Shown in pieces: positions 1 through 64,000 of a DNA stretch of 64,000 nucleotides (the stretch's first letter is position 1; each line of letters opens with the position of its first letter). The notes under the pieces are model-generated. The model saw only the letters and a program-made list of their open reading frames with translations, was not told the DNA's origin and did no database searches. The position numbers were made by a program, and so were the translations under genes. Location: NCBI GenBank assembly GCA_012845835.1, contig JABAKD010000002.1, positions 26,087,210 through 26,151,209 of the forward strand, given 5' to 3'. This DNA is from Undaria pinnatifida (lineage: Eukaryota > Sar > Phaeophyceae > Laminariales > Alariaceae).

Positions 1-82
1 GACAGCAGCGAAAGTTACCGCGACCTACGTCTCCCGTTGCCTACGAATCGGCCAATTCGAGAACCTCCCCCCCTTAGCTCCG

Positions 83-702
83 CCGTCCCCCCGCTATATA
101 TAATAGTTGGCCTCGGTTGGCACCGACGCTGTAAAACGTTATACTCCGAAGTATGTCTATTGGGCTTGGCGTTGGTTGGAAACAATGCTGTAGAACATGC
201 CAATCACCGCGTGAGGTACGGTAGACAGCCAGGGTACCGTTATTTTTTTCTTTTTCTTTTTTTTTGGCGGTCACCATGATGATTATCGAGTAACTCTTGA
301 TCATTTTGTGCGGGGTGGAGAACCTTAACTCCGCACAAGGGGAATGATCGCGTCGCGTAGTGTGAATATGGTAAGGCACCCACGAGGCAGTTACATAGTA
401 ATACCCGTTGCTGTCTTTGGAGTGGTCACACCAGAAAACAAAGTAACTCAATTTCGCTGTCATCCATGAGCAAGAAAGTAGGCACAAAGTGCCGGTTTCC
501 ATCTTACGAGCGGTTCTTGGAAGGATGCAGTTCACCCTTCATGCGACTCGCCGAACACCTCACGGCGCTTCGCGCTTGGTTCAAGCAAATGTCTACCTGG
601 TGGGCGAAAACCCGTCGTGCTCCGTCCCGGCATATTAGGGGTGCAAGGGTCTACGGTCATACGACTACGGCCATGCGCAAACTGAGTACCCCCCCCCCCC
701 CC
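83..702 (+). mobile_element. F1 repeat, copy 1, complete, poly(C)-ended
   Basis: Longest of five F1 copies in the window. It opens with two related ~45-bp units (TTGGCctcGGTTGGCaccGA... and a second GGTTGG...CGACGCTG-type unit), has an inner T-rich stretch, and ends at a C-tract (about 689-702). The 9-mer TTAGCTCCG lies on both sides (74-82 and 711-719), which looks like a target-site duplication. No convincing protein is encoded. It sits in what should be an intron of the UIM gene. The other copies are at 16266, 20203, 29385 and 32608. Confidence 0.7.
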
Positions 703-719
703 TTAGCTCCTTAGCTCCG

Positions 720-811
720 TCGAATTAATCGTTGAAAACCGCCCCTGCTGCCGTGTGCCCGCGCCGCCACCTCTGCCGTCATCACCGCTGCCTCTGCCTC
801 CACCTCCCCAG
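720..811 (+). other. Intron end and 3' splice acceptor of the UIM gene
   Basis: The stretch is C/T-rich (CTGCCTCTGCCTCCACC) and ends in CCCCAG at 806-811. The frame downstream is coding-like from 812, while upstream the same frame is a proline-rich pyrimidine artefact. This supports AG at 810-811 as the acceptor. Confidence 0.6.
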
Positions 812-1315
812 GAGGAGATGATTCGCTCGGCGCAGGCGCAGAGCGAGGAAGAGCAGATGCGAAACGCCCTTGAAGCTTCCTGCAAAACCGCTGCCGCAGC
901 GGAGGACGAAGCAGAGTTGGTCCGACGAGCTCTTGCCGAATCCATGGCCTCCGTTGCTGTTGGTGGGCCCGCGATGGGGGCGGGGGGTGCGCAAGCAGGC
1001 GACAGTGCAGCGGCAGCAGCGGCGGCGGCAGCGGCCGCGGGGGTAGCATCTCCGGCCGCTGATCAGATCAGAGAAACTTTGTCCCTCGGGGGTAGCGTGG
1101 ACGGCCTAGGCGGCGCTATGGAGGGCCTTGGAGGCGTCTTGGATGGGGACGAGGATGAGGAGTTGAAAAGGGCGTTATTGCTGTCAAGAATGGGTGTGGA
1201 CGGGGGGGAGTCGCCGGGGGAAGCTGCGCTGGGGCTAGGGCAAGGGTCCGTCTTGGATGATTTGCAGGAAGATCCGGAGCTTAAATTTGCGATCAACGCC
1301 TCGCTCTTTGAGTGA
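812..1315 (+). CDS. Last exon of a protein with several ubiquitin-interacting motifs (partial)
   Basis: The exon encodes 167 residues plus a stop and starts in phase 0 after CAG, as EEMIRSAQ. Ubiquitin-interacting motifs are short helices (acidic patch, then Ala-x-x-x-Ser) that bind ubiquitin. I see a clear one, DEAELVRRALAESMAS, a second, DEELKRALLLSRM, and two weaker ones: SEEEQMRNALEASCK and, at the very C-terminus, DPELKFAINASLFE. A Gly/Ala-rich linker with an Ala run separates the first two from the last two. Such arrays occur in proteasome receptors, deubiquitinases and endocytic adaptors; nothing here says which. The N-terminal domains lie outside the window. The upstream intron carries the F1 element. 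The UIM reading is from the family consensus; the exon start is inferred from the acceptor. Confidence 0.7.
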   Translation, partial: EEMIRSAQAQSEEEQMRNALEASCKTAAAAEDEAELVRRALAESMASVAVGGPAMGAGGAQAGDSAAAAAAAAAAAGVASPAADQIRETLSLGGSVDGLGGAMEGLGGVLDGDEDEELKRALLLSRMGVDGGESPGEAALGLGQGSVLDDLQEDPELKFAINASLFE

Positions 1316-1360
1316 AAATCAGTTTGTCGCTTTGTCATAGATGCTCCGGGCTTTTTCTGG

Positions 1361-2215
1361 GGGGGGGGCTGGCAAAACGTGGATGAGCGGTCGCGCTGAC
1401 CTCCGAAGTGACTCCGTCGCTCATCGTATACTCATTCGCATTCTGGCCACTGATGTTGGATTGAAGTGGCATTTTAGCTGCTCCTGATTATCGGTTGGAG
1501 GTCGTGGATAAGCAGCCTCGATGGTTGTCGAGTGATTCGCTTCGTCGGGTATCGTAGCTGCTCTGAATTTTGGGCTGGGGGGCGTCGACAGGCAGGTTCG
1601 CTGACCTTGGCGTGATTTACGACGTCGCTTAGTTGCTTTGGATTTTGGGCTGGAGGTCGTCGATAGGCAGCCTCGATTGCCTCGGAGCGAGGTGACTGCG
1701 TCGGGTGTCACTGCTGCTCCGGTTTTTGGCCTGGGAAGCGAGGTTAAGCAGTCTCGCTGACCTTGGAGGAACTTGGTGGCTTATTTGATCTGTTCCGGAT
1801 CACGGGCGAGGAGGTGCCGATGAGCAGGTTCGCTGATCTTCGAGTGGGGTCATCACACGCTAGGAGTGCAGCAGATTCTGAGAAATTTCTGAGCTCCGAG
1901 CATGATGAGCGTAATATCCCCCCCACCCGAAACATGCCTTCGAAGACTTTCCTTCGCGCAGCCCGACCAACATTTATTGTGAGCTAGTCCTAAACCAGCT
2001 ATACTCGTGATTTTTTTATACTAACCGGTAGGTCCGCGCTCGAGGAGCTCTGCCGGTCGGAAGCGTTGGGCCCATGAAGTGCGGTTCCTACGGTGGGATG
2101 ACTCAGTGGCCTTCGTTGTTTTATCATAGCAACTTAGGGTTTTTATGGGTTAGACGCGTAGCGTCGGCCGGCAGCCTCGCTGACCTTCGAGTGACTCCTT
2201 CGCTAGCTGCTCCAC
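1361..2215 (+). repeat. Degenerate ~80-bp tandem repeat downstream of the UIM exon
   Basis: About six or seven diverged units share a core such as GGCAGCCTCGCTGACCTT followed by CGAGTGACTCCGTCG and TAGCTGCTC. Clear units begin near 1470, 1554, 1632, 1710, 1800 and 2140. They lie directly after the stop codon, so some may be in the 3' UTR. No reading frame is kept. Confidence 0.6.
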
Positions 2216-3134
2216 GAGTTACATGGGTTGGGAGAGGTGGACACGCGAGCGGTTTGGTTGACAAACCCTTTTTGTGTGTCTGGTGCGTGCTCTGCAAGAA
2301 GGCCGCGAAATCAATTCGGCATTGCACTTGGGTCATTGGTCATGGGTTCTGTTCTGAGAATACTTTTCGAAGTGTTACTGTTTAGCTGTGGTGTGGTTGT
2401 GCCGAACGTTTGTGTGGTGTATTTTTTCCGTTTTGTTTTTTTGCCCCTCTTTTTTTTCTTTTTTTCTTGTTTTTTTTTTCTTGTTTTTTTCTTTTTCTGA
2501 TACTTGCTGGCGGTGGGACGTTCTGCGGTTTGTTGCGGTTAACCTGGCCGGCTACATGTCTGCCGTCACCTTTTGCTCTTGGCGTGATGGAGACGCGTAT
2601 ATGTGTGTGTTGCTGCGGTCCTTGAACACATCTGTGGCGAAGTATTATAACAGACTTGACCTGTTTGGCACTGCATCCTCGTTTCCGGGGACAATCCACT
2701 TGAAGTTAGTGTGGGATAATTTTTGCAGCAGTAACAAGGTTTTAAGTAGATGGGCGACCGAGCCACCAGCTGCTACCTAACACCTGCCAGGCGGTGGCGA
2801 TGTCGGGGATGCGGGTAAACAAAAATGCAAAAGAGAGAGGCGTAATTGTGGACGGGTTTTGAGCAAACAAACGTGCGGGAGAGCGGGGGTGGTTGTGATT
2901 TGATACCAAGATGTCATAATGCCACCATACGCACCGGTATAATGCAATAGTTTCTGTTAGTGTTCGATACATGTGTACGATCGTGCGTGCGTGCGTGCTT
3001 TTTTTTTCTTTGGTTTACCCGTCTGATGAAAGTTGACACAGACCTTGCTTCTGCGCGTATGTACCGGTGCTACAGGCTATGGTGGCAAGAAAAATGACAT
3101 TTTCAAAGGTCTGTTTAGTGAGGTAATTCGAAGC
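2216..3134. other. No gene seen; pyrimidine tract
   Basis: This is unassigned sequence with a long T-rich run at about 2428-2500. The 130-residue frame through it is a Phe/Leu artefact of that run. Confidence 0.5.
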
Positions 3135-3147
3135 ATACCTGGTATGC

Positions 3148-3240
3148 TCTGGATGTACCCGGGTATACACTCTGGACGTACCCGGGTATACACTCTGGAT
3201 GCACCCGGGTATATACTTTGGATATACCCGGGTATCTACC
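3148..3240 (+). repeat. 23-bp minisatellite, four units
   Basis: Units start at 3148, 3171, 3194 and 3217, each built on TCTGGATGTACCCGGGTATA. The unit contains the palindrome TACCCGGGTA. A related TACCTGGTA precedes the array at 3136. Confidence 0.85.
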
Positions 3241-3686
3241 CCGGCATGACCAACACAACCAAGCTCGGCATCCGGGTACCCCAGAGCAAAGATGTCGGTT
3301 GACGGTCTAGTTTTATTCTGTCAAGGCCTCGTTAGACATAACATACTGGTTTTGGTATAAAGCGTCCCTGTCCTTGACGGCTGTCCGTCAAAGGTCAAGA
3401 GTGCCGTCAACCGACACATTTGCCCCAGAGTATATATATACCCTGCAAAATACAAAATATATCCTTGGTATTTTTTTTTGCTGTCATACGCATGAAAAAT
3501 GTTTTTTTTTCTTGGTTGTAATACAAAAATAAACTTTTTCTTAGCGACATAGCCCGCAATACACCTGGTTTTTTTATTGCTGCGGTGCATAACGATACCG
3601 AGCAAAATTGGTGTCACTTATCACCCTGGTTGAGCAAGAATCACAGCCGTAGAGCTGCCAGACAGAACACAACAGAAGTGGTCCAT

Positions 3687-3890
3687 CTATCGTGCTGGTT
3701 GAGTGGTGTCGGCTGCCCTCTATAGTGCGCGTTGATCAGTGCCGGTTGAATTGTGCCGGTGGCCCTCTGCAGTGCCTGTGTGGTCCCTCTATCGTGCTGG
3801 TTGAGCAATGTCGGCTGCCCTCTATAGTGCGCGTTGATCAGTGCCGGTTGAATTGTGCCGGTGGCCCTCTGCAGTGCCTGTGAAATCGTT
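3687..3890 (+). repeat. 102-bp tandem duplication
   Basis: Two nearly identical copies start at 3687 and 3789, each beginning CTATCGTGCTGGTTGAG. Inner sub-repeats of the type TGCCGGTTGA/GCCGGTGGCC suggest growth from a smaller unit. Confidence 0.85.
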
Positions 3891-4020
3891 TGGCACAGAC
3901 GGAAACAGCAGGTAGTGGCGGCATGCGGAGTAGTGCCAGTTGCCCTCTATAGTGCCTGTGAAATCGCTTGGCACAGATGGGAACAACCAGTAGTGGCAGT
4001 ATGCGGAGTAGTGCGGGTTT
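3873..4020 (+). repeat. 78-bp tandem duplication
   Basis: AGTGCCTGTGAAATCG starts at 3873 and again at 3951, each followed by a GGCACAGA...AGTAGTGGC...GCGGAGTAGTGC body. It leads straight into the 27-bp array. Confidence 0.75.
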
Positions 4021-4155
4021 CCGCTATAATGCCGGTATTTCCGGTTGCCGCTATAGTGCCGGTATTTCCGTTTTCCGCTATAGTGCCGGTATTTCCGGTT
4101 GCCGCTATGGTGCCGGTACTTCCGGTTTCCGCTATAGTGCCGGTATTTCCGGCTG
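4021..4155 (+). repeat. 27-bp minisatellite, five units
   Basis: CCGCTATAGTGCCGGTATTT recurs every 27 bp from 4021, 4048, 4075, 4102 and 4129. Because 27 is a multiple of three, several frames stay open on both strands and give nine-residue repeats. These frames are a by-product of the unit length. Confidence 0.9.
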
Positions 4156-4165
4156 GCACTGTAGA

Positions 4166-5650
4166 GGGACCACTACTCTGTACCTTGGTACGTCTTTTTT
4201 TGTGGTGATCTTTTCGGGACACGCATTTTTACGAAAACCTCCTCAAGGCGGGTGTGGAGCGTACCGTGAGTAGGGTGTTTTTTTTTTTTTTTGCGTTTTG
4301 GTTTTCCGGGTGGTTTGTGATGCGTTCGTTTTTCCCATACAGCGGCCACGGATTGATAATTATTAAGGAGAGGTGTATTTGTAGTCTACATATATGCCTG
4401 GTACGAATATATTTTCACTTATATTAGGTAATAGAGATTATTATGCCGCATGTTAGCGACAAACGGCAGCGACGTAGTCTGTCGTTTAGTTTGGGCGAAA
4501 GAAGTTGGGATTGATGTTCCATTGTCTGACTTGATAAATAAATACCAGGTACAGTAGCTTGAAAATTCGAAGCTGTGTGGTGGCTTGAGGTTGGTGCCTT
4601 GACGACACGGAAAAATGCAGTAGTAGCAGCCAGAGGGGCCACGACAAAAAGAAAGACCACACCACACAACTTCTAGAGACTAAAAGAAAAACTTGCATAT
4701 TTCTGTTTGTTTTGACTTGGTTCTAGTATACCCCACCTGTCTAGGTCTCGGACAATGCAGGGCGGTGTCCGACTCTTTTTTAGCGTGTGTTTCCCCCGTA
4801 GCAACAGGGAGTTACCGTGTGCGTCGTGTACCCCGTGGGAAGGAGGGCAGGCATCGCTTGAAGTCTCGGCGATAAGCTCTGAAGCCAGCCGTGCAGCGTA
4901 GTCTTTTTTTTTCAGCTTTTAGATTGATTTTTGCGTTCTCTTTTTTCGTGCCTATATTTTGTTGTTGAGCTGGTGGGGATGGTATTGGAACGCTACAAAA
5001 CACTCAAATAGGGTAACAAACGTATTCGTTACTGGGGCTTAAATACAGCGGTACGTCGGCATCGATGAGCCTGCTTAACCCTGTTTCTGCTACCGCCAAA
5101 ATAACCCCACGCTAATTTTAAGTGGTTTGTAGGTGTCCCCGAACCAGCACGCCTTCCTTATATATTAAGTTTCAGTAAATACCTGGTACACCGTTCGACA
5201 AACTCCAGAATTCCTGCGGTCAGAACTAAAGAGCGTTTTCGCATGCAGCGGAATAACAAACATACTGAATTTGACGTTTGTGGAAACCCCTGATGCTGGG
5301 ACAGCCCCCAGACAGGGAGAACCTCAGATTTGGGGGTTGCTGGGTGGTGTCATGCACAACAACTTTGCAACGGCGGATGCCTGGAAGTGCTCCAAAGTAA
5401 CCAAGTATGACCAAACGAACCATGTGACAGACACTTCACATCGGCCTGTCGGCGCGCGTGCGAACGCGCTCTGTGCGCTCTTGTCCGACACACTGTGACG
5501 CGTGGTACGACAAGAGGTCAGCACTTTTTGGCTTCACTAAAACGCTTTCCAAATGAAGGGGGCTCCTTGGCCCAAGAATCATCGTCGGCCAATGAAAATG
5601 TCAAGTCTTGTTTTGCAATAAGAAAAAACGTTTCAGGCTTTTTTTATTGT
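4166..5650. other. No gene seen
   Basis: Unassigned sequence with short T or A runs. TACCAGGTA occurs at 4543 and TACCTGGTA at 5180 (see findings). The short ORFs here show no family motif. Confidence 0.4.
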
Positions 5651-5659
5651 CCGCACGCA

Positions 5660-5870
5660 CCTACAATTCGACGCGCGAGTCGACGAGGGAGAAGAAAATG
5701 CTTGGAATTTCTTCTCGCGATAAAAAATGAAGGCTTGCAGACCACGTACCGCGTGTACGTAGTGGGGAGGGGGGAGGAGGGCTCGCTGTGTGACCCCGGA
5801 TCTGAGCCACTCCTGGGTGAGGTAGGGCGAGGGTAGTGCGAGGACAATAAATGGATTAAGAAAAAAAGAG
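5660..5870 (+). mobile_element. F6 SINE body
   Basis: Shared with copies near 37.3, 52.0 and 58.8 kb (+) and 18.2 and 24.3 kb (-). Landmarks are GCGAGTCGACGAGG, TTCTCGCGATAAAAAATGA, GTAGTGGGGAGGGGGGAG and a 3' end with AATAAATGG followed by A-rich sequence. It lacks a clear tRNA-like head. Confidence 0.65.
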
Positions 5871-6062
5871 GTTATGATTTGGCGATTGGTTTGTTTATCG
5901 GGTGAAAGTTTCAGTCTACTTATAAATCTATTTGTGGGTGTGACCAGTGTTACATATATAGAGCTCCCTCACAGCTCAAGCAGCGCATACTCTCTTGGAA
6001 GGCAAAAAAGGTTGAGCGACACCCTCTAGATAGACCGTACGAGCATGTGTGTCGTATCTAGG

Positions 6063-6178
6063 GCTAGTGAACACACTGGTGAACACACTACTAGAGTGAA
6101 CACACTAGTGAATACACTAGTGGACACATTAGTGAACACACTAGTAAAACACACTAGTGAACACACTAGTGAACACAC
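6063..6178 (+). repeat. 12-15-bp minisatellite
   Basis: ACACTAGTGAAC repeats with small variations about nine times and runs directly into a long C-tract. Confidence 0.85.
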
Positions 6179-6180
6179 CA

Positions 6181-6222
6181 CCCCCCGCCCCCCCCCCCCC
6201 CCCCCCCCCCCACCCACCCCCT
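6181..6222 (+). repeat. Poly(C) tract
   Basis: An almost pure C run (a few G or A interruptions) of about 40 bases between the minisatellite and an F13 copy. Confidence 0.9.
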
Positions 6223-6226
6223 ACCT

Positions 6227-6310
6227 TGCTCCGCCTCGAACGGGATGCGTGGTTCACGGTCAAATGACTACAGGCAAGCAACAAATGGCTACGCCCCCCC
6301 CCCCCCCCCA
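6227..6310 (+). mobile_element. F13 repeat ending in poly(C)
   Basis: Contains TGCTCCGCCTCGAACGGGA, then GGTCAAATGACTACAGGC and AGCAACAAATGGCTACGC, and ends in a C-tract. Further copies lie at 12472, 15876 and, reversed, 48560. Confidence 0.65.
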
Positions 6311-6362
6311 CCACCATCTATCCGCGTGAAAGGGCTGCTTCAAGCGACGGATTCTGGAATCA

Positions 6363-6619
6363 GACTGATTTCTACGATAGCCCTCCCCACCAAAACCAGC
6401 GATTTTCTTTTAACGAACGTTTCGTGGCTGCTCGACACAAGGAAGGATACTGTTGAAAAAAAAGTGTCCACATATTATGTTGTGTGCAAAAGTCTAACGA
6501 TCGACGACGTCGGGGAAGGTGTCGAGGGACACCGTATTTCAGGAGATACGACCGGGAGCTGGTTTTGAAACCGGCGATTTCGTTAAAGAAAAGTTGGGGG
6601 GGCTACCGTAGTAAGACTC
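6363..6619 (-). mobile_element. F3 MITE, copy a (257 bp)
   Basis: Imperfect terminal inverted repeats: left GACTGATTTCTACGATAGCC, right (reverse complement) GAGTCTTACTACGGTAGCC, each leading into a short C-tract. The interior (CGAGCAGCCACGAAACGTT, GTGTCCCTCGACACC, AACCAGCTC on the element's plus strand) matches copies at 12731, 33497 and 57991. There is no coding capacity. A DNA transposon-derived MITE is the likely class. Confidence 0.8.
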
Positions 6620-7059
6620 ATTTTTCAATCGTCAATTTATCCACGTCATTCCCCCCCCCGCCACCTGTAAAGCCCAGAGCGTTTTTAAGCTCTGAAAAAG
6701 TGGTCCTACACCACACTGTATTTCCGAGTGGTTTCTCCCAAAAAAATGTGGGTATTAGACTACGTATATACTTACTACCTGGTATAAGATAGCTCAAGTG
6801 GGGCCCAGAAACGTCCTGTGCCTTCCTAGACCCCCAGGCCAGTACCATAACATACTGCAGTTGTTCTAAAGGGTAACACAACTCTTTAACACTTGTGAAC
6901 AATTATCCCACATACGGTTGACGTCCTTGAAACATTTTTAATAAATTATCCCACATATATATGTACTAATGATTCCGAGTATAATTTGTCCTCAAAAAGC
7001 GTGGATGCAGTTTCTAGTAACATAAGGGGGTTCACACGCCGGACAGTTTAGGTCCTCTT

Positions 7060-7320
7060 GTTCCATGATGATCTGTGTGATCTGTGCCTTTCAAGGCAGA
7101 CAGACAGATCTCCCTGCCGGCGGCCGTTTAGGATTGACCTGCATGTGGTGTGTAGGTCATGCTGCCGGATGAGGGTCGTATGATCTGCATTGCGACTGGG
7201 GTCCTTGTTCGTGATGATATATCTGTGTGATCTGCGCCTTCCCAGGCAGACAGATCCCTGCTGGTCGTTTACGATTGATCTGCATGGTCTACAGACGACA
7301 TGTGCTACCGATAGAGGTGC
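7060..7320. repeat. CAGATC/GATCTG-rich segment
   Basis: GATCTGTGTGATCTG-type words and GGCAGACAGATCCCTGC recur in two half-copies (about 7070-7190 and 7210-7320). Related GATC-rich stretches lie at 8230, 23815 and 30645. Confidence 0.55.
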
Positions 7321-7329
7321 ACCACGTTT

Positions 7330-7545
7330 TTTTTCTCAACACTACCCCTCAATTTAGGTGCTTATAAAGACACTCGCCCCAAAAACTGATTTGGAGAAAA
7401 ATGAAATCTGCTTCTTGATCCCGGATCCCCTATGGAAAATACCATGGTCTATAGAGGTACACAATGAGAATCACGCAAACAAAAAATGGCGTTTTTTTTT
7501 TCCGACGATATGTTGGGTTAGGGAGCCCCGTCGTTCCCAAAACAC
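7330..7545 (+). repeat. F2 dispersed repeat
   Basis: Shares AACTGATTTG(GAG)AAAAATGAAA, GTACACAATGAGAATCA and a GGGTTA(A)GG(A)GCC end with 20740-21000, and in reverse with the interior of 25871-26310. Class unknown. Confidence 0.55.
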
Positions 7546-8111
7546 AATCGCCAAAAAAATGTATACCTCAGCTTCCTCTATCGTAGAAGGCGTCAGATCA
7601 CATCATGCTGCCGGATGAAGAGCCGTCTAATCTGCATGGTCTCTCTATAAAAAAAATGGTAGTGTTAGCACGCGCGCGCGGATTTTCTGGTTTTGATCTG
7701 TACTGCGGTGCGCAGATCCTTGCTGCACAACACACCCTCTTTTACACTCTTTTTTTTTTGTCACACTGCTGTTGCACGAGATTTTGGGCCGTTCGCGCTA
7801 GAGTGAATTCTGTACCTCGCCGCGACTGTTTACTTCGGGCGATTCGATTGGCGCGGCGTAGCTAATCAATCCACACACGGCAGTGTCATGTACCCGCACA
7901 AAGAACCAACACGGAAGCCTTCACTGCACTGAAACCCCTTTTTTTTTTACAATTTTGCTTGAAATTAGTATAGGAAGGGATTTGGGGGGCTCTAAAGGGG
8001 TTTAACGCCCCTGTACAACTGGAAACTCGTTTTCGGGGACAAAAATACTTGGGTTCAGTATAGGGAGGGGTTTCGGGGCTCTTGAGGCGTTAAGACCGCA
8101 AAGCAACAAGG

Positions 8112-8146
8112 AAGGGGGGAGGGGGGGGGGGGGGGAGCGTCACACG
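8112..8146. repeat. Poly(G) tract
   Basis: About 30 G with few interruptions. It is flanked by unassigned sequence from 7546 to 8220 where I see no gene. Confidence 0.85.
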
Positions 8147-8224
8147 CGCGAGTGTCCCCGACCCACACTGAAAAAAAAAGAGGCTCAAAAAGTGACTCTC
8201 CTACCGTACCGTAGCTTTGTTCAT

Positions 8225-8290
8225 TAATATCGACAGATAACGACAGATACTACAGATCATCTAGATAATCTAGATCTTGATCTGTGGGAG
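8225..8290. repeat. GATC-rich short stretch
   Basis: ACAGATCATCTAGATAATC and TAGATCTTGATCTGTG, like the segments at 23815 and 30645. Confidence 0.5.
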
Positions 8291-9390
8291 GTGTTGCAAA
8301 AGGGATTATAATGTACCCTTGTATTGGTGTCGTACTGCTAAAATTACCCCTTGCTGATTCCAAGTGGTTTGTTCCCACCGTGTGACCCGATCTGACCCGC
8401 GCGAGAAGTGATCCGATCCTCGTGCAACAAGCTCCCTGTTTTTTTTTGTACCAGGTCTAGGCCGAGTTGCTTGTGGGGAGCTCTTCCTTTTCGAAAGGGT
8501 CGGCGGCAGTGTATACCGACAAAAAAAGGTTCGCGGGGCGAATAAGTAGCCATATGATTTATTCAGTGTAATATTTGGTGCATAAAAAACTGTGGACTTG
8601 GAAGTCTCTGTTTTCTAAAATTGTTTTCCGAGTTCACCTCGGTCTTTCAATCATCAAGACGAATGCGTCATACTTCGTACTCCGTATAATATACCGCAAA
8701 ACACAAAAGGTCCGAGTTTTGCGTTTTTTTTTCTTCAACTTTATTGTGCCTTTAATCTAATCAAGACAAAATAGCGCAAAGAAAGGGTGATTTGATCTGT
8801 TTGGTCCCTTTTAATAACCAAACTAATAAACGTTTTTATCACTTTTTATTTGGTGCATTTTCGATACTTCTCGAAGTTTCCTTTTGAATCTACAGCACAC
8901 AAAAAAAACGCGATAAAAAGTTCAAAAGTTCACGTGCATCGTTCTAAAAAATACGTAATGTAAACAAAAGCGAACACGTGTGTGCGTGTACGTACGCTTT
9001 TTATACTATACCACACCGCCTACTGGAGTACTCGTTCTTCCCCCCCCCTCCCCCAACACGATGCCGCGTTCCACGCTTTTTTTGTGAGCCAGCCAGAATC
9101 TTTGGCAGCTAGGCACGATCTGATGTATGTGTTGTCAAGAGCGGTTTCAGGAGAGTGGGTAAGTTCGGCGGAGGCAAGGAGACCTCACTCTGCGTAGTTT
9201 TTGCGCCCGAATCGACGATTCAAGACGCAGGCATGCTCGGGTGGGCTAGTGTTATGGTATTCCCCTGGGAGCCTAACAAGGCGTAAGATATGGGGTACGG
9301 CTGGACATAAAAGGGTTTCACACATGCCTTTGAAATGCATTGCGTATAGGAAAAAAGGGGACGATGATATGAGCAGGTGGGGTGGTATCT
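8291..9390. other. No gene seen
   Basis: Unassigned, A/T-rich in part. The short ORFs have no recognisable domain. Confidence 0.4.
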
Positions 9391-10189
9391 TCGGCAGAGG
9401 CACGAGCCAAAGGTGTCCCCCGCAATCGGTTTTTGTGCCGAGATGACCAGTACGTGGACGTGTATTCATGTAAACCGTTTTCGTGTCTTAAGAGTCGTTC
9501 CTAACGAACTCAACAAAACACACACTCGAATTCTGACAAAAATGTCACGATTCCTAAATCCTGATACGTCACGTTTGTGGATCTACCAGGTCCCCTTCTC
9601 CCCAAGATTGTACCGCCTCATTCATACTTCAAGTTCAAGGTCACCAGGCGAGGTTCGCCCCAGAGTTCGTTCCGTGAAGGCCCGAGACACCGACCCCCCC
9701 CTGGTTTGTCCTCCCGACCACAACCATTTACAGGAGATAGCCTGCTATGATATAGGTAGGGGCACCGCTCTGAACACACTTTTGCTGAAAAAAAAATCAA
9801 GCTGTTTCTCTTTTACCAGGAACTCTGCGCTGGAACGTCAACTTTTTTCAAATTGTAAAATAAATGTTGAAAAAAAAAGAAGATTCAAACGCGTCCGGAT
9901 TCCTGTGGACAAATCTACTCTATGTATCTATGTACGTAGCACGATTCGTGAACGTTGTCCCACACGTTTCTTTTTTTTGTTTTTGGTCGCGATCTCCTGA
10001 CATTTTTTTTTGTATTCGTTAAGAACGGGGCCCTTAGGTGGTTTTCGGCAAAGGCACGGGTTAAGATGCCCGCGTCGTTCTGTGCCGAATATGAATGGGG
10101 GGGGAAGAGAGAAAAAATGCGCCGTTTCGTGAGCTGGTAGTATCTTCGACATAACTACTCTCTAGTCACGATCCAATTTATGTTATATG

Positions 10190-10270
10190 TAAAATTATTC
10201 TAAACTTCTAACGACGTCTGCTGCGAATTCGACGAATTTAGGGTCGATAGTAGTATCGTCTTTGCAAGCT
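10190..10270 (+). repeat. F8 repeat fragment
   Basis: ACGACGTCTGCTGCGAATTC then GACGAATTTAGGGTCGATA and CTTTGCAAGCTGCGTTG match the copies at 39700, 59130 and (reversed) 45845-46060. Confidence 0.6.
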
Positions 10271-10387
10271 GCGTTGATGCGCCGGTCGTCCGTTTAAAGA
10301 AAGTATTTCATGATGAGTCAAAACTTCTTACTGTAAATCTAGCGATAATGGGGGCGTTGAGAGCTTGCAACGAACCGTGATGATCTT

Positions 10388-10470
10388 GACTTTTTTTTTT
10401 TTAATCCTCCGGCGGATGGGGAAAAATAAAGCTTTAGCTCACCACACGTTCACGTGTTTAGGTGGCATAC
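10388..10470 (-). mobile_element. Poly(A) micro-retroposon, copy 4, 5' part diverged
   Basis: Read on the minus strand: GTGTGGTGAGCTAAAGC, TTTATTTTTCCCC, ATCCGCCGGAGGAT, then a run of 12 A. This 3' half is the same as the other three copies. The 5' hairpin part is not preserved. Confidence 0.75.
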
Positions 10471-10879
10471 AAATCCTTCATCGATCGCTGTGCACAGTAA
10501 TAAATATTTAATGTCGCACTAAAATGTTGTATGTATTGCATCGCTTTTTTTAACATCAACTGAACTACTTCGAAGTATTTTTTCAAGAGTTTCAAAGAGT
10601 GTCTGAGCGTTTCTGCAGAGAGAGGAGGAAAGAAGGGCCAGGCAGGGGCGGGGGGGCGCGCGCAGTGTCTGTGGGTACCGAATCGGTTAGCGAAGACGCT
10701 TGTTGCTCCGTTCGACGAGCTACCATCTTCAACAGAGAGGCAAGGAAGGGCCAAAAGGTGCCCGCGTCGCTCGGTTGTGGAATCGACCATATAATAGCCC
10801 CGTTCGAGACTCCACAACGGAGGGAAAAATTGACGACGACGAAAGATTGGCGAGAACACTGACTGTAACGTTCCGCCGA

Positions 10880-10985
10880 CTCTTTTTAGCTCATACTTCG
10901 AAGTATATATCACCGACCTGTATCCTTTACGAGGGTATGCACACCCCGTAACACGCGCGATCGAAGCATCACACGCAGCTTTCAA
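10880..10985 (-). repeat. F5 repeat fragment
   Basis: CACCGACCTGTATCC, GTAACACGCGCGATCGAAG and CATCACACGCAGCTTTC match the F5 family read backwards. The palindrome TACTTCGAAGTA sits at 10894. Confidence 0.55.
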
Positions 10986-11407
10986 AGCTGAGTTCTGATC
11001 AGAAAACCTTTTTGGTCGACCTCACACACACAGACACGCACATCTCAAGTGTAGTTTTCATTTTTTTGAATACATGGTTTGGGATCAGTAAGGCCTCATC
11101 GATCACTGCTGGTTGGTTGGCGGTGACGAAGTCGGAGTCCAAAACTACAACAATGCAGAGACTCGCACGGGCCGGGTGCAGCATGGCCCCTACTCGTGCT
11201 GCTGCTCTCTCGCTCACGCTACCCGTGGACGGTTGACCACGTCGCGCACTTCTGGTGTTTTGGTCAATGTTATATGTTAATTAATGTGAGTCGCCCCACG
11301 GCAGACAGCGGTTTGTTGTGTGACCACGGAGGACTTGATTATTATGCGAGCTCATGTGAGAACAACAACAACAGCAGGGCTCTTGTACTTTGTGGGCCAA
11401 AAAAAGG

Positions 11408-11532
11408 TTTCTGGGAATGTATCTGGGGACATTTCTGGGAACGTTTCTGGGAATGTTCCTTGGAATGTTTCTGGTAATGTTTCTGGTAATGTTCCTGGTA
11501 ATGTTTCTGGGAATGTTCCTGGGAACGTTCCG
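11408..11532 (+). repeat. 12-bp minisatellite
   Basis: About ten units of TTTCTGGGAATG with TTCC/TTTC and GGGA/GGTA variants. Confidence 0.9.
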
Positions 11533-12471
11533 GTTGAGATCCTAAACCGAGGAGCTACCGGTTTTAGTCTTGTACGCTCACACGAGTGTGTGTTTGTTCT
11601 ATTAATAATAGGACCAGTCTATTGGCACACACAAGCGTCGGTCGGGTTGCTCGACACGAACGCCTTCGAAGTCATGTGTCGGGGGGCGAGACATTGAGCT
11701 CCTCGCGTGGTATAGGAGCTCCCGAAACTCCCGCTGCACCCTTACCTGTTTCCCGCGAGATGACTCATCATGCTAACTCTTAGCTTCGCCGGAGGCACGG
11801 GTCAAAGTGCCCCCGTCATCGTTATATCCCGAATAGGCGGGTTGGGGAGGTGAGGATGTGCGTGCTCTGCTTTGGCGAGCTGGTATCATCTTCGGCAGAG
11901 GCAAGGCACCTGCGGGCCAAGAGAGCCCGCGCGTGCGTCGTTCCGAACCGAACCGAACCGATCTCTAGCGAAAAAAGAACGCGACGCGTGCGCTACTGCA
12001 CCGTTCGTTGTGTAAGCCGTTGATACTCGAGGCTTCGGCAGAGGCACACGACGAGGCGGTAGTGGCCGTTTCCCACGTGTGCTCACAAGATGTACAAGAA
12101 ACACACGATGGTACACGTGGTACGACAAGATACTGTGCCCGCGTAAGGCCCAAAGTGCTGGGTGCAATATTTTATAAAGTCTGTCGTTTCTCTGCTCGCT
12201 CTAGCTTTGTGCTTACTTCGTGGTGTGTTTTTTTGGGCTTGGTAAGTTTCTTGGACTTTCCGTTAATTTTCCGGAGGTGCCGGACCTAAGGCTGCTCGAA
12301 CATATACATACAGAGCAATGCACAAAAAATACACGCGTCGCTTTCGTAAGCGTGCGCGATACATGCCAACAAACTATAGTACGCTAGACGTGCACGCTTT
12401 TTTCCCTTCTAAGTAAGGGGTGACCTGCTTGAGGAGCTCTATGTATCATACCCCCCCCCCCAGGAAAAAAA

Positions 12472-12562
12472 ACGGTGCTCCGTCTCGAAAGGGATGCTTG
12501 GTCAAATGGTCAAACGACCTAGAGGCAAGCAACAAATGAGCACGCCCTCCGCCCCCCTCCCA
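12472..12562 (+). mobile_element. F13 repeat
   Basis: GGTGCTCCGTCTCGAAAGGGA, GGTCAAACGACCTAGAGGC and AGCAACAAATGAGCACGCC, ending in a C-rich stretch. A TGGTCAAATGG word resembles a Pol III A box, but I see no B box. Confidence 0.65.
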
Positions 12563-12730
12563 AAAACAAACAAACAAACAAACTGGTTTTGAGATAATTG
12601 AAAGGTCACAACCCGATGCACAAACAACCCACGGCCTCTAGAGTAGGGATACAAAATATTCAACTTGCCAAAAAACAAAAACGACACATCTTGCGACAAT
12701 TAGGGGGTTAAGGAGCTCCGTCAACTCTTG

Positions 12731-12994
12731 AGTCTTACTACGGTAGCCCCCCCCAACTTTTTTTCACCGAAATCGCCGGTTTCTAAACCAGCTCTCCCGG
12801 TCGTGTCTTCTGAAATCCGGTGTCCCTCGACACCCCGACGTCATCGATCGATAGGTCTTTGCACACACAAGAAACTATGTGGATGTACTTTTCTTTCAAT
12901 AGTATCCTTTCTTGTGTCGAGCAGCCACGAAACGTTCGTGAAAAGAAAATCGCTGTTTTTTTTGGGGGGGGGAGGGCTATCGTAGAAATCAGTC
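12731..12994 (+). mobile_element. F3 MITE, copy b (264 bp)
   Basis: Left TIR GAGTCTTACTACGGTAGCCC and right TIR (reverse complement) GACTGATTTCTACGATAGCCC, each adjoining a C/G tract. The interior is colinear with the other copies. This is the cleanest copy. Confidence 0.85.
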
Positions 12995-14067
12995 TTTTTT
13001 TGCAGAAAATACTTTAGCTCAAAAAGTGCGACCTCTCTCTGTCGAAGCGTGCGTCGCGCGCCGGTTTATTGCCTTTCGCGTGTTTGGCATAAGAGGACCG
13101 GACCACGGTGACCGTGCTGCCGACAGAGTAAAAGCTTGGTGGAGATCCTCTGGGCAGACAGAGGCGAAAGGGCGAACAAGATTTGTCCGCGGCGTGTGAA
13201 AACATTTTGTTTTTTTTGTGTGTGCCGAATAGGCGATTGATTTGAGGACGCGCGCGTGCTCTGTGAGAGCGCGGCGCTGCGTTTGTGGTAGGTAGATACG
13301 TAAGGTGTGGTGTCATCATCGTCAGCGTGGAAGGAGTGCAGCCGCAGGGGCATTTACGCTTCTCTCGTTTTGACGTGGTGCTACTACCATTACGGAGATC
13401 CATCGTTAGCAGGATGAATTATCAAACAACAACGGGGGCAAAAAAGCACCCCCGCGGCTTTGTGTAAAAGCGCTTGTTTTACAGTTTATTTCGTTGGCCG
13501 GTCTTGCCAAGCATACAGAGCCTGGATCGAACACAGTTGTAGCTAGCGCAGGATAGTGCTCGCGTATAAAGTGGCGATGATGCTTCCCTTTTTTTTTTTC
13601 GTGAAATTTCATCTTGTTAACAATGGAACAGAGAAGGTACGCAAGCACTTTTCGTCTGAGAAACGCTTTCCGAAATGACGGAATTCCTTGACCTGAAATC
13701 GCCGGAGAAAGCAAAACAATTTTGAAACATTTTTTTTGTTTTCTTGGCGTGATCTATTCTCGTTGCAGCATACCTAGAGGCCGCGCATTGGAAAGTTTTA
13801 TCCAGTACCTATCATAGCGGTTTTGTTTTTCTCCCCCCCCCAAAAAAAACATCGGTTTTTGGGGGTTAAGACATGTCTTAAGGTCCTTTCTAAAGGTGAC
13901 GAAAACTCAGGGGGAAAAGTGGTGTACGCCTCTACGGTAGCGTGCATCCACTCTCTCGAACGATTGGGGAGGGGGGGGGGGGGGTGTGCCACGCACCTAC
14001 CGCTTGTCCGAGGGTGCGGCTCCGGCGATGTTGAAGAGCACGAGGGCTAAAATGTGATCAGGTCATA
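12995..14067. other. No gene seen
   Basis: Unassigned. A weak F2 fragment lies near 13845-13900 (GGTTTTTGGGGGTTAAGACATG). Frames near 13014-13403 (-) show no family motif. Confidence 0.4.
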
Positions 14068-15092
14068 TATAGCCCTACCCACTGAGAGCTACTACTGAGT
14101 GTGACCAACAAAAACATCTATTTGTCGTTTTCGGGTTCGTGCTTTTGATTGAGTCATCGCCGACTTCGTGTAGCAGGGGGATCTCCGGGGCTATCCCCTC
14201 GCCGCAGAAGGGAGAGGCAAAGCTTCTGGGAATGCATAAGCCCCTTCGAGCCTCTTTTTGTTTTTTCGATGATGATTTGATACCGGGATTCGAACTTGCG
14301 CACACACCAGGCTCAGAAGCGAACAGTCTACCCACCCACTTGAGCTACTTAGTCACGGCATACATAAACCTTCGAGCTTCCCCCCCCCCTCCCCCCCTCG
14401 ATGATACCGGGATTCGGACCTTCGAGCTATTTTTGTTCCCCCGATGATACCGGGATTCGAACCCGCGCATGCACCAGAACTCAGAGGCGAACAGTCTATC
14501 CACTACACCACTGAGTCGCGTGCCTCAGCAGCTCAATGGGTAGTGCTGTATTACCCACATGGTAGACTGTTCGCTTCTGAGCCTGTGGTGTGCGGAGGTT
14601 CGAACGCCGTGCGACTCCGTAGCTCATCGGGTAATGCTATTCATATTTAACCAACATGGTATACTTTTCGCTTCTGAGCCTGGTCTACGGGGTTTCGAAT
14701 CCAGAAATTATCGGGGGGGGGGGGGAAGGCTCGAAGTTTTTGCTATAGCATTCCTAGGCACTTGTCTCCAGTCGCGGGAGGAGAGCCCCGGAGATCCCTG
14801 TATCGAAATCGGCGTGATTCAATCAGCGACACTCGAAAACAGATGAGATATTTCTGCTGGTTTTACGGCACTGCCCACTAAGCTACTGAGTCACGTGACC
14901 ACTGTTGTGGTGGTGAGTAGCTCAGTGGGCTATACAGCGCCACCCACCGAGCCACACTAAGCTACTGAGCCACGTGATCACTGTTGTAATGTTGAGTAAC
15001 CCAGTGTGGGTTATACAGCGCTATCCACTGAACTGACTGAGTCACGTGGCTAAGTAGCTCTCAGTGGGTAAAGTAACCAACACAATAGTGGG
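14068..15092. repeat. Array of tRNA-like segments in both orientations
   Basis: At least seven A-box-like words (TAGCTCAGTGGGTA variants) and four B-box-like words occur here. The best unit is minus-strand 14440-14520: A box TGGTGTAGTGG, CTGTTCGCCTCTGAG, and B box GGTTCGAATCC in a CGGG/CCCG stem. Further units are 14270-14355 (-), 14521-14605 (+) and 14606-14712 (+). From 14870 to 15075, A-box halves face each other and form palindromes around CACGTG. I could not fold any unit into a full cloverleaf with a sensible anticodon stem, so I call these tRNA-derived relics, not tRNA genes. Confidence 0.6.
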
Positions 15093-15875
15093 CGTCGCGG
15101 CTCACCAGGGGTGTGTGCGCGCGTTGCGTATGGCCGCGAGAGAGATGCCCTTACGGTGTCCGGCGTGATGATGGTAGGTGGAAGTAGAGTGTCGCAGAAG
15201 GAGGCAGCGAGAGCAAGGGACTGCGTGGAGCGAAAAAACGCAGGCGATCAGAGATAAAATGTCTGAGAGTAAGCACGTCCAGACACGACGTACAGACTGA
15301 AGGGGCAAGGAGGATAGAGAATGCAGAATAGCCTGCGTACACCCCACGTCAACGACCGTGGTGAGTTAGAGGCCGGCGTATACGGAGTGTGTGCCGGATG
15401 GAGGGGTTAGGTGGTTGGTTTGCGTGTGTGCGGGTACCGGAACGTGACAGGCTGTGTGTGGGTCAGCCCCGAGGGTTTTCACCTGCCCCCCCCCCCCCCC
15501 CCCCCCGCCCCCTCTTGATACTGCGATTTCGTTGAGGGGACCTGGATCTACCAGAAAGAAGCAAGAGATATACCAGTACCAGTAGTCGGGAGGAGGAGGA
15601 CGTGGATGCACATATGTGCCCGCCGTGTGACACAACAATAGAGAGTTGGACTCACGTAGTAGGATAATGTGAAATACACAAGGAGGAACGGGGTGCGCTA
15701 GAGGAGGAGATGAGGAAATTAGATGAATGTGAAACGTAAGAGTTTGGTAGACCTGAGAGTAGCGAGAAAACCGTCGCTTTCCTATTAATAGGAGATAGAT
15801 GGTGGCCGCAGACGGCGAAACAGGACGGGGACAGGATAAGCAAACAGTCTTTATGTAATATATGGAAAAAGCGTA
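15093..15875. other. No gene seen; poly(C) at 15486
   Basis: Contains a run of 21 C at 15486-15506. The 173-residue minus-strand frame crosses this tract and shows no family motif. Confidence 0.4.
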
Positions 15876-16007
15876 CTGAGCGCCCAAACGTTGGAGGTAT
15901 CTCTATTAGGAGTAGGAACGGCGCTCCGTCTCGAAAGCGATTCGTGGTCAATGGTCAAACGACTAAGGCAAGCAACAAATGAGTATACGCCCCCCCCCCC
16001 CCCCCCC
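15876..16007 (+). mobile_element. F13 repeat with poly(C) end
   Basis: Starts near GAGCGCCCAAACGTTGGAGG, continues GCTCCGTCTCGAAAGCGA and ends in a run of 17 C at 15990-16007. The reversed copy at 48560-48700 confirms the same 5' extent. Confidence 0.7.
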
Positions 16008-16010
16008 TTC

Positions 16011-16255
16011 CTCTTCGATGCTCGCGGGGCAGGAAAACACAAAACACAAATATTCTTCCTTGTAAAATGCTGCGTAAAAACTGGTAAGCTACGGTCTTTG
16101 CCTCCTGAAATGATCGTCCTGTCACCTCGGCCTTTAATGAAGACGAACACGCGTCATAATACCGCAGCGCACAACGTAAGGGGAAAGTAGAGGGTGTTAG
16201 TCTGTTTGACCACTGGTATGATGTTAACCAGTTGCCTACTACCCAAACTTAACCT
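16011..16255 (+). repeat. F14 repeat, first copy of a direct pair
   Basis: Runs from CTCTTCGATGCTCGCGGGGC to CCTACTACCCAAACTT. A second copy at 16872-17117 is highly similar throughout. The pair brackets the F1 copy. Confidence 0.8.
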
Positions 16256-16265
16256 TTGTCCCCCT

Positions 16266-16871
16266 ATAAAATACATATAATAGTTAGCCTCGGTTGGCAC
16301 CGACGCTGTAAAACGTTTTATGTATATTGGGGTCGGCGTTGGTTGGCAACGACGCTGTAAGACATGCCAATCACTGCGTGAGCTACGGTAGACAGCCAGG
16401 GTACCGTTCTTTTTTTTTTTCTTCTTTTTTGGCGGTCGCCGGGATGGTCACCGAGTTAGATCATATTGTGCGGGGCGGAGAACCCTAACTCCTTACAAGG
16501 GGAAGGATCGCATCACGTAGTGTGAATATGGTAAGGCACCCACGAGGCAGTTACAGAGTGATACCCATTGCTGTCTCAGGAGTGGCCACACCAGAAAACA
16601 ACGTATAACTCATTGGCGCTGTCATCCATAAGCAAGAAAGTAGGCACAAGGTGCCGAAGTCCGTCTTACGAGCGGTTCTTGGAAGGATGCAGCTCACCCT
16701 TCATGCGACTCACCGAGCACCTCACGGCGCTTCGCGCTTGGTGCGAGCGATGTCTGCCTGGTTGGTGAAAACCCGACGTGGCCCGTCCCTGCACAGTAGG
16801 GATGCTAGGGTCTATGGTCATACGACCACGGCCATGTACAAACTGAGTACACCCGCCCCCCGCCCCCCCCC
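16266..16871 (+). mobile_element. F1 repeat, copy 2, complete
   Basis: Full-length relative of 83-702, from ATAATAGTTAGCCTCGGTTG to the C-rich end near 16855-16871. It shares with F13 the 3' module GGTCA-ACGAC...GGC...ACAA...GAGTA just before the C-tract. Confidence 0.8.
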
Positions 16872-17117
16872 CTCTTCGATGCTCGCGGGGCAAGAAATCA
16901 CAAATATTATTTTCAGCGTAAAAATGCTGTGTAAAAACTGGTAAGCTGAGGTCTCCGTTTCCTAAACTTATGGTCCTGTCACCTCGGCCTTTAATGAAGA
17001 CGAACATGCGTCATAATACCGCAGCAAACAACGTTAGGGGGAAAGTAGAGGGTGTTAGTCCGTTTGACCACTGGTATGAGGTTAGCCAATTGCCTACTGA
17101 CCCAAACTGAAGCTTAA
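16872..17117 (+). repeat. F14 repeat, second copy
   Basis: Direct repeat of 16011-16255. A third, shorter relative of its 3' end (TTAGTCCGCCTCGTCACTG to CCTACCCAACCTG) is at 17343-17405. Confidence 0.8.
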
Positions 17118-17690
17118 CACCTACCCCCCCCCCCTGAACCGGCGGGATACAGCAGGTCGGCCTGATACACGGGGTCGGACGTGTCAATATCCACGCGGTT
17201 CCATTTCCTGGGGAAACCTGTGAGAGTATTTTTTTTCGATTTCGACATCTGGGGAAAGTCACAGAAAAATTTATTATTGGTGGATCTGGTGAAACCCACG
17301 ACCCCCAAAAACCATGGTCCTGCCGACGACGCCATTTGTTAGGGAATTATAGGGTATTAGTCCGCCTCGTCACTGCCAAAAGGTTGACCAAATTGCCTAC
17401 CCAACCTGTGAGCCTTGTGACAACAAACCGAGTGCTACTGCTGCTGTGATTTACTTTTTGTTCCTTAAATCAACGCAAAAACAACGCAAGTAAGTTTTGA
17501 TTTGTTCAAATGGTCCCTCTTGTCAAGACAACAACGTTCAGCGTTTTGATGTATTCTCATATTTCGAAAGTTCCTTTTTGTTTACGGTACACAACAATGA
17601 CGGCATAAGTTTAAAAGTTTCCATATTGTTAATACAAACGAAAAAAGGCAAAAAATGTACGAACGTACTCTCATATACATATATATTGTG
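17118..17690. other. No gene seen
   Basis: Unassigned between F14 and F5. The minus-strand frames at 17011-17335 show no motif I can name. Confidence 0.4.
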
Positions 17691-17694
17691 AGAT

Positions 17695-17880
17695 AAAAAT
17701 ACTCTTCCAGCTGTGGGAATCGAAGGTTTCGTCGAAAGCCATCTTTGCCAGCTGTGTGTGATACTCCGATCGCGCGTATTACTTGGTGTGTGTCCTCATT
17801 AAGGATATAGGTCGGCGATTCCCCTTAGAAACTACAGCAGCGTAGCTTGTACCAGGGTCAATATTGTTATATCACACTAT
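17695..17880 (+). repeat. F5 repeat, 3' truncated
   Basis: CCAGCTGTGGGAATCGAAGG, GTGTGATACTCCGATCGCGC, ATATAGGTCGGCGATTCCCC and GTACCAGGGTCAA. It stops where other copies continue into CAGGGTGATGTTAGTCAG. Confidence 0.7.
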
Positions 17881-18164
17881 AACACACCTCCTACTGGTAA
17901 TCGCTCGCCCCACCCCCCTCCCCCCCGCCCCCCAGCGATACCACGCTCCACGCTGACTCATCACAACATTTCGAATACTTGTATAAAAAAAACACCATAT
18001 ATATAGAGTTGCACCCCAAGTTTTGGGAAGAAAATATGAGAAGATTGATAGTGTGAGGATGAACAAAAAAAAGGCTGTAAGTAAGTATGCAGAAAAAAGG
18101 GTTCATTTCTTTCATTATTATTATTGTTATTTTTTTTTGGGGGGGGGACTTTTCCCGTGTGCTA

Positions 18165-18370
18165 TCCTCGCACTTTTTTTCTTTCGCTCCTTCTTCTCCC
18201 TCCCTAGGCGTGACTCAGATCCGGGGTCACTACTACAAACAGGCTCTTCAACCCCCCCTCCCCCCCCTTCCCCCCACCGGTACGGTACGCGCTTCTGTTT
18301 TTTTTTGCGGGAAACACTCAGCCCTTATTCTTCCCTCTTGTTGTCGACTCGCGCCGAATTGTAACGGTTA
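18165..18370 (-). mobile_element. F6 SINE body
   Basis: Reverse of the 5660 and 51955 copies: GACTCAGATCCGGGGTCACT, GGTACGGTACGCGCTTC and GTCGACTCGCGCCGAATTG. Confidence 0.65.
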
Positions 18371-18384
18371 ATAGTATCGTAAAA

Positions 18385-18625
18385 AATGAAAATACACCCC
18401 ACATCCGGCTGTGGGAATCGAAGATTTCGTCGAAACTCATCTTTGCAACAAGCTGTGTGTGCTACTAGTGCTACTCCGACCGTGCGTATCACTGGGGAGG
18501 TGTGTCCTCTTTAAAGGATATAGGCCGGTGACTCCCCTTACTTAAAACTAGCTGTACTATCAATAGCAGGGTCCCAACAGGGTGATGTTAAATCATATCT
18601 GTGCACGGAAACTACACAAAACCGG
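18385..18625 (+). repeat. F5 repeat, near full length
   Basis: AAATACACCCCACATCCGGC to ATCTGTGCACGGAAACTACA, covering all F5 landmarks in order. Confidence 0.75.
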
Positions 18626-18737
18626 TTTTTGAGAGGGCGGACAAAAATCTGATGGCTGTGCGGAAAAGCATCAGTCTGTTATGTATATCATCATGTAGTC
18701 GTATAACCGGTGAAGGGGATGGCGGGGTTTTTTAGAG

Positions 18738-18812
18738 GGGGGGGGGAAGAGGGGTTGAACAAGGGGGGAGGGGAGGGGGGTTGAAAAAGGGGAGAGGGGG
18801 GGGGGGCGAGTT
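18738..18812. repeat. G-rich tracts
   Basis: Several runs of 7-11 G separated by A-rich spacers. Potential quadruplex-forming sequence. Confidence 0.75.
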
Positions 18813-20172
18813 CCAGCATTTCTAGGTCGCATCAATGTACGGGGGCTGTTCCTAGCAGACCAAGGGTACGATGGGGGGGTCGCTTATCGGGGATTTGTTT
18901 GCAGTGGTGGTTTGTTTTGGGGTTACTCGGGCGAGTGACCTCTCTCTCTCTCTCTCTATTACCTTGCGGTCTTAATTAAGCTTAGCGTTGTGCTGTTTTT
19001 AATTTCTTCCGATTTTGAGTCTGCTGCTGCGGTTGTGGAAGGGTAAAAGCTACGCTGCGCCAAGAGCAATCGCCTAAAGTTTTTTTTCTCCGTGAGGCAC
19101 AGAGTCATGATACTTCAATACCCGGCGGTGGAAACGGGAGTATGATACTACAATACCGCTGGAGCTAGGTGTAGGCCATGGTGGGGCCAGGTGTAGGCGA
19201 TGGTGGGGGCGGCGGGGAAGGAGGGGCGGCGGGGAAGGGGGTGCGGGGAGAAGGTTGATTTGAACTTGAAGACCGTGTGAAGGAATCGGAGCTACTGCAC
19301 GGATGGCTGGAAAGGTGAAGAGGTGATATATCACAAAGTCGGGTACCTTGTGTGGTGCTTATTTTTCTGGCGGGGGTTTTGATTTTTTTGTAGACTGCGC
19401 GCTCGTTTGTATCGTGCGGTGAGGGATTCAACTATTTTTTACCTTTTCGTTTCTTTTTGGTTTTTCATTTTTTGTTTTCTTTCTCTTTCTTCGTGGGGAT
19501 GTTTGTGACATGGTGTTTAGCCCTGGGAGCCTAAGAAAGGTATTATAGGATCCAGGAGATGCGGATACGGTATAAAACGGTTTCGATAACCTTTGAAGGC
19601 ATGTATGTGCGCGCCCGTCGGCACTCCACGGTGTGGTAGGCCGACACGTACGTGCGTCACAGACGCGAAAGCCGGGGAGCTTGCCCGATTCTCCGGGGTG
19701 TAGTTCGTGTTATCGGCGGAATAAGTCCCCAGCTCTAATGCGTTGCCGCACCGAGACTATGGTAGGAGCTTCACGCGCCCTTGGTAACCGGCGTGGAACC
19801 TACGGCGGAAAAAGGAGCGCCGTCTTCGCGTAGTACGACAGAGCGAGATAAAATGCTCGTTGTCAATCAACTTGGCGGTGGTAAATGTACCACAGCAGTG
19901 TTGAAGCACTTTCGTCATGATTGATATTGAGACAAACGACGAGAGCGCAAACGATCGTCGAGGCACTCTCGCCGATATGCTCGTGCGCCAGAGACGCGAG
20001 ACGGTGAAAAGTGCTTGCCTTGTTATCCCGAGGGCCTAGTCTCGCCGGGCAATTACGGTGGGGTCAGACGTACACAAGGTGTGTGATTCAAGCCTACGTA
20101 GGGGGGGGGGGGGGCTTTCGGGGGGGAGTTTTTTTTTTGCCGCGGAGGTGTCGGTGTCACTCGCGCGAGTGA
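18813..20172. other. No gene seen
   Basis: Includes a (TC)n stretch at about 18942-18957. A module at 19042-19140 (GGTAAAAGCTACGCTGCGCC ... GTGAGGCACAGAGTCATG) recurs at 20560-20650. Confidence 0.4.
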
Positions 20173-20199
20173 CCCCCCCCCCCCCCCCCCCCCCCCCCC
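20173..20199 (+). repeat. Poly(C), 27 bases
   Basis: Uninterrupted C run that abuts the truncated F1 copy on its 5' side. Confidence 0.95.
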
Positions 20200-20202
20200 T
20201 GA

Positions 20203-20480
20203 AAACAAAGTATAACTCATTGGCGCTGTCATCCATAAGCAAGAAAGTAGGCACAAGGTGCCGAAGTCCGTCTTACGAGCGGTTCTTGGAAGGATGCAGC
20301 TCACCCTTCATGCGACTCGCCGAACACCCCTCGCGGCGCTTCGCGCTTGGTGCAAGCGATGTCTGCCTGGTTGGTGAAAACCCGACGTGCTCCGTTTCGG
20401 CATAGTAGGAATGCGAGGGTCTATGGTCATACGACCACGGCCATGTACAAACTGAGTACACTCCCCCCTCCCCCCCCCTC
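20203..20480 (+). mobile_element. F1 repeat, copy 3, 5' truncated
   Basis: Begins at the internal F1 position GAAAACAAAGTATAACTCAT and ends in C-rich sequence from 20461. Confidence 0.75.
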
Positions 20481-20739
20481 CGCCCGTGCTCCTTTTGTGC
20501 GGTGTTTAAGTTTTCGTGCGCTGAAATATGGCAATAATGGTCATTCGCAAATGGAAATGGTAAAGCTACGCTGCGCCTTAAAAGCAAAACATAAACAATC
20601 TTTTTTGTCCGTGAAGCACAGAGTCACACTTGTGCGAGTGCTGAAAAGTCGGTAGGGGTTTGCACTTTTCGCGCCAAAAAAAGGTATACCCTCTGCCCAA
20701 TTGAGCTCCTCAAGCGAGGGACCGACGCGTACGACGATA

Positions 20740-21000
20740 GAGATGCACCGCGTTTTTTTTCTGGGGGTTTTCCTCAACTTTTGGGAGCTTTTTAAGACAT
20801 GTTCCCCCTCTCCCAAAAAAAAACTGATTTGCTGGGGGGAGAAAAATGAAACTGCTTTTCTTTTATCCTGGATGAAAAATCCCTCAGGTCTGGCCCAGGT
20901 ACATAATAACGAGAATCATGCAAAAATTAAGGGGGCGTATTTTCCAACGATTTCGGGTTAAGGAGCCCTCCCGTCGTTCAGAAACCTTTTCGGACGAAAA
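20740..21000 (+). repeat. F2 dispersed repeat
   Basis: AACTGATTTGCTGGGGGGAG, TTATCCTGGATGAAAAATCC and GGGTTAAGGAGCCC match 7330-7545 and the reversed interior of 25871-26310. Confidence 0.55.
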
Positions 21001-21683
21001 AAGTGCAAGTAGTAGAGCTCTATCGTAGCACGCGTGGGGGATGGTGCAATCTCGCTTGTTCGTCTCGGGTTTTTTGCAGCGCGCTTAGCAGCGCTCAGTT
21101 CTCTCTGTCCGAGTGTGAAGGAGTCGTGGTGCCGGATTCTATTAATAGTGGATATTTAGTGGGTGACCCGGGCGTTGAAGCTTAAGCTCGACATCGATTG
21201 TTTTTATTGCTGTGACGTGTGCTATCCGACACAAAGGTCCATCCAGCGTGTACGTGTGCCAGTGGTAACAAAAAGAGACGAAAAACAAAGAATGAATGTA
21301 CTGTAGGACTATTATATAAGAAGACGCGTAAAAGAACGACATCTATCCCAAACCGATTGACGAACAAAAACCCTCCTAAAAAAACACAAAATGCCAAAAT
21401 GTGCCCCTGCATCTCATCCGTCAAATAGCAACTGCTGTGAGCCCCCCCCCCCTCCAACATCTACAACGAAGTATAAGCCAAAAACCCGCTGTCCACATAG
21501 CAAAAATGGCTGATGTGTAACTGCAACGCGCGCATGTTTCGACGCGCCGAAGGATATGCGGTGGTGGTGGTCTAATATACTGCTATTATTGTTTCTGATT
21601 TTGCACAAGAGAAAAAAACGTCCCTGCCGTGTCGCTCCCTCATCCTGTACCCTTATATACCTTCCGCAACCCCTCCCCAAACA
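21001..21683. other. No gene seen
   Basis: Unassigned; only short chance frames. Confidence 0.4.
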
Positions 21684-21772
21684 TGCTACTACTACTACTA
21701 CTACTGCTACTACTACTACTACTGCTGCTACTACTACTACTATTACTACTGCTACTACGACTACTACTGCCG
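21684..21772 (+). repeat. (CTA)n microsatellite
   Basis: CTA/CTG triplets with occasional TTA. It gives spurious poly-Leu and poly-Thr frames. Confidence 0.95.
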
Positions 21773-21859
21773 TTACTCACTATATATATACCGTTGACCC
21801 AGCCGACCCGTTGACCCAGCCGACCCCCACGGTAAGGGCACAGTCCCCTCGCCCGGGGA

Positions 21860-21912
21860 GGACGGGGGGGGGGGGGGGCGGGTGACGGGGGGAGGGGGGG
21901 GGGGGAGGGGGC
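21860..21912. repeat. G-rich tract
   Basis: Three G runs of about 7-12 near a CCCCTCGCCCGGGGA palindrome. Confidence 0.85.
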
Positions 21913-22087
21913 ATATCATCAAGTTACTAAGGTATAGCCCTAACTAACTAAGAAGGTTGTTGCTTAGGATCTACATGACAATAATTATATAATAATAGGT
22001 CTACTACTAATATTACTAATAGTAATAGTAACAGTTTGTTGATTATCTGGTACGATTTGGGGATCTCGATTATTACCGGGCGCCTGT

Positions 22088-22230
22088 GTTACCTTGTTAC
22101 CTTGTTACCTTGTTACCTTGTTACCTTGTTACCTTGTTACCTTGTTACCTTGTTACCTTGTTACCTTGTTACCTTGTTACCTTGTTACCTTGTTACCTTG
22201 TTACCTTGTTACCTTGTTACCTTGTTACCT
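22088..22230 (+). repeat. 8-bp minisatellite GTTACCTT, about 18 units
   Basis: Near-perfect tandem array of 143 bp. The unit is not a multiple of three, so the frame through it cycles as LVTLLPCY. Confidence 0.95.
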
Positions 22231-22294
22231 CGTGCTGCTATTAATAGGTGTGGTGGTGAGTTAGTTACCTTTATGTACATACGTGCACGTCGTG

Positions 22295-22615
22295 TATAAA
22301 AATAAAAATTCACTCCAGCTGTGAGATCGAATAATTTGTCGAAAGTCATCTTTGCGAGCTGTGTGTGTGATACTCCGATCGCGCGCAATACGGGTTGTTG
22401 TTGTTGTTGTTGTTGTTCTCACATTAACTCTTGTCAAACATCTAGAGTCCGTGGTCACACAAAGGAGGATATATAGGTCGGCGACTCCCCTTGTGACTAC
22501 GATGTATAGCTATCAGGGTCAACAGGATGATTTTAGTCAGAGGATATATAGGTCGGCGACTCCCCTTGTGACTACAATGTATAGCTATCAGGGTCAACAA
22601 CAGGGTGACATATAG
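22295..22615 (+). repeat. F5 repeat with an internal 75-bp tandem duplication
   Basis: The 5' part is standard F5 and includes a GTT microsatellite at about 22393-22416. The segment beginning AGGATATATAGGTCGGCGAC occurs at 22466 and again at 22541, so the 3' half is duplicated in tandem. Confidence 0.75.
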
Positions 22616-22831
22616 ACTATAATGTACACATAGACTATACGTATTCGAATATAATAGTTTCTTTTTTTTCTTGTTCATTCGCTCATTCATACAAACTCTG
22701 CGGTGTATGCTAATATACTATATTGCTAATACAACCCGGCGGTGGTACTTTGGTGTTGGTTTGTGTGACATTTTCTTTATTTGCATAAATATCTCACATA
22801 GTTTCTGCTGGCTGCTCTAGGGTTGCACCGC

Positions 22832-22839
22832 TATAAATA
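22832..22839 (+). promoter_or_regulatory. TATA-box-like sequence
   Basis: TATAAATA in CACCGCTATAAATACAGC, about 55 bases before the ATG of the small ORF at 22893. Composition alone cannot prove a promoter. Confidence 0.3.
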
Positions 22840-22892
22840 CAGCAGTATCTTCGCGCCTGTTCTTTCCTCCGGTATAGTGTGGGTCGAAAATA

Positions 22893-23022
22893 ATGGCATC
22901 ATCACCTCCCGCGGCTGGCGGTTTTGCCATCACCGTCGCGAATAGGACTGTTTTGAGTGTCCTGTGTCCTGTGCTGCTTGCTGCGCCGACACTCAAACTG
23001 AACCATAACGACGGTAAAGAAG

Positions 23023-23053
<31 letters not shown>

Positions 23054-23057
23054 CTAG
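22893..23057 (+). CDS. Possible small ORF, 54 residues, acidic tail
   Basis: ATG with a purine at -3 (ATAATGG). It begins MASSPPAAGGFAITVANRT, continues with a hydrophobic stretch (VLSVLCPVLLAAP) and ends in a run of 10 Glu from a GAA/AAG microsatellite before a TAG. I do not recognise a family. The TATA-like sequence upstream and the start context are the only positive signs; a microsatellite-derived chance frame is equally possible. It could also be a first exon. Confidence 0.2.
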
Positions 23058-23059
23058 AT

Positions 23060-23810
23060 CCTGTAGACTGACCCTTCGTGATTGGATGGGTGGGTGGTGA
23101 CTTGGTCGAGTCCTCCATTCTTTTGTCTCTTGTGGTGGGGAATTTCAGAGTTTCGGGTTTTTTAGTTGTGAGCTTCGGAGGCAGGGGTGAACTCGACGAC
23201 AAGATATTGCTCCTTGTAGGCGTCACAGGGGTGAGACGTCACTCTGAGATCACCATTCCTGTCGCTGTTCCGGATAATTCAGGCATTCCCTTTTATTACA
23301 AGAGGGACAGCAGTTAGTTAGTTTCCAAGAAGAGTAAATAGCGATCCGGTACTCGGGCCACGCGATCAAAATTGGTCGCCCTCCGGTTTGGCTTTAGAAT
23401 CGCGCCCCGCGCTTGACAAAATGTTTTGCTAACCTGGCTTCCCCACTCTCGGGCGTCTTGTTCCTTGCCTGGGAACACAAATAATCCGTACAACAAGGGC
23501 TTCTCGTTTACCCGTCATCAGCCATAATACATATTAATATTAATAGTTTTGTCGCGCGTTACTATTTGGCTGACTATTATTGGTGTGTGTACGTGTGCGT
23601 GTGCGTGCGCTATTTTAAACCGAGATGTTATATTTCCACCCATATGATGGCATCTACATCATCTCCATCCACCACAAACCAGCATTCGATGTGTAGCTAT
23701 TCATGTATTATTGGTGAAGATATATATGGTGAATTGTCAGGTAAGCTATTATAGTCTAATAGGGGTAAAAGCTTATCTGTCCATTTTTAGTTTTATTTTC
23801 ACACGTCTGG
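23060..23810. other. No assignable gene
   Basis: Frames at 23078-23317 (+) and 23314-23496 (-) are open but have no motif I can name. Confidence 0.3.
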
Positions 23811-23814
23811 CAGA

Positions 23815-24095
23815 TCGCGATATAGATGATGTACATCATCTACATAGATCATTTAGATCATCTAGATCTAGATCATATATCTGTCGTTAAGATATGTATT
23901 GTGTCCGGGATCTGTGCTGCACAGATCCAAAACCCAGGAAACATGTACTAAAAGCCATATCCACCAGATCCTCCACCAGATCACCAGGCAACATGATCTA
24001 CAATACAGGCCATGATGCAGATCGTATAGGACCAAGGATGGATCTGTCTTCCCCGAATGACACAGATCACAAAGATCATCAATAGGGATCTAATC
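23815..24095. repeat. GATC-rich segment
   Basis: More than fifteen GATC words, including AGATCATCTAGATCTAGATC and CACCAGATCCTCCACCAG. It resembles 7060-7320 and 30645-30900 in word content. Confidence 0.55.
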
Positions 24096-24229
24096 TGCCC
24101 TCTAACATAGATGCGAGCAATTTTGTACGTATGACCCTCATGTATCTTGTACCACCAGGTACTTGTACACTCTGTTATCAAGTAAATATCGGCATATTTT
24201 TTGTTGCTCATCCCATTTATTATATCGTG

Positions 24230-24425
24230 GGACTTTTCTTTTTCGCTCTTCTTGTGCTTCGTCCCTACCTAGCCGTATATAACTCAGATCCAGGGCCACT
24301 CGTACAGGCTCTTCTCCCCCGTCCCCACCACGGTACGTGCCTTCTTCAGTGTTATCGCGAGAAGGCTTCAGCTCGCTCTTTCTTTTCCCTCGTCGACTCG
24401 CATCGAATTGCGGCAACAATAACAA
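24230..24425 (-). mobile_element. F6 SINE body
   Basis: Reverse F6: AACTCAGATCCAGGGCCACT, TTATCGCGAGAAGGC and GTCGACTCGCATCGAATTGC. Confidence 0.65.
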
Positions 24426-24474
24426 CGAAGATGGTCTACTATCAATAATACCTCTCATCATGTCATATATACAC

Positions 24475-24572
24475 ACAACTCGTAATACGCGCGATCGGAG
24501 TATCACACACAGCTTGCAAAGATGAGTTTCGACGAAATCTTCGATCTCACAGCTGGAGTGTATTTTCATCTT
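24475..24572 (-). repeat. F5 repeat, 5' part
   Basis: ACGCGCGATCGGAGTATCAC, GCTTGCAAAGATGAGTTTCG and ATCTCACAGCTGGAGTGTAT, the F5 start read backwards. Confidence 0.7.
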
Positions 24573-24595
24573 TTATAATATACTCGGAGTACATA

Positions 24596-24699
24596 TTACG
24601 GAGGACGATAGTAAATAGGACCAAATATTGTTAGTAAAAATAAATGATATATGGGTTTTTGTATCCACCGTAGGTCCTATTTACTAGGGTCCCCCGTAA
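24596..24699. mobile_element. Small TA-flanked MITE (104 bp)
   Basis: Ends are TTACGGAGGAC...AGTAAATAGGACC and its near-perfect inverse GGTCCTATTTACT...GTCCCCCGTAA, about 26 bp of TIR with a few mismatches. TA stands on both outer sides (24594-24595 and 24700-24701), as Tc1/mariner-type insertion leaves. No coding capacity. Confidence 0.75.
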
Positions 24700-24825
24700 T
24701 AGGACCTTAAAAACTCCGCCCTCCCCTCACCGGTTATACCACTTACAGGATACACTTGATAAAGTGATGCATTTCCTTCCACACAGCTGTCAGATTTTTG
24801 TCCCCCTCATGAACGGGTCTTATAG

Positions 24826-25050
24826 TTTCCGCGCACAGACTGATTGACATCACACCCCTGTTGACCCTGGTACAAGCTACACTGTAGTTCCAAGGAGAGT
24901 CACCGACCTATACCCTTAATGAGGATACATAACCAGTAATACGCGCGATCGAAGTGCATCACCCACACACACAGCTCGCAACAGATGAGTCTCGACAAAA
25001 CCTTCGATCTCACAGCTCGATCGAGTGAGTGTATTTTTATTTTTGTAACA
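24826..25050 (-). repeat. F5 repeat, near full length
   Basis: From CTTATAGTTTCCGCGCACAG to GAGTGTATTTTTATTTTTG, all landmarks in reverse order. Confidence 0.75.
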
Positions 25051-25159
25051 TACATATTATACTGCTGCAAAAAATGGTACTGAGAGCTGCTCTGTACCTA
25101 GACTAACCCGAAGGGTGCGCCCCAGCTAGCGTTGGGCTGCGAAAGCAACTGAGTTAAAT

Positions 25160-25259
25160 CGACACACGACGCGTATGAAAATACGTGGAAGTGTGGTGAG
25201 CTAAAGCTTTTTTTTATTTTTCCCCATCCGCCGGAAGATAAAAAAAAACAAAAAAAAAC
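25160..25259 (+). mobile_element. Poly(A) micro-retroposon, copy 2
   Basis: CGACACACGACGCGTAT, GAAA, ATACGTGGAAGTGTGG, TGAGCTAAAGC, TATTTTTCCCC, ATCCGCCGGAAGAT and an A-rich tail. The 5' end is the same as in the 45.9-kb copy. I see no clear target-site duplication. Confidence 0.8.
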
Positions 25260-25305
25260 TAACCTTTACACTTTTCCCGCAAAACAATACGTGGCATTTG
25301 TGTGT

Positions 25306-25480
25306 GTGTGTTCTTCACATTAAACCGTTCTTCTACTCGTCGACATCCAGCACGCCCAGTGTCCGTACTGATTCTTCACCCTAGAAAGATCAGCTCTGTG
25401 GTCACAAGCTACGACACAGACATAATGCATCGTAATGCATTCGACAACGCAATGTCATGCCCTAGTACTGGGTACGACAG
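25306..25480 (+). repeat. F9 repeat
   Basis: GTTCTTCACATTAAACCG, ACATCCAGCACGCCCAGTGT and CTCTGTGGTCACAAGCTACG match 42932-43140 and 45548-45750. Confidence 0.65.
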
Positions 25481-25870
25481 GCACAACATACATACGTCAG
25501 CAACAGAAATACATTGGAAGAGAGAAATACATTTACGAGTCATTTAGTGTTTTACATACAGCTAGTAGTGGGGGGCTCCCAATATTGCCGGTATATGTGC
25601 CAGCCCAACATATACTGGCATTATTCAGGGCGCACCTTCGGCACTATTGTGTTGTTGTGTGGGTTACCCAGGTACCATGGTATACTACGGAGAATTGTAG
25701 TCGTGCCACAACAAGCGGTTTCATCGGCACTACAGAGAGCAGTGGCACTATTCAATCAGCACTATTTAGGAGCCCCTCAACAATGTGTCAAGTGTAATAA
25801 TAATACGTGCGACCCATACTCGTATAATACGCATTAATGCACAACTGCCTTTGTTTATGTAACAGACCTT
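25481..25870. other. No gene seen
   Basis: Two open frames with no family motif. Confidence 0.4.
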
Positions 25871-26310
25871 GTAAGGCTTAGTTTGGGTAAGCAATCGGTT
25901 AACATTTTGCAAGTAAGTGGTCACAAAGAAAGACGCATGCTACAAGACTGCAAGATAGAAAAGTAACACTTTTTAGTAATTTTTTTCGGGGGGGGGGAAA
26001 TGGCGGCGCACCTTAACCCAAACTCGTCGGAAATTGGCCGTTTTTTCTTCATGATTTATTCTACTTTTAGACCTAAAAAGGCCATGGAATTTTTCATCCG
26101 GGGTACGTAGCGCAGTTTTGTTTGTTTCTCCATGATGAATGAATATAAGTTTTTGGGAGAAGAAGAGGTGTCTTGAGCTCCCAGGGATCGAGGTAAACCC
26201 CGAAAAAAAGTGCTGCACCCTTTATCTTGTAGCGCGCGTCTCAAACGGATTACCAAATACCCCGCTAATGGCGTCGAGACGGCAACGATTGCTTACCCAA
26301 ACTAAGCCTA
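25871..26310. mobile_element. TIR element of ~440 bp with F2-like interior
   Basis: GGCTTAGTTTGGGTAAGCAA (from 25876) is inverted as TTGCTTACCCAAACTAAGCC (to about 26308), a TIR of about 23 bp. The inside (CCATGATGAATGAATATAAG, TTTTTCATCCGGGGTACG) is F2 in reverse. No transposase frame. A non-autonomous DNA element is likely. Confidence 0.65.
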
Positions 26311-26369
26311 ATATATATATACTTGAAGTATGTAACATCATATAATACACCACGGTATAAAATCGATGC

Positions 26370-26990
26370 GAGTCGACGAGGGAAGAAAGAGGGCTTACTA
26401 AGCCTTTTTGCGACAAAAACGAAGGCACACGTATACCGTAGCGTAGTAGTAGTAGTATTAGTAGTATGTAATGGAGTGCCCTCCGTAGAAGGATAGCTTT
26501 ATAGATTCGACGTGAAGCCATGTCATGGTTGAGGTGAAACCACGTGACTTTAGATGCCACATTCACGTCAAGGCCATCATAGATTGGCGATAATGTAGGT
26601 GACGATGATGGGACAAGCAGGACGCCCCACATCTCGCTACCTGCTCCTCCCGCTCTACCTGCTCTACCCAGCCCTATCGTGGCTAGGCCTGTGTTGTCTG
26701 TCTTTTAGAGTCCAATGAAGAGGAAATAATGTATAAGCTTTTGAGTCTATCCAGCGAGCCATGAGGCGAGACCAAACAAGGGCACCGGAACCCATGAGGA
26801 GCACGCTTCCCAACACCGACCAACCACGCATCCCCCACTCGGAGTACTACAACAAGTAGCGAAGAGGGGGGAAGGAGAGCCTGCTTACTAGTGTCCCCCT
26901 GGATCTGAATTACGTCAAAAGGGAGAGGGATAGAAGGAGAAAGAAAAAGCGCGTATGTATACAGTAATAAATGAGATGGTGAGCGCGGAA
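26370..26990 (+). mobile_element. F6 SINE split by ~400 bp of other sequence
   Basis: The 5' body (GATGCGAGTCGACGAGGG to about 26450) and 3' body (AGAGGGGGGAAGGAGAGCC from about 26867 to the A-rich end) are separated by unrelated sequence. GTAGCG is found at both junctions, but a nearby TAG microsatellite makes the boundaries uncertain. Confidence 0.55.
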
Positions 26991-27900
26991 AACGAAAACA
27001 TAAACAAAAACCACCGATCGGGGGTGGGTACTGGTATAACGTATTTGAAGTGAGATACCACGCAGTTTGTTGTCTTAGAATCTATACCACTTCACCATAG
27101 GAAACCATCCTCGCAATGACAAAAAACAAGAAATCACGAGAAAAAAAAGAGAGGTCAAATCACATATATACTTCGAAAGTACATAGATGGGTTGTCACGT
27201 TGTCACGCGGGGGCTCGTTACGTACCACTCGACCATACACACGAAGCCAACCCGGGTAATTAAAAAAAACAAACCTGTGGTATATCGCGAAAATAAGGTA
27301 TCACGTTGTCACCCGGGGTGATTTATTCCTTACATAAAGCATACATTCACATGGCACTGCTACACTAGCTGTACCTCTGTCCGGTCAAAGACAAAAAGTA
27401 TGACGACCACACATGGCCAACCCCCACAAACGTTCAAAAATGTTAGTATTATTACTAATTATTAATAGGGAACGAATATTCCTCGCCAGCAGGAAGAGGA
27501 GTGGGACGAAAAACTAAAACCTTTGAATTAAAAAAACCCTCTGGCTGGTTGATGATGCGGCCTGTCTGTCATTCTATGTCTTTCTGTCTTTCTGTCTCTG
27601 TCTCTCTGTCTGCCTGTCTGTCTGTGGTTGCCGGGCGGGTTAGTCTCTTCTGAGGAGGTGAGTGAGTGGGGGGGTGGCGCACGGCGGGATTGTTTTCATA
27701 ATGTCGTCGCTGATTGATTTGCCTCGTCGTGAATAGACGACGACTATGTTGCAATACAAACAACATTCTTCCTCTGTCCTGTCAAAATATACAAGCATAG
27801 GCAATACACTACTACTGCTATTGATTATGATGTTTGGCATCCTATACACTAACCATGTGTTTAAAGTATGATGTTTGACATCTTATCTACGTATATGTAT
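26991..27900. other. No gene seen
   Basis: Unassigned; a (TCTG/TCTC)n stretch at about 27565-27625. Confidence 0.4.
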
Positions 27901-27901
27901 A

Positions 27902-27992
27902 TGTTGTGCAGCATGAATAAGCTTCAACGTCAATCCTTCATAATCATTCTACAAAATATTGGAGATTACCGACGGAAACCCATTCGTTGCGC
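27902..27992 (+). repeat. F10 repeat, first of three
   Basis: GCAGCATGAATAAGCTTCAACGTCAATC ... GGAAACCCATTC in outline. The others are at 29066-29170 (GTAGCATGAGCTTCAACG) and 31105-31200 (GGCATGAGCTTCAACGTCC). Confidence 0.5.
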
Positions 27993-28735
27993 TATTTATA
28001 GCAAGGAGGAACTGTTGTAAGTCATGTATATAAAGCTGTTGTTGTTGCTGATTGGTTTTACACTTTTTCGACGACACTGCTGTGTAATTAGAAGAAAAAA
28101 AAAAGAACAACACACTTTCATAGCTCTGCCAGATCGAAAAAATTATTAAACGACACTGACTACTAACTTTCCCTGGTATACAGTTAGTCGGTTTTAGACG
28201 TAGCTAATCATGGTTACTTACTGTAGTTTTAGACTATATAACATCACTGTACGACCATATCATACCTGGTGGGGTATTTTCGCCCTCCGAGATGATGTTA
28301 TAGTAATAGAGTGTGTCAGCTCGGCACAAACGACCATCACGCAGTCAAGTCATCATACTTCGAAGTACATTTTTGGTAGTCAACCTAGAGCAAAGAGAAA
28401 GAAAACCTTAACGGCATAAGGAAGCTATAACTTTCACATAACTCCTTCGACTACTACTGCTACTACTGTGTTGTTGCACAACACAGCAGAGCAATACCTT
28501 TTTGTACACTGGCCTTCTCCAGCTTCCGTCCGGCCAAAAAAAATGGACCTCCTCTTCATCCTGTCGCCTTTTCTATGGCTTTTTTTCTCTGCTACACATA
28601 CATGCCATACAGTTCAAGGTCCCTCTTGTTGGTGCGGTATGCCTTGCTAGGCCAAAATATCCGCACTAAACATGTAAGGCGGGCCTCGGCACTTAAGTGG
28701 TCCACCGATTATGTGTGTACTCTGCAGGACGAGGT
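27993..28735. other. No gene seen
   Basis: Unassigned. TACTTCGAAGTA lies at 28356. Confidence 0.4.
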
Positions 28736-28739
28736 CGGG

Positions 28740-28960
28740 ACACGCGAAATTCCGTGGATTTTCACGGGTCAGATCACTTCTCGCGGGTCGGATCGGGGTC
28801 AGGGTGATCCGGCCCGACCCGTGAGATTTGAAAACCTCTTGGCCCGACGCGATCCAGCCCGGAGATTTCCGAGACCCCACAGATCTGACCCAACCCCCGG
28901 CTCGACCCGCGAGGTTTTAAAAAACCTCCTGATCCGACCCGCGAGCCGGGTGATGACCCT
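28740..28960. repeat. GACCCG/CGGGTC repeats in both orientations
   Basis: Words such as CGACCCGTGAGATTTGAAAA and CGACCCGCGAGGTTTTAAAA recur about every 35-60 bp, with reversed CGGGTCGGATC and CGGGTCAGATC to the left. The segment can fold back on itself. Confidence 0.6.
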
Positions 28961-29384
28961 CGAAAAGCTCTGCCAAATTCCACAGCGCTAAACAGGGACC
29001 CCGCACTAAAGGGTATCGCACTAACGCGGGACCCCGAGTGTGGCATTATCGGTATGTTGGCCATCCGACAATGCGCAGGTAGCATGAGCTTCAACGTTGA
29101 TCACTAATAAACATTCTCAGAAGGTAGCAGAAAACAAAAATGTGGAAACCCATTGAAAAGGAAACCTATGCACAAACTACATCAAATCCCTGAGGTATGA
29201 ACCTACGCTCTACATTGGTATAGCGTTGTCTCCTAAGCTGTGTCTGGGCTCCGTTCCCAGATAATTCATGTATCGGTCGGTGACCCTGCCCTCCTATAGT
29301 CTCCTGGCATTTTGAGTTTGAATTGGGACACCCTCCTCTCCTCGAGATGGCCGTATCTGTGCGTAGTACCCGAGGTGACCTGCC

Positions 29385-29645
29385 TCCATCCCACACACTG
29401 CCAAAGAAAGTATGCACAAGGTGCCAAAGTCCGCCTCACAAGTGGTTCTTCGTAGGGTGCAGCCCACTCTTCATGCGACTCGCCGAACACCTCACGGAGC
29501 TTCGCGCTTGTGGTGAACGCGATGTCTGTCTAATAAGTCAAAAGCCGATGTGCTCCATCCCGGCATAGTAGGGATGCGAGGGTCTATGATCATACGACGA
29601 CGGCCATGCACAAGCTGAATACACTCCCGTCCCCCGTCCCCCCAC
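29385..29645 (+). mobile_element. F1 repeat, copy 4, diverged and 5' truncated
   Basis: AAGAAAGTATGCACAAGGTG, GTGGTTCTTCGTAGGGTG and CATGCGACTCGCCGAACACC, ending in C-rich sequence. More diverged than the other copies. Confidence 0.65.
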
Positions 29646-30086
29646 CCTCACTTACATCCTTCTGGCGATCCCGCAAATAATTTGAGTTTGAGTCGAGACA
29701 CCTTCCTCGAGATGGCTACTCGTACCTGTGTGGACCGACCGTGGTCACAGAGGCGTTCCTTGCCGATGAATGTTCTAGCAGAGGACTCCCCTCCCTCCCT
29801 CGTTGACGCGGGCTACAGTACGGGCAGCACTCACTTGTTGAATGTTTTGGATGCTGGTCGGCGCCGCCCCACAACCGAATATTTATTTACCCATAGATGG
29901 CGATGTCGGAAACGTGACAAAACTTCACCGAGAGTACCCCCAGGTACGAAAAGAACACGCCTTTCAAAATCGTCAGCGAGTGTCCCCCCCCCCCCCCTTT
30001 GTGGTTGTCCGCACGAACACGATGCGCAGGATCACTTGGGGCGCACGCGACGGTCGGACGTATCTTAGTACATCAAAGTTTCTTCT

Positions 30087-30178
30087 GTTATCTGTCGCGG
30101 GCAATGTATCATGACTTTCAGTACGGCGGGATTGTGTTATCTGTCGCGGGCAATGTATGGCTTTCAGTACGGCGGGCC
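30087..30178 (+). repeat. 49-bp tandem duplication
   Basis: GTTATCTGTCGCGGGCAATG begins at 30087 and 30136, each followed by CTTTCAGTACGGCGGG. Confidence 0.85.
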
Positions 30179-30640
30179 ACGCCGATTTGACCGCTCTTAA
30201 GCCCCGAATGCTCTGGTTACAGGCGCTCTTAAATCGAGGTTCCCACTCTAATCCGGTGGACCACATGCCCTCCAACACTTTCACGAACAATGTCGTCGGT
30301 GGGGCAACCCTATATTATTGTTGTTTCTATAAAATGTTGCTACATTTGTTCCTCCGATAACGTAGCGCAGATGCCTTTCCGATGCAAATCGCTTATTCTT
30401 TCGTCATGTAGAGAGTAGTATCTATTCCAGGATAACCGTTTCCTACTTCTATGATAACCGTTTCCTTATTTCACTTTCCCACATAGTTTCATTTAGAGCT
30501 ACAATCTAGCCTACTCCTCGTTAGCATTCCATCTATTATTACCCCCTACGCTTCCATAACATCCCCCCTCTGCTACAACTAGCTTGCCGCCAGGTCGCCG
30601 ATGAAGCTTTTGCCTTCTAGCCCCGACACGCCTAAAACAT
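30179..30640. other. No gene seen
   Basis: Near 30356-30410 a stretch (AGATGCCTTTCCGATGCAAA) resembles part of the LTR-like repeat at 61.6 kb. Confidence 0.4.
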
Positions 30641-30644
30641 TTTA

Positions 30645-30900
30645 CACCTCGGATAGATCAGATAGGTCCCCGTTCATGATCTATGTCTCTCAGAGATCAG
30701 ATATATCCCTGGTCTATGTGAACTGCACGGGCTAGATCGTGTTGCCGGGTAGGGGCTCTATGATCCGCACGCTCTAGCACATGTTTTCTTGTTCGGATAT
30801 ATATATGTACTACATATCTCCCGTACAACATGTACAGACAGAGGATCTGGATTATCTACACTAAATCATGATCTGTCATCAGATATGTTTTAAACGTTTC
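30645..30900. repeat. GATC-rich segment
   Basis: AGATCAGATAGGTCC, CTCAGAGATCAGATATATCC and GGATCTGGATTATC. Fourth such stretch in the window. Confidence 0.5.
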
Positions 30901-32600
30901 CACCGCGAAGGTATCACAGCAAGTTCATGATTCCGGACGAGTGTGCTCAGTAGTGTCAACGCTTGCGCAGCCCGGTGGTAGAGAGGCAGCTCATTAATCC
31001 GCTGTGGTCAGCGCTTGCCCCCTCGCAGGTGTATCTGGTAAGACTTACTCTTTAGGTGGGTACGTTTTTCATATTCTTCTGTTTGTTTGTCTCATCCAAA
31101 AATTGTGCGGCATGAGCTTCAACGTCCACCGCTCATGAAACGTTATCAAAAGGAAGAAGAAACTGGGCATTTCCAAATTTATTCACCACGTTGGCGCCGT
31201 AGTACGTGTTTGCTCGAGCGCGGCTCGGGAATAGAGGCGGTTGATCCGACGCAGTCAGCGCTGCCGCTTCGCACGTGTACCCGCGCCTGTTTGCGGGTCT
31301 GCGTGGGCTGTATACAGTAGGATGATTTTGTCGCGGTACTGCAGGATCGGCGCGTCCCGAAGATCTCCTCTCCTGGCGACCAGGCCAGACGTAAACCATG
31401 ATACCCGCTGAGCCGCATAGCAGTCAGCGCTGACCGAATATGTAGCCCTGGGGTTCGGATTTGCCGCGAAGGACTCTCCACTTACGACTTCGTGGGGGAT
31501 CCCAAGCCGGTTAAGCAACTTCGTCAGCCTGTATAAATTGATGCCAGATCATGCTGCTGTCATGTTAGCCAATCAGATACGGAAATTAACGGTATATTGT
31601 GTTAGCCAATCGGAAACGGAGATCTCCTACAACTCTTACTACCGCTACTCTTCACCCCTCCTCAAAAACATCCCCACTTACAACAACTCGGCAGCCTCGA
31701 AAATTGTGCACTACAAACGAATCAATACGTCTGGTGACAATGTACCTTGCTTATTTTATGTTACTATGTCGACGAACGACGCTTCTTCTGCGTCCGTAGG
31801 TTGTGTGATGTGTGTGATATCATGCTCCCCCGTCGGCGCCATTTCAAGCTGTGAAATCAATTAATGCAAGAATTTCGTCTACACTCTTCAAGCCTCTCGA
31901 CTTAAAGGGCGGTCAAGCCGCCTTCGGCAAGATTCAAGGCATAGAGCATGTGACAGATCGGTCGGAGGTGCGGTTGGCTTGTACTGGTTCACCTGCGGTT
32001 CGGGTTTTCGGAAAACGGATGTGTGCGTATCGCATGCTCACGCGGACTGCATCATCGCACCGGGCGCGCGTTTTGGCCGCCTCTAGTTTAACACACGTGG
32101 TGTCGTGTTGTGTCGTCAAGTATGCTACTCTGTAGTATAGTATGATTTTTTACAGTGTCGGATCTTATGGGTGAGGAGAGTGATGATATATACACAATTT
32201 GGGTATATAATATTCGTAGCTTGATTTGAAGTCAATGGCTAATTTAGCGAATAGCTTGCTTCGTCGGCTTTCGGCACCATAGCCATATTCCACCTCCTGA
32301 GAGAAGATACTACCGGTACCTGGACTATCAACTGTGCCAGGTATTACTATATACGGCAAGTGCGTTACCGATTGTTGTTGCTGTTGGTGTTGCGTGGCCG
32401 TGATCTAGTCCGCGGTCACAGAACGGGGTCCAATGCACAAAAATATACAGCACCACAGTATAGGCGCCTTCCGAGGTAAAGTGTACGGTTATGACTTCAT
32501 TTGGTATTCGACAACGTGCAGCACGAGTTTCAAGAGCAAAAAACGCGATGACAAAACGCGGGGTGGGGGGTGGGTGTGGATATTAGTCCCCCCCCCCAAT
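30901..32600. other. No gene seen
   Basis: Three short stretches with GCAGTCAGCGCT-like words (about 31010, 31255 and 31425) look like remnants of one repeat. Frames at 31538-32135 have no motif. Confidence 0.4.
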
Positions 32601-32607
32601 CTACCCC

Positions 32608-33185
32608 CCGTATATATAATAGTTGGCCTCGGTTGACACCGACACGGTAAAACATTACATGTATATTGGGGTTGGCATTGGTTGGCAACAACGCTGTAAA
32701 ACATGCCAATCACTGCGTGAAGTGGACAACCAGGGTACCGTTATTCGTTTTTTGGCGGTCACTATGATGGTTGCGGACTTGGATCATATTGTGCGGGGTG
32801 AAGAACCCTAACTCCGCACACGGGGAATTATCGGCATCACGTAGTGTGAATATGGTAAGGCACCCACGAGGCAGTTACATAGTGATACCCATTGCTGTCT
32901 CCGGAGTGGCCACACCAGAAAACAAAGTAACTCATTGGTCGCTGTCAATTCATAGGCAAGAAAGTAGGCACAAGGTGCCGAAGTCCGCCTTTCGAGCGTT
33001 TGTTGGAAGGATGCAGCTCACCCTTCGTGAGACTCGTCGAACACCTCACGGCGCTTCGCGCTTGGTGCAAGCAATGTCTGCCTGGTTGGTGCAAACCCGA
33101 CGTGGTCCGTCCCGGCACAGTAGGGATGCGAGGGTCTATGGTCATACGACCACGACCATGCACAAACTGAGTACACCGCCCACCC
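32608..33185 (+). mobile_element. F1 repeat, copy 5, near complete
   Basis: ATATAATAGTTGGCCTCGG to CACAAACTGAGTACACCGCC. The C-tract is nearly absent here (CCGCCCACCC). A seven-C tract stands just before the 5' end. Confidence 0.8.
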
Positions 33186-33496
33186 AGTAAGATGGGTATC
33201 AATCACCCCCCTCCCTCCATTGGGGTGTTAAATTATTACACCGCAAATCAGGGTGCTTCCAATTTTGCTGTTTATGTGAAGGTTGTCAAACGATTGAGTG
33301 AGGTGGTTTGGGTCCGGGTCTCCATGCGTTTTGTACCCAGCTCCAGCGAGGTACTTTGTTGGCTAAGAGCACAACAAAACTCTTACAGCTGACGAAATTA
33401 TGATAATTTTATGAAGCAAGCCTCCGATACACCAAACACTCCGAGCCCGCCGCGCCTCGCCCACGTTCCCTCTGCTTTTTTAAACGATCTTCCACA

Positions 33497-33744
33497 GAGT
33501 AGTTCTGCGGTAGCCCCCCCAACTACTCTTTAACGAAGTCGCCGGCTTTGAAACCAGCTCCCGACCGTGTCTCCTGAAATGCAGCGCCCTTTGCCACCCC
33601 CGACGTCATCGTTCGATAGCCCTTCGCAAACAAGAAAATACACGAGATATACGTTTCCAAGAGTATCCTTCCTCGTGTCGAGCAGCCATGAAACGTCGGT
33701 CAAATGAATCGCTGCTTTTGGGGGAGGCTATCGTAGAACCAGTC
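33497..33744 (+). mobile_element. F3 MITE, copy c (~248 bp)
   Basis: CTGCGGTAGCCCCCC at the left and GGGGGAGGCTATCGTAGAAC at the right, with the same interior landmarks as 12731-12994. Confidence 0.8.
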
Positions 33745-33899
33745 CACAAGTTTTTTTTTTATCTCAACCTGCTCGTTCTACAGTAGGTGTCTCTTTTGCC
33801 GCACTCGAGTTCTTCGAGGCCCCGCGCCATGGAGTTTTGGTCCGATCACTGTTGCTTTGTAACGTTCTGCCTCCCTTAAAACGACGACGCCCAGTCGAT

Positions 33900-35930
33900 T
33901 GGCGAGGCGGTCTTGTTAGGTGAGTGCAATGGAGATACATAATACTCCTTGTTGCCAGGTTTGGCTATTGAGCAGGTCCTTGATATCAGCCACTCGTGCA
34001 TTGGGGGGGGGGAATAGAAGAACACCAGCTTCACAATCCATTTCAGATCACGAAGAACTCTCTTCAAAGGGGACGTAAGAAACTTATCTCACCTCTCTCC
34101 TGTTTTCCTAACAGAACACGCGACGCAGATCATACGCAACCTGTTCCCGTATCATATTCCGAGGGTTTTGCTGGCCCTCAATGGCAATAAATACCATAAC
34201 ACCAGCCCACCCTGATGAACCGTACATGTAGCGATGTGTAAGTGGAGATTCGGGGAGATACCGGTTCTGCAAACAAGACCATTGGCAGAAGATGCGGCGC
34301 CTCAAAACTCGTTTCCACACCTCTAAACGGCGAGGCTACGAAGGCGCGAAGAAACACCGAGACAAGGGGACAAGGAAGGACTTCTTAGCGATACGTCAAG
34401 CACCGAAAAACACCGCTATATCACCACCAAGAGGGGGAGCAGTGGGAGAACATGTCGACGAATGCCGAAACCCACGACACACCACATCCCTGGCGAGGCG
34501 GCGTACTAATTTGTTGCTTGCGGGGGGAAGGGGCGGGTGTGTCACTGAACAAGCAGAATACGAAAATCGATCAGTTCTGTGCCATATTATGGGTAGCCAG
34601 AATACCAAGGCCACCCCCGGCCCTATATCGGGAGGAGGATTGGCAGGAACAAAGATAAAAATGGCACGAAATCACGACTAGTGCCACAATACGAGCCGCC
34701 AGATTACCCTGATCGGCCCCCGGCTCTGCGCCGCTTGAGGAGTCGGCAGGAAAGAACAGAAGATAGAGAAAGACAACGTGAAATCACAGTCCGGTGCCGT
34801 GATATTAGCGGTCAGATTACCCAGATCACCCCCCGGTTCTGGGCGCGGTGTTGGTTGGGCAGGACGAAAAACAAGCGACGAACAACCCCAAACCCGATTC
34901 CAGTAGCTCAGAAAAAATAAAAAGGAGATCATACGAGGTAGTCCCGACCCCCCAAAGCCAAACAACACGGAAAACGATCGACCGCAGCGGTGGCGTGAAA
35001 ATCAGCCAACCACATCCGCTCCTCGATATTAACCTACGTAACGCTGGACCCCGCAAGCGTGCGCGCTAGTTAGCTAAATGGGCTTGCAATCACCGAGAGC
35101 CCCGCACAGCTCCCGTATGAGTCCGTGTAGTGCGCTGGAGAAGTAGGAAGCGCGATCGGTCCCAAATCAATCCGGAAAGGGCGCTCTCTATACATCCGTA
35201 GTCCTACTTGCGCTGAGTATCCACAGCCGTCACGGACCATCGCCGCTGTTGTATCAAACGTGAGCACCATTTGGAAGCACCATGGAGCCGCAGCGGTGGG
35301 GCCAATCCTTGAGAGGTACGAGCAGGAGCATGCAAGCCTCCGTGTACACACCAAACCCGTGGGTGTGCCAGAGGATGTCCCAAGCCTCCACACGTGCCCG
35401 CCTTCACGCCTTGGCGGACGATGTCGGACGCATTGTACACACTCAAGTGCAATCGGCAACGACGATTATTTTGGAGACTTGACACTGCGCATCGGAAAGA
35501 GCGAAGTGTCGGCGTACCACGCGCGATACTCTGTGCCCGCATGGCGATCACTTAACCGTATGTTCTCGTCCCACCGACTACGCCATGTTGTAAAGGGGCT
35601 TCTGCAACAGTCATGTCACAAGGAGTGTCTCCTGCCAGGTTTCCCTTTTGAGCAGGTCGTCGTTGCCACTCACTTGTGCAGCTGGTAGTATACTATTCAG
35701 GTCACGAAGAAGCCTGATCAAAGAAGAGGTGAGAAGCTTGTGCAGACGACGCCAAATGTGAAGGTGCTATCTGCTACCGGGGTAAAATATCGAGCCCAGG
35801 GAATCCATATAACACTCATATGTCCCCTGCTCATCTTTCTGAACAAGCCTGCCGAGCCATACGTAACTCCCGTATCCTATTCCTAGGGATTTATACATGG
35901 TGGACGATTCTAGTTTGAGTTCGTTGCAGG
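33900..35930 (+). mobile_element. Fossil LTR-like, non-autonomous element
   Basis: Two diverged direct repeats, near 33935-34020 and 35620-35700, share TTGCCAGGTTT/CTGCCAGGTTT and TTGAGCAGGTC followed by CACTCRTGCA. The internal part (from about 34200) has CAGCCCACCCTGATGAACCG and later GGCAGGA(C/A)(G/A)AAA motifs also found at 61.8-63.7 kb. It is broken and old, more diverged than the 62.6-kb copy. I see no polymerase or integrase domain. Boundaries are approximate. Confidence 0.45.
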
Positions 35931-36840
35931 TCTAGGTGGCATCCACTTGTCCTCTGATCCTCGATATTCGTATCCCGAACTCGTATATCATGAGGATATA
36001 ATGTCCACTTCTCGGAATGTGGCAATTCCAAGGTCCACTTTCCAGCGAATCCAAAGCGATTGTTCGACTGGGACGATGTGATAGGTTGCCATAGGCGTGT
36101 GGCGTAGGTGTTATAGTCTACAAACGAAGCAAGCAATGAATACGTGACACCTGTTATTTTTCTTCGAGTTCAGGGCCCCATGTTTATCGAACACGCAGTG
36201 ATTGCCAGACGTTCCTCCAAGGTTCTGATATCTCCATTACAGGACTTCGGAACCTTGGAGAAGCCTAGGAAGCTCGAGTGTATGCCGCTTCCTTCCACTA
36301 GAAGGCAGAAATAATCTTCGCACAGCTTGGTCCCAACTAATGCTCTCGGCCCTCCGCGCATACCATACCGCTGGTACGGGTAGCTTCGACTCAAACCCGT
36401 GTTCTTGCAGTATCCGATTACCTCGCCGCCGCAGCATTTACCGGTTTTCCAGGGCACCCCCCCCCTTTCTGCGACGCTCTCCGTACACCTCCCCTCTCCA
36501 TACACCCCCCCCCCTCAGTCCCCCCCACTCTGAGAAAGTTGAGTTTAGGAATGCGATGGTGCTTTTGGATGCATTCTAAACGAACTTTGCTTAGCACCTT
36601 TTACTGCATGCGATGATGTAGAATCCTATTTTCGAGCGCCAGGTCGACCCGGAAATGTTTTTTTTTCTTCGTGGTGTTTGTTTTTCCCCGTTTTTCTGTT
36701 TTTTTTTTCCCCGGGTCGGACGAATAAGCGCTCTTTTCTACCGCGAAAGACACCGCCTGTGATATGGGTAAGAGTACGACGAGTAGCATCAGTATTTACC
36801 GTAACTCTCGATACTTTGATATTTTGATTGAGTCACCGCA
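35931..36840. other. No assignable gene
   Basis: The minus-strand frames at 35891-36136 and 36170-36505 are open but I cannot place them. They may be part of the neighbouring fossil. Confidence 0.3.
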
Positions 36841-36854
36841 TAAAATGTGTACTT

Positions 36855-37190
36855 TTCCTTTTTTTTCTTTTTTTTCTTGGTCGTCACTTTTCCTCTCCAG
36901 ATCAACTGAGAACAAGTTTTACCCTCAGCGAACGTCTGGAAAACACGACGATCGTGATGTTACAGGTGTCTTCCCTTTCTTCCCCCCCGGTGCGCGTCTT
37001 CATTTTTATCGCGCACAGGGTTCCGCATTATTGCCACTTTTTTCAGTTTTTTTCTTGTATGCTCGTCGACTTTCATTGAATTCGGCTGTTAATAAATCAC
37101 TCGCGCTCTCGCGCTTTCCGCTCGCCAATTCTTACGCAAGGAAAAATCCCTACGAGCACAATTATGTACTCGGGGGGGCTCGAATCCACG
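36855..37190 (-). mobile_element. F4 SINE relic
   Basis: Left end T-rich (reverse A tail), body landmarks TTTTTATCGCGCACAGGGTT and CTCGCGCTTTCCGC, right end GGCTCGAATCC as a B-box-like word. It matches 38334 and 58167 but is more diverged. Confidence 0.55.
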
Positions 37191-37315
37191 ACCTCATCAA
37201 CGTGAGTAGGGACGATATTCACCTGCTGCTGCTGCTGCTACTACTTCGTTGGAGACTCCGACCCGCTGCTGCTGTGCGCCAACTGATTGCGCATATGCAT
37301 GTGATACTAACGCAA

Positions 37316-37535
37316 TTCGATGCGAGTCGGCGAGGCAAGAAAGGGATGACTGAAATCTTCTCGTCGCGATGAAAAGGAAGGCACATACCGTGCGTAGTAG
37401 TAGTGGGGAGGGGGGAGAAGAGCCGCTGCTCAGTGACCCTGGACCTGAGTGACGTCTAGGGAGGGAGGAAAAGGAAGACAACATTTGCGAAGACAACAAA
37501 TGGGGTGAGCAAAAAGAAAAAGAAAAAAAGAGAGT
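37316..37535 (+). mobile_element. F6 SINE body
   Basis: CGATGCGAGTCGGCGAGGC, TTCTCGTCGCGATGAAAA, GTAGTGGGGAGGGGGGAG and an A-rich end. Complete body without a clear tRNA head. Confidence 0.65.
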
Positions 37536-38215
37536 ACTGCCCGATTTTTAAGAGCTCCTCTGAACAGGCAAAAATAAATGTTCACGCTTGCAAATCCGTC
37601 CCGCTCTCATTATCGCGGATTGGGTATTATAATACATGTTTTAGTGTAGGCGTCACGACAAGGCGTGACAAACCTATTTGACCGCTCGTAAGTCCGTTTT
37701 CTACCTGCCAGGTAGGTGCCGTTTTCTCTTCTTATGGACGCTCTTGATCGGGTACCCCGTTGTAAAATAAAAGAAAAAAGTGGAAAAGACGAGGAAGGGA
37801 ATGGAGAACATATAGCCTGTATTACGCAGTAGTAGTAGCAGAGGAGGTGAGGGGTCGAAATACGTCCGTAAGTTATTATCCCAAAAAACAGGAATTTTAA
37901 ACTTGGGGGAAGGAAGCAAAAACGTTCCGGAAGACGTCCAACTTCCCCCAAAAAGGATTTTTAAACTTTAACTTTGAAAAAATATGTAAATATGAGAAGA
38001 AGCTCTGTGATAAGGCTTAGACGGACTAATACCCCACTATCAATAATACCTTAACAAAGCGCTGAGAAGCGCTTTTTCAGGCATCCGAGCCCGCTCAGCT
38101 GTCCGCAGAGAATATCTTAAAGTTAGTGTAGGAAGCGAAAAAAAAACGAAGGTCGGAGATCTCCATGTGTAGCAAGTCAGTGGTTATTTTAAGCTATCCT
38201 ACTGTCTATATTATT
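37536..38215. other. No gene seen
   Basis: Unassigned. Confidence 0.4.
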
Positions 38216-38216
38216 A

Positions 38217-39560
38217 TAAAAATTAAAATACACTCCAGCTGTGAGATCGAATATTTTGTTGAAACTCATTGTTGCAAGCTGTGTGTGATACTCCGATCGC
38301 GCGTATTACGGGTTGTGTGTCCTCATCAAGGATTTTTTTTTCTCTCGCACTTTTACTTTCCAGCTTCTGGACAAGCCATGGTCACAAGTGTCATCCCTTC
38401 TCCCCCCCGGTTCTTGCCTTCAATTTTTATCGCGCATAGGGTTCAGCAATCCCACTGCTCGTCGATTTTTCATCGAGTGTTGCTAACTCACGCTCTCGCG
38501 CTTTCCGCAAGTCAAATTGTGCACAAGAAACAGTCCCAACGAATTTATACGAGTATGCATCGCATCCTTGCGCTCAGTGGCCGCGCCCTTCGTGTTTTCG
38601 TAGGCCGATTGCTACTGGTATACCGCAGGCACATACCCTTTCTCGAGCTCTCACGGTTGTGAGCTCCATCATAGGGCGTTGTAAATTTGCAATGAGGCGT
38701 TTAAGCCTCATTATTACGAGGTGGGGGGGAATCTATAGCCTCATTTTCGTTTGTTTCGAATAGCCGCATCTTCGATCCCCTTTCCAATTTTGGATGTTTG
38801 TTGACATCTTTTGATGGGCAGGTGATCTGCATCTACGACTATTCAGGGTGGGCTAATGTAATAGATTGTCAGTGTATCTGGCAATAGATTCGGTAAGATA
38901 GTCCGCAGAGTCATGGTCTATTGGCCACAAGAAGATTCTCATGAACGGAATATTCTAAGTGGAGCGGATAACCCGTAGAATCTAGCTAGCTTATACCACA
39001 AGAGCGTTCTCGGTGACCGAACGTTCCTCCTTTGGACAAGATAGATAGAAGTAAGCGCGCTAGGCGCTCATAGGAATATAGAATATCTAGGAGAACGTTC
39101 CTCGTAGATTCCATAGGTAAAGGTCCAGAAGAAAGCACAGCAGCAATGCTGGGGTGAAGCGAACTCTGTGAGCTTCACCCCACCCCCGTGCTCTCACTTA
39201 TCCTCCTCCTCCTTCTCCTCCTTCTCCCCCTCCTCCTCTTCCTGTCTCCTCGAGCTTGTCATAGCTCAACGCCAATAATGAGAAATTTATAAAGAAGAAC
39301 CGGTGCTGTCTCCAAGCGAAGCTGATACCCCTGCGTCCTTTCCCTCCCACCTTCCGGCACCCCGACATCTTCACATTCGGCGGGTTCGAACTCACGAAAC
39401 TGACCTATACCAGGCTCGAGGATAACCTGATACGCCACCGGGGCGACCGGCAGACAAGGATATAGGTCGGCGACTCCCCTTGCAACTACAGTGTAGCTAT
39501 CAGGGTCAACAGGGTGATGTTAGTCAGTCTGTGCGCGGAAACTATAAAACCCGTTATATA
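38217..39560 (+). repeat. F5 repeat split by a 1.1-kb insertion
   Basis: The F5 5' part (to CCTCATCAAGGAT at 38333) and 3' part (CAAGGATATAGGTCGGCGAC from 39455 to about 39553) are colinear with intact copies. CAAGGAT is duplicated at the joints (38327-38333 and 39455-39461), as a target-site duplication. Confidence 0.8.
38334..39454 (-). mobile_element. F4 tRNA-headed SINE inserted in F5, itself interrupted
   Basis: On the minus strand: tRNA-like head (GGTCGCCCCGGTGGCGTA ... B box GAGTTCGAACC, 39383-39450), then F4 body (38345-38559) and an oligo(A) tail (T run at 38334). Compared with the 58-kb copy, about 820 bp of unrelated DNA (38560-39380) lies between head and body. Confidence 0.7.
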
Positions 39561-39699
39561 TCGTACGTATTTTATTATTGTTGTTGATGGAAAGGGTGTG
39601 TGGGTGGTCGTCGTGTGTATTGACTAGTACGTAACAATCTTTTTGGCCAGGCTCCATTTCTTGCGTGAGGCAGGGTGTGCCCAATGCCGATATTTTGTT
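39561..39699. other. Unassigned
   Basis: Short stretch between F5 and F8. Confidence 0.4.
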
Positions 39700-39775
39700 G
39701 AAATATTTTAAGGACGTCAGCTGTGAGTTCGACGAGTTTAGGGTCAATACTCATCTTTGCACGATATTTGTGCAT
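39700..39775 (+). repeat. F8 repeat, uninterrupted copy
   Basis: TTGAAATATTTTAAGGACGT, GTGAGTTCGACGAGTTTAGG and GTCAATACTCATCTTTGC. It is intact at the place where the 45.9-kb copy carries the micro-retroposon. Confidence 0.7.
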
Positions 39776-41444
39776 AAAACTTTCCATGCGAGTGGAAAAA
39801 ACGGTTATAAAATAAGTCAAACATGGGATAAAACATTGTCGTCAACAAAATACTACTCGTATTAATAATGTAATTGCTTAACTTTCAAAGTGAAGGAAAA
39901 TGATTTTCCTATTTTTTTTTTGTGCGAAAAAGTACGAGAGACTTATCATAACACAACAAAAAAAATCATGTTTGGTCGCGTATCGATGCATTTTTGCATG
40001 GATTGTGTGAGTTGTGGGACCTCACGACATAAAAAATGGAATATTGATGCACATGATGATGAATTGTCATGTGTTTTGTATCATCAGGAAAACGGGGACG
40101 CTCCGCTGTGGATCTATCTGCGTACCGGCAGGATCGTACTGCACAGCCGTACTCGTACGTGCTGGAGCAGCTTTTACGGGTTATAGTCAGTTCTGCTGCT
40201 ACACACAGCAGCAGCAGTGCAAGCGCTCGTAGACATTGCTGCTGTTGTTCTCTGCTTGCTGCTGCTTTGCTGCTGCTGCTGTTTGCCGTTGTGCAGCGCA
40301 TCACAAACATACATTATAATACTTACAACCACACACGCAAGATCGTCAGTAGGCAGTCTATGACGTACTTTATACGTGATACCAAACCCATCAGCGTATA
40401 CCCACCCGTCCGTGCGTGCATGCTTTTAGGATACACCACAGGCATTATACGCACAAAGAGTGAGAGAGTACCACCATTATTATCCTACATAGACAATGAG
40501 TACTACTACTATGGGTAAGATAGCTACATATTGATCATACATGACAGATGTAGATATATCATACATAGCTGGACGAGGAGTAGAGAGATAGATGTGTGTT
40601 GGTGAATGCAAACTACAGGCAGGTGCGCGTCCTCTCTTCTGTCTTTATTCGAAGGTATTTGGATAATCTTCTTACGCCCCAACCGTCTCCCACAGAAAGA
40701 TCAAACGACACACAGCAGCAGTACAAGGCAGCCCAACCCACAAGCAATGCACGCACAACAACAGCAGCTGCAACACAACAAACGAAAACAAAACGAGACA
40801 ACCAACGACAACTATCTGACACCCCGTGTCAATAACTATTTAATCAGATTTGACACGAAGAAATCAACAATCAATCGAGAAACAAATAGAACCACATCAA
40901 CAGCAAGACAATACATTAAGTGGGAATTCCAAGAGGGCCATCCCAATACATACAGAATGATTTAATCGATGAAATCTAACGAAATCTTACGAAATTCAGT
41001 GAAATCGATGAAATTGCGCCCCATAAGAATCGAAAAAATATCTAATTTCTTTCGGAGACCGTTTTTTCGGCGGAAACGTGTCCAAAATGTCAGAGCCCTC
41101 CGCTGTGATTGGACGGGTAGACTTTTGGTTACCGCAGCGATTTTCCCAAGCAAGGAGCGAGGTCGGACCTCCACGTCCCGAAGGAGCACATCAGATTCGT
41201 GAAGGCTCTCTGGCAACAGGCGCAGTTGGAGGTGCACCCCGGGGAAGTCAGAGCTGTGGTGAGTGGGTCTGCCGGCATGCTGGGTTGCGGCTGGTTGGGG
41301 AGGTGCAAGGATTTGGCGTGCGAGGCTTCTTGATTTGGCGGGAGTAAATATTTGGTTGTTTAAAAAGTGTAGAAGGACGAGGAGGCACACCTATAAGCAG
41401 CTGCAGCAAGCAAGCAAACAGCAGTAGCAGCAGCAGCATCAGCG

Positions 41445-41475
<31 letters not shown>

Positions 41476-42335
41476 TGTAGGCGGTAAGCGGGCAGGCGCA
41501 GCAAGGTTGTGTACGCATGGATGGAAGAAGGCTGTGTTGTTATTTACGTTGCTGCCATAGGCCTGCGGCGCTGCTGCGACGGGGCTGGTTATGTCGAGGC
41601 TTTTTCTTTCGAGGTCTCGTGTTGCTCCGAGGGCATACAAACAACCAATACCTACCACGTCCTTGAAATATTTTTATAAAAATACAAGCGGCATGCTTTG
41701 CCTTTGGCTTGAAATTAGAGTCGCGGAAACAAAGTTTTCGCCCTTCTTTATGTCACTTGAAATCAGCACAGAACGACGATAAACAGTCTCCTCGAAAACT
41801 ATGTTAGAAATAACAGGGTCTTTCTAGAAAAACATCAAAAGTATCATGTTTTCTCCCGAACCTCCTGTGCAATTCTTGCTGCGCCTCGAGGGACTGGCTG
41901 CGACGAATAATTTTTCTCAGTCTATTAATGGTGGAATGATAGCGACCCCAACACTATTTAATAGCAGCGCCAGCGGTCGTAGTAACCGACAGCACTCAGT
42001 ATACCTGTACTGTATGTTGTTGCACTATTTGTAGCAGATAGCAGAGCGGTGCCATTGACAGTAGTAGTTGTACGAGGAGGGTCTTAATGTTGTCTGTATA
42101 GACTAAGTCAGTGAGTTTTCAGGCGCAGCCTCTCCCCGCGTACTAACCTATGAACCTCATCCATTACGCTTCAGTTTAGTCGACGACCACCCATCACCAT
42201 CCCCGCAGGCATCATGTCATTTTTTGCCCGAACGAGAACAACTCGACGCGGACCTCTCAGCAGGACCTAAGAAAGGCGCACTCGCTACTCGAAGAAAGGA
42301 ATAAGCCGTCTCCCACCTCCGATTCCATCCTTCTG
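39776..42335. other. No gene seen; CTG/CAG microsatellites
   Basis: CTG/CAG runs at about 40195-40290 (facing, hairpin-prone) and 41398-41475. An F8 tail (CGTCCTTGAAATATTTTTAT) is at 41660. Long frames here follow the microsatellites. Confidence 0.4.
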
Positions 42336-42357
42336 CCCCCCCCCCCCCCCCCCCCCC
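42336..42357 (+). repeat. Poly(C), 22 bases
   Basis: Uninterrupted C run. It could serve as the pyrimidine tract of an acceptor for the possible exon that follows. Confidence 0.95.
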
Positions 42358-42425
42358 GACCCCAGCGCCACCCCCAACGATATAGCAGCAACGCAACCTA
42401 AACCTGTCATTCGTGTAAGACCAGC

Positions 42426-42650
42426 AGTCGAAACTTGTTGTCTGTGTCTGTCGGCCATGGACGAAGGGACCTCATGCGGTTGCACATGGTATACACGCTG
42501 GTGGAGTCCACCCCACAGCGCTTTCGCGCTGCCGCCGCCAAGCCATTCTCCCGGCAGAGGGACGCAGCCGAGGAAGCAATAGTATTTGCAGAGGCGGAAA
42601 AGCAAACACCCAGGCCTCTTAAGCAGGATGCAGCTGCACGCTGTTTGTGT
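42426..42650 (+). CDS. Possible orphan exon
   Basis: An open frame reads RRDLMRLHMVYTLVESTPQ, then RFRAAAAKPFSRQRDAAEEA and IVFAEAEKQTPRPLKQDA. It is charged, helical-looking and not low-complexity, unlike the chance frames around it. A CCAG stands at 42421-42424 and GT dinucleotides follow at about 42650. It could be an upstream exon of the RWP-RK gene, another gene's exon, or chance. I do not recognise the family. Confidence 0.25.
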
Positions 42651-42931
42651 GTGTATGCGGCGGTGTGCCCTATTGTTTAGCGCGGGTGCGATAACATGTT
42701 TTGTTTGTTGTAGTAGCGCGCATGGTAGGTTCCCCTCCCCCGAGCATGCGTTTGGTTGTGTCGGAGGGACGTTGCGGTGCATAACCATATCATACCTACC
42801 CCAACCACTCTCTCTCCGTGCAGCGTACAGACAACACACGGAGCATCTTGCATACGTTGTACGACGCAAGGTTTTAGTCTGGTATAGTAGCAGGTAGTAT
42901 CTAGACATTAGGTTTGGCTGCTTTCCTACCA

Positions 42932-43140
42932 ACAGCAGTGTTTGTTCTTCACATTAAAATGGTCTTTCCACCCGTGTACATCCAGCACAACCAGTGTCCG
43001 TGCCGATGTCTCCGCTCCCACGAAGAGAGACAAGCTCTGTGGTCACAAACTACGATACAAGAGATGCACATTGCTAATACAGCAAGGTGATTTGGCCATG
43101 CAATGAACCGCAATGAACACGCGGGCAAAGAAAGAATGCA
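42932..43140 (+). repeat. F9 repeat
   Basis: GTTCTTCACATTAAAATGG, ACATCCAGCACAACCAGTGT, CTCTGTGGTCACAAACTACG and AATGAACCGCAATGAAC. Confidence 0.65.
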
Positions 43141-43638
43141 AGAGCCAGCACACCAGACTACTTGCAACCAACAACAACAGCAGTAGACTAGTAGTGCTAC
43201 GTATGGTTAACGCTATTAGTGAAGAGCTTCTTTTTTCTCTTTCATTTTGTCGATGATGTACGTATCATACTCCCATCTTAAAGTGGCTATGATACTCCTA
43301 AGGTTGTTTGGTATAATACCGACACTCTACAGGTGCTTTTCTGTACCTGGTACAAAAACGTTCGTGGACGACGTCTTTTTTTCTCCTTCTCCATACATCC
43401 ACCTATACGACGTCCGTTTTTTTCCGTTCTTTTCAAAATCATCATTATTTCTATGTTTAACGACCATCCAACGGCCAAAACACGTATCATCTCGCGTACA
43501 TGATTTATTTCTTGTTGCCGCCCCCCCAGGAAGTGCGAACACAAGACAAGACAACCGCAACCATCACCAAGCACCGGAGCCTCACGGGGCAGGACAAACC
43601 GCACCCAAGCTGGCCGGCACACAGGCTGACAGACAACC

Positions 43639-43902
43639 ATGATGGCAGCGTGTCCACCGCAACTGATGCCTCCAAGGAGTGACCTTACCGCCGGCGGCGG
43701 TGGGGGCATGGGAGGGGGGGGGATGGGGGGCGGGGGCAACAGGTTTCGTGGGCCCCTCAATATCCCCGAGAACCCGCCAAGGTTGCCTCGCCGCCCCCCC
43801 CGCAAAGGGAACAAGCGCGAGACGCTTCAGGACATCGCTCGACGCGTGCCGGTGGAGATAATTCGGCCGTACTTCAATTACCCGCTCCGAGCGGCTGCAG
43901 AT
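43639..43902 (+). CDS. RWP-RK gene, exon 1 (residues 1-88)
   Basis: Start chosen at the first of two adjacent ATGs (ACCATGATGG); an in-frame TGA lies at 43627. A C-rich acceptor (CCCCCCCAG, ending at 43529) may begin this exon with 5' UTR. It encodes GGGGGMGGGGMGGGG, a basic patch (LPRRPPRKGNKR) and the first half of the domain. The donor is GAT/GTGAGT at 43902/43903. Confidence 0.8.
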
Positions 43903-46900
43903 GTGAGTGCATATTGGTGTGGTTGTGAATGTGATTGCGTAGTATCATGTAGTGTGGTTGTGATCGTGATGTAGGCACCACGTTTTGGGTTTCCTGGTGT
44001 TTTTGTTGGTCCTGGGTCTGCTGTACCAGGTATATGCCTCATCGAAGATGCGCTTAGTGTTATACGCACCCCTCCCCCCCCCCATCCTAACCCCAACCCA
44101 CACCGCACCACACCACACCACACGCCAACCCCCCCCCCCTCTCCCCCCTTCGCATCGGCATGATAGATGTTACAGTGCTGTAGGTAAGACAATGCACATG
44201 ACATACATTCTGTCCTTCCCGAACCAAACAAATAATGAGAAAAAATGCTATGTACGTATGCCTACTCTGTATTGTAGTCCATGGCAATATCATACGTCAT
44301 ATTTGTGGGAAATTTAGTACGGGGATGTTTGTTTGTTTGTGAGGTCAACGCTCGTGAAAGCCCAACTCTACACCTTATTATATATGGGGTATAGAATCAT
44401 ATAGCGTAGTATACGAGGGCACTCTACTGCTACAATCTGCGCTCAAAAGGGAGGGTCCCCCGCGTGTTGAAAGTCGGCGAAAGGGTTTTCAAAAAGGCAA
44501 AAGGCAAAGAGGGCTCTCGTGTGCGCTTCCTGCTACTCGTACGCTAGCAGAGCAGAGCGCAGAGTTTACATATCATACACTCCAACGAAAAACAGAAACT
44601 ATTTTCGTAGTAGTAGCAAGCAACCCTCTCCCGCGAGCCGCAAGCAGACCCTTAGTGCTAAATCAACCACGTTACATGGCGGGACTCTACAGAAACCAGT
44701 AGGTCTTCTCTTAGGTCCCACGATTTTTCGGTGAACCGATTGGTCCCTGCGTGGCAGCTAAAAGGGTCCCCTCGTCTCCTTACACCAAACATTATACAAA
44801 AACATCATAATATCATACTTGATAAAAAACAAAGTATTAATAGCATCTCTGGTACAAAGTATCATCCTGTCCCGAAATATAATAACCATTTTGGTTTTAG
44901 TATCAATATTTAACTGGTCCTTATATTTCGGGCTATTAATGATAAATATGATCTCCTTTCGTATCGTACTAAAAACCTTGAAAATATTTGTTGTGTACGA
45001 TATAATGAACACGTGATAAGAAAAAGGGCCCTATGGGTGTGTATCTGTCTCCCGGATCACCCTATGAATTTTGAATAGCTGTCCTTTCCTTTGGTCTCAC
45101 TGTCATAATGGCGTGTTCCATGGAGTTTTTGTTGTTGCCGTTGGCTGTTGGCCGAATGAATGCCTCATCCCCCCCGCCCACCTCGCCCCTCGACGGTACG
45201 TGTGGTCGACCCCCAGGTCGGGGTGAGCTAGTTGGCTGGCGTTTGCCTCGTGTTTGGTTGTGCCTTTGGTTTTGTTTTGCCGGGAACAACGAACGCACAG
45301 GCTTCACAGGGGCGTGTCTCGCAGACATCTCGTCCCTGCTGCAGGGTAGACTATTAATATGATACATATAATATACCTGTGGTAAATTTTTATAATATAC
45401 CTGTGGTACAATTTATACCACGGACTGTGTTCTTCATATAAAACTGATATTTCCACGGTATTTTGGTCTTAGTCTAGACCGACCCTTCTTTCTGCCACTG
45501 AAAAAAAAATCCCACACAAAACCCAAGTAGTTTTGTTCCCAAAACATGGTCTTGTTCTTCGCATTAACCTGATATTTCCACCCATCTTTATCCAGCCAGC
45601 ACAACCTAGTTTCCGTGCTGCAGTGCTGATGCCTCATACATCGAGAGACGCTCTGCGGTCACAAACTACAAGGCAGAGATGCGCGATTCAACTTGTACAG
45701 CAAGGTGGTTGTTCATGCAGTACCAACCGCAATGAGCAAGCTCGCGAAGTATGTACGCTATATATACTCGTATATATGTGTCTGTTTTTTAACGGAACAA
45801 TATGACCCCTCCCATTATGAAAAAACTCACCCACATAGTATATTACAAGTAAGTACCAACAACGCAGCTCGCAAAGATGAGTATTGACCCGAACGACACA
45901 CGACGCGTATGAAAATACGCGGAAGTGTGGTGAGCTAAAGCTTTATTTTTCCCCATCCGCCGGAGGATAAAAAATAAAAAAAAAAAAAAAAAATTGACCC
46001 GAAATTCGTCGAACTCACGGCTGACGTCCTTGAAATATTTTTATAAAATATGCAAGCCAGCACACAAGACTATTTGAAGTAAAAAATGAAGAAAAAAACG
46101 ATAAGGACATGACAAGTGGAAATAAAGAGGACAAAGACAATTGGAAATAAAGAGGGAAGCAAGAAAAGACGGCACGACAAAAATGAAAAACAAAGCACAA
46201 CAGACAGCCACAGACTATTAATAGCAACTATTAATAGCAACACACACAGCAGATGACGCCAGCCAAACAAGATGGGGGGGCCAGCAACCATATTGGGTTT
46301 CGAATGACCATACTCTGTAGGAGTAGGAGCATTACCTCATGGTTTGTCTCCTGCGCATCGTTGCTGGCGACAGCAGTTTAGTGGTGCCAATACCGCCATC
46401 GTCGCCCGCCGTACCGAATGGAAAAACAAAGCTTAGTAATTGAGCAACAAAAACGCAGCAACAAAGCCGATGACACCACCCAGCCGGCGTCGGGGCAGCA
46501 GCTGAATTGACTTCCGAATGCAGCCACTAGAAGAGGGTTAGGAGCATTGCTGCCTCTGGTCTGCCCTCTACATGCTGAATCTTCGACGGCAATGCTCATA
46601 CCGACATGATCACCTCCATATCTCCCCCACGGGTGTACTCGTAGTCAACAGGAAACCAGAAAGGGCGAGGCAAAAGACATACCAGGTACCTCAGAGTAGT
46701 ATGTTAGACTATAGTGCTATTGATGTGGTATACCTGGTATACGTATGATATATGTACGCATAACATGAGTGATAATCCTTTCGTGAACTACGTGTTGTGA
46801 CCGGTACGTATCATAGTCTGTGCGTGTTTCGCTTATTGGTCTATTAATGAAGGTATCGTATACGCAGTAAATTGTATAGTTCTGTACCAGGTACTTGTTA

Positions 46901-49900
46901 TTCATGAGTTATGTCCTTGTATATACGTAAGACCATGAGACCATGACCCATGATGCACTGCTATCGATATAGCCTAGACGATGAGTAGCACACAAGCGTT
47001 GATTGTTCTTTTGGATTAAACTTGTGCGCTGCGCTTTAAACCGCCAGTAAGCTGTAAACTCAGTGAAGTTCACATAGGGCAGAATGAAATTTATTTCAAC
47101 ACGATTTACCAGGTACTCGTTCTCGTTCGTGCGACAGGGAAAATAGATGATAGTTTTTCTCTCATTGTTGGGGGAATAAAATAAAGGTTCAAGCTACATA
47201 GCCCCCCTGCACCTATAGACTACCAGGTATATAATATATCAGATACAATATATCTCGCGATGGCAATGCGCCTCTGGGCATCCACCCCGGGTATTTTAAT
47301 ATTTTATACCTGGTACCTGGTACTATTTAATACTGAGTACTGAGTACCTACTGGTACTGAGTAGACTAAGCATTGTCGACATGCTCTTGAGCTCAACAAG
47401 TTGATTGTTGCAAATACGCGGCTTCAAGAGCGGTAAATAGTCTGTCTGCTCACAACTTGATTGTCGTATATCCTCGCACGCAGCAGTGACGCTTTTTTTC
47501 GGGCTCAAGAGCGGTCTCAAGCTCCCTCCCCCACGAGAAAGAAACATTTGGCCTTTCTTTGGGCGCATGTATCATATTAACAAATTTAGACGAAAACTCT
47601 CAGCAGTACAAGGTATGTACGCTATCTGTCGTATCAGTACGTGTTGCATGGACAGCTTAAATGTACAGAGTTGGGTTGGGCCCTCACCGGTCATCTCCGC
47701 CAGTAATCATACTATTGTCCTCTCCTTGTGGTTTAGTGTTATCATAGCTATCTTCCAGGCACAAACTACACAGTACAGTAGTACGGTACCCTGTTATATT
47801 TTTCGGCGGGTATTTGCTTTCACTCAATGAGCCATTCAATGAAGACCGTACAAGAGCGAAAGCGCGGTGTGGTGGTAGTGCCCGGAGTCAGTTATTGTTA
47901 GTGCAGCAAACGAAAAATTAGTTTGAGCGAAAATAGTACGAGAATACTGGAAAAAAACACGAAAGCACGAACCGTCCAAAAAGCCTTTTTTCTGTTTTTT
48001 CTTTTATATCATATTGTACTGCCCCTGGTTCTTCCTGTTGGTGTGATATCGTATGTATGCGCTATATCGTACTGATGCTGCTAGTATAGGAATCACCAGA
48101 TGTACTGATGCTGCTCCTGCTCCTGCTCCTGCTGTTGGTGCTACCATGGTACCGCTGGTGCTGGTGTTGCTGCTGTTGTTTCATATATCCTGCCCGATGA
48201 AGTCATGCCGCCTTATGCTAACGATCACCGACCCCGCTTGCCTCGCTCGGCGTGTCGTCGTCGTCGTTGTATTGTTGACGAGAGAAGGCCCTGTGCATCT
48301 CGGTGACCACTCTAAAGAGGCTCTGCAGGCGCCACGGCGTGAAGAGGTGGCCACACCGCCAGCTGAGCGGGCTTAACCGTGCGGTGTCCCACCTAGAGGC
48401 CAAGCAGGAGGCATCCGGAGACCCTGTCATTGCCGATCAGCTGCGCCAGCTCTACTCTCGGAGGGATGTCGTTATAGATGTGAGAAAGATGCTTATGGTG
48501 GCAGTGCGGGGGAAAGGGGGGGGTGTACCTATTTCGTGCGCGGGGGTAAGTGGGGGGGGGGGGGAGGGGGGCGTAATCGTTGGTTGCTTGTCTTAGTCAT
48601 TTGGCCATTGACCACGGACCCCTTTCGAGACGCAGCACCTTTCCTTACGCTAGTAGGTAGGGACACGTCCAACCTTGGGGCGCTCAGTTCGTTTTTCCTG
48701 TGTGCGAATAATTTCTTTAAATTGTTTTCGTTCAATTTGTTCCCTTCCTTGCGTCACCGTTTTTTTCTTTAGTCACCGTCTCCTATAATAGCGATGGATT
48801 TCTCTCGCTACTAAATAGTGTGCCAGTGTACCAAACTTGTCCATGTCGGGGAGCTGAGGAGGGGCTGGGAGGGGGTTCGGAAGCGATAGCAAAACAGAAA
48901 TTTTCGTGCAAATAGGAAACACTAGCAAAGGAAAACAAGTAACACACAGAAGCGTTGCCGCCGTGACATGACAACCTATTCGTGATGTTGACGCTCGCCG
49001 TCACGACGCTCTACGATACTATTAATAATATACGTGGTACCTGGTACCTGGTGTTAATAGAGTGCCGAGGTCGAACTCTTCGTCTACTGAGGCAATTAAT
49101 GCGTTACACTGCAAGGACGGGCGGCAACACCCCGGGCACACACACACTCACTCACTCGATGAACGCCGTTGTTCAACAGCCGACGGAGTTTACGTAAGGA
49201 TACGGGAGAACGCTTCAATCAGAAAAACATAGACGATGGGCTAACGTCACCTGACGGCCACGTGTGAGGTGGAAAAGCGGGGCGACGGCGTCGGTGGGGG
49301 GGGGGGGAAGCGGGGGTGGCTCACTTGTTGGTTGCGACGGCGAGGGGGTCATCGATTCGGTGGAAACAAATCGCGGTTTTCCATAAAAAAGACATTATAC
49401 GATATGATACCCTCTGGCACGTACGACACGTCTGGTACGTGATATACATTCGTAGGCATTTCTGGGTGGTTGTTCTCCTCAGCTTTTCACGGTACGGAGG
49501 ATCATGGCGGTCTCTTTCTTCACGCTTGTCGCAACCTTGTGGAGGGTGCTTGGCGGGGGTCGTTGCGTGCATATGATATGATAATACATACGATGAACAT
49601 CACCCTGTTGACCCTGGTGCAAGCTACCGTACTTTTAAGGGGAGTCGTACCGACCTATGTCCTTATTGAGGACACACCCAGTAATACGCACGATCGGGGC
49701 ATCACACACACAGCTTGCAAAGATGAGTTTCAATGAAATCTTCGATCTCACAGCTGGAGTGTATTTTTATTGTGTATAATAATACGTGCCGCGGTTTATC
49801 GTTTTGATACTCGGGCGCACCGACCAAAAAAAAAGTGGAAGCGCGGTCCCACGAACCGCCTACGCGGAGTGGTCTGCAGGACGAACCTTAGTAGTAGCAT

Positions 49901-52900
49901 GCTGACAGTTCGGGCATAACCGCCGTACACCTCCTAGCGCCGGGTTCCTGCTACACAGTGTACTTGCTTGTAGGTGTGTTCCCGGTGCTGTCATCGCCAC
50001 TGTTTTGGCCCCTTCCGGGGTGTACTTCAACCGCTTAGGGAGCACAGACCGCAAAACAACAGCTAGAGAATACTTGTATAAAACCGACGATGGATGTCGA
50101 GGAGAAAACATGGCGATGATGTGTCGAGAACACAGGACGGTAGTACGAGCCGTCGAGAATACATGGGATGTCGTAGATGGGTGGAAATATCAGGTTCATG
50201 AAGATGTGCAGAAACAGCTGACGTTTTTTTTTTTTTTTTTTTTTTTTCCCTCCGTAAATCGGACGAGTACAGCTTTGACCGTACGGAAGGTGCAGCCCGG
50301 GATGCTCCAGTAGGGGTTAGGACAGCTTGAGTGACACGCGATAAGCTGGAGAGGCATTGTATACACCATGGGGTTTGCACCTTGGACCCAACCATTTTGT
50401 AACAGACGGGGTTTCCTGTCACTTTAGAAGATGCCCCAAATAGTTGAACCCGGCGCGATTATTACGGCCTTATTCGTTGGATACCCTCCTAGCCCATTGG
50501 GTTGTTGCATCGGGCTTTTCTTATTTAGCGACGTCGCGGTTGCTAGCTCTGCGAGGCATAGGGCTCCTTACGCGAGGGGCCTTGGGGAAGTGCACGTGCT
50601 ATGATACCCCTCCGCCGTGCTATGCGCGTGTACGACACAAGCGGCACAATACCCCTCCGCCGTGCTGTGCGCGTGTACGACACAAGCGGCACAAAGCGCA
50701 TGACGCGGTGATACTTGTTCATCCCCGTACTGTTATGGTGGTATTCGCTCTCCTTGGAATGTTGACGAGGCCGCGGTTTTTGCCGCCCTGTTTTTTTTTG
50801 TCGCTGTATATCAGGGTCCCAAAAACGTGCGTGTGGGGGGTGGGGGGGGCGGAGATGTTTTTGTCAAGTTATCAGGGTCCCAAAAACGTTAATCTGAGCA
50901 TTGTACCACATGCATCTCGTGCATGTAAACGTTTGTAGAGGGCCTCATACGTAGCAGGGTCCCGGAAAGGTGCATCCATGGCTTACAATTATATACTTCG
51001 AAGTATACCTGATACATATGGTCCATGCGGACAGATACATTTTTCACCTCGTTCCCAGCGGCAGCGTGCCAAAGTGCACTTTTGTCGGGGTATGGGTGGG
51101 TGATCTGACACACAAGAGTACGCCTAAATAGGTAATCTCGAAGCGGTCACCCCTGAAGTGTTGAATAATTTTTTAGTTCGAGTGATATTTACCTTTTTAT
51201 CGTCAACAAACCGGGGAAAGCCTCGTAATAGCTTTTATTTGAGGGGGGCACACATTTCGCAACTCGATTGCGACCACGGATTCGGGGAGCTTTTTGAGAG
51301 AATTCCAACATGAGCTTTTTTTCTTGTATTATTAGTTTGTATTATACGGTTTGACGGAGATATCGGCATGAAACAGTTGATACCTTGCCTTGTGTCGATT
51401 CTGCTTGACGATTTAAAAAAAAGAGCGGGAAACGATTCCTTTCGCCGTGCTCCTTGTAAAGTACATTTTTTGGGGGGTTATTGGAAAACTAAACTTCGAT
51501 GAGGATATATTCATGGTTTTGTCCATTTTGGTAGTTTTTTAGCCCATTGTAGCCAGATATGGGCTGTCTTTTTGGTGACCGCCCCTAAATGACTTGATTT
51601 TAGTATAGGGAAATGTTTTTTTTTTTTTTTTTTCTCCTCGACGGTGCTCGATTCCCTTCTTAGCCTTGGTTGATCACAACCAAAAAGGTCGTTTTATTTT
51701 GTTTCAAAACTCATTAGCCGAAAACAAAGTGGACGAATTGTCCTGCACGGATTATACAGCATGAATCAAACTAGCGAAGAACCGGTCGTCCCGGTGGTCT
51801 ATTTGTTGGTAGTGCGGTTACCCTCGAATGGTACTTTGATAATATTTGGTTCTGGAGTCGCGATCCCACATGGATCGGACTTTTTTAGTTCATTTGAAAA
51901 AATAAGAAAACACCAGGAATCAACCGCTGAGCGCGCCTATCTATTACTAGCAGCGTGGGTAGCCGCAAATCGGCGCGAGTCGACGAGGCGAGAAAAGGGT
52001 TGGAATTTTCTCGCGATAGAAACGACGGCGTGTACCGTAGTGGGGAGGGGGGAGAAGAGCCTGCCCAGTGACTCCGGGTCTGAACTATTGCTAAGATAGG
52101 GAGAAGGAGAATGGAAAAGTGCGAAGATAATAAATGGGGCGGGGCAAAAAAAATCGCCATGTATGATTAAGGACTTCGGACATGCATTGAAATAGCTAAA
52201 CACAAATCGTCGTGCATGATTTTGGAGTCAAGGGCCGTTCGCCGCTCCTCCTCGCCCTTTAGCGAATGTGAGCGAAGCGTGAAATGGTCCCGCCTCTCGC
52301 CCAACGAAACCCCTTGTGGTGGCCCGCCCACATGCCGGACCGCGTACACGCTTAAAACTCTGCTACGCACATTTTACAAGCTGGGTGCCGTGGGGGAGGG
52401 TGTACAATGCTGTATCGTCTCCTGTTACATGCACATACAGCAGTAGGGGTGCTCCGATAAGGCGGTGGTGTGCCAGAGCAATATGACCGCTTTACCGGGG
52501 GAAGCCGCCTTTTCTAGCCCAGGTTATGAGTGCAATTCCCCAGTCGCGCCAGCGGATACCGCCGTACTCCGGCCGCCTTGTTGCGGAACCCCTTTTGTAC
52601 TGTACACAGGTTGGGTGCCATGGGAGAGTCTGTAATGATGCATGTGCCCTGTCGTACTGTTCTACCCTCTACGCCTACGTTCTTGTGTACCCGCTCGAAT
52701 GTCTCCGTTGTTGAAGCTGTGGCTCGTCGTATGTACCTCGAGCGCGGTCTGCAAGCAGGCACTGGGTTGCTTTGTTTTAGCGCTGCTGCTTCTGCTGCGG
52801 TTGTACGCGGCGCCCCGCTCCGTGGTTCTGCGAACGCTAAATATATGTTCATCTTCTGTGGATGGTTTATAGATTGGCGAGGTTCCGAAAACGGCGCGTA

Positions 52901-54572
52901 ATATTTCCTGCGCTGCAACAATATATAATGTGTGGGGTACATACTTCTGTAACATTTTCGTGCATGATTACCAAAAAAAAAAGTCCTCTATCCAGAACCC
53001 CCCTCCCCCCCTCTTTTTGCTTGCACATGCGTGTGCCACCGGCGACGTACCCCCCTCCCCTCCCTCCCTCCAGCTCCCCCCAGCCCGTGCGACTCCCACG
53101 AAGAGACCTGCCGCTTCCGGGTATGTAGCGGCATGTCGCATATTCAACAGCCTTTCTTGCTTATTGTTCCCTTCTCTGCCGCGTCAGTCCACTACCGTGA
53201 TGCCGCGGAACGAGATGGTATTGCTTTCATGGGAACGAGATTCTATTGGCTTCATAGGAGGAACGATGGATGGCATGAGCTATTTGCAGCGCGGTCCGCC
53301 GCAGAAGCTTGAAATAGTTTTTCTTGCCCGTCCCGTCTCATCCCGCCCGCTGTGGCTATTGTGTCGGCCACCGCCGTTACTGACGCCGCTGTCGTCTCCC
53401 TCCCTCCCTCCGTCCCTCCCTCCCTCCCTCCCTCCCGACAGCTCGCATTCATGAGCGATGACGACGCCCCAGAGCCGAACAACCCCACCTCCCGCCCGGA
53501 CGGGGGGAAAGACTTCGGAGTGGACAGAGTCGACGACCTGTCACCGCACCCCACGCCCTCCCACAGTCCGGTAAGGCCTTACTGCGGCGTTCCCCAGGAC
53601 ACGATGATACCGTGGTGGCACCGCGAGCCCCCGGTGAGCGGCCCCTGGCAGCGTAATGATGCAAATGGATTTGGCATGGGTGACGGAGGCCTTAGCATGA
53701 AGGGGATGGGGGGGGAGCTGGCGGATTGTGGTCGAGGCGGCGATGACCTGAGTAGAGATGGTGGTGGCCCCGGCCGCGAGGGGTGTGAAGCAGGAGGAGG
53801 GGGACAGGGCAATTTTCGCGCGTCGTCGGTGTTGGTTCGGCTCCCCGGGATGGCCGCGCCCCCCCTTCCCCCCGCGTCCTCCGCGCTGAGGCTACACGGA
53901 AGGATGGACCAACACCAAGCGAACCCGATGAAGATTCAGACAAGAGTAGGTGTGTTCCCGAGCATGAATAATCAACCACAGATGAGCGGACAAGGTGTCG
54001 GCGGGGCTGTCACCGCTGCTGCTGCCGCGGCGGCGGCAGCAGCAGCAGTAGCTGCTGGAGGCGCTAGTGCTAACGGGGACATGCTGCGTCGCAACCTGTC
54101 GCCGATTACCGTGGGTCGCCCGGGAAAAACGTACATTGCGGGGGCCGGTAATAACGGCCGGGCGGCGCACTTCGTGCCGATGCCTCCCCATCACCCGAGC
54201 GAGAGCATCGATATGCAGGTCACGGAGCTCGCGGCTCTCAACGACATCCTGTTCGGTCCTGAGGGGGAGGATCCTGGGTTGATGCACGCCCGCGCTGCAG
54301 CGGCCGCTGCAGCAGCCGCCGGGGGGATGACATTTGACAGGCAGAAAGGGCTCACCCTTGCTGCGCTAGAGCCGTCGGGGATCCGCTCTGCTGCGCCGCA
54401 ACGGTGCGCCGGTATTGACGCGGGCGGTAGCGGAACAGGGAACGAAAACGGGAGGCTGCCATCCATAGCGGGGTTGGTTGCGGCGGGCGCGCTTCTTAAC
54501 GGGGGGGAGTGGAGGTCTTGCCGCCAACCTGGGTCTTTCGCGTATATTGGCCCCCAGGCGAAGTGTGATTGA
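43639..54572 (+). CDS. RWP-RK domain transcription factor, three exons
   Basis: Joining 43639-43902, 48288-48479 and 53442-54572 gives one 528-residue frame; all junctions are phase 0. RWP-RK proteins are DNA-binding regulators, known in plants for nitrate response and gamete programmes and found in algae, amoebae and stramenopiles. The domain spans about residues 61-121: VPVEIIRPYFNYPLRAAAD (exon 1), then ALCISVTTLKRLCRRHGV and KRWPHRQLSGLNRAV (exon 2). This fits the NLP-type pattern (amphipathic helix, PLxxAA, TTLKxxCRxHGxxRWP). The signature ends RQ, not RK. The N-terminus is Gly/Met- and Pro/Arg-rich. The C-terminal 376 residues are Gly/Ala/Pro-rich with two Ala runs, so probably disordered. 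The introns are filled with repeats. Further small exons in intron 2 cannot be excluded. Confidence 0.85.
45548..45750 (+). repeat. F9 repeat
   Basis: GTTCTTCGCATTAACCTGAT, CTCTGCGGTCACAAACTAC and ACCAACCGCAATGAGCAAG. An F8 copy follows closely, so F9 and F8 may be parts of one larger element. Confidence 0.65.
45845..46065 (-). repeat. F8 repeat carrying the micro-retroposon
   Basis: Read on the plus strand: ACCAACAACGCAGCTCGCAA, GATGAGTATTGACCCGA, [insert], then ATTGACCCGAAATTCGTCG and GACGTCCTTGAAATATTTT. Copies at 59130 and 39700 lack the insert. Confidence 0.85.
45893..45992 (+). mobile_element. Poly(A) micro-retroposon, copy 1, with 10-bp TSD
   Basis: About 76 bases plus a tail of about 24 A-rich positions. 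ATTGACCCGA stands immediately left (45883-45892) and right (45993-46002). In outline the unit has CACAC pairing with GTGTG around the hairpin GCGTAT-GAAA-ATACGC, then AGCTAAAGCT, TTTATTTTTCCCC and a short 3' hairpin ATCC...GGAT. No protein. It looks like a small structured RNA copied back by LINE-type machinery. Confidence 0.9.
48288..48479 (+). CDS. RWP-RK gene, exon 2 (residues 89-152)
   Basis: Acceptor GAGAAG/GCCCTG at 48287/48288; an in-frame TGA at 48276 excludes a longer read-through. It encodes the recognition half of the domain with RWPHRQ at residues 108-113, followed by a charged helix (HLEAKQEASGDPVIADQLRQ) of the kind that follows many RWP-RK motifs. Donor GAT/GTGAGA at 48479/48480. 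Confidence 0.85.
48560..48700 (-). mobile_element. F13 repeat, reversed, with poly(G) (poly(C)) end
   Basis: GTAATCGTTGGTTGCTTGTC, TTGACCACGGACCCCTTTCG and CCTTGGGGCGCTCAG are F13 in reverse. The C tail appears as the G run at about 48552-48569. Confidence 0.7.
49597..49790 (-). repeat. F5 repeat
   Basis: AACATCACCCTGTTGACCCTG, GGAGTCGTACCGACCTATG and ATCTCACAGCTGGAGTGTAT, reverse order. Confidence 0.75.
50604..50693 (+). repeat. 45-bp tandem duplication
   Basis: ATACCCCTCCGCCGTGCT starts at 50604 and 50649, each followed by GTGTACGACACAAGCGGCAC. Confidence 0.85.
51955..52155 (+). mobile_element. F6 SINE body
   Basis: AATCGGCGCGAGTCGACGAGG, TTTTCTCGCGATAGAAACGA, GTAGTGGGGAGGGGGGAG and AATAAATGGGGCGGGGC before an A run. 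Confidence 0.7.
53442..54572 (+). CDS. RWP-RK gene, exon 3 (residues 153-528)
   Basis: Acceptor CCCGACAG/CTCGCATTC at 53441/53442, in phase with exon 2. It starts LAFMSDDDAPEPNNPTSRPD. Gly-rich in the middle, Ala runs at about residues 342-360 and 435-446, and a conserved-looking stretch LNDILFGPEGEDPG between them. It stops at TGA 54570-54572. No second domain recognised. If the join were wrong, this could be a separate gene starting at the internal ATG (53451). Confidence 0.75.
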   Translation, partial: LAFMSDDDAPEPNNPTSRPDGGKDFGVDRVDDLSPHPTPSHSPVRPYCGVPQDTMIPWWHREPPVSGPWQRNDANGFGMGDGGLSMKGMGGELADCGRGGDDLSRDGGGPGREGCEAGGGGQGNFRASSVLVRLPGMAAPPLPPASSALRLHGRMDQHQANPMKIQTRVGVFPSMNNQPQMSGQGVGGAVTAAAAAAAAAAAVAAGGASANGDMLRRNLSPITVGRPGKTYIAGAGNNGRAAHFVPMPPHHPSESIDMQVTELAALNDILFGPEGEDPGLMHARAAAAAAAAAGGMTFDRQKGLTLAALEPSGIRSAAPQRCAGIDAGGSGTGNENGRLPSIAGLVAAGALLNGGEWRSCRQPGSFAYIGPQAKCD

Positions 54573-55640
54573 CTGACCCTGTTGGAGGTTTGGGATGGGA
54601 TGACAGTCTCCCTTATCCCTCTAGCCCCCCCCTCCCCCCCGAAGGCGGGAGGAGGGGTCAGGTGGACGCAGAACATGTGTGGACGAGCTCATGCATGCTG
54701 CTTTTGGTGTGCGTGTGTATGCGTTGGAAGCTCGGATGCAGGAGGAAGTACCGCGCTGTATTTTTTTTTCTCGGCTGCGAGCGAGGCGGCGGCGGCGCGC
54801 GAAATACAATTCCGCGTCCTCGTGCGCCTTTATTTATTTTTGTTTTGCTGTCAAGAGCCCGACCGACCAACGACCCAAATTAGTTTTTTTTTGTTTTGTG
54901 CTCACCTGACAATGTTGTGTTTTGTTTTTTTACCCTGCCGTTGAGCTGAAAATTGCCAGCGTGTTTGCGGTTTTGTGTGTGCCATCGTCTATGTGCACTC
55001 TTCTGTTACGTGTCTTGCTGGCTATTAGACGACTAGACACGTTACGTTGCCCACGAGTTGCGGGCTACTAAGTGGCATGTCGAAAAGGCCTGCTAGTCCG
55101 TGTCGTGTGGCGCGTGATTTATTTCGCCGATTACCTTGTTTAGTTTTGTTTTGTCACGAGACGATTGTTCCGCCGGAGAAAAAACGGCGGGGCGCTTACG
55201 TACTGTTCTTTGTTTTGTTTTGTTCTCGGGTGAGGGTAGTATTACTTCGTGTTTTGGGGTGCCTGCCGTGTCTTAAGTACCTGGCGCGGCATAAAATCTG
55301 GAGTATTTGGCTCCACGCAAGATGCACCGAGTGGTCTTTTTAATTTTAGTTTGTCAAGTACTCCGTTGCGTTTTGAATGCGCTTTCGTGAGGTTGCTACA
55401 CGCGCGGGTACACGAGGGCGTTACTCCGAAAAAATGTATATGTGTTACGATGATTTTATTTTGCTGGCAGGGCGTGCGGGATGAAAAAAAAAAAAACCCG
55501 GGGGTGTTCCCCGAGAGAATGAAGCGCGCCAGGCAGGCACAGCGCGTGTGTTGAGAGCGGCCGCCGGTAGCGAGAATGAGCGGGGTACCCCGGGTATGGC
55601 GCGGAACTACCCTGGGGACCGCCGCTAGCTACCATCTGCC
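54573..55640. other. 3' flank of the RWP-RK gene
   Basis: Likely UTR and intergenic sequence with pyrimidine and T-rich runs. No poly(A) signal I would defend. Confidence 0.4.
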
Positions 55641-57990
55641 TGGTAGATGGTTGCCGGTTGCCGTGTGGACGCTGCCAAGCCCTTCAGGTGGAGCGAGGAA
55701 TCAGTGTTGATGGGCGCGTCCCTTAGACGGCAGCTAGGTGGGAAGAGGGGAAAACAAATTCCCTTTTTTTTTAGTATTTCGTGCGCGGAGTTAGTTCACC
55801 GCGCGTTTGTTGTTCTTGTCGCGGCCGCCGATCGAAAAAACGAAGATTTCGTTAGGCTCGGTCGGCCGCCCGTCTGCTTGTACCGCTTTTATTTTGCCTT
55901 TGACTACGATTGGAGCTTACGAACGCGAGGCGCAACGACCGCACCGTGAAGCGTGGGTTTCCAAGGGGTGAGAAAGAGGCGGCGGGGTGGTGGAGGAGGC
56001 GGGGGGGAGGGGGCACTTGTAAATTGTGTATAGGGTGCTGTCATAACTAAATATCGAGACAGCAAGCATTGGACGGGAAAGCGAAGAGTATAGCGCGCTC
56101 GTGGCTTGTGGCGAGAATCGAAAATGATTTAGTGCTCTGCGTTTGGTTTGCCTGCCGCGACAAAAAACTGCCCGCCGAAATAGGTTCAATGGAAGCCGGC
56201 TGATTTGACATTTTTGTTGGTACTGGTACTGCTGTAGTTCCTATGAGTGAAGGCGGCCTTTGAGCGACGGCGATTGATGTAATGCGAGGCGGGAAACGTT
56301 TACTTCTTGGGTGGTACATGATGACCGAGTTGGGGAAGGGTGGGTGGAAGGAGCTTGTGAGAAAAGCGAGGGGATAGCTGAAACTGCCAGAGCAGGTGGT
56401 AGTAGCTGCTAGTGGAAGTGATGGTGGCCGCTAGTAAAGGGGAAGGTGGAGGGGTCTTCGCATGAGGCGTGTGATGCGTAGTGGCACCTTGTGCTGCTGT
56501 AGTCTTCTTACTCGCTACAGGCGGCTATGTTGCCGATCAGCGAATATTTTATGCTATTGACCATTGCTGGGTACCAAGGTAGCTATCATTATCAAGGGAG
56601 AGACCCGACACCGCAAGTAAAAGCCACGGTGGCCGCTAGTAAATGTTATAGTGACCGCTACTAAAGGTGACAGCACGTGGCGAGGGGATGGAGGAAAATG
56701 ATATGGAGGAGGCTGAGAGGGGGAGACAGAGAGACCGTCTTAGAGGCATCGTCGCGCGGAGGCTTGCGTAGCAAGCGAGAAAAAAAAACACGAGGTTTCG
56801 TTGTGTTGCGCAATTATTAGATATGGAAAATTACGTCTGGTAGGTAGGTAGGTAGGTAGGGGAGCGGTACCCAACCCAAGAGGGTGGGGGGGGGCTAGAT
56901 GATGCTGGAATTTATTCGCGTGCTTTGGGACCAGGGATAAACACGATGGTGATCCTATCTCTTGGCTATTAATCCTGGAAAGAAACATGTGCTAGATCTC
57001 TCGGTAGAGAAACGTGCGGAAAGTATTCGATGAAATTTTTGTCGCGTACGCAGGTGAATAGTTATGTCGAGGGCTTAAGGCAAGGAATGGACTTATAATA
57101 TTTGATGTGCTACCATAGCACCGCCGGCCCTTATGGTGTATGTGTACGTATTGACGTCCGAATTACCGAAATTAATTATTATTTTTTTTTGTTGACGAGA
57201 GGAGACCATTTTTCTTTTTTCTTTGGAGCGCCGCATGCCATTGGCTGAGGGTGTGGCGCTCGACTTGAATGTCTTGTTTTCCTTCGCGCCGCCCCGCGCC
57301 CACGCTTTTATTTGCGTCGTATATCTGGTAAAAAAAAGACGAAAAGTATAAAATATTATAACAAAACGGCCCGGTACGGCTGGTCACGCGCGTCGCGCGT
57401 CGACAATTTTACGCTACTACTTTCGTTCCTGTTACTCTTCTTGCTCGTATTCTGCACGGGTGAGATTATTGAGAGTACTGAACGTGGTTTTGCATCAAAT
57501 ATACGAGTTGTATGTATGCATACTGAGGTATTCTTCCACTCCCGAATTGTTATTGCAGTCTGGTCCTGTATGGCAACGCGGACTACATTAGTAGTATGTG
57601 GCAACGCCAAAACTTATCAATGTGGCGCAGCACAATTGCCCCCATAAATTGAGCAACACCTTCGACTCCAATACGCTCAAAGGTTTTCCTGTGGTCCAAC
57701 TCAGAGCACGGACCTCACGGGCTAACGGGCTAGCTAGTGCGTAATCGGTGGTCAAATGAAGAGAATCCAAAGACAAGAGAAAAAAGTACGAGGAAGAGTG
57801 TCGGTGCGTTCCAAAGTCAACCGTTTTTCCACTTCAATAACCCTTTTACATTTGTACTAACTACAGCAGTACTACAAGTAACAACTGCTATAATAAAATG
57901 TACAAACCATTTTTCCCGCACTAAATTCCAAAATATTCCACGTGTGGCTTTTCCCCAAACTATGTTGGTTGGTGCAGCTCCCTCAAAAGG
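55641..57990. other. No gene seen
   Basis: Unassigned. GTGGCCGCTAGTAAA recurs near 56425 and 56627, and a (GTAG)n stretch is at 56840-56860. Confidence 0.4.
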
Positions 57991-58608
57991 GAGTCGTTCT
58001 ATGGTAGCCCCCCCCCCCCATATTTTTTTTTACGGAATCGTCGGTTTCAAAACCGGCTCCCGGTCGTATCTCCTGAAACACGGTGTCCCTCGACACCCCG
58101 ACGTCACCGATCGATAGGCCAAAGTTGCACACAAGAAAATATGCGGATACGTCTCTTTCACAATAGTTTTTTTTTTTTTTTTTTTCACAACATTTACTTT
58201 CCAGCTTCTGGACAAGCCGTGGTCACAGGTAGATGTCGTCCCTTCCTTCCCCCCTGGTTCTATTGCCTTCAATTTTCATCGCGCATATATATAGGGTTGA
58301 GCAATCCCATTGAGATCGTCGATTTCTCATCGAGTGTTGCTAACTCACGCTCGTCTCGCGCTTTCCGCAAGTCAATTTGTGCACAAAGAAAAAGTCCCCA
58401 CGAATTTGTACGAGTATGCACTCGAGTATGCACTCGGGGGGATTCGAACTCACGAAACTGACCTGTACCAGGCTCGAGGATAACCTGGTACGCCACCGGG
58501 GCGACCGGTATATCTATAGTCTAGTGTCCTTCCTCGTGTCGAGCAGCCCTGAAACGTTCGTTGAATAAATTCGCTGGTTTTGGGGGGGGGGCTATCGTAG
58601 AATCAGTC
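57991..58608 (+). mobile_element. F3 MITE, copy d, interrupted by a SINE
   Basis: Left TIR GAGTCGTTCTATGGTAGCCC and right TIR (reverse complement) GACTGATTCTACGATAGCCC. The interior is colinear with 12731-12994 up to CAATAG at 58166 and resumes at TGTCCTTCCTCGTGTCGAG (58525). Confidence 0.85.
58167..58524 (-). mobile_element. F4 tRNA-headed SINE inside F3
   Basis: Begins with 19 T (reverse poly(A)), has body CTTCTGGACAAGCCGTGG, CTCGCGCTTTCCGCAAGTC, and ends with a reversed tRNA-like head: A box TGGCGTACCAGG (58484-58495) and B box GAGTTCGAATC (58441-58451). CAATAG and CTATAG at the two edges may be the target duplication. Confidence 0.8.
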
Positions 58609-58675
58609 ACGGGGTTCTTAGCCGTGCGTGCGTGCGCTGCCTGTATTATCATGTTACAGCGAGCCACTGAGCCGG

Positions 58676-59016
58676 CCGACCCGGGGTGGTCTAGTGGTTA
58701 TCCTCGAACACTACGCTAACTAGCGTTGGTCCTTAAGTTCGATTCCACCACCGTGTTGAGTTTTTGAATTTGTTCGCACAAATGCAAGAAAGGGATCATT
58801 TCAGCTGTGGAGAGCGCCTAGCAACGTGGGTAGGCACAATCCGACGCGAGATGACAAGGAGGGAAGAAAAGGCTGATTTCTTCTCGCGATCAAAAATAAT
58901 GCGCGTACCGTGGAGTGGAGCGGGGAGGAGGGCCTGGTATATGACTCCGAATCTGAGTTTTACTGGGAGGGAGCGTGAGAGCAGTTCGGTAGATAATAAA
59001 TGGGATGGGAAAAACT
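58676..59016 (+). mobile_element. F6 SINE, complete with tRNA-like head
   Basis: The head has A box TGGTCTAGTGG (58687-58697) and B box AGTTCGATTCC (58736-58746) at Pol III spacing. The F6 body follows (GACGCGAGATGACAAGGAGG, TTCTTCTCGCGATC) and the end is GATAATAAATGGGATGGG plus A. It is the only F6 copy here that retains its head, so it defines the family as a tRNA-derived SINE. T-stem pairing is poor, so it is not a tRNA gene. Confidence 0.8.
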
Positions 59017-59125
59017 AACCCCCGAGGTAATATTTATATCATAGAGGTGTGCGATTTCTGAACACTAGGAAAATGCGCCTGACGCGCGGTAGTTTTGGTT
59101 TCAATACTCGTACATAATATTTTAT
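59017..59125. other. Unassigned
   Basis: Short spacer between SINE and F8. Confidence 0.4.
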
Positions 59126-59217
59126 AAAACTATTTCAAGGACGTCGTCAGCCGTGAGTTCGACGAATTTCGGGTCAATACTCATCTCTGCAAGCTGCGTT
59201 GTTGGTACTTGTAATAA
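59126..59217 (+). repeat. F8 repeat, uninterrupted copy
   Basis: TTCAAGGACGTCGTCAGCC, TTCGACGAATTTCGGGTCAA and GCAAGCTGCGTTGTTGGTAC. It is the closest empty-site counterpart of the 45.9-kb insertion. Confidence 0.75.
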
Positions 59218-61045
59218 TCTATACGGGTGATTTTTTTCATGATGGGGAGGGGTATTATTAGTACGTGGTATGATGTATATTTTTTCATTTTTTTCCATTC
59301 CATGTATGATACGAGTAAAATGTTGTCTGCGCTTTTTCTCCAACTCCCTCTCTTTCCGTCACCACGTAAAACAGCTAGTAGTATCTGGGGCCAAACAACA
59401 GACCCCCCCCCCCCCCTCCCCCGCGCGCCTTTACAACTGCACTACTGCGAGAACGATGCATGGCGTTAACTACATCGCGAGAATGGTCCAACGTTTATTT
59501 ACTGCACAGGAGGACAAAGTGTGCCTTGCGTAGAAGAAACAAACGCAATCCCTTCGTCCCTTCTTAGAACGCCGAGAAGAACGAGCTTCTCGAGCACTGA
59601 TAATAGTTGCTACTGGTATGTATGATGCTATATTACCAATTGATTGAGTGACACTGAACATAACGCACGTAAAACTGTATGGTGGCTGGCAGGGCGGCAA
59701 TAAGTTGGCTGACTCTAAATAAAAACCGCCGACTAGGTTAAACACACACACACTATTTAATGGATATAAATAATAGGTGATTACACTTGGTTGGTTAGTT
59801 GTTTGCGATAATAAGTTAGTTGCCGAATTTTGCGTCTGTCTGTGTATTGGGAAGGGACTGGCGCGCTGAGTTTGTGGCTCGACGTGCGGTGTTTGTTCAT
59901 TGAATTTTTACTCCGCAACCCTATGCTAACCCTATATATGCTAACAAAGCTAGCTGTGAAGTCCAGGCAAGTAGCTCTATAATACTGCAAATAATGACGG
60001 CATGACGAAGCCACAGCTAGGTGCTTCTACGCTAACGAAAATGACAGCATGACGGAGTCAGCTGCTGCTATAATACAACAGTAGTAGTAGTACGTATATT
60101 TAGCAGCATGAAAACTAGCAATCGGTTTTTGATTAGAAACAGTTATCACAACTCATCTTAAAAAATCACACGTGGGTTGTTGGTGTAATAAACATGAACA
60201 GCAGTCAGTGTAAATAGTCATATAAGTAACACTTTTATTAATAAAATGTTTAACGTTCTTGTTTTAATGTCGATATATTCGGACTGAGTGAGTAGCTATC
60301 GCGGTTCAAAATTGGGTCAATATCTCGTTGCAGAGTTTATACGTTAGAAAATTTTACTCGCATTTATTTGCCTATCGATTGTACCCCTCCCTGTGATTTT
60401 TTAAAGACAGATTTAAGTTGCCGGGCCTAGTGTTTTGATTAGGTTTGTTGCTCGTACCAGCACAGACGCGGCACATACATATCTATGCTCTGTCAGAGGT
60501 ACTAACTATGTGCAGCTTCCTTGCACATGTCTAAGGTCGATTGTATTAACCAATAGCTAGCGTCGTGTAGGAAAAAAAATAGGTTGGTAGAGTGGTACTG
60601 CCTCGGGCGGAAAGAAATCTCCCCCCACCGCCTCCTCCCCCCACAGGGCCGACGCGACCCTGACCCCACGATTTCTCGCCTATTTTATTCGTTCTTCAAC
60701 GAACGTCAGACCCGCCCCAAAGCTAACTCCTCCTGGTGCTAGTGGGTGACGCGTGATGCCGCTGTATGCCGTGTTTGTCCTGCTGTATAGATAGACAATG
60801 TATAATACCACAGAGACAGGCATGGTTGTGTATATGGCATAGACCAGAAGTTTAAGTGATGATGATGGGGTGAGTTTGAAGGTACACGGGAACGGCGATA
60901 GGATACGGCGGCGATATGGGATACGGCGGCATAAAAAACGTCCCTTTCTTATATACCGTCATCATAGCGTCATAGCCCATGGGGGGGCGGTAGGGAAGAA
61001 ATCGCGCGCAACTATGTATGGGGCGTGATTTTCTTTTTCTCGTGT
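59218..61045. other. No gene seen
   Basis: Unassigned. GGATACGGCGGC is repeated at 60901-60932. Confidence 0.4.
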
Positions 61046-61205
61046 GCCCCATAGGGGCGCGCAACGATATTTTTGGCAGCAACGTTGTCGTCTGCTAGTA
61101 TCACCTTTTCGGTACTTCCCAGTACCATACTGCATTGGCGCGCAACGTTATTTCTGGCAACCACGTTGCCATCTACCTATTTACCACCTGTGGTACTCGT
61201 TGTTC
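61046..61205 (+). repeat. ~85-bp degenerate duplication
   Basis: GGCGCGCAACGATATTTTTGGCA at about 61054 and GGCGCGCAACGTTATTTCTGGCA at about 61138 in outline, with a third start (AGGCGCGCAACGTTAT) at 62053. Confidence 0.65.
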
Positions 61206-62000
61206 TTAAGCAGGCTGCGGTCCTCCACGCGCGCCCCATCCAGGAGGCCCAGGGAGAAGGACGGGAACGCTCGAGGTCCCGCGAATCGAGACGGGGAGGA
61301 CGCGCCGAAAACCTTGACGACGATAGTGACTCCAACACGAGTCAACAACACGGCACACCGACCGACCACCCCGACTCGCCGGTCGACGAGGCGGAAAAAC
61401 TCCTACCGGGCGCGGAGAAATCACGACGACAAATATCCCCAGCCCTCTGTGTCTCCCACCATTAATTTAACACTATTGGGCGGGGACACAGAGTGTCCCC
61501 TGCAAGTCTGCCTATTGAGCAGGTCCTCGGTGAGTACTCACTTTCTTAGCCGTAGTAGAGAGGCAGCTGTTGTATTATTATTTTTGCCCTCCGACAATAT
61601 AGCGTATGTATGCCGTTCCGATGTAAATCGAATATCCTTCCATAAAGCAGCAGTAGTACCTATGCCTCTTGTTTTCCACCAGAGCCCTGGATAGCATCTA
61701 TCTGAAGACCCAGAGGCACATGCCTCGGTTTCGTTTCCTGCCTATCCCGAATAGAAAACGCCAACCTATCATATAAAAACCGCCAATTACCCCAAGTCAG
61801 GTAAAAAAAAATCAAGGCCGTACCTTAACACTAGCCCACCCTGATGAGCCGCATATATATGCAGAAATATGGGAGATTCGGGGAAACTCCGGTTGTACAA
61901 ACTATTATAAGACCACGAGTCGAAGATGCGGCTCCTCAAAAGCCACCCCCACACCTCTAAACGGTCTGGCTATGAAGCCAGGAAAACGCGGAGGAAGCAA
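61206..62000 (+). mobile_element. Fossil LTR-like element, partial
   Basis: Carries the repeat body (GGGGACACAGAGTGTCCCC, TTGAGCAGGTCCTCGG, CACCAGAGCCCTGGATAGC) and the internal start (TAGCCCACCCTGATGAGCCG, GGAGATTCGGGGAAACTCCG). It is broken and more diverged than the next copy. Confidence 0.5.
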
Positions 62001-62075
62001 TTGAAGGGCAAGGCCGTACCTTAACATTATTGTCATGTTCGGATACCCCATAGGCGCGCAACGTTATAGCCGAAA

Positions 62076-62169
62076 CCAACAACAACAACACCAACACCAA
62101 CACCAACACCAACACCAACACCAACACCAACACCAACACCAACACCAACACCAACACCAACACCAACAA

Positions 62170-62228
<59 letters not shown>

Positions 62229-62269
62229 GCAGCAGTAGCAACAACAACAGCAGCAACAACAGCAACAAG
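62076..62269 (+). repeat. (CAACAC)n/(CAA)n microsatellite, ~195 bp
   Basis: About 13 CAACAC units, then CAA with CAG interruptions. It gives spurious His/Gln and poly-Leu frames. Confidence 0.95.
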
Positions 62270-62591
62270 TTAAAACCCACCTAGTCAGATGACGATATTT
62301 GATGGTGTTATACAGGTACTAAGTGGATGGTATGCTGGTACTGCTGTAGCATAAAATAGCCAGTTCACCCATGTTATTGAGTAAAGTGCGTATCTAGCTA
62401 TAGATACTAATAAAGGTCCCTAAAACGATCCTTGTGGACCTGATGTAGTGTTTGGCTATTATTCCAGGATTGTGCCCTTTAGGTCCTAAGGTGGTCGCCC
62501 GTAGATGTGACGGGACACTATTACGAGGGCGCGGGGTATTGATAGCATCTCCCGCCCTCCTCATCGAATTTTCTTGGATCCTTGGCCTTAG

Positions 62592-64000
62592 GTAAAGTTA
62601 TAGGTGGGGACACAGAGTGCCCCCTGCAGGTCTGCCAATTGAGCAGGTCCTCGAAGAGTACTCACTTTATTTTCCTTCATAGAGACGTAGCTTTATTCGA
62701 TTCCACCAGAGCCCCACATAGCTTCTGAGATCGGAGGCACGTGCCTCCGATCTATTTCCTAACTTTCCCGAATGTAAAACGCCAAACTTATCATACGAAA
62801 CCCATCCGAATGATCTCAAATTCGGATAATTACAGGCCTTTCGAGGCCGTGTCTTAACACTAGCCCACCCTGATGAGTCGCATATGCAGAAATATGGGAG
62901 ATTCGGGGAAATTCCGGTCCTACGAACTAGACCATGAGTCGGAGATGCGGCTCCTCAAAACCCACTCCCACACCTTTAACCGTCTGGCTATGGAGCCAAG
63001 AACACGCAAAGAAAAGCAGTTGAAAGAAACGCAGACCCTACAACAAGGCAAAAGTCACCCATCAAAAACCTGCCGCGTGCCGCCGGTGTGGCGGGGGGGG
63101 GGCAGAAAAGGCTCTAGAACCTGCCGCATGCCGCCGGTGTGGCGGGGGGGGGCAAGAAAGGCTCTACGGCAAACCAACCACAGAAAAGGTACCATGGCGA
63201 GGCGAGCCCTCGTCGATATGGAGGGGAACACAGGCGCTAACACAAGGGAGAAGTCATGCGAAAAATCTCCCGCGGGCCATCGGCACGGCGGGGGGTTAGA
63301 CGAGGAAAAGACAAATACCCGGGATGGAAGGTGGCAACACCCACAGCCCCGCTAGGGGGGGAAGTGTTTAGTCGAAAAAAAAAAGTAGAACAAATACAAC
63401 ACACAAAAGATAAAAGATGACACACAGACCCGTACATTGCCCTGTCTGTACCAAGTTACGCGCGAACAGGGTACCCTGGTCGCCCCCCGGCTCTGGGCTC
63501 AGGAGGGCGTCGGCAGGGCAAAATTGAACAGTGACGAAAAGGCGACAGCCCTGCGCCTCAGATAGCGGCGTTTTACCCGAACCCTGACCCGCCACTTAAC
63601 AGGGGGTTCGGCAGGACAGAAAGAAAAAATAATGGAAGAACCGCCCCCAAACCCGAGTCCTGCCGTCGACGCCACATGTAAAGTTATAGGTGGGGACACA
63701 GAGTGCCCCCTGCAGGTCTGCCGATTGAGCAGGTCCTCGGAGAGTACTCATTTTCTTTTCCTTCGTAGAGACGTAGCTTTTTTTTTCTTTTTTTTTCTTC
63801 CTCCGGCGGATGGGGAAAAATAAATCTTTAGCTCACCACACTTCCACGTATTTCCATACGCGTCGTGATATGTAGCTTTATTCGATTACACCAGAGCCCC
63901 GGATAGCTTCTGAGATCGGAGTCACGTGCCTCCGATTTATTTCCTAACGTTCCCGAATACAAAACGCCAACCTTATCACACGAAACCCATCCAAATGATC
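62592..64000 (+). mobile_element. Fossil LTR-like, non-autonomous element, runs off the window
   Basis: Direct repeats begin at 62592 and about 63679 (GTAAAGTTATAGGTGGGGAC) and are mostly identical over the ~225 bp visible, so this copy is younger than those at 33.9 and 61.2 kb. The ~0.8-kb interior opens with TAGCCCACCCTGATGAGTCG and has a basic open frame (62873-63355) with two copies of a CRVPPVWRGG-like motif. No polymerase or integrase is visible, so it looks TRIM-like. The right repeat is cut by the window edge and carries the micro-retroposon. Confidence 0.5.
63772..63880 (-). mobile_element. Poly(A) micro-retroposon, copy 3, in the LTR-like repeat
   Basis: On the minus strand: CACGACGCGTAT, GGAA, ATACGTGGAAGTGTGGTG, AGCTAAAG, TTATTTTTCCCC, ATCCGCCGGAGGA, then an A tail with G interruptions. 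GTAGCTTT on the plus strand flanks both ends. The left repeat at 62688-62702 shows the unoccupied site. Confidence 0.85.

What the first reader, a model, noticed from the sequence alone, without database searches (positions are those of the whole stretch)
45883..46002. A ~76-nt poly(A)-tailed retroposon with a perfect 10-bp target duplication and an empty site in the same window
Seen: ATTGACCCGA on both sides of the 45893-45992 unit, an A-rich tail abutting the right copy, and intact F8 copies at 59126, 39700 and 10190 that lack the insert at that exact point. Established: TSD plus poly(A) is the mark of LINE-mediated retroposition. Inference: the unit is a very short SINE or a retroposed small RNA, far below usual SINE length. 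Two copies (25160 and 45893) begin at the same 5' base or within one base, which argues against random 5' truncation of something longer.
Basis: partly seen in the sequence, partly recalled or inferred. Interest (0 to 1): 0.85.

Follow-up and report, generated by a model that had tools for sequence, protein, structure and literature searches.

The report
Broken tail of a kelp retroposon
The short insert is a real copy-and-paste insertion in the wakame kelp genome, but it is a cut-off end of a common element about 405 bases long, not a new ultra-short element.

Summary
An insert with an A-rich tail sits between perfect direct repeats, 11 bp rather than 10 (45883-45893 and 45993-46003). Three paralogous copies of the host repeat read straight through the empty site.

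It is a retroposition event, but the 75-nt body is not an element of its own. It is nt 330-404 of a dispersed poly(A)-tailed family of about 405 nt in the window's assembly. That assembly is Undaria pinnatifida: one contig length equals the published scaffold N50. The family's 3'-terminal 18-mer occurs 6,039 times; its 5'-terminal 18-mer occurs 609 times.

In a sample not chosen by 5' end, 9 of 73 copies start at nt 1-2 and 64 are truncated, at 57 different positions. The window's four copies begin at nt 278, 330, 335 and 349, so the claimed shared 5' end is wrong. Genome-wide counts show no excess of 5' ends at nt 330.

TSDs, A-tails, 5' truncation and one 5'-inverted copy point to target-primed reverse transcription by a LINE enzyme acting in trans. 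No ORF of note, tRNA-like or Rfam head, or Pol III box was found, and the partner LINE was not identified.

The parts
45883..45893 (.). left copy of the 11-bp target-site duplication ATTGACCCGAA
45894..45968 (+). retroposon body: nt 330-404 of the ~405-nt family (5'-truncated copy, 98.7% identical to the reference copy L015)
45969..45992 (+). A-rich tail
45993..46003 (.). right copy of the target-site duplication
63799..63867 (-). third copy, nt 335-403; 8-bp TSD AAAGCTAC with 4 extra bases before the body
10404..10459 (-). fourth copy, nt 349-404, more diverged (94.6%); no TSD detected
59117..59259 (-). paralogous host-repeat copy without the insert (empty site)
39690..39760 (-). paralogous host-repeat copy without the insert (empty site)
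10210..10279 (-). paralogous host-repeat copy without the insert (empty site), 77% identical

Best explanation
The insert is a dead-on-arrival, 5'-truncated copy of an abundant non-autonomous retroposon of Undaria pinnatifida, about 405 nt long with a fixed 3' end and an A-rich tail. Shown: the insertion, its TSD, the (paralogous) empty site, the parent family with a sharp 5' end, and scattered truncation points. Inferred: an RNA starting at (C)CGAGGACC was polyadenylated or carried an encoded A tail. A LINE endonuclease nicked the target repeat, a LINE reverse transcriptase primed on the A tail and copied the RNA from its 3' end, and it stopped after about 75 nt. The staggered nick was then filled in, giving the 11-bp duplication. 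The LINE that supplies the enzyme is not identified.
For: Tail 18-mer: 6,039 exact copies; reversed-pattern control 0. Head 18-mer: 609. Of those, 565 have C just before and 401 have CC, so the 5' end is sharp to about 2 nt. In 70 loci taken in list order along contig C1: 73 exact-tail copies, 9 starting at nt 1-2, 64 truncated at 57 distinct positions. No shared same-strand sequence abuts the start upstream of 12 copies with an intact 5' end; the one pair with any match, the two copies in L105, matches only 500 or more bases away. TSD of 8 bp or more in 26 of 73 against 0.35 by control. L012 is a 5'-inverted copy inside a perfect 13-bp TSD, GACCGGATCATAC, as in twin priming. No excess of 5' ends at nt 330. 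Even a 24-nt remnant (L027, nt 381-404) has an 11-bp TSD.
Against: In 37 of 73 sampled copies no TSD of 6 bp or more was found by the exact-match rule; age or indels may explain this. The partner LINE was not found: none of six held LINE 3' regions, from two families, shares the tail, and they end in (AC)n or (AAC)n, not poly(A). Among the 40 scored hits to the finding itself (of 247 candidates), 6, the window copy included, begin at nt 330. I read this as a product of the search, whose first look skips common words and so favours junction words, because it vanishes. That reading is an inference.
Confidence: 0.94

Rival explanations
1. One reading: an independent ultra-short (~76-nt) SINE or retroposed small RNA whose own discrete transcript begins at this 5' base.
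For: 6 of the 40 scored hits to the finding, itself included, begin at nt 330. The 3' 75 nt is predicted to hold hairpins.
Against: 0 of 73 copies in the sample not chosen by 5' end start at nt 330. Copies with a non-family base before nt 330 number 57, fewer than 84 at nt 333 and 109 at nt 326; these counts mix truncations with point changes. The window's other three copies start elsewhere.
Confidence: 0.03
2. The ~405-nt unit is a true SINE with an RNA polymerase III promoter whose head is too diverged to recognise.
For: Length, copy number, sharp 5' end, A-tail, lack of an ORF of note (longest stop-to-stop frame 75 codons). The best sense-strand B-box-like string lies at nt 39, with 7 of 10 positions.
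Against: Within nt 1-120 that B-box score is reached by 169 of 500 shuffles and the best A-box score by 489 of 500. No tRNA by ARAGORN in 6 loci with full-length copies. No Rfam match up to E = 1 in the one full-length copy scanned.
Confidence: 0.35
3. The ~405-nt unit is an internally deleted derivative of an autonomous LINE (5' end joined to 3' end), comparable with RIME from ingi in trypanosomes (recalled), moved by that LINE.
For: Sharp 5' end, 5' truncation and a 5' inversion are LINE-like. In Ectocarpus a ~600-bp family of over 6,000 copies shares its 3' end with RTE-X LINEs (PMC12477816, passages).
Against: No similarity to the 3' regions of six LINE copies from two families. Of the four reverse transcriptases that one search lists on C1 within the 7.69 Mb covered by the tail list, one has a same-strand tail within 2 kb downstream; on reading (L125) it is a LINE that ends in its own (AAC)n followed by a truncated copy. 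The sampled loci were not scanned for reverse transcriptases, and no LINE 5' end was read.
Confidence: 0.35
4. Not retroposition: a short DNA transposon or a recombination product with chance direct repeats.
For: None found. The host repeat is itself multi-copy.
Against: A-rich tail, one constant 3' end with variable 5' ends, TSD statistics and the empty site.
Confidence: 0.01

Closest known systems
RTEX-N1_Ec32 of Ectocarpus (PMC12477816, passages seen)
   Same: Brown algal, short, non-autonomous, thousands of copies, 5' region of unknown origin, LINE-dependent by inference.
   Different: About 600 bp there, about 405 nt here. Its 3' end matches RTE-X LINEs; here no LINE 3' match was found among six copies of two families. 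Sequences were not compared: no Ectocarpus sequence was available to me.
Classical SINEs (tRNA-, 5S- or 7SL-headed; recalled)
   Same: Size, copy number, A-tail, TSD, no ORF of note.
   Different: No recognisable Pol III head or boxes. Heavy 5' truncation, with about one head 18-mer for ten tail 18-mers (609 against 6,039), is more LINE-like.
5'-truncated and 5'-inverted LINE insertions (twin priming; PMC2837659 and PMC2912911, search listing with start of abstract only)
   Same: Scattered 5' ends, constant A-tailed 3' end, TSD, one inverted copy within a TSD.
   Different: The parent element is only about 405 nt and codes for nothing recognisable.

Membership tests
Ultra-short (~76-nt) SINE | Discrete 5' end at the start of this copy (nt 330) | tested here: not met
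   0 of 73; 57 against 84 and 109 at control positions. Against this: 6 of 40 scored hits to the finding start there, read as search selection
LINE-mobilised retroposon (TPRT product) | Target-site duplication | tested here: met
   11 bp here; 26 of 73 copies at 8 bp or more against 0.35 expected
LINE-mobilised retroposon (TPRT product) | Constant A-tailed 3' end, scattered 5' truncations, occasional 5' inversion | tested here: met
   one inverted copy L012
LINE-mobilised retroposon (TPRT product) | Identified LINE that supplies the enzymes | tested here: inconclusive
   Six LINE 3' regions from two families share nothing with it and end in simple repeats; other families were not read
Classical SINE | Short, no ORF, own sharp 5' end | tested here: met
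   longest stop-to-stop frame 75 codons in L015; 5' end sharp to ~2 nt
Classical SINE | Pol III promoter or tRNA/5S/7SL-derived head | tested here: not met
   box scores in nt 1-120 reached by 489/500 (A) and 169/500 (B) shuffles; ARAGORN 0 in 6 loci; Rfam 0 at E up to 1 for L017
RTEX-N1-like brown algal non-autonomous LINE | 3' end homologous to an RTE-X LINE | not tested
   No LINE clade was assigned here; the two LINE families read do not match

The most novel reading that the evidence does not exclude
A structured ~405-nt non-coding RNA of unknown origin, without a Pol III promoter and possibly made by Pol II, has become the template of a very prolific LINE-dependent retroposon family in kelp. 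Published annotation counts only 326 SINEs in this genome, so most of the family must sit under other headings.
Probability: 0.35. Interest if true: 0.45.

Novelty: new member of a known kind. Interest (0 to 1): 0.27.

Why it matters
It removes a false lead (a 76-nt autonomous-looking SINE) and replaces it with a usable fact: Undaria carries a mostly young, high-copy, non-autonomous retroposon family, most of which cannot be among the SINEs of the published repeat table (326 SINEs, 17,815 bp; PMC7058681). Young insertions with clean empty sites could serve as presence/absence markers in a farmed seaweed. The family also adds a second brown alga to the Ectocarpus case of a prolific retroposon with a head of unknown origin.

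Tried and rejected
Shared 5' end of the 25160 and 45893 copies: rejected, since the former begins at 25106.

Apparent 5'-end cluster at nt 330 among the 40 scored hits (6 of 40), and repeated ATTGACC-type target sites among them: rejected as search selection, since the query carried the junctions and the tool skips common words. No such cluster appears in the sample or in the genome counts.

Partner LINE: six 3' regions downstream of reverse transcriptases read, no match. One reverse transcriptase with a tail 18-mer 1.8 kb downstream (L125) looked promising but is a LINE ending in (AAC)n followed by a truncated copy of this family.

Conserved RNA structure: L017 folds better than shuffles (z -4.34). 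An alignment of 14 copies, most of them chosen for divergence, gives only 1 of 26 pairs with a double change and a covariation term of +0.48, so it is not supported.

Viral contigs scanned with a 24-base tail pattern: 0 matches. Rfam on the whole window at gathering scores: 0. Pfam on 7 of the window's 8 listed ORFs: no mobile-element family.

Literature: 7 searches. None of the titles listed names this family; lists were capped and the library holds open-licence papers only.

Weak points: the sample comes from one contig and needs an exact tail 18-mer, so it favours young copies. Two of the 73 copies (L090, L091) share flanks and are one insertion event. Total copy number beyond the 6,039 exact matches was not measured.

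Full report
What is there. The window lies on contig C26 of a 511,146,479-base assembly in 68 contigs. Contig C34 of that assembly is 16,510,065 bases long (rows of L071 and L076). That is exactly the scaffold N50 published for Undaria pinnatifida, whose 114 scaffolds total 511,280,173 bases (PMC7058681, passages); the held assembly is about 134 kb shorter and has fewer contigs. Sixty-one matches to the chlorophyll-binding family PF00504 fit an alga. I therefore take the host to be the wakame kelp. The insert itself is as described, with the duplication one base longer than stated: ATTGACCCGAA at 45883-45893 and 45993-46003, body 45894-45968, A-rich tail 45969-45992.

Empty site. With the insert and one TSD copy left out, the joined flanks align across the junction to 59259-59117, 39760-39690 and 10279-10210 at 87.1, 90.1 and 77.1% identity; three shorter hits at 79-81% also cross it. 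These are other copies of the same host repeat, so the empty site is paralogous, not allelic.

It is part of something longer. An exact search with the last 18 bases of the body finds 6,039 places in the genome and none for the reversed control. In the first 30 places, all on C1, most bodies run further upstream than the finding's copy, to different points, and some are shorter. The longest share one start, GAGGACCAACGCCCG, 404 nt from the end. Twelve copies with that start share no same-strand sequence abutting it; the only upstream match among them is between the two copies in L105 and lies 500 or more bases away. Genome-wide, the first 18 bases occur 609 times. Of those, 565 are preceded by C and 401 by CC, so the real start is most likely (C)CGAGGACC and the unit is about 405 nt. 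Against the reference copy L015, the finding's body is nt 330-404.

5' ends. I fetched 70 C1 loci (30, 40), which hold the first 73 of the 100 places that one search lists. Of these 73 exact-tail copies nine start at nt 1 or 2 and 64 are truncated, at 57 distinct positions, with median start nt 288; jittered data give 51-60 distinct positions. Two of the 73 (L090, L091) share their flanks, so they are one insertion later duplicated. None starts at nt 330. The four window copies start at nt 278, 330, 335 and 349.

A result that pointed the other way. Among the 40 scored matches to the finding, of 247 candidates, six, the window's copy included, begin at nt 330, and several carry ATTGACC-like target sites. 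The query contained both junctions, and the tool skips words that are common in the genome, so junction-like words were favoured; this reading is an inference. As a direct test I counted genome-wide the copies whose base just upstream of a given position departs from the family. There were 57 at nt 330, 84 at nt 333 and 109 at nt 326. These counts mix truncations with point changes and the patterns differ a little in length, but they show no peak at nt 330.

Mechanism. In 26 of 73 sampled copies an exact TSD of 8 bp or more encloses the body and tail, against 0.35 expected from swapped flanks; 12 reach 11 bp or more against 0, two of them in simple repeats. In 37 of 73 no TSD of 6 bp or more was found. 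One copy, L012, carries a perfect 13-bp TSD around an inverted block (nt 361-108) followed by nt 357-404 and the A-tail, with a further 24-nt fold-back at its 5' side. Such 5' inversions are the mark of twin priming in LINE reverse transcription (recalled; PMC2837659 and PMC2912911 seen only as listing and start of abstract). A fixed A-tailed 3' end, truncated 5' ends, TSDs and an inversion together make target-primed reverse transcription by a LINE enzyme the best-supported route. That step is inferred; no enzyme was shown. The finding's copy is 98.7% identical to L015. Ten of 11 full-length copies lie within 6% of their majority sequence and the eleventh, L113, at 15%, so most of these copies look fairly young, with some older members.

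What the parent is. It has no ORF of note (longest stop-to-stop frame 75 codons in L015) and no sense-strand box A or B better than shuffles. There is no tRNA by ARAGORN in six loci and no Rfam match at E up to 1 in L017. One full-length copy folds better than shuffles (z -4.34), but 14 aligned copies show no useful covariation. The partner LINE was not found. Six LINE copies, of two families by mutual alignment, have 3' ends in (AC)n or (AAC)n and no similarity to the unit. I therefore do not file it as a classical SINE; 'LINE-dependent non-autonomous retroposon' is as far as the evidence goes.

Known or not. The Undaria genome paper's table lists 326 SINEs covering 17,815 bp and 36.1% 'unknown' repeats (PMC7058681, passages), so most of this family cannot be under SINE there; which heading holds it was not tested. 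The nearest described case that I found is RTEX-N1_Ec32 of Ectocarpus: about 600 bp, non-autonomous, over 6,000 copies, with a 5' region of unknown origin (PMC12477816, passages). The two sequences could not be compared here. Passages of the Saccharina (PMC6507550) and Macrocystis (PMC10498591) genome papers name no such family. Seven literature searches listed no title naming this family, in a library of open-licence papers only.

Verdict. Observation confirmed with one correction (11 bp) and one false sub-claim (the shared 5' end). The insert is an ordinary truncated retroposon copy. I found no description of the parent family in those searches, but it is of a known kind.

Noticed in passing
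L012:1203-1518 (+ tail and flanks): Copy with a 5' inversion (nt 361-108) plus a 24-nt fold-back, all inside one perfect 13-bp TSD: a compound twin-priming-like event.
   Followed up: partly
L027, L023, L092, L106, L109: Ultra-short remnants of 21-32 nt of the same family with A-rich tails; L027 (24 nt) has an 11-bp TSD.
   Followed up: partly
L125:2400-2651: A truncated copy (nt 299-404) begins 3 bases after the end of a LINE match at its (AAC)n; it could be a nested insertion (short AACTGT repeat, read by eye) or a template-jump chimera.
   Followed up: no
5' junctions of full-length copies in L026, L080, L105: Between TSD and GAGGACC lie 3-5 bases ending in CC (the L080 TSD is weak, 6 bp); part is the element's own (C)C, the rest may be untemplated.
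   Followed up: partly
L101:1033-1438: A full-length copy lies inside another copy of the same family (nt 1-386 on one side, 363-404 on the other); its 14-bp TSD is family sequence.
   Followed up: no
window 45799-46051 and copies at 59117-59259, 39690-39761, 10211-10279; also L017: The host repeat (ATTGACCCGAAATTCGTCGAACTCACGGCTGACGTCC core) is a separate multi-copy family; copies L040 and L055 carry near-identical ATTGACC(C/T)GAA TSDs, so it may be a recurrent target, though the search that found them favoured this.
   Followed up: no
L119-L124: Two LINE families ending in (AC)n and (AAC)n; the six copies read have open frames of 1,154-1,286 aa around their reverse transcriptase.
   Followed up: partly
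window 818-1315 (+): 165-aa ORF with ubiquitin-interaction motif matches above the Pfam cut-off.
   Followed up: no
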